Shown: piece by piece, positions 1-64,000 of the stretch
Layout: every line of letters begins with the position of its first letter
How positions within the stretch are numbered: position 1 is the first letter of the stretch
NCBI GenBank assembly: GCA_945905925.1
Contig: CAMDQN010000003.1
Location: 34,705-98,704, forward strand
Reading direction: 5' to 3'
DNA from: Singulisphaera sp. GP187
GTDB taxonomy: Bacteria; Planctomycetota; Planctomycetia; Gemmatales; Gemmataceae
DNA: 64,000 nt
Position numbers and translations under genes: made by a program
Notes under the pieces: generated by a model
Databases searched by the model: none
What the model was told of the DNA's origin: nothing
Seen by the model: the letters and a program-made list of their open reading frames with translations, nothing else

Positions 1-1102
1 TGAGTCGGTCGAGATTCGGTAGGCTCAGGTTGAAGCCGACGCTTTCGGGCAGTACCAGCCCGTGTAACCTGCGGTCTTCGGGCACGAGCAGAATGCCCGC
101 GTTGATTGCGTCCCGCGGCGAGCGGACGCGGAGCGATTCGTTGTTGAGCAGAAGCCCCCCCGCGACGAGCGCGCGCACGCCGAAGACCGCTTCGGACAAC
201 TCCGTGCGACCGGCGCCGACCAGCCCGGCCATCCCGAGAATCTCGCCGGCGCGCACCTCGAAGCTCGCGGGCGTTTCTGGGCCCCGCGCGTAGCGCACGT
301 CGCGAACACTCAGCACCGCGGCGCCGCCGGTGCCGGTGCGGTGGACCTTCGGGTAGAACTGTTTCAGGTCGCGCCCGACCATGAGCCGCACCATGTTGTC
401 GTGCGTGATCTCGGTTTTCGCGAGTTCGCCCGCGTTCTTGCCGTCGCGCAGCACGGTCACGCGATCCGCGACGCGTTTCACTTCGGCGAGGCGGTGCGAG
501 ATGTACAGCACCGACACGTCATCGGCCTTCAGCGCATCGATGACCTTGTAGAGTTGTTCGGTTTCCTTCTGCGTGAGGCTCGACGTGGGTTCGTCCATGA
601 TGAGAACGCGAACCTGCGTTCCGAGCGCACGGGCGATTTCGACGAGCTGCTTCTCGCCTGGTGGGAGGCCTTCCACGCGAACGTTCGCGCGGTCTTCCGA
701 TAACCCCACGCGGGCGAGCAGCGCCACGGCACGCTCGCTCATCGCGCGGCGGTCGAGCGTGCGAAGAACCCCGCCGCGAGTGAGTTCGCGGCCGAGAAAC
801 AGGTTGTCGGTTACCGTCAGGTTTTCGGCGAGGTTGAGTTCTTGGTGGATGAGCGTGACGCCCGCGGCGATGGCTTCCGCCGGGCCGGGGAAGCGGATCA
901 GTTCGCCGTTGAGGAGCACTTCGCCGGCATCCGGTGTGTAGACGCCCGCGACGATCTTCATGAGCGTGGACTTGCCGGCGCCGTTCTCGCCCACGACCGC
1001 GAGTACCTCGCCGGGCGCCAGTGTGAGCGAAACGCCGTCAAGTGCCAGCACCCCGGGGAACTGCTTGCGGGCGCTGGTGATCGCGAGTCGCGGGGTGGGC
1101 AT
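1..1102 (-). CDS. Sugar ABC transporter ATP-binding protein (RbsA/MglA-like), C-terminus beyond window edge
   Basis: Reverse-strand translation from ATG at 1102: MPTPRLAITSARKQFPGVLALDGVSLTLAPGEVLAVVGENGAGKSTLMKIVAG (Walker A), LPPGEKQLVEIARAL (signature) and VLIMDEPTSSL (Walker B), followed by the start of a second ABC domain. Confidence 0.9.
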   Translation of the reverse strand, partial: MPTPRLAITSARKQFPGVLALDGVSLTLAPGEVLAVVGENGAGKSTLMKIVAGVYTPDAGEVLLNGELIRFPGPAEAIAAGVTLIHQELNLAENLTVTDNLFLGRELTRGGVLRTLDRRAMSERAVALLARVGLSEDRANVRVEGLPPGEKQLVEIARALGTQVRVLIMDEPTSSLTQKETEQLYKVIDALKADDVSVLYISHRLAEVKRVADRVTVLRDGKNAGELAKTEITHDNMVRLMVGRDLKQFYPKVHRTGTGGAAVLSVRDVRYARGPETPASFEVRAGEILGMAGLVGAGRTELSEAVFGVRALVAGGLLLNNESLRVRSPRDAINAGILLVPEDRRLHGLVLPESVGFNLSLPNLDRL

Positions 1103-1110
1103 GGGAGAGT

Positions 1111-1204
1111 TTCGTAGGGTGGACAAGGCTTTGCGCCGTCCCACGTCTTCTCGTTGGCGCGGCGGAAACGTGGGACGGCGCAAAGCCTTGTCCCACCCTA
1201 CGAA
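1111..1204. repeat. Long inverted repeat (family A), arms TTCGTAGGGTGGACAAGGCTTTGCGCCGTCCCACGT / ACGTGGGACGGCGCAAAGCCTTGTCCCACCCTACGAA
   Basis: Near-perfect ~35-nt inverted arms around a ~20-nt loop, in the gap between the ABC ATPase and the binding protein. Confidence 0.85.
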
Positions 1205-1208
1205 CAAT

Positions 1209-2276
1209 CTACTTCTTCTTGCCCGCCTCGATTTTGGCCCGGAGGTCGGCCTCGAAGTCGGCCACTTTTGGCCCGGCCGCGGTGCCGTCGCCGTCCTTGG
1301 TGACCACCCGGTAAGCGATCGGTTTGAGGTCGTAGTTCTTCGTCGCGAGTGCCTTCACCGACTCGTACCCATACGCGAACGGGTCTTGCACCACGGTTGC
1401 CTCGATCTCGCCTGCGGCGATCCCCTTCAGCGTCTCCCAATCTTCATCGAAACCGATGATCTTGATTTCCTTTGCCATCGACTTCGCTTTCGCGTCGTTG
1501 AGGATCGCGGGCGGGTTGTACGCGTACAGGCCGACCATGCACAGGTTCGGCATCCCCTTGACGCGGGCCAGCACCGCGCCGGCGGTCTTCTGGGCGTTGT
1601 CCGGCCCGCCGTCTTCCTTCGCGGCGCCGTCCACGAGGTGGTACTTGCCGTAGGTCTTCACGTCGAGGTCCGCCTTCTGCGGGTGCTTGCCCGACGCGCC
1701 CTTCGCGTCCTTCTCGCCCGCGAGTTCGTCGAGCACGCCCTGCACGCGCGCCTTACCGTTAGCCGACTTCGTACTGCCGATGAAGATTGCGACCGTGCCG
1801 CCGTCGGGCAGCACCTTCTTCACCAGCCGGCCGGCGGCCTTCCCGCCCTCGTAGTTGTCGATGCCGATGTAGCACTTGCGGCCGGTCTTGTCGGCGTCGT
1901 TGTCCATCGCGATGAGCGGCACCTTCTTGCCGATGCGCGTCAGGTCCTCGGTCTGCCCGTCCGGGTCGATGACGCTGACCGCGATGCCGTCCAGACCCTG
2001 CTTCGCCCAGGCCTCGACGATCTCCATCTGCACCTTCGCGTCGAACGCTTTTTCGGGCTGGCGGAACTGAAGATCGACGTTGTGTTCCGCAGCGGCCTTA
2101 TTCGCGCCGGCCTCGCAGATACTCCAGAAGTCGGCGGTGCAGTTGGTGACGACGCCAATCTTGATCTTGCCGGCCGCAGCGGGGTCTTTCTTGCCGCACG
2201 CCGGAACACACGCGACCACGACCGCGAGGGCCGCGACAACGGAAATGCGAAGGAACACGGACACGGTGGCACCCAT
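1209..2276 (-). CDS. Sugar ABC transporter substrate-binding lipoprotein (RbsB-like, periplasmic binding protein type 1)
   Basis: MGATVSVFLRISVVAALAVVVACVPACGKKD (lipobox-like signal), then KIKIGVVTNCTADFWSICEAGANKAAAEHNVDLQF...QGLDGIAVSVIDPDG...VPLIAMDNDAD. Adjacent to the transporter ATPase. Confidence 0.88.
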   Translation of the reverse strand: MGATVSVFLRISVVAALAVVVACVPACGKKDPAAAGKIKIGVVTNCTADFWSICEAGANKAAAEHNVDLQFRQPEKAFDAKVQMEIVEAWAKQGLDGIAVSVIDPDGQTEDLTRIGKKVPLIAMDNDADKTGRKCYIGIDNYEGGKAAGRLVKKVLPDGGTVAIFIGSTKSANGKARVQGVLDELAGEKDAKGASGKHPQKADLDVKTYGKYHLVDGAAKEDGGPDNAQKTAGAVLARVKGMPNLCMVGLYAYNPPAILNDAKAKSMAKEIKIIGFDEDWETLKGIAAGEIEATVVQDPFAYGYESVKALATKNYDLKPIAYRVVTKDGDGTAAGPKVADFEADLRAKIEAGKKK

Positions 2277-2784
2277 TTCGAGGGAGAGTGACGGATTTCG
2301 TAAAGGGTGTTTACAAACTACCGGGCACGCGCGAAGTGGCAAGCGCGAACAACGCGAAGAAAACCTACCCCTAAAGAGAAGGGAAGTGGCGTTCGCTCCG
2401 CCGCGAATCAAGACGACGAGGACGCCCGCGATGAGACCAGAAACACTCGCCGTGCTGGCCAAAACCAGACAGGCTCCGACCGCGTTGGCTTCCGGGGCGG
2501 TTGAGATAATTGAGAGTTTGAGCCATGAGAACGAGAGCGAGTGCCCTGATGCCACCTGCACACAGCGCAATTGCCATCGCCCAGAACGCCGCGACCACAG
2601 CGCCGTGCCAGGGACGTTTCACGGCCGCGTCGAGTTCCGGTTCGGTTGTTGCGAATGACGTGGTTCCCTCGGGGCCAGTCCCAGACAGGAATATTCTCTC
2701 ACTGCGAAAGAAAAGAAGCGTGAGACCGTACCGCGCGTCCGGTTGCAGTTGATGACACCGCGGCGCGAGAACTGTTTCGCGCGG

Positions 2785-3486
2785 TTACTTCTGCCAGACT
2801 GGTGCCGGGGCCGAACTGCTCATCTGCTTGCGGATCTTCTCGCCGCGGTCGGACTGCTTCAACAGAGGTTCCACGCGGTCCAAATCGGCCGGGTCGAAGC
2901 CAGCACCCTTCAACAACTCGCGCGCAGTCTTGTCCGCGTCGATCGCGTCCACGCCCGCGTTGCCGCGCGGGTAGCGATTCTCGTGCATCGCGAGTTCCGC
3001 TTGACGGCCGGGATCGACCGGCGTGCCGCCGCCCAGCACCGGACCGCCACCGTGACCCGAGTCCTTGATCGGGTCCACGTCGCGCCCCAATCCCTTCGCC
3101 GCGCGCTTCTCGGCCACCATCTGACCCAACTCCGCACACAGCACCGCCGCGAGTTCAGCTTCCGTCTTGCATTTGTTCACTAGGCCTTCGCTGATGTACA
3201 GCTCCGCCGTGCCGCGGTGGAACAACACCGACTCTTTCACGCCTACCGTGAAGATGAGTGGTTCGATGCCCGTGAACGTGTTCTGCACGATGATCTTCCG
3301 GCTGAGCACTTCAACGCGCTCCGCAACCGGCAGCGACGGTTTCGGCGGGTTCTTCGGGTCGAAACTGCGCGGCTCGTCATCCCAGCCGAGTGTCTTCGAC
3401 AGGGACCACTCGCCGTCGTGGGTACACCCGGTCGAAAGCAGAAGCGCGAGACCCGCGACCGACGCGGCGAGACGGTTCATGCCCAT
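2785..3486 (-). CDS. Lipoprotein resembling an M48-type metallopeptidase with a degenerate active site
   Basis: MNRLAASVAGLALLLSTGCTHDG lipoprotein signal; TEAELAAVLCAELGQMVAEKRA aligns by eye to the M48 ELAAVLAHEIGH helix but lacks HExxH. Confidence 0.6.
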   Translation of the reverse strand: MGMNRLAASVAGLALLLSTGCTHDGEWSLSKTLGWDDEPRSFDPKNPPKPSLPVAERVEVLSRKIIVQNTFTGIEPLIFTVGVKESVLFHRGTAELYISEGLVNKCKTEAELAAVLCAELGQMVAEKRAAKGLGRDVDPIKDSGHGGGPVLGGGTPVDPGRQAELAMHENRYPRGNAGVDAIDADKTARELLKGAGFDPADLDRVEPLLKQSDRGEKIRKQMSSSAPAPVWQK

Positions 3487-3643
3487 ACCCCGTGAGGAAT
3501 TGGATGCCGAGATAGCGGACGCGGGAAATGGTGTCGAGAGCGGATTCGCGTTGCGTTGCCCAGTTTTCCACAACGCCATTGCAGAGTGCGCCGTCGCGTG
3601 GTTCAGTAATGAAGGAAACACTCTTGGTGGCAAAGGTGGCAAC

Positions 3644-5695
3644 ATGCCGAAGACGAAGAACACCGACACGACGGCATGGACGAAGCAGTACGTCGAGTCT
3701 CTGGCGCCGGACGAAGCTTCGCTCCCGGCCGCGCGGAAGGTGCTCAAGAAGGGCGGGTTCGGCACGGTCGAACCCACCACGGACAACCGCGGGTGGTGGG
3801 TCGTGTGCCGCGGTCTCACCGACGTTTACCAGGTGTCCGTGCGACGGAACGGCGACGTTTTCGATTGCGAATGCACCTGCCCCAGTTACAAGAATCCGTG
3901 CAAACACGCGCTCGCGCTCTTGATCTATCTGGTCGATCACCCGGAGTTGCGCTCGGAAGCAGAGCCGCCCAAGACGGCCGCGAGCGATTTCGATGCACTC
4001 CTGCGCGCCGTGTTCGCGAACCCTGATGAAGACACCCCACGACTCGTGTTCGCGGACTTCCTCGAAGAGAACGATCAACCCGACCGCGCCGCGCTCATCC
4101 GTTACCAGTGCGAGCAGTATCGCCTCAAGCCGAGCGAGAAGCGGCACAAGGAACTAACGAAACTGCTCAAGCCACTGACCGCAAAGTTCCGCAAGCAGAT
4201 CGAGCCGCTGCCGGAACGCGCGACTTACGAACTCCGTCGCGGGTTTCTCCGGTTGAACGCGGACCCGTCGTCTTTCCGCGACTTCGGCTCGCTGCCCGCG
4301 CGGCTCGCGGGCTTGTTCCGCAACGGATGGGTCGAGAACATGAAGATGGACTACTCCTACGCCGCTTTCGACGCGGACCTCGCTCCGCTGCTGACGAACA
4401 TCGGCGAACTGGACGTGTCGCGGTTCCGCCTTCCAGAAGAGGTGCTGTTCCGGCTCGTGGCGGACACCGCTGAATCGCGCGAAACGGGCCGGCTCGCGCG
4501 CGTGAAGGTTCACAGCCGTGTCCGCAAGGTGTTCGACGATCTGGTGCAGGCGCAGCGCGGAGAGTCGGTGCCGCCCACGGGCGAACTGGAGGAACGCAAC
4601 TACATGAACCTTACGCCGCGGGTGTTGGAAGTGCTGGCGCGGGCAGGGCGTCTGAGCCGGGCGCCGCGCCTCTCGCTTGGTAGCGGCGCGATGCTGGGCG
4701 ATGCGGACATCCCCACGCTGCTCGCGGCCGACCTGAGCGACCTCCGCGTCCTCCGTCTGGATGTATGGTCACTGTCGCGTGCGGGTGTCGCGGCGCTCGC
4801 GAACAGCCCGGTGCTGTCGCAACTCAAGACGCTCGAAATCGAAGCCGCTAACATTGGCGGGGCCGCCGTCGCTGCGCTGTCGCGGGCCACCGGGCTGCGT
4901 TCGCTCGAATCGCTGCGGATGCTGGACTGCGGCTTGACTGACGCCGACGCGGAGATGCTCGCGAAGTCGAAGAGTTTCGCGAACCTCGTCCACCTCGACC
5001 TGACCATGAACCCGATTACCGCACGCGGCGCGGCCGCGATCTTCGCCGCGAAGAACTTCCCGAAATTGACGGGTCTTAGTCTGTACGACACAGAGATCGA
5101 GGAAGCGGAATGCCTCCCGCTTGTGCTCGACGCGCCCGACCGGGAACAACTCATGGGCGCGTTCACGCAGTGGAACGTGAGCCGCGCGATCGGCAGAGAG
5201 GTGATCGTCGGTGTCACGGGCCGCGGAAACGACACCGGCTCGCTGTTCGATGGACTGAAAGCGTGTACCGGCGCGAAACGCGTGACGCAGTTCGCCGCGA
5301 TGCGTGCGGGCATCGGTGCCGCGGAACTGCCTGACCTCGCGGTCGGCTTCGACCCTGCGAAACTCTGGTCGCTGGATCTCGGGAGCAACCCGCTTCGCAA
5401 TGACGGGGCCGCTGCGCTCGCGACTGCGTTCGCGCGATTCAAGTTACGCGAGTTGAAACTGTCCGCGTGCCGCGTCCAGTCGGCCGGTGTCGCCGCATTG
5501 CTCGGCGCCGCGTTCGTGAACACGCTGCGTGTGTTCGACCTGTCGGGCAACAACATCGGCATGGCGGGCGTGTCGGCGCTGCTGAAAGCGGAGGTGCCGC
5601 CGGAACTGCGCGAGTTGGTGTTGACCGGCTGCCGGCTCGCCGACGCGGACAAGGCACGCCTCAAGGCGAAGTATGGCGAGAAGTTGAAGGTGTGA
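3644..5695 (+). CDS. SWIM zinc-finger / TIGR02996-like domain / leucine-rich-repeat protein
   Basis: CECTCPSYKNPCKHALALL matches CxCx(n)CxH (SWIM). FDALLRAVFANPDEDTPRLVFADFLEENDQPDRAALIRYQCE resembles the TIGR02996 repeat-companion domain. Multiple LRR-like units follow (LRVLRLDVWSLSRAGVAALANSPVLSQLKTLEI...). Confidence 0.8.
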   Translation: MPKTKNTDTTAWTKQYVESLAPDEASLPAARKVLKKGGFGTVEPTTDNRGWWVVCRGLTDVYQVSVRRNGDVFDCECTCPSYKNPCKHALALLIYLVDHPELRSEAEPPKTAASDFDALLRAVFANPDEDTPRLVFADFLEENDQPDRAALIRYQCEQYRLKPSEKRHKELTKLLKPLTAKFRKQIEPLPERATYELRRGFLRLNADPSSFRDFGSLPARLAGLFRNGWVENMKMDYSYAAFDADLAPLLTNIGELDVSRFRLPEEVLFRLVADTAESRETGRLARVKVHSRVRKVFDDLVQAQRGESVPPTGELEERNYMNLTPRVLEVLARAGRLSRAPRLSLGSGAMLGDADIPTLLAADLSDLRVLRLDVWSLSRAGVAALANSPVLSQLKTLEIEAANIGGAAVAALSRATGLRSLESLRMLDCGLTDADAEMLAKSKSFANLVHLDLTMNPITARGAAAIFAAKNFPKLTGLSLYDTEIEEAECLPLVLDAPDREQLMGAFTQWNVSRAIGREVIVGVTGRGNDTGSLFDGLKACTGAKRVTQFAAMRAGIGAAELPDLAVGFDPAKLWSLDLGSNPLRNDGAAALATAFARFKLRELKLSACRVQSAGVAALLGAAFVNTLRVFDLSGNNIGMAGVSALLKAEVPPELRELVLTGCRLADADKARLKAKYGEKLKV

Positions 5696-5798
5696 GGCGC
5701 GACCTCACGCCCCACCTTTGCCGCGCCCGGCTCGCGTCCGTAAATCATCTCGTGCACACACGCCGCGACGCGGCAATCACTCCCCACAACGGACGACA

Positions 5799-8501
5799 AT
5801 GAGCGCGAAGCACGTTTACTTCTTCGGCGGCAAGACGGCGGAAGACACCGGCATTGATGCGAAGGGCCAGAAAGAGTTGCTCGGCGGAAAAGGTGCTAAC
5901 CTCGCCGAGATGTGTCGCATCGGAATCCCGGTGCCGCCCGGCTTCACCATCACGACCGAAGTCTGCGCCGCCTACTACGAACAGGGCAAGAAGATCCCGG
6001 ACGCGGCCATCCCCGCCATCGAGGACGCGCTCAAGAAGGTCGAGGCCGCGTTCGGCGGGAAGAAGCTCGGCGACCCCGCAGACCCGCTCCTCGTGTCCGT
6101 GCGCTCCGGCGCCGCGCTCTCCATGCCCGGCATGATGAACACCATCCTCAACCTCGGTCTCACCGACGCGAGCGTTGAAGGGCTGGCCAAGAAGACCGGT
6201 AACCCGCGGTTCGCTTACGACAGCTACCGCCGGCTCATTGACATGTTTGGCTCCACCGCGATGGGCGTCGAACATGCCGAGTTCGAGCACGAACTCCACT
6301 CGATGAAGGAGGCGAAGAGCGTCAAACTCGACACCGACCTGAGCGCCGACGACCTCAAGGAACTCGTGAAGCGGTACAAGGCCGTTTACAAGAAGCACGT
6401 CAAGGACGACTTCCCACAAGACCCGAAGAAGCAGTTGTTCCTCGCGGTCAACGCGGTGTTCAACTCGTGGAACGGGAACAAGGCCATCGAGTACCGCCGC
6501 ATCGAGCGAATCAGCGGGCTGAAAGGCACCGCGGTGAACGTGCAGGCAATGGTTTTCGGCAACATGGGATCCGGCTCCGGCACCGGGGTCGCGTTCACAC
6601 GCGACCCGAACACCGGTGAGAACGTCTTCTACGGCGACTACCTCATCAACGCGCAGGGCGAAGACGTGGTCGCGGGCATCCGCACCCCGGAACCGATCGC
6701 GCAGTTGAACGACGAGATGCCGAAAGTGTACGAGCAGTTGGTGGGCATCCGCGCGGCGCTGGAGAAACACTACAAGGAGATGCAGGACATTGAATTTACT
6801 GTACAGGAGGGCGTCCTGTACATGCTGCAAACGCGCAGCGGCAAACGGACGGGAACCGCGGCGGTGCGCATCGCGGTCGAGATGGTGAAGGAGAAGCTCA
6901 TCGACGAAACGACCGCGATCAAGCGCGTCGCACCGGACTCGCTCAACCACCTGCTCCAACCGCAGCTCGACCCGAAGTCGAAGGTGGAAGTGGTGGCGAA
7001 GGGCATCGCGGCCAGCCCCGGCGGCGCGTCGGGCATCGTCCTCCTGTCGGCCGAAGCGGTAGTCGAACACGCCGCGAAGCACCCGAACGATCACATCATG
7101 CTGGTTCGCAAAGAAACGTCGCCGGAAGACGTGGCCGGGATGCACCTCGCGCGCGGCATTCTCACCAGCACCGGTGGCAAGGCAAGCCATGCGGCCGTAG
7201 TCGCACGCGGTTGGGGCAAGCCTTGCGTCGTCGGCTGCGGCGACATGAAGATCGATGAGGCATCCCAGACGATCAACATCTCCGGCAAGACCGTGAAGGC
7301 CGGCGAGTTCCTCACCATCAACGGCACCACCGGCGACGTGATGATTGGTAAGGTGCCCACGATTGCGCCAAGCATGACTGGCGACTTCGCCGCGCTGATG
7401 ACGTGGGCCGACAAGGTGCGAAAACTGAAGATCCGTACCAACGCCGACACGCCCGCGGACACCGCGAAGGCCCGCGAGTTCGGGGCCGAAGGCATTGGCC
7501 TCTGCCGCACCGAACACATGTTCTTCACTGGTGCGGACGAGGCCGAGAAGAAGGCCCGCATCTCGTCCATCCGCGAAGTGATCCTGGCTGAAACGCCTGA
7601 GGCTCGTGCGACCGGACTCGCAAAGGTGCTGGTGTTCCAGAAGAAGGACTTCATCGGCATCTTCGCCGCGATGGACGGCTACCCGGTGACCATCCGGCTG
7701 CTCGACCCGCCGCTGCACGAGTTCCTCCCGCACGACGACAACCCGTCCGGTCAGGCGGACGTGGCGCGCGACCTCGGCGTCACGGTCGCGAAGGTGCGAG
7801 AGCGCAGCGGCGAGTTGCACGAGATGAACCCGATGATGGGGTTCCGCGGGTGCCGGCTCCCGATCGTGTACCCCGAGATCGGCGACATGCAGGTGCGCGC
7901 GATCATCGAGGCCGTGATCGAGGTGAAGAAGCAAGGCAAGAGCGTGCTGCCCGAAATCATGATTCCGCTCATCGGCACCGCGGACGAACTCATCATCCTG
8001 AAGAAGCGCGCGATCCAGGTGGCCGAAGAAACCATGGCGAAGGCCGGGGTGAAGTTCGAGTATCAGGTGGGCACGATGATCGAACTGCCGCGGGCCGCGC
8101 TGATGGCCGGGCCGATCGCGGAGGAAGCCGAGTTCTTCTCGTTCGGGACCAACGACCTCACGCAAATGACCTTCGGGGTGAGCCGCGACGACATGAACGG
8201 GTTCCGCAACGCGTATCTGAAAGAGAAGATCTGGGCGGTGGACCCATTCGAGTCGATCGACCAGGCCGGCGTTGGTCAACTCATCGACCTGGCCATCAAG
8301 AACGGCCGCGCCGCACGCAAGGCAAAGCACAACCAGCACCTGAAGATCGGCATCTGCGGCGAGCACGGTGGCGACCCTGACAGCGTGGTGTTCTTCCACA
8401 AGGTCGGGATGGACTACGTGAGCTGCTCGCCGTTCCGCGTGCCGATCGCGCGGCTGGCTGCGGCGCAAGCCGCGCTCGGCGAAACCGCACGCGACAAGTA
8501 G
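5799..8501 (+). CDS. ppdK: Pyruvate, phosphate dikinase
   Basis: KHVYFFGGKTAEDTG...LLGGKGANLAEMCRIGIPVPPGFTITTE; GGKASHAAVVARGWGKPCVVGC (phospho-His); GEHGGDPDSVVFFHKVGMDYVSCSPFRVPIARLAAAQA. Confidence 0.97.
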   Translation: MSAKHVYFFGGKTAEDTGIDAKGQKELLGGKGANLAEMCRIGIPVPPGFTITTEVCAAYYEQGKKIPDAAIPAIEDALKKVEAAFGGKKLGDPADPLLVSVRSGAALSMPGMMNTILNLGLTDASVEGLAKKTGNPRFAYDSYRRLIDMFGSTAMGVEHAEFEHELHSMKEAKSVKLDTDLSADDLKELVKRYKAVYKKHVKDDFPQDPKKQLFLAVNAVFNSWNGNKAIEYRRIERISGLKGTAVNVQAMVFGNMGSGSGTGVAFTRDPNTGENVFYGDYLINAQGEDVVAGIRTPEPIAQLNDEMPKVYEQLVGIRAALEKHYKEMQDIEFTVQEGVLYMLQTRSGKRTGTAAVRIAVEMVKEKLIDETTAIKRVAPDSLNHLLQPQLDPKSKVEVVAKGIAASPGGASGIVLLSAEAVVEHAAKHPNDHIMLVRKETSPEDVAGMHLARGILTSTGGKASHAAVVARGWGKPCVVGCGDMKIDEASQTINISGKTVKAGEFLTINGTTGDVMIGKVPTIAPSMTGDFAALMTWADKVRKLKIRTNADTPADTAKAREFGAEGIGLCRTEHMFFTGADEAEKKARISSIREVILAETPEARATGLAKVLVFQKKDFIGIFAAMDGYPVTIRLLDPPLHEFLPHDDNPSGQADVARDLGVTVAKVRERSGELHEMNPMMGFRGCRLPIVYPEIGDMQVRAIIEAVIEVKKQGKSVLPEIMIPLIGTADELIILKKRAIQVAEETMAKAGVKFEYQVGTMIELPRAALMAGPIAEEAEFFSFGTNDLTQMTFGVSRDDMNGFRNAYLKEKIWAVDPFESIDQAGVGQLIDLAIKNGRAARKAKHNQHLKIGICGEHGGDPDSVVFFHKVGMDYVSCSPFRVPIARLAAAQAALGETARDK

Positions 8502-8534
8502 CTCTACGTTTTGATCTCCCACGAGGTGGGCGAA

Positions 8535-10220
8535 ATGACCCGTTACAGTGTCGCGCTGGTGGTCTTCGCGTTCGTCGGTGCGACCGCGAGCGCGGCCGAA
8601 CCCGCTCGCCCCAACATCGTCGTCATCATGTCCGACGATATGGGGTTCTCGGACCTCGGTTGTTACGGCGGCGAGATCGCGACGCCCAACCTCGATGCGC
8701 TCGCGACCGGCGGTCTCCGGTTCACGCAGTTCTACAACATGGCCCGCTGCTGTCCGACGCGGGCGAGCTTGCTGACGGGCTTGTACCCGCACCAGGCTGG
8801 CATCGGGCACATGATGGACGACAAAGGCGCCGCGCACCCCGGCTATCGCGGCAACCTGAACACCTCATGCCGCACGATCGCCGAAGTGCTGCAGCCGGCC
8901 GGATACCGAACTTACGCGGTCGGAAAGTGGCACGTCACGCGGTTCGCCACGAAGGACGGGCCGAAAGACAACTGGCCGCTTTCGCGTGGCTTCGACCGCT
9001 ATTACGGCACGATTCACGGGGCCGGGAGCTTCTACGATCCCTCGTCGCTCGTGCGCGACGACACGATGATTTCGCCTTACGCGGACCCGGAGTACAAGCC
9101 CGCGACGTACTACTACACCGACGCGATTTCCGACCACGCGGTGACGTTCGTCGGGGACCACGCAAAGAACCACGCGAAGAACCCGTTCTTCATGTACGTG
9201 ACCTACACTGCGGCGCACTGGCCGATGCACGCGCTACCCGAGGACATCAAGAAGTACGCGGGCAAGTACGACGGCGGCTACGAACCAATACGCAAGGCGC
9301 GATTCGAGAAGGCCGCGAAGCTCGGCCTCATCGACGCGAAGCAGGGGATCAGCACGCAAGCCGGCGATTGGGACAAGGTAACCGACAAGAAGTGGGAAGC
9401 GGCGGGCATGGAAGTCTACGCGGCGATGATCGACCGCATGGATCAGGGCATCGGCAAGTTGATCGCGGAACTCAAGCGGACCGGGCAGTTCGAGAACACG
9501 CTCATCCTGTTCCTTCAGGACAACGGCGGATGCGCCGAACCGCAAGGGCGTACCGGGAACAAGGAGCACCCGAACATCGAGCGCCCGGAGAAGCCGACGT
9601 TCCCCGCGATGAAACCGGAAGAGTTCGCGGCGGGTGGCAGCGTGCCGAAGCAAACCCGCGACGGCTTCCCTGTGCGCATGGGACCGAAGGTGATGCCCGG
9701 CGCTGCCGATACCTACGTCGCTTACGGTCGCGGGTGGGCGAACGTGTCGAACACGCCGTTCCGCGAGTACAAGCACTGGATCCACGAAGGCGGCATCAGC
9801 ACGCCACTCATCGCGCACTGGCCGAGCGGCATCAGTACGAAAGGCGAACTCCGCAAACAACCGGGACATCTCATCGACATCGCCGCTACGTGTACCGACC
9901 TCGCGGGCGCGAAGTATCCGAAGGAGGCAACGCCGCTCGAAGGCCGGAGCCTCGTCGCGGCGTTCGCGAACAAACCCATCGACCGCGACGCGATCTTCTG
10001 GGAACACGAAGGGAACCGTGCGATTCGCGTCGGTGATTGGAAGTTGGTCAGCAAACACGGCGTCGCGTGGGAACTGTACGACCTGTCTAAGGACCGGGTC
10101 GAGGCGAACGATTTAGTCGCGAAGGAACCGGACCGCGTCAAGACGATGGCCGCGAAGTACGACGCCTGGGCGAAGCGCGCGAACGTCGAGCCGTGGCCGG
10201 TGGGCGGGCCGAAGAAGTAA
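8535..10220 (+). CDS. Arylsulfatase (type I sulfatase family), secreted
   Basis: Signal peptide; RPNIVVIMSDDMGFSDLGCYGGEIATPNLDALATGG; formylglycine motif CCPTRASLLTG; AVGKWH. Confidence 0.95.
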   Translation: MTRYSVALVVFAFVGATASAAEPARPNIVVIMSDDMGFSDLGCYGGEIATPNLDALATGGLRFTQFYNMARCCPTRASLLTGLYPHQAGIGHMMDDKGAAHPGYRGNLNTSCRTIAEVLQPAGYRTYAVGKWHVTRFATKDGPKDNWPLSRGFDRYYGTIHGAGSFYDPSSLVRDDTMISPYADPEYKPATYYYTDAISDHAVTFVGDHAKNHAKNPFFMYVTYTAAHWPMHALPEDIKKYAGKYDGGYEPIRKARFEKAAKLGLIDAKQGISTQAGDWDKVTDKKWEAAGMEVYAAMIDRMDQGIGKLIAELKRTGQFENTLILFLQDNGGCAEPQGRTGNKEHPNIERPEKPTFPAMKPEEFAAGGSVPKQTRDGFPVRMGPKVMPGAADTYVAYGRGWANVSNTPFREYKHWIHEGGISTPLIAHWPSGISTKGELRKQPGHLIDIAATCTDLAGAKYPKEATPLEGRSLVAAFANKPIDRDAIFWEHEGNRAIRVGDWKLVSKHGVAWELYDLSKDRVEANDLVAKEPDRVKTMAAKYDAWAKRANVEPWPVGGPKK

Positions 10221-10228
10221 CCCGCGTG

Positions 10229-11808
10229 CTACTCTGTTCGAGCCTTCCGAATCGCGGTGGCATCGAGGTCGAGCCGGTAGAGCACCTGGTTGTAGTTGTA
10301 CCGCGGCGTGCGATCGGGGTTCCCGGAGAAGTCGTTCGTGTACGTCCCCTCGAAGTGAATCGCGCGCCCGCCGTCACGGTCGAGGAACGAGTGGTGACAC
10401 ACGTTGTAAAAGGTCTGCCGGTCGTGGGTGACGACCTTCACGGCGTGCGCGAACGGCCCGGTCGGATGTGGCGCTTCGGCATACCACACCTCACCCAACA
10501 GCGACGACTTCCCGCCGATCTGCCCAGCGACCAATACCCACGCCTTGCGGTGTTCGTTCCATCGGACCGAACCGCTGTGCAGCACCACTCGCTCGGTCGG
10601 TGTGTCCGCGTCGGCCGGGCAGAACCGGGCGTGCGCGGGCTTCACCTTCCCGGCCTTCACCCAACCGTGTTCCAGTTTTGAATCGACCGGCGGCAGATCC
10701 TTCTGCCACCGCCACGCGGGTTTGCCGTCCGCGTTCACGTTCGGTTCCGGCTTGCCATCAGCAGCTTTCGCGCAGGTGAACGCTTCGTATTTGTCGGGGT
10801 CGAGCACATCCTTGAGGTTCGCCGGCACGCGGACGTTCGGGTTCGGGCTGCCGAACAGGAGCCACTTCGTGCCAGACTCCTCGTGCGTGATCGGGTGCCC
10901 GCGGGGGTGGCGCCATGTCTCGGTCAGCGGCAGTTGCTTGACCGACTCGAAGACGGCCTTCGTGTCGTTGAATACCGCGACGCCGTGTTCGAGTTCGCCC
11001 GTCAGCCCCTTCCGCCGCGAGTAGTGACCGACCAGCCGCTCGACTCCCTTCTCGTCCGGGACGACAAACACCCCAAAGATCCACACCACGCCTTCGGGCC
11101 GTTCCGCGAGCGGCATCATGGCGCGGGCGAACCCGGTTTTGGGATCGACGAAGTAGTCGAACGCGATGCCCGCAGCCGGTTCGGATTCGGGCTTCTTCGG
11201 GTCGGGAACCGCGGTGGTCGCGCCGGCCATGCGGAACAGCCCGAGCGGGTACTCCATTCGCTGGGTGTCGCCCCAGAACCAGTACACCTTGTTCTTGTAA
11301 ACGGTCGCTTGAATTGAGTCCTGCCCGGCGACGTTCCCCGGGTGCGTCGAGTCCGGGCGCGGCACCTTGTGCCCGAGTAAGAGCGTGTCGCGGTAGAGGC
11401 CTTCGCCGGTGAGCCGACACAACCGCTCCGCGATGTTCTTGCGCGTGATCTTGATTTCGGCCACCTGTCCGGCCTGCGGCTTGACCTTCACCCCGGCGAA
11501 CCCGAACCCGTCCTTCTTCGCCTCGTACCCGTGGCTGCGGACCGTGAGGAATATCTCGCGGTCCATCAGGCCCGGCTCGCGGAACGCGACTCGCCCGGCG
11601 CTGTCGGTGACGAACTTCAGGCTGTTCACCGTCTCCAATTCGACGAGCGGAACGCCCCGCCCGGTGGCCGCGTCGATGACCCGGATTTCGGCGTAGCCCT
11701 GCCCCTTCGCGGGAACGGGATCATCGGAGCGCGCCCCCGCACCGACGAGCAGAGCGAGGAGACACGCCGTTCCACCGACGTCCACGTACCGGATCGCACG
11801 ATGACTCA
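10229..11808 (-). CDS. Hypothetical secreted protein, possible beta-propeller/glycoside-hydrolase-like fold
   Basis: GTG start (GTGAGTCATCGTGCG) with a hydrophobic leader; carboxypeptidase-regulatory-like N-terminus (YAEIRVIDAATGRGVPLVELETVNSLKFVTDSAGRVAFREP); repeated W/Y-rich segments. Family not identified. Confidence 0.65.
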
Positions 11809-12052
11809 CGAGCCGACCTCCCCAGCAGTTCAACAGAGTAATGCCCCAGACAAGACCGCCACGGTGCACGCCTCAGTGAGTTCGTTGAGCTACTGTACAA
11901 GTCGCCGAACGTCTCGACGCGGTGCGGGAAATCGGTCCGGTGGATGCAGGACCGCTGCGGGTGTACGGTGCCGGTTACGCTCCTACAATCGATAGCAGAG
12001 GGCCAATAACAACCTCAGCGTCTTCGCCTCACTCGCACACTGCGGGCTTACC

Positions 12053-12643
12053 ATGACCGATGCCGAACAGCGGTTACTGAAAATCCTTAAAGAACGGTCG
12101 TTCAAGCGAGCCGCGCCGGGCGAACTGTTTACCCTCGCATCGGGCGAAAAGAGCGAATACTTCATCGACGGGAAGATGACCGCGGTTTCCGCCGAGGGCG
12201 CCGAACTCATCGGCGAAGTGCTCTACGAGTGGACGAAGGACTTGGGCATCGACGCCATCGGCGGGTTGCAGGTCGGCGCGGTCCCGCTCATCACGTCCGC
12301 GGTCATCAGTTTCGCACGCCACGGCCAACCGATCGAAGGGTTCTGGGTGCGCGAAGAAGTGAAGGATCACGGCACAAAGAAGCAAATCGAGGGTGGTCTC
12401 AAGAAGGGCATGCGGGTCGTCATCGTGGACGACGTGTTCACGAAGGGCGGGTCGGCGCTCAAGGCGTCACAGGCGGCCCGCGACTTCGGCTGCGAGGTGG
12501 TCCTCGTCCTGGCGCTGGTGGACCGACTCCGCGGCGCGCGGGCGCTGTTCCGCGAGAACGGTATCGAGAACTACGCACGCGTCTTCACCATCCGGCAGTT
12601 CGGTATCGACGTACCCGACGACGTTCCAGCCGTTGCTCGCTGA
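12053..12643 (+). CDS. pyrE: Orotate phosphoribosyltransferase
   Basis: PRPP-binding motif VVIVDDVFTKGGSALKA; FTLASGEKSEYFIDGKMTAVSAEGAELIGEVLYE; GGLQVGAVPLITSAV. Confidence 0.92.
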   Translation: MTDAEQRLLKILKERSFKRAAPGELFTLASGEKSEYFIDGKMTAVSAEGAELIGEVLYEWTKDLGIDAIGGLQVGAVPLITSAVISFARHGQPIEGFWVREEVKDHGTKKQIEGGLKKGMRVVIVDDVFTKGGSALKASQAARDFGCEVVLVLALVDRLRGARALFRENGIENYARVFTIRQFGIDVPDDVPAVAR

Positions 12644-12888
12644 TCCGGCGTTCGTGCCGGTCAAATCAAGACCACCTCCGACCTTTACGACCGGTGGTTC
12701 GCGAATGCGATCGATACACTGTCGTTCGTCTTCCGCAACTCCACCGGCGCGAGGCTCCTAACGGTCTCCAATTCGCGTGGCGGCTCTGACGTGCAGTTTG
12801 TACTCGACGAGGTTATATTCTTTGATGCCGGAAAACCCGGCAACCGCTGATTCGCACCCACCCGCCTCACTCCCCTCACGGTGCTGCC

Positions 12889-15864
12889 ATGCTGAAGCGA
12901 TACCTCCCCGTCGCGCTGTGCGTGTCGTTCGCCGCGATGCTGCTGGCAGCGCCGCCGGACCCGGCGCTGCCAGCGCCGAGGATCGACCCGGTGCCGAAGT
13001 CGCTCGCGTCTGACAAGACGGTGAAGATCGACTACGACATCGTCTACGTCCGCGCGCCGCGGTTCGTGATGAAGAACGGGAAGGAGCGCCCGTCCGCGTG
13101 GCCAGAGATCGGACACCCGACGAACATCGACGCAGGCTATGACCTCATGCTGCTCCACCCAGACGGCACGGAGGAAGTGCTTGTCGAAGGCCGCGAAGGT
13201 TCGATCGCGGACCCGTATGTGTCGTTTGACGGGGAGACGGTCTACTACGCGTGGTTCTATCTCGGCAGCCTCGGCACCGGATCGGACATCTACAAGGTCC
13301 ACGTCAAGACCAAGAAGATCGAACGACTCACGTTTCAGGAGTCCACGCCGAACACCGGCTGCGACGCGTTCAGGGAAGGCAAACAGGTGCAAGCGAATCC
13401 GCCGTTCGGCCGCGGCGTGTTCAACCTCGGCCCGTGTCCGCTGCCGGGCGGGCGGCTCGCGTTCACCAGCACTCGCGATCAGGTGAAGGTGCCGCGCGGC
13501 TACCCGCGCGTCGCGAACCAGCTCTTCACGATGGACACCGACGGCGCGAACGTCGAGAAGATCGGGCACATCAACGTCGGCAGCGCGCTGCACCCGGTCA
13601 TCCTGAAGGACGGCCGCGTCATTTTCAGTTCGCTGGAATCGCAGGGCGTCCACGGTAGCATCGCGTGGGGCATCTGGAGCATCCACCCAGACGGCACCAA
13701 CTGGAACCCGGTGGTGAGCGCGCTGTACGGTTCCGGCGGCGCTGACGACGGCTTCCACTTCCAGAGCCAACTGTCCGACGAGAGCCTTGTCATCGAACTC
13801 TATTACAACCAGAACACGCTCGGTTTCGGCACGTTCTTCAAGATGCCGCCGAAGACACCGGACGGCGTGCCGCCGTTCGGCTCCGCGCACAACCCGTCGG
13901 TCACCACGAAGGAACACGGCTGGGAAGTACCGAAGATGTACATGCGCGGTCGCGGCACGTTCCGCATGCCGTTCCAGCCCTACGGAATGGAAGTCCTGAC
14001 GCGATTCACGCACGGTAGCGACACGCCGGCGCCGCTCTCCGATCTGAGCGACCCGAAGTCGGTGCGCGTCGGCAAGCTCACGCACCCGTGCGGCGCGCCG
14101 GATAATCACTTGCTCACGGTGTGGTCGTCAGGGTCGATGCCGAGTGCGAATCGCGGCCCGATCCCCTACGACGACCCGCTCGACGCCGGTCTCTATCTGA
14201 TCAAAGGCGGGAAGACCGTGGACGAACCTGGGCAGATGCTCGTGATCAAGAACGATCCGAAATACAACGAGCAGTGGCCGCGCCCGCTCGTGTCGTACAA
14301 GCGCATCTATGGCGTGGACGAACCGAAGAAGCTCACCCCGGTCACCAACAACGGCAAGGCGTCTAAACACCTGCCGGAAGGCACGCCGTTCGGATTGGTC
14401 GGCACGTCGAGCATGTACAAGCGCGAATCGTTCCCGCGCGGCGCGGTGCCGAAAGGTAGCGTGACCGCGGTGGGCGACCCGTACAACGCGTTCTCGCACA
14501 GCATGGGCAGCCCGTACAACTGGGGCGGTCAAGGCGCCGACGCCGGGCTATACGAGAACAGCGACATCCACGCGGTGCGCATCCTCGCGATGGAACCGGC
14601 CACGCTTCCGGTCGCGGGGCGATTCTACAACCACGCCTGGGAGCGGCTCCGCATCCTCGGCGAAATCCCGGTGCGCAAGTTCGAGAAAGACGGCAAACAA
14701 CCGCTCGACCCGGACGGGAACCCGGACACCAGCTTCCTCGCGAAGATCCCGGCGGATGTCGCGTTCACATTCCAGACGATCGACAAGGACGGGATGGTGC
14801 TGAACATGGCGCAGACCTGGCATCAGGTGCGCCCCGGCGAGGTGCGGAACGACTGCGGCGGGTGCCACGCTCACTCCCAGAAGCCGACCGACTTCAATCT
14901 CACACGCGCGTCGAAACCGGAGTACGCGGTGTTCGATCTCACGAAGCACACGCCGCTACTCACCACGAAGGCAAAGGACGAGTCCAAGCAACACTGGGAC
15001 ACGAAGGACGAAACCGGCGTGCGATTCGACAAGACCGTGAAGGACGTGGAGTACCACCGCGACATCAAGCCGATCTTCGCGCGGAGTTGCGTCGCGTGTC
15101 ACAGCGGCAAGCTCGACGAACCGGCCGGGAAGCTCGTGCTCGACGACGACAAGTTGGTGGAAGGACCGCGCTGGGATTTGGGCAACGCGGGTCCGCTGCC
15201 GGCGACGTATAACGCGCTCGCGGGCAACTACATCGGCGTGACGAAGTACGTTCGCGGGTTCCAGGCACGCCGCAGCCCGCTCGTCTGGAAGGTGTTCGGC
15301 AAGCGACTCGATGGCTTCCCCGCGGAGGCGCCGAAGGGCAAGGAAGGGATCCACAAACAGATTCTCGCGCAGGGCGATTTCAAGGGAAGCATCATGCCGC
15401 CGCCGGACGCGGTGAAAGCGGGCAAGGTGTTGCCGCTCTCCGACGAAGACCGCCGCACACTGGTGCGGTGGATCGACCTCGGCGCGCCGATCGATAAGAC
15501 GTTCGACCCGAAGAAGCCAACCGATCGCGGGAGCGGGTGGATGTTCGACGACCAGCGACCGACGCTCACGCTCACTTCACCGCTGCCCGGTGTGAACGGC
15601 AAACTATCGCGCATTCTGATCGGGATGCACGACTTCGGCACCGGCCTCGATCCCGTGAGCTTCACGGTCACCGCAGACTTCGACATTGCGGGCGTAGAAC
15701 TGGGCCAGAACATCGCGCCGCGATTCAAGCTCGTGGGTGATGGCGTGTGGGAGTGGACGTTGCCGCAGCCGATCGCGGGCCTGAACACCGGCACGCTAAC
15801 GGTTTCGGTACAGGACAAGCAGGGCAACCGCACGAAGATCATCCGCCGGTTCTCGGTCAAGTAA
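12889..15864 (+). CDS. Secreted protein with WD40/PD40-like N-terminal region and two c-type heme motifs (hydrazine synthase alpha-like family, tentative)
   Basis: Signal peptide; repeated VDGETVYYAWFYLG/LFTMDTDGANVEKIGH-type blades; CxxCH motifs DCGGCHAHS and SCVACHSGK. Confidence 0.65.
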   Translation: MLKRYLPVALCVSFAAMLLAAPPDPALPAPRIDPVPKSLASDKTVKIDYDIVYVRAPRFVMKNGKERPSAWPEIGHPTNIDAGYDLMLLHPDGTEEVLVEGREGSIADPYVSFDGETVYYAWFYLGSLGTGSDIYKVHVKTKKIERLTFQESTPNTGCDAFREGKQVQANPPFGRGVFNLGPCPLPGGRLAFTSTRDQVKVPRGYPRVANQLFTMDTDGANVEKIGHINVGSALHPVILKDGRVIFSSLESQGVHGSIAWGIWSIHPDGTNWNPVVSALYGSGGADDGFHFQSQLSDESLVIELYYNQNTLGFGTFFKMPPKTPDGVPPFGSAHNPSVTTKEHGWEVPKMYMRGRGTFRMPFQPYGMEVLTRFTHGSDTPAPLSDLSDPKSVRVGKLTHPCGAPDNHLLTVWSSGSMPSANRGPIPYDDPLDAGLYLIKGGKTVDEPGQMLVIKNDPKYNEQWPRPLVSYKRIYGVDEPKKLTPVTNNGKASKHLPEGTPFGLVGTSSMYKRESFPRGAVPKGSVTAVGDPYNAFSHSMGSPYNWGGQGADAGLYENSDIHAVRILAMEPATLPVAGRFYNHAWERLRILGEIPVRKFEKDGKQPLDPDGNPDTSFLAKIPADVAFTFQTIDKDGMVLNMAQTWHQVRPGEVRNDCGGCHAHSQKPTDFNLTRASKPEYAVFDLTKHTPLLTTKAKDESKQHWDTKDETGVRFDKTVKDVEYHRDIKPIFARSCVACHSGKLDEPAGKLVLDDDKLVEGPRWDLGNAGPLPATYNALAGNYIGVTKYVRGFQARRSPLVWKVFGKRLDGFPAEAPKGKEGIHKQILAQGDFKGSIMPPPDAVKAGKVLPLSDEDRRTLVRWIDLGAPIDKTFDPKKPTDRGSGWMFDDQRPTLTLTSPLPGVNGKLSRILIGMHDFGTGLDPVSFTVTADFDIAGVELGQNIAPRFKLVGDGVWEWTLPQPIAGLNTGTLTVSVQDKQGNRTKIIRRFSVK

Positions 15865-15867
15865 CCG

Positions 15868-15890
15868 GTAGGCACGCGCCATGTGCCTAC
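15868..15890 (+). terminator. Short hairpin 4 nt after a stop codon (possible terminator)
   Basis: GTAGGCAC-gcgccat-GTGCCTAC; no U-tract. Confidence 0.4.
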
Positions 15891-16169
15891 TCGCGGCGGG
15901 TGTGGAAGAGCCAACGCAGATTCGGAGGCATTCAGGCCGTCCGTCAGTGGGCGAGCAGTACGACCTGGGAAAACTGCTGGACAGACTGTCGATACCGACG
16001 GGACGCGAGAGGCTACGACGACTGTTGCGCGCCGCGCACCCGGTCCGAGTACCGGGCGCGCATAAAATACGGCAGAGACCACAGAACACACGCTGAGCGC
16101 AACTGCCAAACTTACGCTCAGGTGTCAACCAAACGCGACGCCGTTCCTGAAACCGCAGTCCCGGCGCGG

Positions 16170-18416
16170 TCACTTCATTTGCTTGATCCAGTCGTGAATC
16201 AGTTTCACCGCGGGTTCGTCCACCTTGTTCGACGCGATGTGCGGCATCCGCCCCAACCCGGTCAGCGTCATGCGGTGGTAGATCATCGACCGCGCCGGGT
16301 CTCCCGGCACGAGGATACGCGGCTCCTTGATGTCGAACGTACCTTGACCGGGCTTCACGTCCAGCACGCCGAGGTCTTTCACCGCGAGCGTTGAAAGAAG
16401 CTGGAACTCCGCGTTCCCGCCGCCCCACTTGCGGTGGCAGTGGCTGCAGTTCGCGTGCAGGTAAGCACGGGCGCGATCGTCGAGACTCGCCTTTTCGTCG
16501 CGGTAGTCCGCGAGTTTCGTGAGTTTCTCCGGCGCGATCGGGAGCTTCTTCGCGAACATGCCGATGTGGTCGAGCGTTGCGAGTTGGTTCGCGACCACAC
16601 CACCGTAGTTGTGGTCGCGGTTCATCTGCGCGGTGTTCACGCCCAGCGCGTACTTCGCAGTTACCGTGTGGCACATGTTGCACTCGGCGCGGCTCGGGAA
16701 GTGCCACTTCTGCTTCGCTTCGCCGGCGGCGGTTTTCACCGTGTACTCGCGGTCCACGCCGTTCTTGTCGGCGAGCTCCGCGTCGGTGTCCTCGTCGTTC
16801 CAGATGTACGTGTAGCCGTTCCACACCTGATCGCCGTACTCCTCCGTTCCGCCCAACACGGACGCGACAAGCAACCGTGTTTCGAGCCGCTTCTTGCCTC
16901 GTGCGGTTTCGAGCGCAAAAGTTTTCACGAGAACGGTGCCGTTCGGGAATCGCCAGCCTGGGACCGAACCCGGCGCCGGCTGCGGGTAGGTGATTGTCTC
17001 GAACTCGATCTTCGCCGCGCCCGGAATCGCGATGAACCGCTCCTTGCTCGCGCCGTCGGACCACAACTCGGAGTTCACCGAGTACGGGATTAGTCCCTTC
17101 TCTGGTGTGTGATCCTTCGTGGACGCGAACAGCCCGGTTTGGCTCAGTTTGCGCGGGAACTCGCCAACCGACTCGACCTTCGGCGCGAGCGCGAACTGGT
17201 AGATGCCGCCGTCGATGAAGTTGAGCGCGTACACCTCGCCGTCGTGGTCCTGCCCCCATGCGACGATGCGCAGGTTCGTCTTCGCGAGTTCCTTGTGTTC
17301 GGTCACGCGGGCCGCCTTCGCGTCGTACTTAAGCATCCACGTGCGCCCGGTGTCGAAGTCGCCGTAAACGTACGCGCCCTTCAGCCCCGCGTGCTTCTTA
17401 CCGTGGTAGACGAAGCCGCCGGTGATCGAGCGCGCCTCGGTGTGGTGGTGCTCAACGACCGGCTTCAGGATCGGCGTCGGCCCCTTCTTCCGCTCCGGAC
17501 GGAACGCGTGGCTACCCTCATTCACGCTCCACCCGTAGTTGCCGCCTTTCCCGATCTTGTACACCGACTCCCACAAATCCTGGCCAATCTCGCCGGCCCA
17601 CAGGTCGCCGGTCGCGGTGTCGAAGCTGATCTTCCAGCTTTGCCGGATGCCGTAAGCCCAAATCTCGCCGCGTGCGTCCTTCGTGCTGATGAACGGGTTG
17701 TCCTTCGGGATCGCGTACCCTTTGCCGGCGTCTTGCTTGTCCACATCGATGCGGAGAATCTTGCCGAGTACGGTGGTGACGTCCTGGCCGGTCTGGAGGC
17801 TGTCCGCGATGCCGCTGCCGTCGCCGGTGGAGATGTAGAGGAAACCGTCCGGGCCGAATCGGAGACACCCGCCGTTGTGCCCACCGTTGGGCCAGGTGAA
17901 GATCACCTTCTCGCTCTTGGTGTCGGCGGTCATCTTGTCGCGGTCTGCGGTGTAGCGGACAAGCCGGGTGCCGGTGGGTGACTCCTTGCTGCCATCGACC
18001 ACTTCCGACAGGTACAGGTAGCCGTTCTCCGCGAACTTCGGATGGAGAATGACGCCGTAGATGGTGTGCTTCACGTCGAGGACGAGTTTCTTCTCGGCCT
18101 TTGTTGGGTCCATGTCGAAAGTGTAAATCTTGCCCGACCGCTCCGCGATCACCCACTGCTTCTTACCCGGCACTGCGGTCAGTTCGAGCGCCTCGTTGAA
18201 GGTGATTTTGGGGTAGGTCTTCACCATCGTGTACGGGTTGGGCGGTTCCGGTGAACCAACGACCTTCGACTTGGTCCACGGCTCGCGTTTCTCGATGCCG
18301 GTGGCTTTACGCACCGGTTCGGGGTCGGCCGGTTTCGCGGCGGTGTTCGGAATGAAAAGGTACGCGGTGCCTACGACCAGCGCGGCCGCTGTCGCGGCCC
18401 ACAACATGACACGCAT
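16170..18416 (-). CDS. PQQ-dependent sugar dehydrogenase (GSDH-like) fused to a C-terminal c-type cytochrome-like region
   Basis: LYLSEVVDGSKESPTGTRLVRYTADRD, NGGHNGGCLRFGPDGFLYISTGDGSG, IWAYGIRQSWKISFDTATGDLWAGEIGQD..VYKIGKGGNYGW; C-terminal AECNMCHT and NCSHCHRKWGG. Confidence 0.85.
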   Translation of the reverse strand: MRVMLWAATAAALVVGTAYLFIPNTAAKPADPEPVRKATGIEKREPWTKSKVVGSPEPPNPYTMVKTYPKITFNEALELTAVPGKKQWVIAERSGKIYTFDMDPTKAEKKLVLDVKHTIYGVILHPKFAENGYLYLSEVVDGSKESPTGTRLVRYTADRDKMTADTKSEKVIFTWPNGGHNGGCLRFGPDGFLYISTGDGSGIADSLQTGQDVTTVLGKILRIDVDKQDAGKGYAIPKDNPFISTKDARGEIWAYGIRQSWKISFDTATGDLWAGEIGQDLWESVYKIGKGGNYGWSVNEGSHAFRPERKKGPTPILKPVVEHHHTEARSITGGFVYHGKKHAGLKGAYVYGDFDTGRTWMLKYDAKAARVTEHKELAKTNLRIVAWGQDHDGEVYALNFIDGGIYQFALAPKVESVGEFPRKLSQTGLFASTKDHTPEKGLIPYSVNSELWSDGASKERFIAIPGAAKIEFETITYPQPAPGSVPGWRFPNGTVLVKTFALETARGKKRLETRLLVASVLGGTEEYGDQVWNGYTYIWNDEDTDAELADKNGVDREYTVKTAAGEAKQKWHFPSRAECNMCHTVTAKYALGVNTAQMNRDHNYGGVVANQLATLDHIGMFAKKLPIAPEKLTKLADYRDEKASLDDRARAYLHANCSHCHRKWGGGNAEFQLLSTLAVKDLGVLDVKPGQGTFDIKEPRILVPGDPARSMIYHRMTLTGLGRMPHIASNKVDEPAVKLIHDWIKQMK

Positions 18417-18505
18417 TGAGAGTTCCTTCGAGAGGGTTCAGGGGAGTGGCCACACTGTAACCACTCGGAGCGCAAGATGCACGCCGGGAGCGCACTTTTC
18501 ACGCG

Positions 18506-18533
18506 TTGCCGCGGGGGCGAGTGTTGCTATGTT
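18506..18533 (+). promoter_or_regulatory. Possible sigma70-type promoter for the riboswitch leader
   Basis: TTGCCG-16 nt-TATGTT, about 12 nt upstream of riboswitch P1. By-eye match only. Confidence 0.3.
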
Positions 18534-18544
18534 GAATTTTGCCT

Positions 18545-18717
18545 GATGGGTTCCGGGTCGGTTTTTCCGACGCGGACGAAAAGGGAAGCCGGTGCGATTC
18601 CGGCGCAGGGCCGCTGCTGTGTTCGGCCAGAGCTTCGCGCTACCACGCCACTGCGGACGACCGCGGGAAGGCCGCGCGAGGCTCGCCAAGAGCCGTAAGC
18701 CAGAAGACCTGCCCATC
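18545..18717 (+). promoter_or_regulatory. Cobalamin (B12) riboswitch
   Basis: Conserved core elements in order: AAAAGGGAAGCCGGTGCGATTCCGGCGCAGGGCCGC, CGCCACTG, GGGAAGGC, and B12 box GTAAGCCAGAAGACCTGCC. P1 closes as GATGGG (18545-18550) with CCCATC (18712-18717). Confidence 0.9.
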
Positions 18718-18870
18718 GGGTGACATTCCATCGTTCGTGGCCCCGGACCGGGCTGCTGAACGGGCCGGTCTTTCCTCGCCCCGCTGCACGTGCAGCACCC
18801 GCCCCGTTTCCGCGCTCTGGTTCGCGCCCGAACTCACCACTCGCCCGACCCGGCGAGAAGGAGCGAACCC

Positions 18871-19692
18871 GTGTGTCATTCCCGTCTCCGGGGACTTCCC
18901 CCCCCGCGCCCCGCGTTCACGCTGATCGAGTTGTTGGTGGTGATTGCGATTATCGCAGTCCTCATTGGCTTGCTGCTGCCCGCCGTGCAGAAGGTGCGGA
19001 TGGCTGCGGCCCGGATGAAAGGCGCGAACAACCTGAAGCAACTCGCGCTCGCGGCCCACAGCTACGAGTCGGCGCATCTAAAGTTACCGCCGCACACCGA
19101 CTCGGCGGCGGCGTGGCCTGCGGGCCGGTACTGGTTCGGCGCGACCGTGAGCAACACCAATTCGCCCTACAATGTCCTCTCGACCGACCCGGTCAACGGC
19201 ATCCTCACGAACTACTACGAGAACAGCACGAAGGTGACCGCGTGCCCGATGTTCGACGCGTACCCGATCACGAAGGTGTACAATGGCCTGACCGCCGGGT
19301 ACGCGTACAACCGCCACTTGTGCAACGAACCGGCGTGGCCGAACCCGGTGAGCGGCAAGCGGATCACCGACTTCGGGGCAACCTCCGCGACTCTCATGTT
19401 CAGCGAGGTAACGCAGTTGCAGAGCGGCGGGACACTGGCGGAACCGTTCGGCGGGTACTTCGGTTCGCCCTACGTGGCGAACAAGGCCATCACCGCCTCC
19501 GCCGTGACCGCGACGCAGTTCCGCTTCGCGGGAGTGTCGAACGTGGCGTTCCTGGACGGGCACCTGGAGACGCGCCGCCCGGCCAACGCCCCGGCAATCG
19601 CGCCGTTCAACCAGACGGTGTGGGACACAGCAGCGAAGACGTACAACCTCGGCTTTATCTTCGCGGATCCAATCGAGTATGTGGGCCAATAA
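18871..19692 (+). CDS. DUF1559 prepilin-like protein with type IV/type II pseudopilin N-terminal methylation motif
   Basis: [60 protein letters not shown]-terminal [15 protein letters not shown] start preceded by GAGAAGGAG. Confidence 0.9.
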
Positions 19693-19737
19693 GAACGGGC
19701 GATGAACCCGTGGCCGGGTAGTCTTGTCTGGGGAAGA

Positions 19738-19756
19738 GCCGCGCATTCGGCGCGGC
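19738..19756 (+). terminator. GC-rich hairpin with short pyrimidine tail (possible terminator)
   Basis: GCCGCGC-attcg-GCGCGGC followed by CCTTCTTCC, between the DUF1559 and SGNH genes. Confidence 0.4.
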
Positions 19757-19780
19757 CCTTCTTCCGCTGAGGCGTACTCA

Positions 19781-20410
19781 ATGAGTGACGTCGTTTTGCT
19801 CGGCGATTCGATCTTCGACAACGCCAGTTACGTGCCCGGTGGCCCAGCGGTCATCGAGCAAGTGCGGCGCGGGCTTCCGCCGAACTGGAAGGCCGCGCTC
19901 GTTGCGGTGGACGGTCACCTGGTTGCGGACGTTGCGACGCAGTTGCCGCGTGTGCCGACCGGTGCGAGCCATCTCGTGATGAGTATCGGCGGGAACGACG
20001 CACTCTCGGCCAGCGGTCTGCTTCGCGAACGTGCGAGCACAGTCGGCGCGGCGCTCGCGATCCTGGCGCACGCGATCGGTGAGTTTCGCGATGCTTACAC
20101 TGCGATGCTGACGCGTGTACTCGCGCTCGACAAGCCGACCGCAGTCTGCACCATCTACGACGCGATCCCCATTATTGGCGATGCGGAAAGGGCCGCGCTC
20201 GCGGGCTTCAACGACGTGATCTCTCGCGCCGCCGTGAACGCGAGAATTCCGTTCATCGACCTGCGCGTGATCTGCGACCACGCGGACGACTACTCACCGC
20301 TCTCGCCCATCGAGCCGTCGGTGGTGGGGGGCGCGAAGATCGCCAACGCGATCTGCCGGCTCGTGACGACACACGACTTCACGAAGCGGGGCTGTTCGGT
20401 CTATGTTTGA
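19781..20410 (+). CDS. SGNH/GDSL-type hydrolase
   Basis: VVLLGDSIFDN (block I), VDGHLV, VMSIGGNDAL (block III). Confidence 0.85.
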   Translation: MSDVVLLGDSIFDNASYVPGGPAVIEQVRRGLPPNWKAALVAVDGHLVADVATQLPRVPTGASHLVMSIGGNDALSASGLLRERASTVGAALAILAHAIGEFRDAYTAMLTRVLALDKPTAVCTIYDAIPIIGDAERAALAGFNDVISRAAVNARIPFIDLRVICDHADDYSPLSPIEPSVVGGAKIANAICRLVTTHDFTKRGCSVYV

Positions 20411-20493
20411 GGCCGGTTCACTTCTTGAGCGCCAACACGAATCGCGGGCGTAACATGACCAACTTCGGTCAGGGAGAAATGGCTCCATCTCTG

Positions 20494-20582
20494 TGGCGAG
20501 CGGGGGGCGTAAGCCCCCTGTTCTGCTCAACAACGCAATCACGCGCAAAGGCGTAACAGGGGGCTTGCGCCCCCGCTCGCCA
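20494..20582. repeat. Inverted repeat (family B), arms TGGCGAGCGGGGGGCGTAAGCCCCCTGTT / AACAGGGGGCTTGCGCCCCCGCTCGCCA
   Basis: ~29-nt near-perfect inverted arms, ~30-nt loop. Confidence 0.85.
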
Positions 20583-20594
20583 AGAACGATTGCG

Positions 20595-23500
20595 TTAGTG
20601 GTTGTGTCCGTCGCCGAAGAACTTGCTCTTCGGGTCGGCCCGGCCCCACACATACGCGAGCAGATCAAGAATCTCGTCGCGCGAGAGCTTGTCCAGCAAC
20701 CCCTTCGACATCATCGACGTTGGCGCCTTCGTCCGCGTGTCGATGTCGGTCACCTTGATCTCGATGGGCTTCGCGCTCGCCAGCGGGTTCTCGATCACCT
20801 TCACGATGCCGTCCTTCTCCTCAACGACCATGCCGAGAAGAACCTTTTCGTTCTTGAGCACGAACCGGTACGCCGCGTACTTGTCCTCGATTCGCTTCGC
20901 TGGGTCGAGGATGTGGTCGAGCACGTCCGCGCCGGTCTTGAACACCTTGGCGTCGAGTTTCATCAGGTCCGGGCCAAACTCGTTGCCCTGCCCGCCGAAC
21001 TTGTGACACGCGACGCACGTTCCCACCGTGAACATCTGCTTGCCGTTGGCGAAGTTCCGCCCGCCCTTCGCCTCCACTTCCTTGACCGCGTCGGTCAACT
21101 CTTCGATCTTCCACTCCGTTCGCGGGCGGTTGAACTTCAGCAGCTCGTCCTTCACGGTCAACGGGTTCTTCGCGAGGTACGCTTCCGGGTTCTCCTGATA
21201 CGCTTCGAGGTCCGCGACCACGTACAGCGCCCCGTGCATCCGGCGCCAGTGACCCGGATACGTGCAGACGTACGGGTAGATGCCCGGTTCCTTCGGCGCG
21301 ACGAACTTCAGTTGCTCGGCCTGACGCGACTGGAGCAACTTGCTCTTCAGCAGCACCACGCCAGCGGGCATGTCGGGCACGTATTGCGCCGCCGCCGCGC
21401 CAGGTGTGGTCGCGAACGCTTCGGCCGCGTCGCCGATCTTCTGCAAGTTGCCCGGCGTCACGATCACGAAGTTGTGCGGCATGATGTCCGTGTTCTCGAA
21501 CGCGAACTCCACCGGCTTGCCAGCCGCGACGACCAACCGCTCCTTGTCGTAGCTCATCTGGTCGAACAATGTTCCGACCCGGATCACGCGCACGCCGATG
21601 TCAGCCAGCTCCTTGCGCGCGGCCTTCGCTTCGGCCGGCGGTAGCAGGCCCGCCAAGCCTTCACCGAGTTGCATGAAGTCGAGCGCGGTCGTTGAAGTGC
21701 GATCCGCGACCGGCAGCGAGCGAATGTGCTTCATCACCGCGTCGAGTGTGGCCTTGGCGTCGTCCTTCGGCCAGTCGCGGGTCTGGATGCGGAGCAGCGC
21801 CTGCACCGCGGAAGCGCGGTCGCTTTCGTCAGAGAGGAACCTGGCAATCGCTTTGAACGCGTCGGTTTCCTGGCCGCGCACGGTGGCGAGCGCGAACATC
21901 GCGGAGCGACGGATGAGGCGCTCCGGTGAACCCGGCCCGATCTTGAACTCGGCGTTCTCCTTCGGCACCGGGTTCTTCAGCGACTGGAACACGGTCTTCT
22001 TGTCCGCGTCGAGGATGCGAACGGTGAAGTTCGCGAGCCGGCCGCCGAGCGCGCCGTCGGTGCGGTTCCACACCACGATCTTCTCGATCGCGGCTTCGCG
22101 GCCGAGATCAACTTCCCACCACGGGTCGTCGGTCCCTTCCATGGTGTGCGTCGAAGTGTTGGCGGAGTACGCGCCATCAGTTTTGCCGTCGATGGCGCGG
22201 CTTGCGACACCGGTCGATCCGGTGCTGCTCTGTGAAGCCTTGCCCTTCAGCGCGACGTTCGTGCCTTCGCTGAACACCTGCACTTCCGCGAGCGTGAGCG
22301 TGCGCTGCTTACCGGGCAGTTCGATGCGCACGTAACGCCCCTTCACGGAAGCACCTTTCTCCACGGTCTTCGCGAGGTCCGGCGGCAAGCCGGTGAGCAG
22401 CGCTTTCACCTTCGGGTACAACGCGGCCCTCGCACCGGGGTCACGCACCATCGGCGCCGCGATGATGAAGTCTTGCAGCGCGCTCACGCTCTTGGTCGCG
22501 AGCGCCCACGCCTTTTCGATGTCGACATCGGCCGCGATCAGTGCGACGTAACCCAATTCCCGAGTGGTCGCGGTGCGGCCCTTCGTTGCGAGCGTTTCGA
22601 GGTCCGCACGCGCCGCGACGAGTTCCGCATGTGGGCGCGACGAAAGCAATCGCGCGAGGTCGAACGCGACGCTTTCCTCGGTCGCGGCGCCTTCGTCGTG
22701 CGTCTTGATCGCGCTTACAAGTACGTCGAGTTCGGGCTTCTTATCCTGCTTCGCGAGGCCGGTGAGGGCTTCGCGGCGGAACTCGTCGCGCACACCCGGC
22801 CGGAACAACAGTTCGAGGAACACCGCGGAAGTACGGTCCATCTTCAGCAGGTCTTCGGTCGCGACGGACTTCAGAAAGTACCGCGCGCCGGCCGCGGTCG
22901 TGAACTTGATCGGCCGCTTCTCCGCGATCGCTTTCTTGACGATCGGGTCGAGCGCCTTCATGGTCTCCTTCGCAACGTGATCGACGAACTGGTCCGCGGG
23001 CTTGTCCTGCGCGACGAAGACGACTTCCGCGGCTTCGGGCACGCTGAAGAAGCTCGCAGCGCGGACTGCTTCGAGGCGAACGCGTGGGTGATTGTCGCCG
23101 CCCGCCTTCTTGAGGAGTTCGAGCGAATCAGGGATGCGGTCGCGCCACTCGCACAGCACGCGAACCGCCGCGGCGCGGGCGCGGAAGTCCTTCGAGCCGA
23201 GGACGCGATTGAGCAGTTCGACATCGACGGTGTTGTGGTACTGGTGAACCCACAGCGATTCGAGAACGGCATGGGCGCCGGCCTCGTCATCGCCCCGGGG
23301 TTTCTCGGCGAAGCTCTTCGCGACTTTGATCACATCCGCGCTCTTGTGCGCACCGAGTTCGAGCTTCGCGCGGTAGCGAACGCGGTCTTCGGGGTGTTCG
23401 AGTAACTTCACCAAGTTCTCGATGCTCTCGCCCGCGATCGGCGGCGACTGCGACGGCGCGCGGCCGTCGTAGGTCACCTTGTAGATGCGGCCTTTCGTGC

Positions 23501-25724
23501 GGTCGCGGCTCGGGTCGCGGAGGTTGTGTTGCATGTGCCCGATGATCGGGTTCTGCCAGTCGATGAAGTACAACGCGCCGTCCGGTCCGGTCTTACAATC
23601 GACGGGCCGGAAGTTCGGGTCGCTGCTGTTCAGAATCGGTTCTTGCTCCTGACCCGCGAGACTGCCGCCGTTGTCCGAGAGCTTGTATCGCAGAATGCCC
23701 TGAAACCCGATGCAGTTCGTTACGATGAGATTGCCGTCCCAATCTGCGGGGAAGTGCTTACTTGAGAGAATCTCCATACCGCCACACGGTCGCGTGCGCT
23801 GGTTATACACGCGCGGCGGGCTGGGGTGCTTGCTGTTCGGGTTGCCGTTGATGTTCGGCCCGGGCAGGTAGCCGCTAAAGAGGGGCGCGTGATAAGGCTG
23901 CGCGCCGGTGCCGTCCACCACGATGTCCTGACCCCACCGGTCGAACACGTGGCCGTGCGGGTTGGCGAAGTTGTGCGCGACGTACACGTCGAACTTCTGC
24001 GTGCGCGGCTCGTAGCGGAACACGCCGCCGTCGCCGAGGCGTTTGGCCCGGCCATACGGGTCTTCGACCTGCGAGCGGTGGAACGTGCCTTCCTGGAAGT
24101 ACAGCGCGCCGCCCGGGTCGAGTACGAAGCTGTTGGCGGTGTGGTGCGTGTCGGCGGTGTCGAGACCGTGAAGGATGCGCTCGCGGATGTCGGCCTTGTC
24201 GCCGCCCTTCGAGTCCTTGAGGAACATGAGGTCGGGCGCCTGCGCGACGATCACGCCGCCGTTGTAGAACTCGAATCCGGTCGGGTTCTGCAACCCGTCG
24301 GCGAACGTGGTCATCTTATCGGCCTTGCCGTCGCCGTTGGTGTCCTCGAAGATCAGGATTTTGTCGTTGTACGGCTCGCCCGGCTTCCAGTGTGGGTAGT
24401 TGGGCCACACCGCGACCCACAACCGGCCCTTCGTGTCCCACGCCATTTGGACCGGCTTTGCCAGTTCCGGCCACTGTTCCTCGCTCGCGAAGAGATTGAC
24501 CTTCAAGCCCTTGCCGACGGTCATCGACTTGATCGCTTCTTCGCCGGAGAGGAACAAGTGTGTGCCGTTCGGCCCCTTGCCCGGCTTGTTCGTCGCAACT
24601 GGCACCGACTTCGGCACGTTGCTGTCGTCCGCCTTTGCTTCTTTGCCTTTCGCGATCTCCCAGACGACCTTGTCGCGGTTCGCGGTCATGATGTCGAGCG
24701 TTTCGAGTTCCTTCTGAACGACCTCGTAGTTGGTCTGTCCACCGATGAATTTGAGCCACGCCCGCCCGCCGTAGGTGGAGTAACCGTCGGTGACGCGGTA
24801 CCGCTGATACCAGTGGAACGCCTTGTCCTGCACCGCCGGGCGGAGTTTCGCCACGAGTGCTTCATTCGGAGGGGCGTACTTGCCCGCGACCGGGAAGAGG
24901 GTCGCGTCGATCGCCTCCGCGAGCTTGTGGTTGCCGTCGTCGTTGAGGTGGACGCCGTTGATCGTGAGCGACTTCTTCGCGCCGACGTACGCGCCCTTCA
25001 TCGGGGTGAACAAGTCGTGGAAGTGGGCGCCGTTCGCCTTCGCGACTTCGGCCATCGCCTTCGTGTACAGTTCCAGGTTCTTGTTGATGCCCTCAGCGGC
25101 CGCGCCGGTCGGCAGGTTCGGCGACTTGTGATCCTCGAACGCGATCGGTGAGAACAGCACGAGTCGCGGGGCCGACTTGCCGTTGTACTTCTGCGCGAGG
25201 GTGTGCTTGATGAACGCGGCGAGATCGTCCTTGAACTTGGGCAGACCGGGTTCGCCGGCGAACGACTCGCTGTAGCCGAAGAACGCGAAGATCACGTCCG
25301 CGTTCGTGCCGGCCTTCTCGAACCGATTGGGATTCACCACGCTCTTGTTCGCAACCGCGTTCGGTTGCGGCACCGGGGCGCTGGCGCTCAACCACTGGTC
25401 CGGTGTCCCGAAGTCCTGGGACCGGAGCCGCAGGGTGACCTCGTCGCCGGAGTAGCCGAGATTGCGGATCGTGAGGTCATGGTTCGGGAGGCGCGCGTGC
25501 AGGAACGTTTCGAGCCAGCCGTCGTGCTGCATACGCTCGGCGAGCGTGTTGCCGATGATGCAAACGTGATCGCCCTTCTCCAGTTTGAATTCACCCAGCG
25601 GGGGTGGATCGGCCGCCGCGACCGGCGCGGTTGGAACAGCGGGAGGGGGTGCGAGTAGTGCGAGCAGTACGGCGGCCGACCCCAACAGGAGGCCGACGGC
25701 GAGGAGAGAACGCCCGACGGACAT
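20595..25724 (-). CDS. 1709-aa multidomain protein: SGNH domain + PVC-type dehydrogenase beta-propeller + HEAT-like region + discoidin-like + cupredoxin-like + cytochrome c
   Basis: N-terminal SGNH-like region (GDHVCIIGNTLAERM...SGDEVTLR); LLVAVWPNYPHWKPGEPYNDKILIFEDTNGDGKAD propeller; RYVRIELPGKQRTLTLAEVQVFSEG..DPWWEVDLGREAAIEKIVVWNR; FAFENTDIMPHNFVIVTPG...YPYVCTYPGHWRRMHGALYV; GTCVACHKFGGQGNEFGPDL. Confidence 0.88.
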   Translation of the reverse strand: MSVGRSLLAVGLLLGSAAVLLALLAPPPAVPTAPVAAADPPPLGEFKLEKGDHVCIIGNTLAERMQHDGWLETFLHARLPNHDLTIRNLGYSGDEVTLRLRSQDFGTPDQWLSASAPVPQPNAVANKSVVNPNRFEKAGTNADVIFAFFGYSESFAGEPGLPKFKDDLAAFIKHTLAQKYNGKSAPRLVLFSPIAFEDHKSPNLPTGAAAEGINKNLELYTKAMAEVAKANGAHFHDLFTPMKGAYVGAKKSLTINGVHLNDDGNHKLAEAIDATLFPVAGKYAPPNEALVAKLRPAVQDKAFHWYQRYRVTDGYSTYGGRAWLKFIGGQTNYEVVQKELETLDIMTANRDKVVWEIAKGKEAKADDSNVPKSVPVATNKPGKGPNGTHLFLSGEEAIKSMTVGKGLKVNLFASEEQWPELAKPVQMAWDTKGRLWVAVWPNYPHWKPGEPYNDKILIFEDTNGDGKADKMTTFADGLQNPTGFEFYNGGVIVAQAPDLMFLKDSKGGDKADIRERILHGLDTADTHHTANSFVLDPGGALYFQEGTFHRSQVEDPYGRAKRLGDGGVFRYEPRTQKFDVYVAHNFANPHGHVFDRWGQDIVVDGTGAQPYHAPLFSGYLPGPNINGNPNSKHPSPPRVYNQRTRPCGGMEILSSKHFPADWDGNLIVTNCIGFQGILRYKLSDNGGSLAGQEQEPILNSSDPNFRPVDCKTGPDGALYFIDWQNPIIGHMQHNLRDPSRDRTKGRIYKVTYDGRAPSQSPPIAGESIENLVKLLEHPEDRVRYRAKLELGAHKSADVIKVAKSFAEKPRGDDEAGAHAVLESLWVHQYHNTVDVELLNRVLGSKDFRARAAAVRVLCEWRDRIPDSLELLKKAGGDNHPRVRLEAVRAASFFSVPEAAEVVFVAQDKPADQFVDHVAKETMKALDPIVKKAIAEKRPIKFTTAAGARYFLKSVATEDLLKMDRTSAVFLELLFRPGVRDEFRREALTGLAKQDKKPELDVLVSAIKTHDEGAATEESVAFDLARLLSSRPHAELVAARADLETLATKGRTATTRELGYVALIAADVDIEKAWALATKSVSALQDFIIAAPMVRDPGARAALYPKVKALLTGLPPDLAKTVEKGASVKGRYVRIELPGKQRTLTLAEVQVFSEGTNVALKGKASQSSTGSTGVASRAIDGKTDGAYSANTSTHTMEGTDDPWWEVDLGREAAIEKIVVWNRTDGALGGRLANFTVRILDADKKTVFQSLKNPVPKENAEFKIGPGSPERLIRRSAMFALATVRGQETDAFKAIARFLSDESDRASAVQALLRIQTRDWPKDDAKATLDAVMKHIRSLPVADRTSTTALDFMQLGEGLAGLLPPAEAKAARKELADIGVRVIRVGTLFDQMSYDKERLVVAAGKPVEFAFENTDIMPHNFVIVTPGNLQKIGDAAEAFATTPGAAAAQYVPDMPAGVVLLKSKLLQSRQAEQLKFVAPKEPGIYPYVCTYPGHWRRMHGALYVVADLEAYQENPEAYLAKNPLTVKDELLKFNRPRTEWKIEELTDAVKEVEAKGGRNFANGKQMFTVGTCVACHKFGGQGNEFGPDLMKLDAKVFKTGADVLDHILDPAKRIEDKYAAYRFVLKNEKVLLGMVVEEKDGIVKVIENPLASAKPIEIKVTDIDTRTKAPTSMMSKGLLDKLSRDEILDLLAYVWGRADPKSKFFGDGHNH

Positions 25725-25802
25725 GGAGAGTCTCCGGTATGGTTGCGAGGGCGTGAGCAGTTTGTAGGTGTGTTGTACCAGACTGGTGGGTCAGGTTGAA
25801 GG

Positions 25803-25862
25803 GTTAGCCGCAAGCCGAAGGCGAGCGTCAAGGTGCGCGATCGCCTTCGGCTTGCGGCTAAC
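25803..25862. repeat. Inverted repeat (family C), arms GTTAGCCGCAAGCCGAAGGCGA / TCGCCTTCGGCTTGCGGCTAAC
   Basis: Perfect 22-nt inverted arms, 16-nt loop. Confidence 0.9.
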
Positions 25863-26913
25863 GAGGCAGAAGACTCATCACCAACTCGCGCTCGAAGGCA
25901 TCCCAGTCGAGGCCGTTGGCGAAAACTTCGAGGCGGCTGTCGCGGCGATACGTGGTTGGCGCGACGCTCATCGCGGTGCCGGAGCGGTTTACGGTCGCCC
26001 ATTCATCGACAAGGTGAAACACGCCTTTCAGACGCGACACTTCCTTGGTGTTCGCGAGCAGCGCGAGGAGCTTTCCCTCGTCGAACACGTCGGCCGGGTC
26101 GAACACCCATCCGCACGCGGGGCCGTTGGGCGTAAGGTAACGCTTCGCGGAAGAACCTCTCCCCCCAACCCCCTCCCCTAAGAAGGGAGGGGGAGCCAGA
26201 ACAGAAGGAGAAGAAGCTGTTGCTGCTTCTCTTACTCCCCCTCCCTTTTTAGGGGAGGGGGTTGGGGGGAGAGATTGCCTCTCTTGCGGGTACAGCGGCA
26301 ATCGCTCGTCGTTGGCGCTCAGGTCGAGCCACGCGGGGTCGATGCGCCCGTGCGTCGTGCCCGCGATGAGGAGCTTCGGCGGGAACAGTCCGTTGGCCCA
26401 AGTCTGGAAGTCGGTCACCAGTTCCGGGGTCGCGAGGTCGAGTTTGTTCATCACGAGCACGTCGGCCATCTGAATCTGATCGACGAAGATGGGGTTGTCT
26501 CGCATCTCCGGCTTAGCGAAGTCGTGCGGGTCAACGATCCCGAGCGTGGCGCGCACGTCGAGGCGCCCGTGGTAGCTCATGCGGAGCGAGTCGAGTAGCC
26601 GCGCCGGGTGGCCCAACCCCGTCGTTTCGATGATGAGTCGTTCGGGGCGCGCTTCGAGCAGAAGGAAGTGAATTGCGACCGGCAGGAACGGGGCGCTCGC
26701 GCAGCACACGCACCCGCCGCCGACCTCCTTCACCGTCACGCCGTCCGGCGCGCTGCCTTCAATAAATACATCGTCGATGGAAACGGAGCCGTACTCGTTC
26801 ACCAGCACCGCCCACCGCGAACCGGGCGCCTTGCGCTGGAGCATGTCGATGACGGCCGTTGTCTTGCCGACACCGAGGAACCCGGTGATCAGATTGGTCG
26901 GAACAGATTGCAT
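25858..26913 (-). CDS. CobW/G3E-family GTPase carrying an in-frame palindromic repeat
   Basis: TNLITGFLGVGKTTAVIDML (Walker A), NEYGSVSIDD, GGGCVCCAS (CxCC), VMNKLDLA; CobW C-terminal region FHLVDEWATVNRSGTAMSVAPTTY. Confidence 0.9.
   Translation of the reverse strand: MQSVPTNLITGFLGVGKTTAVIDMLQRKAPGSRWAVLVNEYGSVSIDDVFIEGSAPDGVTVKEVGGGCVCCASAPFLPVAIHFLLLEARPERLIIETTGLGHPARLLDSLRMSYHGRLDVRATLGIVDPHDFAKPEMRDNPIFVDQIQMADVLVMNKLDLATPELVTDFQTWANGLFPPKLLIAGTTHGRIDPAWLDLSANDERLPLYPQERQSLPPTPSPKKGGGVREAATASSPSVLAPPPFLGEGVGGRGSSAKRYLTPNGPACGWVFDPADVFDEGKLLALLANTKEVSRLKGVFHLVDEWATVNRSGTAMSVAPTTYRRDSRLEVFANGLDWDAFERELVMSLLPR
26157..26274. repeat. Palindromic repeat family D, copy 1 (inside the CobW ORF)
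   Basis: CTCTCCCCCCAACCCCCTCCCCTAAGAAGGGAGGGGGAG ... CTCCCCCTCCCTTTTTAGGGGAGGGGGTTGGGGGGAGAG. Confidence 0.92.
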
Positions 26914-26961
26914 CAGCGCGCCTGGAGGTGGTGCGAAACCGCGAGCGGATTCAAAGCCACA

Positions 26962-27624
26962 TTATAAGATGCCGAACTTCTTGAACGCCTCGGCAGTGGT
27001 CATTCCAGATGCGAGCGCCTTCCGCACCAGGTTCTCGCCGCTCACCTTCTCTTCCGCCAACCGCAGCGTTTCTTCCGCGGCGCTGCTGGGCACGACCACC
27101 ACGCCATCGTGGTCCGCGAGGATCAGGTCGCCGGGGTACACCAGCACGTCCGCGCACGAGATCGGGACGTTGTGCGCTGTCACGTCGAGCCTACCGAGAC
27201 TGTCGGCGGGGTGAAACCCAACGTGGAACACCGGGAAGTTCATCGCTTTGATCGCGAGCGAATCGCGTGTCGGGCCGTCGAGGATGACGCCGCGACAGCC
27301 GCGATAGTTCGCGGAGGTGGAGAGGAGTTCGCCCCAGAAACTGCACGCGCTTTCGGAGACGACGAGGACGTCGCCCGACTGGAGCGAATCGACGGCCGCG
27401 AGTTCGCCCGCGTACGGGTGAGCCGGGACGAGGTCGCGTGCGGGAACGGTCTGCACGGTGAGCGCGAAGCCCGCACACTTTGCTTCGGCCCAGAGCGGGC
27501 GCACGCGCGAGTTCATGCTCTGGTTGCGGAACCCGATCTTGTCGAGCACGTCCGCGACAACGGGCGTGTACAGTTTGGCGAGCCGATCGACCCATTCGAC
27601 CAGGCGTTTCGGGGGGCTGCTCAT
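26962..27624 (-). CDS. RraA-family protein (aldolase/demethylmenaquinone methyltransferase-like fold)
   Basis: TPVVADVLDKIG...GDVLVVSESACSFWGELLSTSANYRGCRGVILDGPTRDSLAIKAMNFPVFHVG...VYPGDLILADHDGVVVVP. Confidence 0.88.
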   Translation of the reverse strand: MSSPPKRLVEWVDRLAKLYTPVVADVLDKIGFRNQSMNSRVRPLWAEAKCAGFALTVQTVPARDLVPAHPYAGELAAVDSLQSGDVLVVSESACSFWGELLSTSANYRGCRGVILDGPTRDSLAIKAMNFPVFHVGFHPADSLGRLDVTAHNVPISCADVLVYPGDLILADHDGVVVVPSSAAEETLRLAEEKVSGENLVRKALASGMTTAEAFKKFGIL

Positions 27625-28592
27625 GCTTGTGCCACCGCCTTCATCTTGGTGAGGCCGATCTTCGCGACCACGTGCGGGTCTTGCTTCCAGTAATCGCGGT
27701 TGAACAGTTCCAGCGAGAGGAACCCCGCGTATCCCATCTTCCGCAGCGCCGCGAACACTTCTTTGAGTGGTGCGATGCCGTCGCCGGGGTACACGCGGTC
27801 CGCGTCGTTAATCTTGTCGCGCTCGATCTTCGGGTAGTCGTTGACGTGGAAGATCCCGATCGCGGACGCGGAAAGTAATGGAAGCCCCGAGAAGTCGGAA
27901 CCGCCTTTGTAGAGGTGGTACACGTCGGGGAGAACGCACCCCCGCGCGTCGCCGCACTCGATGGCGACCAACAAGGCTTCGCCGAGACGCCGAAGCGTCT
28001 TCGAGAAGCCCCAGACTTCGACGATGGGTGTCACGCCCATCTTCGCGCCGACTTCCATCAGTGCCCGGTAGCGGTCGGCCGCAGCGACCAGATCAATGAT
28101 CGGTTGCGTGAACTTCGGGTCGTCGCGTTTGCTGGTGCCCCCGGTCGCGCCGACGGGTGGGGCCGCGATCCGGGGACAGCCGATTTCCGCGGCCCAGTCC
28201 ATGTCGCGCTTCGCTTGCTCCAGACCCTTCTTGCGGCGGTCGGCGTCTTCCACAATCCACTCCGCGAAGCCGATCACGTCGGGCACCTTCAGGCCTGCGT
28301 CGGTGATTCGCTTGCGGAGTTCCTTGAGTGTGCCGCCGGATTTCAGGTACGCGTCGATCTCGGAGGTCCACGGCTCGAACGCGTCGTAGCCGGCCTTCGA
28401 TGCGATGTCGATGAGGTCGGTTATCGGGCGCGATTTGCCGCCGCCTTTGCCGTCGGCTTCGCGCACGGTGCTGGTATTCAGGCAGAAGCCGAACGCGTGC
28501 TTCGGCGAGTCCGCTTGTGCTTCGCTCGCGGTCATCGCAAGCCCTCCGGCGGCGCCGGCGAGCAGCGCGCGGCGGGAGATGTTGCTAGTCAT
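27621..28592 (-). CDS. Sugar phosphate isomerase/epimerase (xylose isomerase-like TIM barrel), probable Tat signal
   Basis: SRRALLAGAAGGLAMTASEAQA; SKAGYDAFEPWTSEIDAYLKSGG...GVTPIVEVWGFSKTLRRLGEALLVAIECGDARGCVLPDVYHLYKGGSDFSGL...FHVNDYP. Overlaps the RraA start as ATGA. Confidence 0.85.
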   Translation of the reverse strand: MTSNISRRALLAGAAGGLAMTASEAQADSPKHAFGFCLNTSTVREADGKGGGKSRPITDLIDIASKAGYDAFEPWTSEIDAYLKSGGTLKELRKRITDAGLKVPDVIGFAEWIVEDADRRKKGLEQAKRDMDWAAEIGCPRIAAPPVGATGGTSKRDDPKFTQPIIDLVAAADRYRALMEVGAKMGVTPIVEVWGFSKTLRRLGEALLVAIECGDARGCVLPDVYHLYKGGSDFSGLPLLSASAIGIFHVNDYPKIERDKINDADRVYPGDGIAPLKEVFAALRKMGYAGFLSLELFNRDYWKQDPHVVAKIGLTKMKAVAQA

Positions 28593-28620
28593 TCGCCTAT
28601 CCTCGTGTGATGCAATTCTT

Positions 28621-29841
28621 TTACACGAACAGCGCGGCTTCCGCCACAAGTCCCGGGCCGAACCCGAGCGCGACGCACGGCCGAGGGGCGTTCTCTTCGC
28701 GCAATCGCCGCAGGATGAACAGCACGGTAGGGCTGGACATGTTGCCGTATTCCGCGAACACGCTCCGCGACGGCTTGAGGGCTTCGACGGAGAGAGAGAG
28801 ACTCTCTTCGACGGCGGACACGATCTTCGGCCCGCCGGGGTGAATGGCCCAGCTCCGCACGTCCGCGAGTGACAACCCGTTGTCACCGAGCCACGCGCCG
28901 AGCCACGGCTTGAGGTGCGTGGCGATTAATCTCGGCACGCGGCGCGACAACGACATCTCGAACCCGTGATCGCCGACGGTCCAACTCATGTCCGCGACGG
29001 AATCGGGGATGAGGCACGAACCGGAGGCGGCGAGGGACCAAGGGCGCGAAAAACCCCTCCCCGCAACCCCCTCCCCTAAGAAGGGAGGGGGAGACAGACC
29101 AGAAGGAGAAGACGCTGTTGCTTCTTCTCTTGCTCCCCCTCCCTTCTTAGGGGAGGGGGTTGCGGGGAGGGGTTCTTCCGCGCACCCCACCACGGCCGCG
29201 GCTCCGTCGGCGAAGATTGCGTTCGCGATGAGTTTGTCTGCGGCGCTGCCGTAGTAGTAGTGCAGGCTGCTCAGTTCCACGGCGCACACCAGCACGCGCG
29301 CGGCCGGGTTGGAACTCGCGAACGCGTTCGCCACGCGCAGCCCGTTCAGCGCGCCGTGGCACCCCATGAACCCGACGTGCGTGCGCGCCACGGTGGGCTT
29401 CAACCCGAGACTGGTGATGAGCGCGAAGTCCACGCCCGGCGCAACGAACCCGGTACACGACACGGTGACGAGGTGGGTGAGCGACTCCGGGGCGAAGCCG
29501 GCTTCGGCCAGCGCCGACGCGGACGCCCGCAGCGCGAGCGGCCCGGCTTCCTGCGCGTAAATCTCCATCCGCTCGCCGGTGGTCGGCCCAACGCCCTCGT
29601 TCTCCGCGCTAGGCAGGAACGGCGAACCGCTGTCGGTGGTGCCGTTGAGCACGTCGCCAACGACCGGACCGCCGATCACCTGGAACCGGCGCGCGATGCC
29701 GCTGTTCGCGTAGATCGGGCCGAGCCACGTCGAAGTGCGCACGTCGGGCCCCGCGAGTACACGGGCTAGCCCCAGCCCGTCCTCAGCGGTCACGGCGTCC
29801 GGCGGGTGCGCGATGCCGAGGCCGTGAATCGCGAAGCTCAT
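28621..29841 (-). CDS. Type III polyketide synthase (chalcone/stilbene synthase family) carrying an in-frame palindromic repeat
   Basis: Catalytic Cys region VGFMGCHGALNGLRVANAF, His region WAIHPGGPKIV, Asn region FAEYGNMSSPTVLFIL. Confidence 0.92.
   Translation of the reverse strand: MSFAIHGLGIAHPPDAVTAEDGLGLARVLAGPDVRTSTWLGPIYANSGIARRFQVIGGPVVGDVLNGTTDSGSPFLPSAENEGVGPTTGERMEIYAQEAGPLALRASASALAEAGFAPESLTHLVTVSCTGFVAPGVDFALITSLGLKPTVARTHVGFMGCHGALNGLRVANAFASSNPAARVLVCAVELSSLHYYYGSAADKLIANAIFADGAAAVVGCAEEPLPATPSPKKGGGAREEATASSPSGLSPPPFLGEGVAGRGFSRPWSLAASGSCLIPDSVADMSWTVGDHGFEMSLSRRVPRLIATHLKPWLGAWLGDNGLSLADVRSWAIHPGGPKIVSAVEESLSLSVEALKPSRSVFAEYGNMSSPTVLFILRRLREENAPRPCVALGFGPGLVAEAALFV
29052..29174. 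repeat. Palindromic repeat family D, copy 2 (inside the type III PKS ORF)
   Basis: AACCCCTCCCCGCAACCCCCTCCCCTAAGAAGGGAGGGGGAG ... CTCCCCCTCCCTTCTTAGGGGAGGGGGTTGCGGGGAGGGGTT. Confidence 0.92.
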
Positions 29842-30929
29842 ACTGGCGTACCGTGAGAGCGAGAGGCGGAAGAACGGTTGAGAGCGCGAACGACCGGGCG
29901 CGAAAGTATCGGCAGCGCGGACAGCGTGCGAACCACCGCCGTCGTGAGCGTGGGCGAGCGCAGGACTCGCGACACGACCCAGCACACCCGTTGTCGCTGT
30001 CCGATCACGCGGTGGTGAGCGGATTCCCACGCGCGCCGGTGGGCATCGTCCCAGTGCTGCACGGCGCGTGCCGCGATCGGCGCGATCGTGGCGGCCGAGG
30101 CAATGGCCCACGCCATCCCCTCGCCGGTGAACGGCTCAACATAGCCCGCCGCGTCACCGATGGCGAACCACCGCTCCCCCGCAAGCGCCTTTGCGCGGCG
30201 GGTCAGTGCCGGGGTTCCTTTCCACGGGAGTTCCGCGAGACCCAGCACGCGCGGCCAACCAACTTCACCGAGAACGGCTTCCGCCGCGAGGCCGAGTCCG
30301 CCTTGCGCCTTCACAAACGCGACGTCGAACGCGGCAGCGACATCGAGCCGGCCGTCCTCGACGCGAACGAGGCCGACGTACCCGCCGCGCCCCGTTGCCA
30401 TGAAGATCGTGCCGGGGCCGAAGAACGGTGGCACGAGGTCGGCCGCAACGACGACACCCGCGCCGATGCGCGAGCCGGCTTCGGGCATCGCGTCGTTCCC
30501 GCTGAGACCGCTCGCGACGACGACGACCTTCGCGCGAACGCTCTCTTGGCCGACGAAGACTTCGCGCGTGCCCGCGTTCGGTTCGCCGAGTTTCGCGGTG
30601 ACACCTTCGCGCAACTGCACACCGCATTTCACGGCTTCGCACACGAGTGCCGCGTCGAACGCTTCGCGCGACAGCGACACGCCACCGGGTAACTTCACCG
30701 AGGCCGCGTGCCGACCAGCACCGATGCGCACGTCGCGGAGTTGGACGCCGTTTGCCAGAACGTGACTAAGACCAAGACGCCGGAGTGACTCGCCCGCAGC
30801 GCCGTTGACGCAGCACCCGCACACCTTCGGACGCGGAAAGTGCGACTTATCCACGAGCAGCACGGAACACCCGCGGCGGGCCAGTTCGCGCGCCGCGACC
30901 GCGCCCGCGGGACCGGCACCGATCACCAC
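29838..30929 (-). CDS. FAD-dependent oxidoreductase (geranylgeranyl reductase/halogenase-like family) in the type III PKS cluster; start codon uncertain
   Basis: YDAVVIGAGPAGAVAARELARRGCSVLLVDKSHFPRPKVCGCCVN; GDAAGYVEPFTGEGMAWAI. Stop overlaps the PKS start as ATGA. No ATG upstream in frame after the repeat; GTG at 30929 is the likely start. Confidence 0.85.
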   Translation of the reverse strand: MVIGAGPAGAVAARELARRGCSVLLVDKSHFPRPKVCGCCVNGAAGESLRRLGLSHVLANGVQLRDVRIGAGRHAASVKLPGGVSLSREAFDAALVCEAVKCGVQLREGVTAKLGEPNAGTREVFVGQESVRAKVVVVASGLSGNDAMPEAGSRIGAGVVVAADLVPPFFGPGTIFMATGRGGYVGLVRVEDGRLDVAAAFDVAFVKAQGGLGLAAEAVLGEVGWPRVLGLAELPWKGTPALTRRAKALAGERWFAIGDAAGYVEPFTGEGMAWAIASAATIAPIAARAVQHWDDAHRRAWESAHHRVIGQRQRVCWVVSRVLRSPTLTTAVVRTLSALPILSRPVVRALNRSSASRSHGTPV

Positions 30930-30939
30930 CGCGTCGTAG

Positions 30940-31073
30940 AACCCCTCCCCAACCCCTCCCCTAAGAAGGGAGGGGCTTAAAACCGAAGACGCGCCGGCAG
31001 AAGCCGCGGGCGCGAGCGAGCCGGCTCTTTCTCCCCCTCCCTTCTTAGGGGAGGGGGTTGGGGGGAGGGGTTG
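30940..31073. repeat. Palindromic repeat family D, copy 3 (between methyltransferase and oxidoreductase)
   Basis: ACCCCTCCCCAACCCCTCCCCTAAGAAGGGAGGGG ... CCCCCTCCCTTCTTAGGGGAGGGGGTTGGGGGGAGGGGT. Confidence 0.9.
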
Positions 31074-31075
31074 GT

Positions 31076-31774
31076 TCACGAGCGGTTCCAGGTGAGTAAA
31101 AAGCGACTCGGGAACTTCCCCCGCACGGTCGCGCCGCTCAGTCCGGCGCGTTCGGCGAGTGCGAGTGCTTCCGCTGGTGTGAACGCCGAGCGCACGGACG
31201 CGGGGCCGTCGAACCACACCACACGCGAGCGTGTCAGCAGGCGGCACGCGAACCACACCGCACAGTAGTTGAACCGCGACCGCACGAGGTCGTTTACCAG
31301 GATCATTCGGCCCGCGGAACGCTCCATGTTCGAGAAGAGCGAGACCGCTTCGGCTTCGTTCAGGTGATGCAGGAAGAGCGAACACGTGACCACGTCGAAG
31401 CCGGTCGGCAACGGATCGTGTAGTGCGTCGTGAACGAAGAATCGCACAGCGGAGGGTTGTCGCGAAGCCTCTTCGATCGCGGTCGCGCTCAGGTCGCACC
31501 CGGACACTTCGAGCGCGACTCCGGCGTGCTCGGCGTGGGCGAGCAACTTCCGTGGCACGTCGCCGCTGCCGGTCGCCACGTCCAGCACCTTCACGGTTCG
31601 CTGAAGTTGGCGCGACAGTTTCGCGATCGCGGGCCACAGCACGCCGACGCTGTTGCTGAAGCGGTTCAGGCGCGCCAGACCCGTGAGCGCGCGCCGGTGT
31701 TCCGCCGGGTCGATAGCGGGATCGTCCATGAGTTCGGGGATGCGGTCGCGCGTGCGCAGACCAGCGAGCAACAT
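31076..31774 (-). CDS. Class I SAM-dependent methyltransferase of the type III PKS cluster
   Basis: VKVLDVATGSGDVPRKLLAHA (motif I), SGCDLSATAIEEA, FDVVTCSLFLHHLNEAEAVSLFSNMERSA. Confidence 0.88.
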   Translation of the reverse strand: MLLAGLRTRDRIPELMDDPAIDPAEHRRALTGLARLNRFSNSVGVLWPAIAKLSRQLQRTVKVLDVATGSGDVPRKLLAHAEHAGVALEVSGCDLSATAIEEASRQPSAVRFFVHDALHDPLPTGFDVVTCSLFLHHLNEAEAVSLFSNMERSAGRMILVNDLVRSRFNYCAVWFACRLLTRSRVVWFDGPASVRSAFTPAEALALAERAGLSGATVRGKFPSRFLLTWNRS

Positions 31775-31850
31775 CGCGGCTCCGGGTGCGGGCCTGGGTA
31801 TTGTAAGGCTTGGGAATGTCGGTCGCCCGAAGAGACCACCGCAAACGCGA

Positions 31851-31878
31851 CGAGCCGCGGGGCATTCCCCGCGGCTCG
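31851..31878. terminator. Strong GC hairpin downstream of DUF1501 gene (possible terminator on the minus strand)
   Basis: CGAGCCGCGGGG-catt-CCCCGCGGCTCG, about 22 nt after the stop of the 31900-33168 gene; no clear U-tract. Confidence 0.5.
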
Positions 31879-31899
31879 CTGTGTTATCCGGTTCGCGAA

Positions 31900-33168
31900 T
31901 CAGGAGAACAGTTCGTCCACCGGCTTGCCGTTATCGACCAGCTTCATCGGGCGCTGAAGCGGTGTCATCACTTCCTTGTTCGGGTCGATGCCCAGCGCGT
32001 GGCAGATCGACGCGTGCAGGTGCGTGACCTTCACCGGGCGATCCTTCGGCTGCATCGCGTCCTCGTCGGACGAGCCGATGACCTGACCGCCCTTCACGCC
32101 GCCGCCCGCGAACAAGCAACTGAACACGCCTGGGTGGTGATCGCGGCCCATCGTCATGTTGATCTTCGGCGTGCGTCCGAACTCGCTCAACATCACGATC
32201 ATCGTCTTCTTGAGCAGCCCGGACTGTGCGAGGTCTTCGATCAGCGAGGCGAGCGCCGGGTCCATCACGTCGCCGTGGTCGCGCATCGCGGGAAACGCGT
32301 TGGCGTGAACGTCGAACCCGCCGCGGTTCACCTGAACGAACCGCACGCCCTTTTCGACGAGCCGGCGCGCGAGCAGGGCAGAACGCCCGAACTCGGTGTC
32401 ACCGTACCGTTCCAGAACTTCGGGCTTCTCCTTCCGCACCTCGAACGCTTCCAGCGCCGGGCTGCGCATGAGCCGCACGGCGTCCGTGAGGGCCGTTTGC
32501 GCGCCGCTCACTTCTTCGCCCGGCAGGTCGCCAGCCTGCTTGTCGTTCATCTTCTTGAGGATGTCGAGCCGCTTGTTGCCGCGTGTGTCGCCGATCCCCG
32601 ACGGGAACGCGAGGTACGGGTCTTTCTCGCCCGGCCGACCGACGAAGTACGCTTCGCACTTCTGGCCGAGGTAGCCGGCCTTCGGGGCCAAGCCGCCGAC
32701 CGTGACGTAAGCCGGCAGATCACCCATCGCCTTCTTTTCGCTGACCACCACCGAGCCGATGCCGGGGTGCTGGAGGTTCGCGCTCTGGCCGTAGCTGGTC
32801 TGGAGCTGGTAGGTCGCGCGGCCGTGGTCGCCGTTCTGACCCGCGATGCTGCGGATCAGCGCGATGTGCTTCATCTGTTTGGCGAGTTGCGGGAAGATCT
32901 CGGAAATCTGGATGCCCGCGACGCTGGTCTTGATCGGTTCGAGGTCGCCCTGCACGTCGCGGCCCGGCTTGGGGTCGAACGTGTCGATGTGGCTCATGCC
33001 GCCACCGTTCCAGAACAGGATGACGTGTTCGGCGGTGGCCTTGCGGTCCTCGCCGGCGCGGGCGACGAGCGTCCGCACGTTCATGCCGAGGAACGTGCCG
33101 GCCGCGGCGCCGACGAACATTCGTCGGCTCAGGCGGTAGCCACTGCAGGCGGTCGATTCGGTTCGCAT
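31900..33168 (-). CDS. DUF1501 protein, Tat-type leader
   Basis: SRRMFVGAAAGTFLGMNV; HVILFWNGGGMSHIDTFDPKPG; MIVMLSEFGRTPKINMTMGRDHHPGVFSCLFAGGGVKGGQVIGSSDE. Confidence 0.9.
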   Translation of the reverse strand: MRTESTACSGYRLSRRMFVGAAAGTFLGMNVRTLVARAGEDRKATAEHVILFWNGGGMSHIDTFDPKPGRDVQGDLEPIKTSVAGIQISEIFPQLAKQMKHIALIRSIAGQNGDHGRATYQLQTSYGQSANLQHPGIGSVVVSEKKAMGDLPAYVTVGGLAPKAGYLGQKCEAYFVGRPGEKDPYLAFPSGIGDTRGNKRLDILKKMNDKQAGDLPGEEVSGAQTALTDAVRLMRSPALEAFEVRKEKPEVLERYGDTEFGRSALLARRLVEKGVRFVQVNRGGFDVHANAFPAMRDHGDVMDPALASLIEDLAQSGLLKKTMIVMLSEFGRTPKINMTMGRDHHPGVFSCLFAGGGVKGGQVIGSSDEDAMQPKDRPVKVTHLHASICHALGIDPNKEVMTPLQRPMKLVDNGKPVDELFS

Positions 33169-33218
33169 GGTCGTGTTCCTTACTGTGAGTTTAGGGGCGT
33201 GTAGTTGTTCGGAATAAG

Positions 33219-33240
33219 CCGCCCCATTTCAATGGGGCGG
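33219..33240. repeat. Hairpin in the gap between the DUF1549/DUF1553 and DUF1501 genes
   Basis: CCGCCCCATT-tc-AATGGGGCGG, 10-bp perfect stem. Confidence 0.6.
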
Positions 33241-33252
33241 CCGGGTATTACA

Positions 33253-35400
33253 TCAGGGAATGAACCGGAACTCGTTGCTGTTGAACAGTGCCCAGCGGAG
33301 GTCGGCCAGACCGTCGGCCGGCGTCGCGGCGTCCTTGATGATCGTCCTGGCGAAGGTCAACTCTTCGGCGGTCGGTTCGCGAGTCAGGGCTTCGCGATAC
33401 ACCAATTTGACGGCCGCGTCCACATCGGCCTTCGGCCCGGTGATGAGCGCGGCGACCGGCTCCAACTGCCCGATACGGGCCGCTTCGTTGGTGAGCTTCC
33501 CGTTGAGCATCATCAACGCCTGGCGCATCGATGGGCTGTGGTCGCGGCGCTCGTCAAGCGAACCGCGATCGGTCTGCCCGAACACGCGCAGGAAGTGCCC
33601 CGTCGGTGCCGGGCTGGCCATCCGCATCGAACTCGTGAACCGTGGGTTGTCGTCCACGAGGGTCTTGATTTCCTTCGTGATGTACCGCACGCGGGTTCCG
33701 GGCGGCATGGTGCCGCTCTTCATCATCATCTCGGCTTCGAGTTCCTCAGGAGATTTCGCGTTCATCTTCTCCAGTTCGAGAACGTCCTTCTTCTTGAGCG
33801 CGTCCTTGAAGTCCACCTCGATCCCCTTTTCGAGATCGTAAGCGCCGGCGGTCATCTTCGGCGCGCCGGGCATGGCGGGCATCTTGTCGCCACCGAGCTT
33901 CGGCGGCTTGATGCTCGGCTTCGTCGGGTCTTCCTTCACCGCGACCGCGACCTGCTGGTAGGTCACGACCGTGACGACGTTCTCGCCCGGCCGGTGCTTC
34001 GGCGTGAACAGGTGGCCCGCTTGCACGATGCTGTCGAAGATCGCTTCGCTCCCCATGCGGCGCACGGGTGTGGCGGTGAACGCTTTCTCCGCCGCGAGGC
34101 GATCCGTGGCTGGCACGGTGCCTGAGAGGTGGCCGCGACGGTATGCGTCGGTGCGCACGATCGTGGACACGAGGAATCGGAAGTCGAAGCCGCTCGCGAC
34201 GAACTCGTCGGCGAGGTAGTCGAGCGTTTTCGGGTGGCTGGCGGGGTTGTCGCCGCGGAAGTCGTCGATCGGGTTCACGAACCCACGACCGACCAGTTCG
34301 GCCCACACGCGGTTCACGAACGACTGCGAGTACAGCCGGTTCCGCGGGTCCGTGACGGACTCGGCCAGTTGCCGGCGCAGTTCGCTGGCCTTGTACAAAT
34401 CGCCTTCGAGGTCGAGCTTCTTGAGCGCGGCCTTGATCTCGGCGGAGACGCCCGCGAGGTCGTCCTTCTTGGTGCCGGTGGCGGGTCCGTCAAGGATATC
34501 GTCGATGTTCGTACCCTTCGCGGCGGCCTTCGCCTTCGCTTCGGCGGCCTGGTGGTCTCGCAGCGCCTTGAATCGCGCGAGTTGCTTGCTCGGGCCGTCG
34601 GTTTCGGCGAGGTCAAACGGGAACTTCGCCTTCACCGCGGTGCGGGCCTTCGGTTCGCCCTTGCCTTCCGGCGGCCACATGATGAGCGACGCGGCGCGCT
34701 CGTTCAGGAAGATGCCGAGGATCTGCATCTTCACGCGGTGCTCGACGCGCTGGGTCTTCCCGAAGAACGCGGCGAGGTCGTAGAAGTCCTTCTGGCTCCA
34801 CACGTCGAACGGGTGGTTGTGGCACTGAGCGCACGAGATGCGGACGCCCATGAACACCTGCGACACGATGCCGGTGAGGGCATACGGGTCAGCGTCGTCA
34901 CCGAGGATGAACCCGGTTTCCGGCTGGCTGCCGGCGCGACCGGAAGCCGAGAGCAGTTTGCGGGTGAGGACGTCGTAGGGTTCGTTCGTGCGCACCGCGT
35001 TGTGGACGAACGCCTGCAGCGCCGGCCCGCCGTCGGAGCCGTAGCGCACGCGGAACAGGTCGCTGTAGAAGATCGCCCAACGGTCGGCGTACTGGTCGCG
35101 GCCCATGAAGTCCTCGATGGCCTTCGTGCGGCGCTCTTCCGCGGGCCACGCCATGAACTTCTTGATTTCGGCTTCGGTCGGAATGCGCCCGTTCAGGTCG
35201 ATGGAGATTCGGCGCAGGAACGCGAGGTCATCGACCACGGGGGCTTCCCTTGTCTTGGGGCCGCCTGCGTTCTCTTGTACGAGTAGTTTGTCGATGGCTC
35301 GTGCCGTCACCACCGGATCGGCGGTTGGCGGTGCAGCCCCGGCCGTCGCTGCGCAAAGTGCGAGCGCCGAAACCGAAAGCAGGTACAGGCGAACTTTCAC
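33253..35400 (-). CDS. DUF1549/DUF1553 protein with one CxxCH motif
   Basis: DDLAFLRRISIDLNGRIPTEAEIKKFM (DUF1549), ISCAQCHNHPFDVWSQKDFYDLAAFFG, QSFVNRVWAELVGRGFVNPIDDFRGDNPASHPKTLDYLADEFVASGFD (DUF1553). GTG start preceded by GAGGAGGGG. Confidence 0.9.
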   Translation of the reverse strand: MKVRLYLLSVSALALCAATAGAAPPTADPVVTARAIDKLLVQENAGGPKTREAPVVDDLAFLRRISIDLNGRIPTEAEIKKFMAWPAEERRTKAIEDFMGRDQYADRWAIFYSDLFRVRYGSDGGPALQAFVHNAVRTNEPYDVLTRKLLSASGRAGSQPETGFILGDDADPYALTGIVSQVFMGVRISCAQCHNHPFDVWSQKDFYDLAAFFGKTQRVEHRVKMQILGIFLNERAASLIMWPPEGKGEPKARTAVKAKFPFDLAETDGPSKQLARFKALRDHQAAEAKAKAAAKGTNIDDILDGPATGTKKDDLAGVSAEIKAALKKLDLEGDLYKASELRRQLAESVTDPRNRLYSQSFVNRVWAELVGRGFVNPIDDFRGDNPASHPKTLDYLADEFVASGFDFRFLVSTIVRTDAYRRGHLSGTVPATDRLAAEKAFTATPVRRMGSEAIFDSIVQAGHLFTPKHRPGENVVTVVTYQQVAVAVKEDPTKPSIKPPKLGGDKMPAMPGAPKMTAGAYDLEKGIEVDFKDALKKKDVLELEKMNAKSPEELEAEMMMKSGTMPPGTRVRYITKEIKTLVDDNPRFTSSMRMASPAPTGHFLRVFGQTDRGSLDERRDHSPSMRQALMMLNGKLTNEAARIGQLEPVAALITGPKADVDAAVKLVYREALTREPTAEELTFARTIIKDAATPADGLADLRWALFNSNEFRFIP

Positions 35401-35466
35401 GCGTCCCCTCCTCGCCAAAGAACGCCCCATTCGGTGGGGCAGGTTGCGATTCCCTTGAACGCGACG

Positions 35467-35874
35467 CTATTGCGGCCGTTCGTCTTCGATCACATGCACC
35501 ATCTCGCCGCCTGCCTCGCTGACCTTCGCAATGAGGTCTTCAAACGTGGCGGCCAGTGTGTCTTTGTGAATCTTCAGGAGTACGGTTCGCTCGCCGGGTG
35601 GTGAGTCGCCGAGTTCGGTCGCGACGAGCGCGGTCAGGTTCATCAACCCGACCTGTTTGCCGTTCAAATATACCTTACTGTCCACGTCCACTGTAAGAGA
35701 AACTCGTGCTTTCACGACCGGTTTGGCGCCGGTGGCCTGGGCCGGTTCCCACTGAATCTGACTCTCGTCCTGCATCTTCGCGAGGATCAGGAAGAACAAA
35801 ACGAGGTTGAACACGATGTCGGCCATCGACACGAACGGGGGAACGATCTCCAGTTTTCGCCGCTTGAACTTCAT
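35467..35874 (-). CDS. ExbD/TolR-family biopolymer transport protein (second copy)
   Basis: PFVSMADIVFNLVLFFLILAKMQ near the N-terminus, then VSLTVDVDSKVYLNGKQV; 135 aa. Confidence 0.85.
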   Translation of the reverse strand: MKFKRRKLEIVPPFVSMADIVFNLVLFFLILAKMQDESQIQWEPAQATGAKPVVKARVSLTVDVDSKVYLNGKQVGLMNLTALVATELGDSPPGERTVLLKIHKDTLAATFEDLIAKVSEAGGEMVHVIEDERPQ

Positions 35875-35878
35875 CTAA

Positions 35879-36009
35879 GAACCTCTCCCCCCAACCCCCT
35901 CCCCTAAGAAGGGAGGGGGCTTCAGACCTTCGAGCGTCGCAAACGTCTCCGAGCCGTTTTGGTTTAAAGCCCCCTCCCTTCTGAGGGGAGGGGGTTGGGG
36001 GGAGAGGTC
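35879..36009. repeat. Palindromic repeat family D, copy 4 (between the two exbD-like genes)
   Basis: AACCTCTCCCCCCAACCCCCTCCCCTAAGAAGGGAGGGGGC ... GCCCCCTCCCTTCTGAGGGGAGGGGGTTGGGGGGAGAGGT. Confidence 0.92.
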
Positions 36010-36019
36010 TGCCCCTCCC

Positions 36020-36448
36020 TCACTTCACCACAACGTCCTTATCGACTTCCACCTGAAGCGCCACCACCCCGCCGGCTTCCTCGATCGCGCCAGTGACACG
36101 AATCCACATGCTGTATGGCGTGTCCTTCGCACTCTTGACCTCGACGATCTTGTCTTCGGGGCGTGTCTTGTTCGCGAGCAGCACCACGAGTTTGGTCTTG
36201 AGCTGCGCCAGCGGAACATCCGCCCCGTTCAGCGAAACCGCAGTCCGCGTGATCAACACCTCGACATTTTGCGGCTTCACCTCGTTCGGCTTGTTCTCGC
36301 TTTGGGTACTCGGCACCTGTTGCGGCTTGCCTTTTTGTTCCTGCACGCTCGACGCACACACCACGAAGAAAATCAACAGGTTGAATGCGAGGTCGGTGAG
36401 GAGGTTCATCACCCAGGCCGCGTGCGACCCGCCCGGTGCGGCGGCCAT
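36020..36448 (-). CDS. ExbD/TolR-family biopolymer transport protein (first copy)
   Basis: WVMNLLTDLAFNLLIFFVVCASS transmembrane segment, then VEVLITRTAVSLNGADVPLAQLKTKLVVLLANK. Confidence 0.85.
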   Translation of the reverse strand: MAAAPGGSHAAWVMNLLTDLAFNLLIFFVVCASSVQEQKGKPQQVPSTQSENKPNEVKPQNVEVLITRTAVSLNGADVPLAQLKTKLVVLLANKTRPEDKIVEVKSAKDTPYSMWIRVTGAIEEAGGVVALQVEVDKDVVVK

Positions 36449-37239
36449 CAGTTCGGCCCCCCTCTCACGTTCGGGAGTGCGGGGTTCAAGATTGGGTTCG
36501 GGACCGGCGCCGCGACCGCGTCTGGAACCAGGGCCAGGCGCAGCACCAGCGCCTCGACCAACTGCGACGCGGTCTCTTCCGCTTCGAGAATGCGCGCGCT
36601 CACGACCGACATGAAGTAGTTGAAGAACATATACGCGGGGATACCGACCATCAGCCCCCAGACCGTGACGATGAGCTTCACCTGGATGCCTGCGGCGGCC
36701 TTCTTGATGATGTTATCTTCGGGCTTCATCTCGGTGATGCCCTGGAACATAAGCACCATCCCGACGACCGTGCCGAGCGAGCCGAGCATCGGCGCCACGC
36801 TCGCGACGGTGGACAGGATCGGCAGGTTCTTCTCCAGTGCCGCGCTGATGTGGGAACTGTAATCCTCCATCGCCTTGACCACTTGCTCTTCGATCTTCGT
36901 CGGGTCGTAGTTCAGTCGGCGGAGCAGATTGTAGCGGTGGATGCCGACGGCAAGGATCGCGGGGACCGGACCGTGCGACCGCGCACACAGACTAACGGCT
37001 TCCTCGACCTTGTCTTGATGGAGCAGGTCGAGAACCTGGCGGCGCAGCGCTTCGGCGTCGATGGCGATGAGGTGCAGTGCGCGGAACCGTTCGATGACGA
37101 CGCCCGTGGCGATGACCGCCAACAAGAGGATCGGCCACATAAACGGGCCGCCCGCGTCCATGTAGCCCAAAGCCCCGTATTCCCACCAATTCTTGACGGC
37201 GGGTGCGTTCTGGGCGGTTTCTGCGAACAACGTCAGCAT
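36448..37239 (-). CDS. MotA/TolQ/ExbB proton channel family protein
   Basis: GGPFMWPILLLAVIATGVVIERF; LPILSTVASVAPMLGSLGTVVGMVLMFQGI; overlaps the exbD start. Confidence 0.92.
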   Translation of the reverse strand: MLTLFAETAQNAPAVKNWWEYGALGYMDAGGPFMWPILLLAVIATGVVIERFRALHLIAIDAEALRRQVLDLLHQDKVEEAVSLCARSHGPVPAILAVGIHRYNLLRRLNYDPTKIEEQVVKAMEDYSSHISAALEKNLPILSTVASVAPMLGSLGTVVGMVLMFQGITEMKPEDNIIKKAAAGIQVKLIVTVWGLMVGIPAYMFFNYFMSVVSARILEAEETASQLVEALVLRLALVPDAVAAPVPNPILNPALPNVRGGPN

Positions 37240-37250
37240 GTCGGAAATCG

Positions 37251-37286
37251 TGTTTAGTGTTTAGTGTTTAGTGTTTGGTGTTTGAT
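37251..37286. repeat. Short tandem repeat of (TTTAGTG)n type, with an inverse-complement-like tract TAAACACAAAACACAAAACACC near 37328-37350
   Basis: TGTTTAGTGTTTAGTGTTTAGTGTTTGGTGTTTGATG in the gap before the ExbB gene. Confidence 0.7.
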
Positions 37287-37353
37287 GTTCCGCATTAGCC
37301 AGTCCTCTCGCATCGAGATTGCGCCGTGCTAAACACAAAACACAAAACACCAT

Positions 37354-40300
37354 CTAGTTCTTGTCCAGCCCGCTCGAAGCCTCTTCAAATTGGCGGAGCA
37401 TCTCGGGCAGGGCCAAACGCCCGCGAGCGTACTTCGCGGCCTCCGTCGCGGGGTAGTCCCAGCGGCACTTGTTGTAGCTCTCGAACGCCTTCTTCATGTT
37501 GTTCGCGGTGCGGTAACTCTCGCCCGCCCAGAACATCGCGTCGGCCGCGAGCGCGTCCTCGCGGAACGTCTTCACGAACTTGTCGAACGTCTCCGCGGCC
37601 TTCGCGTACTGCTTGTCCTTGTAGTAACACTGGCCGACGCGGAACGCCATCTTCGGCGACCACTTGTGGCCCTCGAACTTCTCCAAAAACTTCTCGCCGA
37701 CCTGCGCCGCGACCTTGAAGTTCTCCGCCTTGTAGAAGTGCTCACTGATGCGCACCATCACGTTCGCGATCAGCGGGTTCTTCGGGTACGTCGCGGCGAG
37801 AGTGACGTAAGCCTCCAGCGCCTGGTTGAACTCCCCGGCCTCTTCGTAGCACTGGGCGAGTTTGAACTGCGCATCAGGTGCGAGCGCGTGATCCGGGTAC
37901 TGCTTCACAATCGTCTGGTACGCTTGCGCCGCTTCACCGTACTGCTTCAATTCCTGTGCGAACTGCCCGAGCAGGTACGACACGCGTGGCGTGTACTTCG
38001 GGTTCGGGTAGTCTTCGATCACTTCGCGCAGCACGCGCCGACCGGCTTCCAGTGCGGCCTTCGCATCATTCTCGCGGCCTAAAGTCTTGTGACTCTTGAA
38101 CAGCTCGAAGTGGCTCTCCGCGATGTGGAACTGTGTCTCCACCGCGAGCGCCTCGTCTGTGAACACTTTGCTGAACGCCTGCAACTTGCCGTCGGTTCCA
38201 ATGACCACCGCGACCGTGGCCGTCGATTCGAGTTTCCCGTCCGCAGTGCTCGCGGCGCGATCGTCGGTGTACGCGACTTCGAGCGTGTCCCCGAAGTAGC
38301 ACTCGATCTCGGGCGTTTCCTGCTTCAAGTTGCCGGGCGTCGGCTTCTCGACCGGCTTGAGCAACACCGACCCGGTAAAGACGCCGCTGTGCGAGCTCGT
38401 CTCGACCAGTTCGACGACCTCGTCCTCGCCGCGCTTCGTCTTGACGCGAACCTTGACCTTGTCGCGATCCGGGGTGCTGTCGCAGTCGAAGTCCACGACC
38501 TTGAGGAACAACCGCTCGCCGACGTGAACCGCGGTCAGATCCCGCTGGTACTCGGAGTCGGTGCAGGTCAGTTTGCCGTCGGTCACGAGTCGGCCGTTCG
38601 CGGCGAGCGCGGTCGCGGGTCCAGCCGGGCGACGCTCGTCTTTGTAAATGGCTTCGATCACGTCCGAACCGTTCAGGTTCAGCACACGGGTGACGAGCGT
38701 CTTGTCGCGGCCCTTGCCCTCGTCGTTCATTTCTTCCTTCGGAAGCACCGGCCCGCCGATCAGGTCGCGTGGCATCGTCGCCGTGAGCGGCACCAGCGAA
38801 GCGCTGTCCTTGCTCCCGAGTTGGAGGATCACTTGACCCGTGAAGCGGCCTTCGAGAAGCGCGCTACCGGGTTGCGTGGTGGCTCCGGTAACGGTGCCCG
38901 CGAGCTGGCGGTCGTCGAGAACACACTCGACCTCAACCTCAGCCCCGCTCGTCGTCTTCAGCTTCACGATCACTTTGCTGCGGCTGTCTTTCGCCGCGTC
39001 GCGGTCGATGACTTCCACCGTAAAGGGCGCTTCAAACGCCACGCCCGCGACGAACTTCGGGTCGGCGTTAGGCGCGCCCGGGAGGTATCGCACGATCGGC
39101 GTGGGATCGACCACTGGGCCGCCGGGCACTTGCACCGGTCGCGTGGCGCGTGTTTCGATAATCCGAACTTGCGCCGCTGTCGGTTCGTTCACGTACACCA
39201 CCGATTCGCGAGCCGCAGCGTGGCCCGGCACCGTGTTCTGCTGATCGACGTAGCGGATGATGACCCGGTCGCCGGGCTTCACGACGATCTTGCCCTCGGC
39301 AGGCACCGCAGCCGTGTCCACTTCCTTCGTGAACACGCCGCTGTTCTCGGCCGTCTCGGTCGCTTCCAGGTCGATTGGCGGGCCGTTGTTCACGGACACT
39401 TGAACCTTAATCTTGTCGGGCGCGGCGGTCGTGTCCTGGTCGAAGTCGGTCACTTCGATGACGAGCCGTTCGCCGGGGTCGATACGGAGCAGTTGCTTGC
39501 GGACCGTGGAAACGGCACCGTTCGGACTCTTGATGAAGTCGTAGGCGATGGGCACGATCGTGCCGTTGTGGTAGGTCGCGGTGAGCTTGCCCGTGAGCAG
39601 TCGCGCACCGCCGCTTGTGTTCACCTCGTCGATGTAGGTCGCGGTCACCACATCACCGCCAGCGATTTCGAGAACGTCGTTGGTCGCGAGCGAGAGCAGA
39701 TCCGTCTCCGTGGGAATGTGAAGGACGTTCTTCGCGCCGTCGCGGACCTCAACGTGGTTGATCGCGACCGCTTCGCCGCGGTACTCGTGAATTACAGTCC
39801 GCAAGTGCCGCACACTCAGCGCCGGGAACGTGAAGTCCCACGACGTGCCTTCCTTGTCCGCGACCGCTTCGCCGAGCGCACGGGCGGTCCCCGCGTTCTT
39901 CGCTTCCGGGCGAGCGAGATCGAAGTCGGTGGCGCGGAACGGAATCGTGGTGATCTGCTCCGTGGTCGCGTCGCCGGTTGCCCAGCGAGCTTCGATCGTG
40001 GTGGTATTCACGCTCGCCGCCGCGAAGATGGTGACATCGTGCGTGCCAGCGTCGAGGTGCATATCGACGTGCCGCCCGCCCGGGCCGACCGGCATTTCGA
40101 GCCGGCCATCGACCATCACGGCGGTCTTGGCGCCCAGCACTTCAAAGCGGGCCGCGCCGGTCTTCGGCTGAACGACCTTGCCGTGCCACACGATCACGGT
40201 CGCTTTCTTGGCCGGGTCCGTTGGTTGGCGCGTCCAGAACAGGTCCGCGGCCTTCGCTTCCGTGGTGGGCTTCACGTTCTTCGTGAGCGCGACGACCTGA

Positions 40301-43300
40301 TCCCACGTCGTATAGCCGGTACCATCGGTGCCCTCGAAGATGCGTGCCGTCACCGGGCCAGCCTCGCCCGCGACCGGAACCACCTTCGCGTCCGGGTGCG
40401 TGCTCGCGAGCCGGAACCATAACCGCCCGTCGTCGCTCCCTTCGAGCGTCATGCGTACCGGAGCGTTGCGCGTTGCGTCCGGCGTCCAGACCGTGACGCG
40501 ATCGGCCCGTTTCAGGTCTTTCATGTCGATGCTGAGAACCTTCGGCGTGACGCCATCGGGTTCGCTCAACCACGTCGTCTTTTTGTCCTTGTCGATCGCC
40601 ATGAGCGGGCTGTGGTCGATCGCGGTGTTCGTCGCGAGCGCGCCCGCGGGGAGTTCGCCACTCTTTGCGGTGCCCTCGAAGACGCCAGTGTGCGGCCCGG
40701 TTTCCGTGAGCGTCGCGGTCACCGCGTCGCCGCTGGCCGCGACGAGTTTCACTGTGATCTTGTCGGCCGCGTCGCTGATGTCTCGGTCGGCGTCCTTCAC
40801 GCGAAGGTAAATCAGGTTGCCCGGCTTGATCTGATCCTTCGGCCGGTCCAGTCCCTTGCGCAAGTCGATCTTGTCGCCCATCACTTCGCGTTCGAGCTTC
40901 TTGCCGAACGTCTCGTCGTCCTCATCAACGATCTTGCCGCTGGCGACATCGAGTTTCGCGTCGCCCGCGATGCGGATTTCGGCATCGGGCAGCGGGGCGT
41001 CCTTGAACTCCTTCTTGAACTCCGGCGGGTAATCGACGCGGATGATGTCCTTGCCGGTGAGTTGCAACACGCGGTCGTTCTTCGCGGCGGAGCCGAGGCG
41101 CGTTTCGAGGTCCGCACGGAACAGACCCTTGCCCGCGCCGCCGGAGGTGAGGTACACGGTTTCGACATCGCCGCCTGGTTCGGTGGTCACGAGCACCGGG
41201 ATGCGTGCGTGCCCGCGGCTCACGCCCAGGTCGCTGTCTTGCACCACGATGGAGAGCGGTTCGCCGGGCGTGTGGAACCGCTTGCTCGCGCGCCCCAGTC
41301 GGCCGACCGTGCGGAGCAGTTCGAGCTGATCGACGTATCGTTGTTCGGCCCCGTACACCTCGGACAGGTTGTACAGCGTCTGGTTCGCGAGTTCGATGTT
41401 CGGCACGCGTTCCAGAACGCTCCTGAAGATGGCCCGGGCTCCATCGCGGTCACCGCGCCGACTCGCCAGCACTCCGCGTAAGAACTCCGCGCGAATCACA
41501 ACGTCGCGTTCGCGGCTGCCGGCGAGCCGCTCGAATACTTGCTCCGCCTGGTCGTACACCTTCTGTTCCATGAACGTTTCGCCGGTGCCGAAGTCGGCTT
41601 CGACCGCGAGAGGGGTCTTCGCGTAGCGGTTCAAGAGCGTGGTGAACTCGGCCCGCGCGAGGTCGTATCGCTTGGCCTTGAAGTAGTTCCGGCCGAGCAG
41701 CAGTTGGATGCGGGCCTTCTCGACATCATCGATTGTCTTCAGGTCGGAGTTCTTGATGAGCCACGCGCGGAGCGTGTCTTCGACCCGGGTGTGGTTCACG
41801 TCACCGCCGGCCGCGATGTGGTTCTCGCACACGAACACGATGAGATCGACGGGCACTTCGGTCCGGTGTTCGTCGAACAACTTCTGGTTGGCGAGGTACG
41901 TCTCGAACGCGAGTTTCTGGTCGCCCAACCGGAGTTGCAGCGACGCCGCGAGCAGCGGGGCAATCGGCGACTTCTCGTCAATCACGGCACCGCCCGCAGC
42001 GCCGAGCCTGGTGTACGCTTGCGTGAGCAGATCGCGCCCGGACTTGCGGCGTGGTTCGTCAAGGCCGTAGAAGTGCCCAAGCATCCCGCTCGTCATCGTC
42101 GCCGCGGCGATGTAGTCCTTGCGGCCCATCGCAGCCTGCACGTACGGCGTGAGGTAGTCGAAGTCGGTCGCGTCACCGTAGCTGTAGATGGTCGCGTCCG
42201 AGTACGCGAGGAGTCGCTTCATCGGCTCCTTCGCCGCCGGGTCGTCAAGTTCCAGCAGTGCCATCCGCGCGACCATCGACGCACGGTGAATCTCCAGGTC
42301 TCGCACCAGTGCGAACAAGGCACGCTTGTCAGCGAGCGTGACGGTCGCAACCTTCGGGTCGGCAGGTGCGGTCGGGTTTGGCACCGGCGCGGCGCGGTAC
42401 GTCCCAACCCAGTTGTAGATCGTATTCCAGTCCTGATCGGGGCTTTGCGCGCCGAACGCCCGGTCGCGGACCTTGTCGGCCGCGGGAACGAGCAACTTGG
42501 CCGCGCCGGCGATGTCGTTCGCCTTCACAAGATGATCCGCCCGCATCACGGCGAAGCTGAAGTGCCAGCCGCTGTCCTTCGCCACGAGCGTGTCGAGGAA
42601 CTTGGTTTTCTCCGCATCCGGCAACAACGCGACCAACCGCTGAGCGCTCTGCAAGTAGTCCGACGTGTCCGGGTTGCCGGTGAGGGCGCGATCCCAGCAC
42701 TCCTTTGCCTCGGCCTTCATGCCCAGCGCGGCGAGTGTGTCGCCCATCGCGGCGGCGGAACCGTTGTCGTACCCGAACTTGCCGAACATCTTCTTCGTCC
42801 ACGTCCACGCCTGCGTTGCGACCGCGTTGTCCTTGAAGTGACCCGCGACGACCAACAGCCGGCGTGCCGTGTCGGTGTTCGTGTGCGTCGGTTCGAGCTT
42901 GAGGAGAATGGGTGCGGCGTCGCGGAACGATTCCGGTTTGGTGTAATCGGTTGCGTAGTTCAGGTAGGCGACGGCCGCGTCGTAGGACTGCGGCAGGCGC
43001 GTGACCCACGCCTTCGCCGCGTCGATGCTCTTCGCGGGGGTGGGTGAATAGTGTCGCGTGAAATACTGCTGCTGGTAGAGCAGGTCGTTCGCGACCGCAT
43101 CGGGATAAGCGGTGACGCGTGCCGGATCGACGAGCAACTTCGCGCGGGCGGCAGCCGATTGCGGGCTCCACACGTTCGCCGCGACCGTGGTTTCGTACGC
43201 GTTCCACTCCGCGTTCACCGGTTCCTTGTTCGACGCGGCGAGCGCGACTTGCGCGGCCTTGACCCGCTTGGCGAGGTCTTTGTTGGCAAGCTTCGCTTGC

Positions 43301-44769
43301 GCCCAGTTGGCGAGCGTCGCGCGATAGGTGGTGATCCACGGGAACTTGCGCCGAGCCTCGACGACGCGAGCCACTTCAGCATCGAACTCAGCGTCATCGG
43401 CGGCGGAGTCGAGAAGCCAGTTCACAGCCCCGCCGGTGTGGCCGTCGTTCGACGGGAACTGGTACGCGATCTCGCGCGCCACGACCTTCGCCGCGGGGAT
43501 GTTCGCGGCGCGATCGCGGAGCAACTCAAGCGCGAGCGAGTAGCGCAGAACGACCGCGTTCGCGGGCGTGCTCTTGGCGATCGCGGCGCGAAGCGTTTGT
43601 TCGGCCGCGGCGAGCCGGTTCGCCTTCACGGTCTTGTCGGCGTCGCCACCGAACAGTTGCACGTAAGCCGAAGACGCACTGTGCGAACGCGCATCAAACG
43701 GCAGCACGCTCGCGAGGATCTGTTCGGCCTTCGCCGCGTCCTTATTCGTTAAGTACACACTGGCGAGCCGCACCTGAGCCGCGAACCGGTCGGGGCGCGT
43801 CGGGTATTTCGCCAGGTAATCATTGACGGTCGGCTCGAACTCGGCTGGCTTCGGGTTCGTCTGGAATAGTTCTTCGATGAGGCGCATGTGAAGGTCGGGC
43901 CGTTGCGGCGTGTTCGGCACCGCGATGGCCTTGCGCCAGCTTTCGGCGGCGTTCACGCGCTGCCCGAGTCGGCTGTAGTTCTCCGCGACGCGCGCGTGCA
44001 GGTACTGGAGATAGTACGGCGTGGCCGGCGGGCTTTTGGCGAGCAACTTCGTGGCGACCGTGTTGGCTTTCGCCCACTGACTTGCCTTCTCGTGAGCCTC
44101 GACGGCGCTCCAGCCCGCGCTCGTGGCCGGTCCACCGGCGGGGAGCTTGTCGAGCATCTCTTCGCCGAGAGCCGCGGCCTTGTTCAGTGAGTCGGCGTTG
44201 TTGATCGAGAAGTACAGCCCGATGGCGTCGCGACCGGATCGCTGGCCTTCGGGTGTGGCGCCGAGTCGCTTCCAGTGCGCCTCCTGTATGAACGCGGTCG
44301 CGGCGGTATCGTTCGTTTTGCGTAGGAGTCGCGCCAGCCAGCGCTCGATCTCGATGCACGCGGGGTCGGCCGAGTGGCGAGCGAGGAACTGCCGCCCCGT
44401 AGCAATGAGTTCCTTGTTGCGGCCCGTGGCGCGGAGGCCGTCGAGCAACTTCAGCATCGCGTCCTTGTGCCGCGCGTGCGTGGTATGTACCGCGACGAAC
44501 GATTGACCCGTGCGGACCAAGCCGAACGGCCGCCCGTTCTCGTGGTACAGGTCGATGAGCTTCAGTTGGACTTCGGCGCCTTCCTTGCTCGCGCTGTTCA
44601 ACTTGGCGAGTTGTGTTTCGAGCGCGGCGGCCTGCTTGCCAACGGCGTCGATGTCGCCCTCGGGGACAGCGGGCGCCTTGTCCGCGGGCTTGGGCGGCTG
44701 GTGTGCGGCGAGGCCTACGCCGAGCAGGGCGAGGAACAGGCCGGCGAAGGAAAGCGTGCGAGTGAACAT
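37354..44769 (-). CDS. Giant (~2472 aa) exported TPR protein with central Ig-like, discoidin-like and PA14-like regions
   Basis: MFTRTLSFAGLFLALLGVGLAAHQPPKP signal; N- and C-terminal TPR arrays (YGEAAQAYQTIVKQYPDHALAPDAQFKLAQCYEEAGEFNQALEAYVTLAATYPKNP); repeated D.D.D....DK..V.V...ET..HSGVF.G units; PA14-like FEGTDGTGYTTWDQ..GARFEVLGAKTAVMVDGR. Confidence 0.88.
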   Translation of the reverse strand: MFTRTLSFAGLFLALLGVGLAAHQPPKPADKAPAVPEGDIDAVGKQAAALETQLAKLNSASKEGAEVQLKLIDLYHENGRPFGLVRTGQSFVAVHTTHARHKDAMLKLLDGLRATGRNKELIATGRQFLARHSADPACIEIERWLARLLRKTNDTAATAFIQEAHWKRLGATPEGQRSGRDAIGLYFSINNADSLNKAAALGEEMLDKLPAGGPATSAGWSAVEAHEKASQWAKANTVATKLLAKSPPATPYYLQYLHARVAENYSRLGQRVNAAESWRKAIAVPNTPQRPDLHMRLIEELFQTNPKPAEFEPTVNDYLAKYPTRPDRFAAQVRLASVYLTNKDAAKAEQILASVLPFDARSHSASSAYVQLFGGDADKTVKANRLAAAEQTLRAAIAKSTPANAVVLRYSLALELLRDRAANIPAAKVVAREIAYQFPSNDGHTGGAVNWLLDSAADDAEFDAEVARVVEARRKFPWITTYRATLANWAQAKLANKDLAKRVKAAQVALAASNKEPVNAEWNAYETTVAANVWSPQSAAARAKLLVDPARVTAYPDAVANDLLYQQQYFTRHYSPTPAKSIDAAKAWVTRLPQSYDAAVAYLNYATDYTKPESFRDAAPILLKLEPTHTNTDTARRLLVVAGHFKDNAVATQAWTWTKKMFGKFGYDNGSAAAMGDTLAALGMKAEAKECWDRALTGNPDTSDYLQSAQRLVALLPDAEKTKFLDTLVAKDSGWHFSFAVMRADHLVKANDIAGAAKLLVPAADKVRDRAFGAQSPDQDWNTIYNWVGTYRAAPVPNPTAPADPKVATVTLADKRALFALVRDLEIHRASMVARMALLELDDPAAKEPMKRLLAYSDATIYSYGDATDFDYLTPYVQAAMGRKDYIAAATMTSGMLGHFYGLDEPRRKSGRDLLTQAYTRLGAAGGAVIDEKSPIAPLLAASLQLRLGDQKLAFETYLANQKLFDEHRTEVPVDLIVFVCENHIAAGGDVNHTRVEDTLRAWLIKNSDLKTIDDVEKARIQLLLGRNYFKAKRYDLARAEFTTLLNRYAKTPLAVEADFGTGETFMEQKVYDQAEQVFERLAGSRERDVVIRAEFLRGVLASRRGDRDGARAIFRSVLERVPNIELANQTLYNLSEVYGAEQRYVDQLELLRTVGRLGRASKRFHTPGEPLSIVVQDSDLGVSRGHARIPVLVTTEPGGDVETVYLTSGGAGKGLFRADLETRLGSAAKNDRVLQLTGKDIIRVDYPPEFKKEFKDAPLPDAEIRIAGDAKLDVASGKIVDEDDETFGKKLEREVMGDKIDLRKGLDRPKDQIKPGNLIYLRVKDADRDISDAADKITVKLVAASGDAVTATLTETGPHTGVFEGTAKSGELPAGALATNTAIDHSPLMAIDKDKKTTWLSEPDGVTPKVLSIDMKDLKRADRVTVWTPDATRNAPVRMTLEGSDDGRLWFRLASTHPDAKVVPVAGEAGPVTARIFEGTDGTGYTTWDQVVALTKNVKPTTEAKAADLFWTRQPTDPAKKATVIVWHGKVVQPKTGAARFEVLGAKTAVMVDGRLEMPVGPGGRHVDMHLDAGTHDVTIFAAASVNTTTIEARWATGDATTEQITTIPFRATDFDLARPEAKNAGTARALGEAVADKEGTSWDFTFPALSVRHLRTVIHEYRGEAVAINHVEVRDGAKNVLHIPTETDLLSLATNDVLEIAGGDVVTATYIDEVNTSGGARLLTGKLTATYHNGTIVPIAYDFIKSPNGAVSTVRKQLLRIDPGERLVIEVTDFDQDTTAAPDKIKVQVSVNNGPPIDLEATETAENSGVFTKEVDTAAVPAEGKIVVKPGDRVIIRYVDQQNTVPGHAAARESVVYVNEPTAAQVRIIETRATRPVQVPGGPVVDPTPIVRYLPGAPNADPKFVAGVAFEAPFTVEVIDRDAAKDSRSKVIVKLKTTSGAEVEVECVLDDRQLAGTVTGATTQPGSALLEGRFTGQVILQLGSKDSASLVPLTATMPRDLIGGPVLPKEEMNDEGKGRDKTLVTRVLNLNGSDVIEAIYKDERRPAGPATALAANGRLVTDGKLTCTDSEYQRDLTAVHVGERLFLKVVDFDCDSTPDRDKVKVRVKTKRGEDEVVELVETSSHSGVFTGSVLLKPVEKPTPGNLKQETPEIECYFGDTLEVAYTDDRAASTADGKLESTATVAVVIGTDGKLQAFSKVFTDEALAVETQFHIAESHFELFKSHKTLGRENDAKAALEAGRRVLREVIEDYPNPKYTPRVSYLLGQFAQELKQYGEAAQAYQTIVKQYPDHALAPDAQFKLAQCYEEAGEFNQALEAYVTLAATYPKNPLIANVMVRISEHFYKAENFKVAAQVGEKFLEKFEGHKWSPKMAFRVGQCYYKDKQYAKAAETFDKFVKTFREDALAADAMFWAGESYRTANNMKKAFESYNKCRWDYPATEAAKYARGRLALPEMLRQFEEASSGLDKN

Positions 44770-44812
44770 ATCGTGCGCCGAGTGAGTCGGTGGTTCGGAA
44801 GTTTGAGGGCAG

Positions 44813-44947
44813 AAGAGTATTAACCACAGAGTCACAAAGGACACAGAGAAAGACAAATACTGAGAAAGCCAGAAATCAGTCTTTGAACGGCCTTCTGGCT
44901 TTCTCTCTGCTGTTGTCTTTCTCTGTGACTCTGTGGTTAATACTCTT
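44813..44947. repeat. Long inverted repeat (family E), outer arms AAGAGTATTAACCACAGAGTCAC / GTGACTCTGTGGTTAATACTCTT
   Basis: 23-nt perfect outer arms, with additional inner complementarity (GAGAAAGCCAGAA / TTCTGGCTTTCTC). Confidence 0.92.
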
Positions 44948-44954
44948 TAGTCTT

Positions 44955-47438
44955 TTAATTGCCGGCTTTGCGGAGGGCTTCGGAGATCTTCTTCGCGTCG
45001 GGCGCGAGCGGGCTTTCGGGGAAGTCCGCGATCATCTGGTCGAACTGCTTGCGTGCCTCGGTCCTCTTGTCGAGCCGGTACAGACATCGCCCGTAGTTGA
45101 ACAGGATCACGTCGAGGAACTTCGCGTCGGGGTGGGTGCGGAGAACCGTCTCGAACACGTCGATGGCCCGGGCGTAATCCTTCTGCACGTAGTAATAGTT
45201 CGCCATCTTCGCGACCGCTTCGCCCACGCGACCGCTATCCGAATACTTGTCGAAGACCTTCTTGTATTCCTGGAACGACTGGTCGAAGAGTTGCGCCGCA
45301 CGGGCGCCCTCGGCCTCCTTCGCCATCTCCTCGTAGCACTCCGCGATGCCGAACTGCGCCTCACCGCGAAGCGGACTCTTGTCGAGCCGCAGCACACTGG
45401 TGTAGATGCCGATCGCGCGCTGCATTTGCTTTTGTTTGCGCGAGACCTGCGCGAGCGAAATGAGGGCCGCGTCCACGAACTCGCTGTTCGGGAACTCCTT
45501 CTGCAACCGCTGGCTCATCGCGGCCGCGAGGTCGAGGTTGTCCATCTCGAAGTAGATCTTCCAGAGTTGGACGTAGGTCTCTTCGAGCGTGCGGCCACCG
45601 AGTTTCGCGGCTTCTGCGCTGATCTCTTCGCACAACTTCATCGCCTGTTCGTACTTCGTGTCGGCGTGTTGCTTGAGGCCGAACTCCTTGTACCGGTTGC
45701 CGATGTTCGTGAGTGCGCTCGCGGTCTTCAGTTGCGTCTTGACACGCAACTCCTGGTCGTTGATCTGCGTTTGCGAAACGCGAACGCTGCCGAGGCTGCC
45801 TTCCACCACGCGCGCCTTGAAGACGACCGTGCGGGCTTCGGCGGTCGAGTTCTTGGTGTCGCTGTAGGTGAGCACGATGAGGTCGTTCGGCTGCGCCTGG
45901 AGCACCTGATCGTCGACCTTCACCACTTCGGACTTCTCCAAAGACACGACCGCTCGGAACGTACCCGAGTGGATGGTGCCGTCGTCTTCCGGCGGCTTCG
46001 GTGGCTCGACGGGGGGGGGCGGGTCTTTCTTCGGTTCTTCCTTCTTCGGCTCGTCCTTCTTCGGCTCGTCCTTCTTCGGCTCGTCCTTCTTCGGCTCGCC
46101 GTCCTTCTTGGGCTCGCCGTCCTTCTTAGGTTCTTCGACCGGCGGAATGATGAGCGGGATGTTCTCCGGCGCGGCGCGAACGATCTTCGCCTCGGTGAGA
46201 ATGACGTCCACCTTGTCGATCTTCTTGAAACGGTCGAGTTTATTGGGGTCGGACTTCACCGGCATCGGCGGCGCGCCGCCCGGCCCGGCTTCCGCGGTGA
46301 TCTCTTCGGGCGTCTTCTCGCGGTAGACCTCAATCGTGGCCTTCAACACGTCAGCGCCGTCGGTGAGGTCGAAGTCGGCATCGACCACCTGAAGGTGAAT
46401 CCCGCGACCGAGAACCACGCCCTGCAACGTTTCGGAGTACGCACCGTCCACGACGGTGGCCGTCGCGGTGCCCACGACCGGAATCTCCTTGATGATGAGG
46501 TTCTCTTTGCCGCCCGCGGCGGTGTGCATGTCGCGGTAGGAGATCTTGACCTTGTCGCCACCGCGAACTTCGAGCCGGTTGTTGCCGGGCTTCGGCTTAC
46601 CGAGAGCCGTGGTGATGGTCCCGATGACGACGCGAACGTTCCGACCGATCGGTACGCACTCCAGCATTTCGGTGTCGCCGCTGGTCGCCTCGACCTTCAC
46701 GCTCAGAGTCTTGCCGGGTTCGAGCGCCGCGAGGTCGGCGTCTTCGATGCGCACGAACAACCGCTTCCCGGCTTCGAGGATTTCTGGCACGGGTTTCGTG
46801 CCGTCGGGGGTCGTCGCGTCCGGCGGGGGCAGGGCGGTGCCGACGCGTTCGAGCGCGGCAATCGCGCGGCTGTAGTGGCCCTGCTGGAAGTGGCCCAACC
46901 CGATGTAGTAGTACGCCTGGTTCACCTGCGGGCTGACCGGGTACTTCTCGATCACGTCGCGCATGTACTTGAAGCACTTGCCGTAGTTGCGGCCCTCGAA
47001 GTAACAGACGCCAATCTTCAGCGTCGCTTCGGCGCGCGATTCCTCGCTGGGGTTGTCGTCGGCTGCGGCAGACTCGAAAAACGTGCGAGCGCGGTCGAAC
47101 GCGCGGTCCTTGTTCAACAGATGATTGCCGAGTTTGAGGTACGCGTCGAAGCGAACCTTGCTGCGCGGATATCGCTCGATCACCGACATCCACACTTCGA
47201 CTGCTTTCGCGGGTTCGCCGGCTTCGATTCGGGCGTCGCCGGCTTCGAGGAGCTTTCGGGCAGCGCGGTCCTCGACGATGGACCCACGCTCCGGCGTGGC
47301 CTTCTCCTTGTCTTTCTCCTTGGCGTCTTGCGCGTCGGGGGCGCGGGGCGCGCCGTGGATTTCGACGAAGACGAGCGCGACCCCGCCCAAAACGAGAGCC
47401 GGCAGGAGGAGACGCAAACGAAGAACGGCGATGTTCAT
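44955..47438 (-). CDS. 827-aa exported TPR protein related in architecture to the 2472-aa neighbour
   Basis: N-terminal hydrophobic leader; RFDAYLKLGNHLLNKDRAFDRARTFFESAAADDN; C-terminal TPRs (DYARAIDVFETVLRTHPDAKFLDVILFNYGRCLYRLDKRTEARKQFDQMIADFPESPLAPDAKK). Confidence 0.88.
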   Translation of the reverse strand: MNIAVLRLRLLLPALVLGGVALVFVEIHGAPRAPDAQDAKEKDKEKATPERGSIVEDRAARKLLEAGDARIEAGEPAKAVEVWMSVIERYPRSKVRFDAYLKLGNHLLNKDRAFDRARTFFESAAADDNPSEESRAEATLKIGVCYFEGRNYGKCFKYMRDVIEKYPVSPQVNQAYYYIGLGHFQQGHYSRAIAALERVGTALPPPDATTPDGTKPVPEILEAGKRLFVRIEDADLAALEPGKTLSVKVEATSGDTEMLECVPIGRNVRVVIGTITTALGKPKPGNNRLEVRGGDKVKISYRDMHTAAGGKENLIIKEIPVVGTATATVVDGAYSETLQGVVLGRGIHLQVVDADFDLTDGADVLKATIEVYREKTPEEITAEAGPGGAPPMPVKSDPNKLDRFKKIDKVDVILTEAKIVRAAPENIPLIIPPVEEPKKDGEPKKDGEPKKDEPKKDEPKKDEPKKEEPKKDPPPPVEPPKPPEDDGTIHSGTFRAVVSLEKSEVVKVDDQVLQAQPNDLIVLTYSDTKNSTAEARTVVFKARVVEGSLGSVRVSQTQINDQELRVKTQLKTASALTNIGNRYKEFGLKQHADTKYEQAMKLCEEISAEAAKLGGRTLEETYVQLWKIYFEMDNLDLAAAMSQRLQKEFPNSEFVDAALISLAQVSRKQKQMQRAIGIYTSVLRLDKSPLRGEAQFGIAECYEEMAKEAEGARAAQLFDQSFQEYKKVFDKYSDSGRVGEAVAKMANYYYVQKDYARAIDVFETVLRTHPDAKFLDVILFNYGRCLYRLDKRTEARKQFDQMIADFPESPLAPDAKKISEALRKAGN
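46024..46134 (-). repeat. 15/18-nt coding minisatellite encoding (E)PKKD(G)E repeats
   Basis: Tandem TCCTTCTTCGGCTCG units = EPKKDGEPKKDGEPKKDEPKKDEPKKDEPKKEEPKKD. Confidence 0.9.
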
Positions 47439-47679
47439 GAATTAGCTCGGCGACGGTGCAGTTCGTGCTAGGCGGTTGGTCGTGAGGGTAGGAACCCTGG
47501 TTCGGCGGGAGCGTCGTAACTCGGACATTTTCGGGCGAAGACCAGCGGGGCAGCGAGTATCCCGCATTTGGAGGGTTGGAGGCCCAGAAAAGTTCCGTGG
47601 GGAGTTAGTGTGCCCCGGACACGCCACGAATGCAAGTGGCAAACGCGCGAATGTGCCATCAGCGAAGAGAAGAATCTCC

Positions 47680-47821
47680 CCCTCCCTTAAATATATAGGG
47701 GAAGCGTTTGAAGCCGCTCGCGGCTTCACGAGTGGTTCGTCGGGCGAATCTCGCGAATTCGCGAGCGGCGAAACATCTCCCCTTCCCTTTTAATTAGGGG
47801 AGGTTGGGGAGAGGGGGTTCT
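47680..47821. repeat. Divergent family D-like palindromic repeat, copy 5
   Basis: CTCCCCCTCCCTTAAATATATAGGGGAAG ... CATCTCCCCTTCCCTTTTAATTAGGGGAGGTTGGGGAGAGGGGG; arms AT-interrupted compared with the other copies. Confidence 0.6.
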
Positions 47822-47969
47822 TCCCCGATTGCCGCTTGACGCTCGACCGGGAACGTGGGAAAGTCAATCATCAACCTCGCGCTGCACCCGCCCGCCCCGG
47901 ACCACACCTCCCACCAGTCGCCCAACGCCCGCACGCTCGACTTCCGCATCGAAACTCGAAGGCAAGCCC

Positions 47970-49433
47970 ATGCTGAACATTCTCGGTTCGCCGAAACGAC
48001 TTTGCGATGGGATCACACGGCGCGACATGCTCCAGGCCGGTGCCAGTGCCGTGCTGGGGTTGGGGTTGGCAGACCTGATGCGCGCGCCCGCCTTCGCCAC
48101 CGGAAGTACTCGCCCCCGGAACTTCGGGGCGGCGAAGAACGTCATGGTACTGTACCTGTACGGGGCCATGAGCCAGATCGACACGCTCGACCCCAAGCCC
48201 GACGCGCCGCCCGAAATTCGCGGGCCGTTTAGCACCATCGCGACGAAGCTCCCCGGCGTGCGGCTCGGCGAACACCTCCCGAAGTTGGCCGAGCGCCTTG
48301 ACCGCGTGACGGTGGTGCGGTCCATGAACCACCCCGAACCGATTCACAACGTCGCCAACACGGTCACCGGCATCCGCCGGACCGACGTGCCGATGGAACT
48401 GAACCAGCGCGACCCGCGGCACTGGCCGTTCTTCGGATCGGTGATCGACTACCTCGAAACCGCGCAAGCCGGGCGCGCGGGGAACCCGCTCATCCCCCGC
48501 AACGTCATGCTCCCGTGGCGGCAGAGCGCCACCGCACCCGACAAGCGAGCCGGTTTCTTCGGCGGGTTCCTTGGCTCGCGGTACGACCCGACGGCGCTCG
48601 AATTCCGCGGGAAGGGAACGGTGCCGGACTGCGTCGAGAAGTTCAACCCGTACTGCGGCATCGATCCCAACGACACGTACAACTTTCCCGCGACCGCGCT
48701 CGGCCCGCAGATGACCCTGGACCGGTTCCAGAACCGCCGCAGCCTGCTCGACCAACTAAACGACCAGCGCCGCTCCCTCGGAGGAACGGTCCCGGCACAA
48801 GGGTTCGACGAACTGCAACAGATCGGTCTGAACCTGTGCGACTCGGGTTCGCTCCCGGCCGCGCTGAATCTCGATCGTGAGCCTGCCAGGTTGCGGGAGC
48901 GATATGGCCACCACCTGTTCGGTCAGTCCGCGCTCCTCGGCCGCCGATTGATCGAGGCAGGGTCGCGCGTGGTTACCGTGCTGTGGGACGAGTTCGCCGC
49001 GAACAACTCGGCGTGGGACACGCACAACAACCAGACACGGCGCCTCGGCCGCGAACTGTGCCCCGGTCTCGACCAGACCGTTTCCGCACTGCTCGATGAT
49101 CTGGAGCAGCGAGGCCTGTTCGATGAAACGCTCGTCGTCTGCCTGACCGAACACGGCCGAACCCCGCAAGCCGAGGGCAAGGACGGCCGGAACCACTGGT
49201 CCGGTGCCTACAGCATCATGCTCGCCGGGGCCGGGGTCGCTCGCGGTAACGTCGTCGGATCGAGCGACAAGCAGGGCGCGTTCGTGAAGAACCGACCGGT
49301 CAACCCCAAGGACATCCTTCACACCATCTACCACCTGCTCGGCGTGGACGTCGAGCGCTCCGTCCCCGACCGGCAGGGCCGACCGATGCCGCTCGTCGAT
49401 GGCGGCAATCTCGTGCCGGAAATCCTGGCGTAA
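47970..49433 (+). CDS. DUF1501 protein
   Basis: ITRRDMLQAGASAVLGLGLADLM; KNVMVLYLYGAMSQIDTLDPKPDAPPEIRGPF; LVVCLTEHGRTPQAEGKDGRNHWSGAYSIMLAGAGVARGNVVGSSDK. Confidence 0.9.
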   Translation: MLNILGSPKRLCDGITRRDMLQAGASAVLGLGLADLMRAPAFATGSTRPRNFGAAKNVMVLYLYGAMSQIDTLDPKPDAPPEIRGPFSTIATKLPGVRLGEHLPKLAERLDRVTVVRSMNHPEPIHNVANTVTGIRRTDVPMELNQRDPRHWPFFGSVIDYLETAQAGRAGNPLIPRNVMLPWRQSATAPDKRAGFFGGFLGSRYDPTALEFRGKGTVPDCVEKFNPYCGIDPNDTYNFPATALGPQMTLDRFQNRRSLLDQLNDQRRSLGGTVPAQGFDELQQIGLNLCDSGSLPAALNLDREPARLRERYGHHLFGQSALLGRRLIEAGSRVVTVLWDEFAANNSAWDTHNNQTRRLGRELCPGLDQTVSALLDDLEQRGLFDETLVVCLTEHGRTPQAEGKDGRNHWSGAYSIMLAGAGVARGNVVGSSDKQGAFVKNRPVNPKDILHTIYHLLGVDVERSVPDRQGRPMPLVDGGNLVPEILA

Positions 49434-49462
49434 CAGAACACCGAACACCCGAGGACTCTCCC

Positions 49463-50833
49463 GTGACCCCGTTCCGCTCGCAGAGCTGGCTGCTCGACCG
49501 CCGACACGTTCTGCGCGGCCTCGGCGTGTCGATGGCGCTGCCGTTGCTCGACTGCATGCGCCCGCTCTGCGCGGCGGAAGGCAAGGCGCGGGCCAAGCGC
49601 AGCGTCTTCATCTACCTGCCGAACGGCGTGAACACGATCGACTTCCAGATCGAATCGGCGGGGGCGAACTACACATTCTCCAAAACGCTCCTGCCGTTGG
49701 AGAAGCACAAGGCGAACGTCACGCCGATCAGCGGGCTCTACCACCCGCACGGCCTGGGACACCACCACAACTGCAGCACGATCTGGCTCACTGGCGGCAA
49801 GATCGGGCCGTCCGAACGGAACACCATCTCCGTCGATCAACTGATGACCCAGGTGACGGCCCCGCAAACGCGGTTCACCTCGATCGAACTCAGCAACCAG
49901 GGGCACTCGCTCGCGAGCAGTGCCGACGGCATCGGCCTCCCGGCGCAAGGCAACCCGAGCGTGGTTTTCCGGGAACTGTTCGAGGAGCCCGCGGGCGGGG
50001 TCGCAAAACAGCGCCGGGGGTTGGAGCGCCGCGGCAGCGTTCTCGACGCGGTCCTCGAAGAGGCCACCGACCTCGGCGGCAATCTCGGCAAGGACGATCG
50101 CGGCCGGCTTGAACAGTACCTCTCGTCCGTGCGGGAAGTCGAAATCCGCACCCAGCGGGCCAACAAGTGGCTCGACACGCCACGCCCCAAGATCGCACCG
50201 GCCGACCAGACGAAGCTCAACCGCGCCGTGTCGCTGGAACAACTAGGCGAGTACCTCCGCACCATGTACGACATCCTCGTGCTGGCATTCCAGACCGACC
50301 TCACCCGCGTCGCCACGTTCAGCACCGGCAACGAGGGCAACGGACCGGCAGTCCCCGAGATCGGCGTGAAACAGGACCGGCACTCGCTCTCGCACCACAA
50401 CGCCAACCCCAAGTTGATGCAGGAACTCACGGCGAGCGACACGTTCAACATCAAGCAGTTCGCGTATTTCCTCGACCGGTTGGCGGAGGTGAAGGACGCG
50501 GACGGGCCGCTGCTCGACTCGACGATGTGCCTCTACGGCAGCGGCATGGCGTTCGGCCACAGCCACGGCAACGCGAACCTCCCGTTGATCCTCGCCGGTG
50601 GCGGCGCGCTCGGCCTCAGACACGGCCGGCACATCGACTACAACGCCGCGGGTCGGAAGGACGGCTACAAGTACGAACTCGACACCCACGCGAAGCACTA
50701 CGCTATATGCCACCGCCCGGTGAACGCGAAGGCCCACCTCAGCAACCTGCTCCTGACGATGGCGCAGAAGATGGACGTGAAGACGGAGAAGTTCGCCGAC
50801 AGCAACGGGACGGTTTCGGAGGTGCTGGCGTGA
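49463..50833 (+). CDS. DUF1552 protein
   Basis: LDRRHVLRGLGVSMALPLLDCMRP; KRSVFIYLPNGVNTIDF; SVDQLMTQVTAPQTRFTSIELS; TMCLYGSGMAFGHSHGNANLPLILAGGGALGLRHGRHI. Confidence 0.9.
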   Translation: MTPFRSQSWLLDRRHVLRGLGVSMALPLLDCMRPLCAAEGKARAKRSVFIYLPNGVNTIDFQIESAGANYTFSKTLLPLEKHKANVTPISGLYHPHGLGHHHNCSTIWLTGGKIGPSERNTISVDQLMTQVTAPQTRFTSIELSNQGHSLASSADGIGLPAQGNPSVVFRELFEEPAGGVAKQRRGLERRGSVLDAVLEEATDLGGNLGKDDRGRLEQYLSSVREVEIRTQRANKWLDTPRPKIAPADQTKLNRAVSLEQLGEYLRTMYDILVLAFQTDLTRVATFSTGNEGNGPAVPEIGVKQDRHSLSHHNANPKLMQELTASDTFNIKQFAYFLDRLAEVKDADGPLLDSTMCLYGSGMAFGHSHGNANLPLILAGGGALGLRHGRHIDYNAAGRKDGYKYELDTHAKHYAICHRPVNAKAHLSNLLLTMAQKMDVKTEKFADSNGTVSEVLA

Positions 50834-52053
50834 CTCACCGAACCCGGCGCGCGGCCGTTCTCCTGTTTGTTGGCGCGTGCGCGATCTCCCTCTCGGCTGT
50901 CGGTCAGGAGAAGAAAGACACCAAGGCGAAAAAGGGCACGGTCCCGCCGGTGCCCGTCGCGAACGAACCGCGGTTGAAGCCCGGTACGTTCCCGACGGAA
51001 CCGGGGACGTACCTGTCCGGCGAGTTGATCGTGGTCGATCCGATCAACCGCCGCGGCGGGCTGCGCATCGACGGCGACGCGGGCGGGCGCTACAACAACG
51101 GCCCGCTGCACTACTTCGCGCTGCTGCCTTACGCGACCGTTTGGTACAACGGCGCGCCCGCGGAGCTGCGCGACGTTCCACTCGGCACGCACGTCCACGG
51201 CTACTTTCACCTCCCGCCGGTCGGTGAAGAGCAAACGATCTTACCGCTGCCTGCCGAATACCAGCGCCTCGCGGTGAAGCACAACCACGCCGTCGCGCTG
51301 GAAGACGACTTCAGCTACTACCAGCGCCGCGGGCAGTCGTGGAAGGTGTTAAGCGTCGATCTCAAGAAGGGCAAACTCGACGTCGCCCCGACCGGGAAAC
51401 TGGTGAAGGACGGGATCACCGAGAAGGCCACCTTCGACATCGACACCGTCACCCGCGTCTGGAATAACCGCCGGCTCGTAGATTTGGCAGACCTCGCCGC
51501 CGGGCAGGTGGTGCAGTTGAACCTCGGCTGGTCGCAAGGCGCGCGGGACAAGGAGTTCACCGTTTCCGACGTTTGGCTAGACGACGCGAGCCGCGCGTTT
51601 GCCACCGAGTTGCAGCGCCGCCGCCACGTCCGCTACCAGCAGCAGCGGTGGGTGCCGGGGTGGATCGACAGCGTCGAGCTGTTCGACTTCGGCGGTGCGG
51701 AAATCACCATCACGCTATTCGGCAACATGGACCCGTCACTCTACGCCGATTTGAAGGCCACGAAGGACACCGGGTTCTGGGTGGCCGCGGCGGAGAACAC
51801 GCTGCGCACTTGGTTCCACCGCGCCGACCGCAAAGTCGGCAAGGTGTTGGAGTGGAAGGAGATCGAGAACCCGCCGCCGGGGAGCAGCGGCATCCAGATG
51901 AAACTGAAGTTCGCCGAGGTGCTGGAAGGCTACCGTGCGGGGCGGTGCGTGCGCGTGAAGTGCGAGCGATGGGCGTTCGTCACGATGCCGCCCGAAGAAC
52001 GCGTGAAATCACTCGACGACGTGAAACGATCGGCCACACTCACCCTGCCCTGA
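50830..52053 (+). CDS. Hypothetical secreted protein
   Basis: GTG start overlapping the upstream TGA (GTGA); signal-like TRRAAVLLFVGACAISLSAVGQ. No family recognised. Confidence 0.75.
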   Translation: MTHRTRRAAVLLFVGACAISLSAVGQEKKDTKAKKGTVPPVPVANEPRLKPGTFPTEPGTYLSGELIVVDPINRRGGLRIDGDAGGRYNNGPLHYFALLPYATVWYNGAPAELRDVPLGTHVHGYFHLPPVGEEQTILPLPAEYQRLAVKHNHAVALEDDFSYYQRRGQSWKVLSVDLKKGKLDVAPTGKLVKDGITEKATFDIDTVTRVWNNRRLVDLADLAAGQVVQLNLGWSQGARDKEFTVSDVWLDDASRAFATELQRRRHVRYQQQRWVPGWIDSVELFDFGGAEITITLFGNMDPSLYADLKATKDTGFWVAAAENTLRTWFHRADRKVGKVLEWKEIENPPPGSSGIQMKLKFAEVLEGYRAGRCVRVKCERWAFVTMPPEERVKSLDDVKRSATLTLP

Positions 52054-52077
52054 GCGGCAGTTTCTGGAGGATTCACA

Positions 52078-53019
52078 ATGCGTGTCCGTTTACTGTTCTC
52101 CTTCGTTCTCGCCGCGTGCGTGGTCGGCGCGCCGCTCGCGGGCGCCGACGAACCAAAGTCCCTGGTCGAGCCGGGGGCGAAGGTCAAGAAGCTCGCCGGA
52201 GACATGAAGTTCACCGAAGGCCCGGTCTGGATACCAGCCGACAAGAAGCTCGTCTTCTCGGACATCCCGAACAGCAAGCTGATGCAGTGGAAGGACGGCA
52301 ACGGGCTGTCCGAATACCGCGCGAGCGAGCAGGCCAACGGCAACATCCTCGACCTCGAAGGGCGGCTCATCTCCTGCCAGCACAAGGCGCGGAACCTCGT
52401 GCGGACCGAGAAGGACGGGAAAATCACGGTGCTGGCGGACAAGTTCGATGGCAAGCGGTTCAACTCGCCGAACGACGTCGCGGTGCGGGCGGACGGCACG
52501 CTGTGGTTCACCGACCCGCCGTGGGGGCTGACCGAAAAGGGCGAACTGGCCGGCCACTTCGTGTTCAAACTCGACCCGAAGACCGGCAAGGTCGAAGCGG
52601 TGCTGAAGGACCTCGCGATGCCCAACGGAATCGTCTTCTCGCCCGACGAGTCTCGCCTCTACGTCGCGGACACCGGCGGGAATATGAGACACCCGGACCA
52701 AGCGTTCCACAAGCTGCCGGCCGGGGTTCACTGCTACGAAGTGGGTAAGGACGGGAAACTCGGGAAGAAGTTGTTCACGATCCCCGAAGGCAGCGACGGC
52801 ATGAAAGTGGATGCGAAGGGGAACCTCTACACGACGCACGGCAAGGTGAAGATCTACGACCCAGCAGGCAAGTTGCTGGAGCAAATCGACGTGCCGGAAG
52901 GCCCGGCCAATCTGTGCTTCGGCGGTGACGATTACAAGACGCTGTTCATCACCGCCCGCACGTCGCTCTACAGCGTTCGGATGGTGAACCCCGGCGTGAG
53001 ACCGGCTGGCGCGAAGTAG
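52078..53019 (+). CDS. SMP-30/gluconolactonase/LRE family protein, secreted
   Basis: FTEGPVWIPADKKLVFSDIPNSKLMQW...FNSPNDVAVRADGTLWFTDPPWG...PNGIVFSPDESRLYVADT...GPANLCFGGDDYKTLFITARTSLYSV. Confidence 0.93.
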   Translation: MRVRLLFSFVLAACVVGAPLAGADEPKSLVEPGAKVKKLAGDMKFTEGPVWIPADKKLVFSDIPNSKLMQWKDGNGLSEYRASEQANGNILDLEGRLISCQHKARNLVRTEKDGKITVLADKFDGKRFNSPNDVAVRADGTLWFTDPPWGLTEKGELAGHFVFKLDPKTGKVEAVLKDLAMPNGIVFSPDESRLYVADTGGNMRHPDQAFHKLPAGVHCYEVGKDGKLGKKLFTIPEGSDGMKVDAKGNLYTTHGKVKIYDPAGKLLEQIDVPEGPANLCFGGDDYKTLFITARTSLYSVRMVNPGVRPAGAK

Positions 53020-53067
53020 CGCCTCGTAACGGCATCGCGGAGTTGGGTTCAACACGGGGGCATCATC

Positions 53068-54945
53068 ATGCGGTTCGCGAGACTCATGCTTTGCTGTGTG
53101 GCGATTCTCGGGACGACCGGCGTGCTCCGCGCCGAGCAACCGGTGCCGCGCTACTACCTCATCGGCAATTCGCTGACGTGGGACACCGTCCCGGAGCGGC
53201 TCGACGGTTCCGTGCAGTGGCACGTCGATTGTGGCGTGTCGCTGCCGCACATCTTCGCGAAGCCCGAGAACCCGTGCGTGAAGTCCTCGACGCTCTGGCC
53301 GAAGGCGCTGAAAGAGAACCGCTACGACGTGATCGCGGTCCAGCCGCACTACGGCGCAACGCTCGCGCAGGACGTCGAGACCATTTCCAACTGGATGAAA
53401 CTTCAACCGAAGGCGGTGTTCGTCGTTCACTCCGGCTGGGCATTCCACGCGCAGCGCGCGAACGAGTTCGCGAGCCTCGCCACGCCGGACCAGATGGTGC
53501 ACAGCCCGACCTACCTCCGCGCGCTGGTCGCCGAATTGCGCCGACTCCATCCGGGACGCGAGATCCGCCAGACGCTTGCACAGAACCTGTTGGCGCAGAT
53601 CGCCGCCGACATCGACGCCGGTCGCTCGCCGATCAAGGCCGTCGCGGAGCTGTACCGCGACCCGATCCACATGACGCACGACCACGGCAAGTACCTCATG
53701 CACAACGCCATGCGGCGGGCGCTCGGGCAGCCCCCGTCCGCGACAGGGTTCGAGAAGCTCAAGCCGGAAATGAAGCAGTACCTCGACGGCGTTCTCGCGC
53801 TGCTGACGACCACACCGGAAGACCAGACCGTCCTTCAGCGGGTGGTTTCGAGCGCGGAAACCGGCGACCGCGGCTCGCTCGTCGCGAAGGTGAGCGATAA
53901 AGCTCTGCGTGCGCGATTGACCGCGCTGCTGCCAGACATCGAACGGGCCACGAAGGCGCGCCGCGGCACGCTGGCGTTGGAAGCACTGATCGACGAGGTC
54001 GGCGGGAAACTGATCTGCACCCCGGGCGCGCCGCAGTGGTTGTACCTCGCAACCGGCGACCGCGGGGCGGAGATCTTCGACGCGCCGACAGCCGTTGACA
54101 TGTACAACGGGAACAACCCGCTCAAGGGCAAGGGCGGGCGCAACGAGAAGGTCACCGACGCGTGGCTGGAACACCTCGCCGGGGTCGCGACGCTCCGCCG
54201 GGTCGATGTGGCGAACTGCGCGGTCAAGGGCGACGGCTTACGGCATATCGGCAAACTGACCGACCTGCGCGAAGTGAACCTCACACTCACGCCGGTCACG
54301 GACGACGCGCTTCGGCACCTCGCGGGGCTGACCGAGTTGCGCGTGCTCGGGCTGGCCTCGACTCAGTGTACCGGCACCGGGTTCACGCACCTCAAGGGGC
54401 TGAAGAAGTTGGAGAGCGTCAACTTCCACTTCACACCGCTCAACGACGACGGGTTACGCGCGATCACGCAAGTACCGATCTCCGGCCGACTGTGGTTCGC
54501 GCACACCAAGTTCACCGACGCGGGCGCGGCGGGACTGAGTAACCTGACGCAACTCAAGCGGTGCGGCATCGGCAGTACGGATAAGGCGAGTTCCGGCGAA
54601 GCCGTGGCGGCGCTCACGAAGCTACCCCTCGAAGACCTGGCGCTGCTCGACAATCAGGCTACACCGGCCGGACTGACCCACGCGGCGAAGATCGCGACCC
54701 TCCGCAAGCTCGATGTCTCGCACGCGCCGACAGTGGGGGACGAGTCGCTGCGCGCTGTAGCCGGAATGCCCGCGCTGGAGGAGTTCAAACTCGGCAGCGC
54801 GAAAGTGACCGACGAGGGCCTGATGGAACTGGCCGCCTCGAAGTCGCTCAAGAAGTTGTCGCTCAGCGGGCTGAAACTCGTCACCCCCGCCGGGGTCGAA
54901 CGGCTCCGCAAGGCCCGCACCGAGCTACAGGTCGAAGTGAAGTAA
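53068..54945 (+). CDS. Secreted protein: SGNH-like N-terminal domain fused to C-terminal leucine-rich repeats
   Basis: RYYLIGNSLTWDTVP...DVIAVQPHYGATLAQDV...DPIHMTHDHGKYLMHNAM; then LRHIGKLTDLREVNLTLTPVTDDALRHLAGLTELRVLGLASTQCTGTGFTHLKGLKKLESVNF. Confidence 0.8.
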   Translation: MRFARLMLCCVAILGTTGVLRAEQPVPRYYLIGNSLTWDTVPERLDGSVQWHVDCGVSLPHIFAKPENPCVKSSTLWPKALKENRYDVIAVQPHYGATLAQDVETISNWMKLQPKAVFVVHSGWAFHAQRANEFASLATPDQMVHSPTYLRALVAELRRLHPGREIRQTLAQNLLAQIAADIDAGRSPIKAVAELYRDPIHMTHDHGKYLMHNAMRRALGQPPSATGFEKLKPEMKQYLDGVLALLTTTPEDQTVLQRVVSSAETGDRGSLVAKVSDKALRARLTALLPDIERATKARRGTLALEALIDEVGGKLICTPGAPQWLYLATGDRGAEIFDAPTAVDMYNGNNPLKGKGGRNEKVTDAWLEHLAGVATLRRVDVANCAVKGDGLRHIGKLTDLREVNLTLTPVTDDALRHLAGLTELRVLGLASTQCTGTGFTHLKGLKKLESVNFHFTPLNDDGLRAITQVPISGRLWFAHTKFTDAGAAGLSNLTQLKRCGIGSTDKASSGEAVAALTKLPLEDLALLDNQATPAGLTHAAKIATLRKLDVSHAPTVGDESLRAVAGMPALEEFKLGSAKVTDEGLMELAASKSLKKLSLSGLKLVTPAGVERLRKARTELQVEVK

Positions 54946-54980
54946 GCGGCGTCTCGTCTCCTGACCCACGGTCGATCAAC

Positions 54981-57344
54981 ATGAACCGTTTCGCGGCGCT
55001 TCTCGCGATCCTTCTGACCGGGCATACGGTTCGGGCCGCGGAGCCGGACGGGTACGAGTCCGTCGCGCTGCCGTTCTTCAAGGTCCACTGCCTGCGGTGC
55101 CACGACGACAAGCAGAAGAAGGGCGAGTTCCGGCTCGACACGCTCGCGCGCGACTTCGGCTCGCAACAGACCGCCGAGCGGTGGGCCGAGGTGCTGTTCC
55201 GGATCAACTCGGGCGAGATGCCGCCCAAGAAGGAGCCGCAGCCGAAGGCCGAGGAACTCGGCAAGGTGGCCGAGTGGATCTCGGCGCGATTGAAGGAGGG
55301 TGAAGCCGCGCGCATGGCCCGGCGCGGCCCGGTCGCCCACTACCGACTCAGCCGCGACGAGTACGGGCACACCGTCCACGACCTGCTGGGTATCTACTTC
55401 GACGTCACGGTTCCGGGCGCGTTCAACGACGACCCGCGCTGGCACGGGTTCGACCGCATTGGCTCGCTGCTGTCGCTGTCGCCGTCACACGTCGAACGCT
55501 ATTATCGCGCCGCGGAAACGGTCCTCGATCGCGCCTTCCCCGCTCAACAGCCGAAGTCCGAGACCGTGCGCCGATCCGCGGACGACGGCAAATGGAAGGA
55601 TCAGGGCCACGCCGGTCCAGAGCGGTGGCTGCTGTGGCCGGACAGTGGCCGACCGGTGTTCAACGTGAAAACTGCCGGTCGCTACCGCGTCCGCGTTCAG
55701 GTTAGTGGGCTACCGTCGTTCAAGGGGCGCCCGCCGCACCTCGCCCTCTGGCACAACGGACTGAAGCGATCGGTCGTCGGCCGCGACGTGCTCGCGCCCG
55801 AGGACAAGCCCGGGACCGTCGAGATCGAAGCCTTCCTACCAGAAGGGAGCTTCACGCTGCGGAACGAATCGCCCGGGATGTTCTCCGACGGGCACACGCT
55901 CAGCAACACGCAGTTCACGTTCCGGTCCATCGCGGCCACGCGGCAGAACCGCCCCACCGGCTACCAGCTTTTCACTGCCGAGGGGCAGACGATCTACCCG
56001 ACGCTGATGATCGACTGGGTGGAGATCGAAGGGCCGATCCTGACCGACGCGGACAAGCAGAAACGCGACGACCTGCTCCCCGCGAAGGACGGCGACCTGG
56101 TTGCGGCGCGAGAGTGCCTCGCGCGCTTCGCGTCGCGCGCGTGGCGCCGCCCCGCAAGCGAGGCCGAGGTGGATCGGTACATCAAGTTGCTGCAAGCCGA
56201 ATTGAAAGCGGGCGAGTCCTTCCGGTCCGCGTACCGCACGGCGATGGTCGCGGTGCTCACGTCGAAGAACTTCTACTACCTCGAAGAAGGCGAGCCGACA
56301 AAGCGCCGCGACGCGGTGAGCGACTGGGAACTCGCGTCGCGGCTGTCGTACTTCCTGTGGAGTTCGATGCCCGACGAGGAGTTGTTCACCGCGGCTCGTA
56401 CTGGCACGCTGGCGAAACCCGATGGCCTGCGCAAACAACTGGCGCGCATGCTCGACGACAAGAAAGTCGACCGGTTCACCGACTCGTTCCCCAAGCAGTG
56501 GCTACAACTGCACCGGGTCGGCCAGTTCCCGCCCGACCCGGAACTCTATCCCGACTACGACAAGTGGCTCGAACAGAGCATGGTGCTCGAAACCACGCTG
56601 TACTTCGGCGCGGTGTTCAAGGAGAATCTGTCGCTGCGCGAGTTCCTGGTTTCGGACTGGACGATACTCAACCCGCGACTGGCGACGCACTACGGCCTGC
56701 CGGCACTCAAGGAGACGCAATTTCAGCACGTGAAGTTGCGGCCTGAGGACCATCGCGGCGGGTTACTCACGCACGCATCGGTACTTTCACTGTCGTCGGA
56801 CGGCACCCGCCACCGCCCGGTGCATCGCGGGGTGTGGGTGTCGGAGGCGATCTTCGGTCGCACACCTCCACCCCCGCCACCGAACGTTGAGCCGCTGGAG
56901 CCGACGCCGAATAACAAGCCGAAGGCGACGATCCGCCAGCAACTGGAGGCGCACGCCACGCACGCGACGTGCGCGTCGTGCCACCGGAAAATCGACCCAC
57001 TCGGGTTAGCGTTCGACAACTACGACGCGATCGGCAGATGGCGGCTCCGCGAGCAAGTTCAGGGCGGACGGGGCGACGACCCGCTGGCGAGCGCCCGCGG
57101 CGCGCTCCCGAACGGTCGCGCGTTCGACGGCCCCGACGAGTTCAAGAAGTTGCTGGCAGACGACCTGGACCGGTTCGCGGAGGCGTTCGTGGAGCAACTC
57201 GCGACTTACGCTCTGCGGCGCGTTATGACGCTCGACGACGCCCCGCACATCAAGGCCATCGCCGCCGCGAGCAAGAAAGACAGTTACAAGCTCCGCACCC
57301 TCATCGAACACCTCGTGACCTCCGACCTGTTTCGCAGACGCTAG
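54981..57344 (+). CDS. DUF1592/DUF1588/DUF1587/DUF1585-type protein with planctomycete cytochrome c-like motif
   Basis: FFKVHCLRCHDDKQKKGEFRLDTL; YRLSRDEYGHTVHDLLGI; FLWSSMPDEELFTAARTGTL; THATCASCHRKIDPLGLAFDNYDAIGRWR. Confidence 0.9.
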   Translation: MNRFAALLAILLTGHTVRAAEPDGYESVALPFFKVHCLRCHDDKQKKGEFRLDTLARDFGSQQTAERWAEVLFRINSGEMPPKKEPQPKAEELGKVAEWISARLKEGEAARMARRGPVAHYRLSRDEYGHTVHDLLGIYFDVTVPGAFNDDPRWHGFDRIGSLLSLSPSHVERYYRAAETVLDRAFPAQQPKSETVRRSADDGKWKDQGHAGPERWLLWPDSGRPVFNVKTAGRYRVRVQVSGLPSFKGRPPHLALWHNGLKRSVVGRDVLAPEDKPGTVEIEAFLPEGSFTLRNESPGMFSDGHTLSNTQFTFRSIAATRQNRPTGYQLFTAEGQTIYPTLMIDWVEIEGPILTDADKQKRDDLLPAKDGDLVAARECLARFASRAWRRPASEAEVDRYIKLLQAELKAGESFRSAYRTAMVAVLTSKNFYYLEEGEPTKRRDAVSDWELASRLSYFLWSSMPDEELFTAARTGTLAKPDGLRKQLARMLDDKKVDRFTDSFPKQWLQLHRVGQFPPDPELYPDYDKWLEQSMVLETTLYFGAVFKENLSLREFLVSDWTILNPRLATHYGLPALKETQFQHVKLRPEDHRGGLLTHASVLSLSSDGTRHRPVHRGVWVSEAIFGRTPPPPPPNVEPLEPTPNNKPKATIRQQLEAHATHATCASCHRKIDPLGLAFDNYDAIGRWRLREQVQGGRGDDPLASARGALPNGRAFDGPDEFKKLLADDLDRFAEAFVEQLATYALRRVMTLDDAPHIKAIAAASKKDSYKLRTLIEHLVTSDLFRRR

Positions 57345-57488
57345 ATGACCGTTTCGTAAGTTCGTCGCCAGTGGTCTGGACAGTGATTCGACTGTTAGTA
57401 TCGATTGCACCCTCGCCCGACTCACGACCGCAGGATGCCGCTAACGCCTCGCCCTTTTACTTCTGGAGTTCCCCACGAATAGTAGACA

Positions 57489-57689
57489 TTTTCGGAGACT
57501 TCTCGCTGGACGCGACAGGTGTGTACCTCGGTCGCTGCGGGCCGGGAGTCGGGATCTCCGCCGTGTCCGGCACCTTCGGCTGTGACGCCGGTCCAGGTTC
57601 CCGACAACAACTCGCCACTCGAACCTAAATTGCATCCAAGTAGATGGTTACGATAAGACGCGTCGCGTCCAGCGAGAAGTCTCCGAAAA
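57489..57689. mobile_element. Candidate MITE-like non-autonomous element with 28-bp perfect terminal inverted repeats
   Basis: TTTTCGGAGACTTCTCGCTGGACGCGAC (57489-57516) and its exact reverse complement GTCGCGTCCAGCGAGAAGTCTCCGAAAA (57662-57689), 145-nt interior with no credible gene. Confidence 0.6.
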
Positions 57690-57713
57690 AACCTCGGTTT
57701 CCACGGTTGGCGC

Positions 57714-59105
57714 TCACGCGAGAATTTCCTTCACCACTTCGCCATGGACATCGGTGAGGCGGTAATCGCGACCGGCGTGGCGGTGAGTCAGTTTGGTATG
57801 GTCCAGCCCGAGCAAGTGCAGGATTGTGGCGTGGAAGTCGTGGACGTGGACCGGCTTTTCGACAGCCCGGATGCCGTGCTCGTCGGTCGCACCGTGGACG
57901 TGGCCACGCTTCACCCCGGCACCGGCGAGCCAGGATGTGAAGGCCCAGTTGTGGTGCTCGCGGCCGGGGTTGTTCGCGGTGTTGTTGAACGGGGTGCGAC
58001 CGAACTCCGTCGTCCAGACCACCAACACGTCGTCGAACAGACCCGTCCTCTTCAAGTCCTGAATCAGGCCGGCCATCGGCTGGTCCACCTGTTTCGCCAG
58101 TCGGCCGTGGTCGGCCATGTTGCCGTGCGAGTCCCAGTTACCCGATGAGCCAGTGTGGATCAACTCGACGAACCGGACGCCGCGCTGCACCAGTCGCCGT
58201 GCAACCAGGCACTGCCATCCGAAGCCGTCCGTCTGCCCACGCTTTAGTCCGTACAGGGCGAGCGTCTTATCGTCTTCCTTGCTCAGGTCGAGCGATTCGG
58301 GCATTTCTGTTTGCATGCCGAACGCCGTCTCGAACGACTTGATGCGAGCGGCGAGGGCCGGGTCGTCGGTCCGGTGTTCGAGGTGCGCCTTGTTGAATTC
58401 CGCGAGCGCGTCGAGTTCCAATTTCTGCTGGGCCGGTTGTGCCACGCGAGGTCGCAGGTTGGCGACCGGCTCGGCTCCTGGAACGACACGCGTCCCCTGG
58501 TGCGCACCGGGCAGGAAGTCCGAGGCCCACACCTGCGTGCCCGCGTAGGGCATCTGCGGCGCGAGCACCATGAAACTCGGCAGGTTGCGGTTCTCGGTGC
58601 CCAGCCCGTAACTCGCCCACGCCCCGATGCTCGGCCGGGCGAACGCAAACGAACCGGTGTGCATCCCGAGCGTGGCGTTGTAGTGGTTCGAGTGGCTGGT
58701 GTGCATCGAGCGGATCAGGGCGAGATCGTCAATCTGCCGGCCGAGTTCCGGAAACAGGTCGCTGACCTCGATGCCGCACTTGCCACGCGGCGCGAACTTC
58801 CAGTCGGGCTTCTTCAGGAACAATTTCTCGTAGCCGGGGCGATTGCGGGTTTCGGGGTGGTCGAACGTCACCTGTTTGCCGTGGTCGGTGGTCAGTTTCG
58901 GCTTCGGGTCGAACGAATCGACGTGCGAGACGCCCCCGCTCATGAAGAGGAAGATGATGCTCTTCGCCTTGCCGGGGAAGTGCGGCTTCTTGGGGGCCAG
59001 CGGGTCGGGTCGGTCCGCTGCCAGCAGGTCGGACAACAGCCCGTTGAGCAGCAGCGACCCGGTCAGCGATGACCGCGCGAACGCACGGCGTGAGAGAGAA
59101 TTCAT
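57714..59105 (-). CDS. DUF1501 protein
   Basis: LSRRAFARSSLTGSLLLNGLLSDLLA; KSIIFLFMSGGVSHVDSFDPKPKLTTDHGKQV; DDVLVVWTTEFGRTPFNNTANNPGREHHNWAFTSWLAGAGVKRGHVHGATDE. Confidence 0.93.
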   Translation of the reverse strand: MNSLSRRAFARSSLTGSLLLNGLLSDLLAADRPDPLAPKKPHFPGKAKSIIFLFMSGGVSHVDSFDPKPKLTTDHGKQVTFDHPETRNRPGYEKLFLKKPDWKFAPRGKCGIEVSDLFPELGRQIDDLALIRSMHTSHSNHYNATLGMHTGSFAFARPSIGAWASYGLGTENRNLPSFMVLAPQMPYAGTQVWASDFLPGAHQGTRVVPGAEPVANLRPRVAQPAQQKLELDALAEFNKAHLEHRTDDPALAARIKSFETAFGMQTEMPESLDLSKEDDKTLALYGLKRGQTDGFGWQCLVARRLVQRGVRFVELIHTGSSGNWDSHGNMADHGRLAKQVDQPMAGLIQDLKRTGLFDDVLVVWTTEFGRTPFNNTANNPGREHHNWAFTSWLAGAGVKRGHVHGATDEHGIRAVEKPVHVHDFHATILHLLGLDHTKLTHRHAGRDYRLTDVHGEVVKEILA

Positions 59106-59108
59106 GGG

Positions 59109-62075
59109 TCACTCCACGAAGAGGAACTCGTTGCTGGCAAGGATGATCCGGGCGAGCGCGCCCCACGCGAGTTTCGGGCGGTCCGCGGCCGGGCGGTCGG
59201 ACAGCCCCTTCTGGTAACGCTCGAGGAAGCGCTCGGCGAATTCGCGGTCGCGTTGGCTCGGATCACGTTGCGCGGCGAGGCGGAACAGTTCGGTGAGTCG
59301 CTCGGCTTCTGGTTTCGCAAACACTCGCCCGCCCAGCTTCTCGGCCTGTGCGTGGAAGAACGGATCGTTCAGGAAATAGAGCGCCTGCGTCGGCACCGTG
59401 GTCGCCTGACGGTTGGGCGTCGTCGCGTTCGGGTCGGCCCCGTCGAACAAGCCGAGGAACGGGTGCCGCCGGTTGCGCACGTTGATGAGGTAAACGCTGC
59501 GCCGGTCCGTCTCGAAGAACGTCGAGAACGGCACGTGCTGCGAGAACCCCCAACTGCTTTCCGGCGGGATCGGATGTCGTTCGCCGGGGGTTCGGTCGAG
59601 GGTACCGGCCACGGACATCAGACCGTCCCGCAATTCCTCGGCTGTCAACCGTCGCCGGTCGAACCGCCAGCGGAGGTCATTGTTCGCGTCCGTTGGCGCG
59701 GCGTCCGCGCGGTGCGCGGCGGCCTGCCGGTACGTTTCCGAGAGCACGATCTTCCGGTGCATCGCCTTGATGCTCCAACCCGAATTGACGAACTCCGACG
59801 CCAGCCAGTCGAGCAACTCGGGGTGAGTCGGTGGGATCCCGCGTGTGCCGAAGTCGTTGGGCGTTTGCACCAGCCCCTTACCGAAGTGGTGCAACCAGAT
59901 GCGGTTGACCAACACCCGGGCCGTCAGCGGGTTGTCCTTGGACGCGATCCAACCCGCGAGGTCGAGCCGGCCACTGCTCGTCGGCGACGAGATAGGCTGA
60001 CCGCCGAGCGCTTCGAGCCAGCGCCGAGGAACCGCAGCGCCGAGTTTCTCCGGGTCGCCCTTGATCTGAATCCGCGCATCGGCCGGTTTGCCCTCGACCA
60101 CCGCAAAGGCGACATCTTGCTTCGGCGCGGACTGCACCAACTCCGCCTTTTGCCGCTCCAGAGCCGCGCGTTGTTCGGCAGCCTTCGCCAAGCCAACGAG
60201 ATCAGTCCGCACATCAACCGCGAAGTGTTCGAGCACCCAACCAACGCCATCGGGACCACCGGGATGTGCGTCCTTGATCCGTCCAGTGATCTTCACTTTG
60301 CCGCCAATCGGGCTGAGCCAAGCGAGGGCGACGTTGCCATTGGCTGCGGGATGCACAAAGAGCGATCGTGCGGGCAACTTGGTCCACGCCGCGATTTCGG
60401 CCTTGGTGGAGTTGACCACTGCCGAAGGAGTGTCGCCATTCCGCCACGCGTGCAGTCCGGGCTTGCCGCTGACGTCCCGAACAGGCTCTGCCAACGGGAG
60501 CGGCTGATTGCGAGTGTCCAACAGCCACCAAACGTGCTCATTGCCGTGCCGGTCCTTGTGCGGATTGCCTGCGAGCAGGTCATCGACGAGGTCGGCGGTG
60601 GCGTTCCACCTCCGCTCCTTCCCTCCAATTTCCGCGATCTCGAACTCGACGAGCGTCGTATCGGCTCCGTGGTTCTTCAGCGGCGTGATTGAGAGAAAGA
60701 CGACTTCGCCGGGCTTCACTTCGATCGCGGAGTCGGGGAGGCGTTTGTCACCGCCGTCCGGGATTTCGCCCGTCGAGAGCACCTTGCGAGACTTCTCGAA
60801 CGCGTCCTGCGCGGCTTTCGCGTACTTCGGTCGTGCGTCTGTGTTCGCGCGGATTTCCGCATCGAGTTTCGCCAGTTTCTCCCGATACGGCTTGACGACG
60901 CGATTCCACTCTTCTGGTGAGATCAACGGCACCAAGTCACGAGGTTGTTGCTTGGCCTCGCATCCGGCGAACGAGAACTTGCAGCTATCGAGGATGCCGT
61001 ACAGGGCGTAGTAGTCGCGATTCGAAATCGCATCGTACTTGTGGTCGTGGCAGCGGGCGCAACCGAGCGTAAGCCCGAGTAGCGCCTTGCCGAGCGTGTC
61101 GATGCCGTCTTCGTGGGTGAGGTGCATCGCCTTGTCGCTGTCGTGCTCGAATCGCCGGGCCATCGCCAGAAAACCGGTGGCGACCACGCGTGAGGCGTAC
61201 TTCTCCGGTGGCCCCTTCGCGGCGATCAGGTCGCCAGCGATTTGCTCGCGGAGAAACTCGTCGTAGGGCTGATCGCGGTTGAAGGCGGCGATCACCCAGT
61301 TGCGGTACCGCCACGCGTGCGGCAGCGGGTGGTCGCTGTTGTCCCCGGCGGTGTCGGCGTAGCGAACGAGATCGAGCCAGTGCCGGCCCCAGCGTTCCCC
61401 GTACTGCGGACTGGCGAGGAGGCGATCGACGACTTTGGCGAATGCATCCGGGGAGTTGTTCTTTTCGAAAGCTTCGACTTCCTCCCACGTCGGCGGCAGA
61501 CCGGTGAGGTCGTAGGTCACCCGGCGCAGGAGCGTCCGTTTGTCGGCGATGGGTGAAAGGGTCAACTTCTTCTCGGCAAGTTTCGCGGCTATGAAAGCAT
61601 CGATTGGGTTGGTGTAGTTCGACTTCGGTACGCCGGGACGCCGAACGGGCTGGAACGACCACCACTTTTTCGCTTCTGCGACGGTAACGCCGCCGATACG
61701 ACTCGGACCGCCGTCGCGCGGGTCAATCGCTCCGTCCTTGATCCACCGGACGAGTGCGGCGATCTCGGTGTCTTTCAGCTTTTCCTTTGGCGGCATCTTC
61801 AACTCGCCGGTCTGCCGAACGGCCTGAATCAGCAGACTCTTGTCCGGGTCGCCGGGAACGATCACCGGGCCGCTGTCGCCACCACGTTGCCAGCCGTCCT
61901 TGGTGTCGAGACGCAGTCCACCCTTGACCTTGTTGGGGCCGTGGCACGAAACGCATTTTTCGAGCAACAACGGGCGGACGTGCTTCTCGAAGTCGTCCGA
62001 GGCTCGGCTCGGTGCGCCCAAACACCCCAGGAGAACGAGCACCATGCCGCACCAGCCGAGGTTCAGTCTTCTCAT
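59109..62075 (-). CDS. Planctomycete cytochrome c + DUF1549 + DUF1553 protein
   Basis: FEKHVRPLLLEKCVSCHGPNKVKGGLRLDT; PIDAFIAAKLAEKKLTLSPIADKRTLLRRVTYDLTGLPPTWEEVEAF; CARCHDHKYDAISNRDYYALYGILDSC; ARVLVNRIWLHHFGKGLVQTPNDFGTRG. Confidence 0.93.
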   Translation of the reverse strand: MRRLNLGWCGMVLVLLGCLGAPSRASDDFEKHVRPLLLEKCVSCHGPNKVKGGLRLDTKDGWQRGGDSGPVIVPGDPDKSLLIQAVRQTGELKMPPKEKLKDTEIAALVRWIKDGAIDPRDGGPSRIGGVTVAEAKKWWSFQPVRRPGVPKSNYTNPIDAFIAAKLAEKKLTLSPIADKRTLLRRVTYDLTGLPPTWEEVEAFEKNNSPDAFAKVVDRLLASPQYGERWGRHWLDLVRYADTAGDNSDHPLPHAWRYRNWVIAAFNRDQPYDEFLREQIAGDLIAAKGPPEKYASRVVATGFLAMARRFEHDSDKAMHLTHEDGIDTLGKALLGLTLGCARCHDHKYDAISNRDYYALYGILDSCKFSFAGCEAKQQPRDLVPLISPEEWNRVVKPYREKLAKLDAEIRANTDARPKYAKAAQDAFEKSRKVLSTGEIPDGGDKRLPDSAIEVKPGEVVFLSITPLKNHGADTTLVEFEIAEIGGKERRWNATADLVDDLLAGNPHKDRHGNEHVWWLLDTRNQPLPLAEPVRDVSGKPGLHAWRNGDTPSAVVNSTKAEIAAWTKLPARSLFVHPAANGNVALAWLSPIGGKVKITGRIKDAHPGGPDGVGWVLEHFAVDVRTDLVGLAKAAEQRAALERQKAELVQSAPKQDVAFAVVEGKPADARIQIKGDPEKLGAAVPRRWLEALGGQPISSPTSSGRLDLAGWIASKDNPLTARVLVNRIWLHHFGKGLVQTPNDFGTRGIPPTHPELLDWLASEFVNSGWSIKAMHRKIVLSETYRQAAAHRADAAPTDANNDLRWRFDRRRLTAEELRDGLMSVAGTLDRTPGERHPIPPESSWGFSQHVPFSTFFETDRRSVYLINVRNRRHPFLGLFDGADPNATTPNRQATTVPTQALYFLNDPFFHAQAEKLGGRVFAKPEAERLTELFRLAAQRDPSQRDREFAERFLERYQKGLSDRPAADRPKLAWGALARIILASNEFLFVE

Positions 62076-62963
62076 GCGAGCAACTCCTTGACGACCAAAG
62101 CCTCGGTGACCTGCGGTGCCGGTCACTTGGTATTCTGGATCCCGGAATAGGGTGTGCTGGTTCCGCGTGAAATGGAATCGGTAGGGATGGTGGGTTTGTA
62201 AACTTGCGAGGTCATTGTAGCGATTCCGAGTTCACGGGTTCCTCTTCCCTGTTACGCGACGCCGGGGTGAGTGTCGGCAGTTCCATGCCCAGTCGTGCGC
62301 ACCTCGCCGCGGGCAGGGCTGCCAGACGTGGCTGGACGTGAGTGTCGGGTTCCAGGTCGGGGTCGATCCACCGACGTGGTACTCGTGTTCCGGGAGCGCA
62401 AGAGCCTCGACCGGTTGCTCGACGGCAAGAGCAAGGCGACGCTCGCGGCTGGCCGGTCGGGCGCAAGGCGGCGGCAAACACCGAAGCGGAAATCGTGTCA
62501 TACTCGCGTAGCTGCGGACTGTTCGCCGGGGTCGCGCTGAACGGATCGGTAATCCGACCGAACACGAACGCTAACACCCTGTTCGGTGTGGACGACCGGC
62601 CATGGTCAAGCAGGTCGAGGGATTGAAGGAGGTACTGAACCTGATGAGTTCAACGACCCAGTTGCCGAAGTTGGAGAAGTTCGCGCCAATCCCACTGCCC
62701 CCTCCGGCGGTCATGCCGGCGCCTGTGAGAGCGTTGATGCCCCGTTTCACCATTGCGGGCACTCCCGGTTCGGTCCACGGCTCGCGAACCGGGTTTGCTG
62801 TGCCAATCGCTGACACGGTTACCCAGTTGCAAGTGCTGGCTCTCGCCCAACCGAGCGTGCAGCCACTTTCGACCCACTTTTCGGTATCATGTCGGAATCG
62901 AAGGCTCAAGTCCCAAACATTTCGGACCGCTCGACTTGGCCCGATGCCGCACGAGGTGCTGTC

Positions 62964-64000
62964 ATGAGCAAGTGGGCACTTACCGTCCTCCCGCTCGTAT
63001 TGGTGCTCGCGACCCTCACTAACGCGCAGCCGCCCAAGAAAGCGGACGAGCCGAAGCCGGGCACGCGCGGGAACCCGGACAACGTGCCGTACATCGGCAA
63101 GAGCGACCCGAAGGGCAACCCGGTTCGGCTCGCCAAAGCCACCGGGCACGTCTCGAACTACGCCGAAGACAAAGTTCCGGCGTACATGCTCCCGGACCCG
63201 CTCACACTCGCCAGCGGCAAGAAGGTCACCTCCGCCGAAGTGTGGATCAAGGAGCGGCGGCCAGAGATCCTCAAGTTCTACCGCACCGAGATCTACGGCA
63301 GCGTGCCCGATAACGCGCCGAAGGTCATGTGGGAGGTGACCGAGACCGACGAGACCGCCCGTAAGGGCACCGCGGTCATGCGCCGCGTTGTCGGGAAGAT
63401 GGGCGACAAAGTCAACGGCCCGCGCATGACGTTAACCCTTCACACACCCGCTAAGGCCAAAGGCCCGGTCCCGCTGCTGTTGAACGTCACCTTCGGCTTC
63501 GGCGCGGGCAAGGTGCCGCCCAAACCCGGTGCGTTCGATCTGGTCGAGGAGGTGCTGGGCCGCGGGTGGGGTTATGCGACGCTCAGTTACACCGACATTC
63601 AGCCGGACCGTGCCGACCGCTGGACCGAGGGCGTGATCGGGCTGACGCTCAAGGACGGTCAGACGAAGCCCGCTGCGCACGAGTGGGGCACGATCAGCGC
63701 GTGGGCGTGGGGCGTCAGCCGGTGCATCGACTACTTCGAGACCGACAAGATCGTCGATGCCAAGAAGATTGCCATTACGGGCGCGTCGCGGTTGGGCAAG
63801 ACGGTGCTGTGGGCCGGCGCGCAGGACGAACGGGTGGCGGCTGTATTCGCTGCGGTGCCGGGCGAGATGGGCGCGTCGCTGATCCGGCGCGACTGGGGCG
63901 AGACGCTCGACGACATGGCCCAGAACTTCCACTGGCAGTTCGCGGGGAATCTTTCGAAGTGGGCGGGCAAGTGGAATGATTTGGCGGTGGATCAGCACAT
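62964..64000 (+). CDS. Alpha/beta-hydrolase, CE15 glucuronoyl/acetylxylan esterase-like, truncated by window end
   Basis: Signal peptide MSKWALTVLPLVLVLATLTNAQ; HEWGTISAWAWGVSRCIDYFETDKIVDAKKIAITGASRLGKTVLWAGAQDERVAAVFAAVPGEMGASLIRRDWGE. Confidence 0.85.
   Translation, partial: MSKWALTVLPLVLVLATLTNAQPPKKADEPKPGTRGNPDNVPYIGKSDPKGNPVRLAKATGHVSNYAEDKVPAYMLPDPLTLASGKKVTSAEVWIKERRPEILKFYRTEIYGSVPDNAPKVMWEVTETDETARKGTAVMRRVVGKMGDKVNGPRMTLTLHTPAKAKGPVPLLLNVTFGFGAGKVPPKPGAFDLVEEVLGRGWGYATLSYTDIQPDRADRWTEGVIGLTLKDGQTKPAAHEWGTISAWAWGVSRCIDYFETDKIVDAKKIAITGASRLGKTVLWAGAQDERVAAVFAAVPGEMGASLIRRDWGETLDDMAQNFHWQFAGNLSKWAGKWNDLAVDQH

Follow-up and report, generated by a model that had tools for sequence, protein, structure and literature searches.

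A cobalamin riboswitch and its DUF1559 pseudopilin-like target: a candidate protein for vitamin B12 acquisition in planctomycetes

In the 64 kb window (the whole stretch of DNA that was analysed), a cobalamin riboswitch precedes a gene for a DUF1559 protein with a pilin-like N-terminus, and both the linkage of riboswitch and protein and the subfamily to which the protein belongs are well supported. We consider it likely that the protein is a dedicated, B12-repressed and envelope-anchored B12-acquisition protein, an uptake role that is drawn from operons shared with B12 transport genes, from a need for B12 with no known supply and from the distribution of the protein relative to the biosynthetic protein CobI. 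The protein of this clade is probably a missing part of planctomycete B12 uptake.

The riboswitch and its expression platform

The leader matches the cobalamin riboswitch model RF00174 with 107.6 bits (cmscan, gathering score 31.5, E 5.5e-26), and all of model positions 1-189 are covered, so that the aptamer is complete. It is the sole Rfam match in the entire window and the single RF00174 match in the window genome (6.47 Mb, 96.6% complete). The first-pass annotation had described a B12 riboswitch with a GATGGG/CCCATC P1 and a B12 box, to be checked against the Rfam model, followed by a DUF1559 gene with a pseudopilin N-terminus. The riboswitch elements were located as described (Table 1), the model score is well over gathering, and the identity of the gene was borne out by the Pfam matches given below. 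The gene upstream of the riboswitch (16170-18416) is in divergent orientation and is therefore not a competing target.

Table 1. Positions of the riboswitch, its elements and its target gene in the window
Feature	Position	Strand	Evidence
Cobalamin riboswitch aptamer, RF00174	18531..18730	+	cmscan, full-length match, 107.6 bits
P1 arm GATGGG	18545-18550		sequence
B12 box GTAAGCCAGAAGACCTGCC	18695-18713		sequence
P1 arm CCCATC	18712-18717		sequence
Conserved hairpin CTCGCC-CGACCC-GGCGAG	18840..18857	+	sequence and covariation over 37 distinct leaders
Shine-Dalgarno AAGGAG, directly 3' of the hairpin	18858..18863	+	sequence; arrangement shared by relatives
273-aa DUF1559 pseudopilin-like protein, riboswitch-linked clade	18871..19692	+	PF07596 and PF07963, A1 match, AF2 model

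To study the hairpin downstream of the aptamer, Gemmataceae leaders were chosen by the loop CGNNCC with a Shine-Dalgarno sequence after it, irrespective of pairing, and 59 of 86 leaders qualified. Of 41 sequences, four with a shifted 3' arm were omitted ahead of the alignment, leaving 37 distinct leaders. All six pairs of the stem have changes on both sides. Pairing is seen in 83.3% of the alignment cells of the stem versus 74.0% in shuffles, the covariation score is 0.372 versus 0.204 (none of 500 shuffles was as high), and the covariation is lost when the partner arm is slid. This covarying hairpin just before the Shine-Dalgarno sequence is probably P13/L13 of the switch and its expression platform. 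In known cobalamin riboswitches L13 pairs with L5, and the invariant CG..CC of the loop could pair in an L13-like manner with GG..CG of the aptamer L5. Together, the position of the hairpin and this possible pairing point to control of translation, which would be off with B12. A transcription terminator as the platform was considered and dropped, since a scan of 18730-18870 found none, the single-sequence fold between aptamer and gene is weak (z -1.64), and the covarying hairpin beside the Shine-Dalgarno sequence fits the role better.

The regulatory side of the system is an ordinary cobalamin riboswitch. Like other members of RF00174, the leader has a full-length aptamer far over the cut-off and a downstream hairpin adjoining the Shine-Dalgarno sequence, as in translational switches. 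It differs from them in its target, a DUF1559 pseudopilin-like protein instead of a gene annotated for transport, for synthesis or as an isozyme.

The DUF1559 protein, its relatives and the conserved pairing

The target is the next gene on the same strand. It has a GTG start, and the mature protein probably begins at F (18916). The product scores 37.3 bits against PF07596 (DUF1559; cut-off 23.3), over residues 40-81 only, which correspond to profile positions 1-42 of 268. The prepilin motif and its helix are present, with matches to N_methyl PF07963 (25.9 bits, cut-off 21.2) and TIGR02532 (25.8 bits, cut-off 16.3); the named pilin and pseudopilin models that fit the N-terminus best, GspG, ComGC and ComGE, were all under their cut-offs. 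Of the 75 PF07596 match rows in the window genome this one is among the weaker, and the protein is the sole match there to A1, our alignment of the C-terminal domain. The model of the H-X9-DG C-terminal motif (TIGR04294) has no match in the window protein and gives 15.5 bits in L006 (cut-off 19) and 20.4 bits in L170; this motif is common in DUF1559 proteins and does not define the family, and its DGH part is retained in nearly all riboswitch-linked proteins. No TonB plug domain was matched by Pfam in the window protein.

The AF2 model, with a pLDDT of 94.9 and a pTM of 0.88, is confident; it has a mixed globular domain and a helix at residues 3-54. Foldseek with this model returned only partial, weak pilin matches (best E 0.28) and no pilin fold over the whole protein, and the pilin matches of a PDB sequence-profile search are confined to the first 60 residues. 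For the C-terminal domain, neither search matched a solved relative or a B12-binding fold. The protein thus has the N-terminal prepilin motif and long helix in common with type IV pilins and type II secretion pseudopilins (GspG, ComGC), and differs from them in its large C-terminal domain, for which no pilin or other solved relative was detected. With the planctomycete DUF1559 / SBP_bac_10 (PF07596) paralogues it shares the pilin-like N-terminus, the DUF1559 start and a DGH motif close to the C-terminus. The riboswitch-linked clade differs from these paralogues in having its own pattern, [YF]WFG...GxLxxYxE...CP...GYxYN...NVAFxDGH, and in that most of its members sit behind a B12 riboswitch.

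The pairing of riboswitch and gene is conserved. RF00174 is present in 88 of the 98 Gemmataceae genomes searched, and in 80 of these 88 it is followed within 500 nt, on the same strand, by a DUF1559-type pilin start. In the class as sampled, 269 of 298 genomes have RF00174; outside Gemmataceae a DUF1559 gene follows the riboswitch in most of 62 loci, with cases in families f2 to f8; the loci come from the high-scoring end of a list and do not give a rate. The pairing was also approached from the protein side with A1, which derives from riboswitch-linked proteins and excludes the pilin helix, in one genome per species (85,462 species), matches being chosen on protein only. The 80 matches kept are all from planctomycetes where the record title tells, and include Zavarzinella formosa and Planctopirus hydrillae. 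Among the 76 loci with sufficient upstream sequence, 73 have a B12 riboswitch immediately in front of the gene according to a riboswitch profile made from Gemmataceae aptamers; the set of 80 overlaps the family set, some genomes being common to both (for example, L271 and G051). When 13 loci were re-checked by cmscan, RF00174 was over its gathering score at the expected place in 10, and the misses were L324, where the aptamer lies at a contig edge, L271 and L297. Since the order is kept across genomes, chance adjacency of riboswitch and DUF1559 gene was rejected. Three genomes with MetH (G082-G084) have neither riboswitch nor protein. Genus g52 of family f4 (G108, G123, G132 and others) has proteins distantly related to this one (E about 1e-27), and nearly all genomes of the genus are without an RF00174 match.

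Trees were quick searches over 215 columns with no bootstrap, in which 41 DUF1559 paralogues of the window genome were placed. A branch with SH-aLRT 100 sets apart 66 riboswitch-linked proteins (f1, f2, f4, f5, f6, f7), and none of the 41 paralogues falls inside this clade. Within it, 16 Gemmataceae paralogues that have no riboswitch by the profile form one subclade; these are WWF-type DUF1559 proteins (L385-L400), mostly one per genome. Another 18 riboswitch-linked DUF1559 proteins, most of them from f3 and a few from f1, f4 or f8, are scattered among ordinary paralogues. Their occurrence at several places in the tree suggests repeated recruitment, B12 control of DUF1559 genes having probably arisen on more than one occasion. 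Ordinary-type DUF1559 proteins with an LPYIEQ-like motif were observed behind B12 riboswitches in L084, L093, L115, L141, L070, L193-L198, L202, L203 and L222, apparently a separate recruitment.

Operon partners, B12 need and B12 supply

The DUF1559 gene is usually the sole gene behind the riboswitch, and in the window it seems to stand alone. In several relatives it shares a riboswitch operon with B12 transport genes, in the order DUF1559-DUF6580-binding protein (G007, G008, G016, G023), DUF1559-DUF6580 (G096) or DUF1559-binding protein (G033). The G006 operon (L352) begins with DUF1559 and continues with a PEP-CTERM-like protein, DUF6580, a binding protein, a BtuC-type permease, a BtuD-type ATPase, CobU, a BtuF-type protein and BluB. 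Against the BtuC model NF007081 the permease scores 232.9 bits, which is under the cut-off, and CobU (185, cut-off 161) and BluB (260.5, cut-off 150) are over theirs. The gene had first been described as not being one for cobalamin transport, which is probably wrong in view of these operons that it heads.

Other Gemmataceae riboswitches mostly precede well-known kinds of B12 target, namely nrdA/B, metE, DUF6580 accompanied by a periplasmic binding protein, BtuC, cbiM-like and cobaltochelatase-like genes and a secreted PEP-CTERM-like protein, several of these names having been read off the sequence and not from a model match. DUF6580 (PF20221) and the periplasmic binding protein (PF01497) recur behind B12 riboswitches (L062 and others). 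DUF6580 is likely a membrane part of B12 import, and we would conjecture that it is an ECF S component. The secreted PEP-CTERM-like protein (L352:1213-1938, pattern SLDDVDVWVGTGSNRAAFVVDW) also lies behind riboswitches in L017, L018 and L066, and its main domain has no match in Pfam, NCBIfam or PDB. A label given by eye, DUF4465 (BtuH/BtuJ-like), was withdrawn because the same searches did not support it. The protein is a candidate for another B12-acquisition protein.

The window genome encodes a full-length B12-dependent MetH (1196 bits). It has no CobI/CbiL over the cut-off, no TonB plug match and no true BtuC (FecCD matches reach 34.1 bits at most; true BtuC-type permeases have more than 260 bits in eight relatives), and the search for an inner-membrane B12 importer found just a distant DUF6580 relative; such absences rest on draft genomes and search cut-offs. 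Among Gemmataceae, the protein is absent in 5 of the 6 genomes with CobI and present in 77 of the 92 without it (Fisher p 0.0012), and over the whole class the negative association is weak (p 0.043), both tests counting genomes without correction for relatedness. Genus g15 is divided in the same way: CobI occurs without the protein in G036 and G037, and the protein without CobI in G038 and G039. Both are present in G001. The first idea of a DUF1559 subfamily in B12 uptake or binding has held in part, in that a subfamily linked to B12 riboswitches is real and class-wide; its uptake arm is backed by the operons, by the absence of the protein from most B12-making Gemmataceae and by the window genome, where neither a TonB receptor nor BtuC was detected. 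The other two suggestions made at that stage, envelope adaptation to B12 and a B12-dependent surface function, are conjectural. A CobW-family GTPase (PF02492, PF07683) is encoded at 25861-26913 on the minus strand of the window, about 7 kb from the riboswitch and on the opposite strand, with no sign of membership in the system.

Proposed role and alternative explanations

B12 is too large for ordinary porins, and the capture step proposed here is set in cells mostly without TonB receptors. When cell cobalamin is low, the hairpin beside the Shine-Dalgarno sequence would be free and the protein would be made. The pilin-like N-terminal helix would hold it in the envelope, or export it there, and the conserved C-terminal domain would capture cobalamin or pass it to an inner-membrane importer. 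Cobalamin bound to the aptamer would then lock the hairpin and stop translation. Repression by B12, the envelope location, cobalamin binding and passage across the outer membrane are steps that we infer. Gemmata obscuriglobus is boosted by B12 together with another vitamin (PMC7734314) and Stieleria tagensis is promoted by B12 (PMC10541342), which agrees loosely with acquisition.

Could the protein be part of a general reaction of the envelope or surface to B12 starvation, such as attachment, altered secretion or a pilus variant, and not handle cobalamin itself? The pilin-like N-terminus, the several unrelated DUF1559 lineages that gained B12 riboswitches, and the reaction of Rhodopirellula baltica DUF1559 genes to salt, cold and heat shock (PMC2754498) would all fit. 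Such a response would not obviously lead one to expect B12 transport and salvage genes in the riboswitch operons, or the lack of the protein in most Gemmataceae with CobI, and we regard it as unlikely. It is quite improbable that the protein is instead a minor pseudopilin that binds no B12 itself, with a structural or assembly task in type II secretion or in a pilus-like machine through which other B12-uptake proteins, for example the PEP-CTERM-like one, are exported or assembled. The PEP-CTERM-like gene does adjoin DUF1559 in the G006 operon, and the best models for the N-terminus are GspG, ComGC and ComGE, albeit under cut-offs; against this, the DUF1559 gene mostly has the riboswitch to itself, and its C-terminal domain, which is large and conserved, does not resemble known pseudopilins. 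Despite the many DUF1559 genes of the window genome (75 match rows), a bystander position, with the leader serving another gene or being a relic, is hardly credible: 80 of 88 genomes keep the order, as do 73 of 76 loci identified independently, the hairpin before the start codon covaries and the upstream gene is divergent.

A B12-acquisition protein of this kind would answer the same proposed need as BtuB and other TonB-dependent receptors, namely capture or passage of B12 at the outer envelope, and it has B12-riboswitch control in common with them. It differs in having no TonB plug, barrel or sequence relation, in a genome without a plug match. The Bacteroides proteins BtuG, BtuH and BtuJ are surface lipoproteins that bind B12 experimentally and are partners of BtuB (PMC8941943, PMC13398666). 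Like them, the DUF1559 protein would be an additional envelope protein whose gene, in several relatives, comes under a B12 riboswitch along with B12 transport genes, and by analogy it may work as they do; it is not one of their families' members, is predicted to be pilin-anchored and occurs in genomes mostly without BtuB.

As far as we searched the open-access literature, the DUF1559 protein is new as a cobalamin-riboswitch target. No link between DUF1559 and cobalamin, riboswitch included, was found there, and supplements or databases could hold an earlier mention; the Thermogutta genome paper lists RF00174 with its target unnamed. DUF1559 is the largest paralogue group in Planctopirus limnophila, with 68 genes of unknown function, two of them essential (PMC10632474). 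The B12 switch and the B12 transport operons provide a concrete candidate ligand and assay for one DUF1559 subfamily. They bear on B12 supply in planctomycetes without TonB receptors, and the B12 riboswitch regulon would gain a protein class. A wider proposal, that most planctomycetes import B12 without BtuB through a pilin-anchored DUF1559 protein capturing cobalamin at the envelope and that the whole family consists of nutrient-capture proteins with a different solute for each paralogue, is doubtful.

Two other features of the window were observed. An imperfect inverted repeat, GGGGGCGTAAGCCCCC / GGGGGCGCAAGCCCCC, with arms about 40 nt apart, lies at 20503-20574, 3' of an SGNH hydrolase gene. 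At 12889-15861 (+) a 991-aa protein is encoded that matches the hydrazine synthase alpha middle domain (PF18582) with 49.6 bits.
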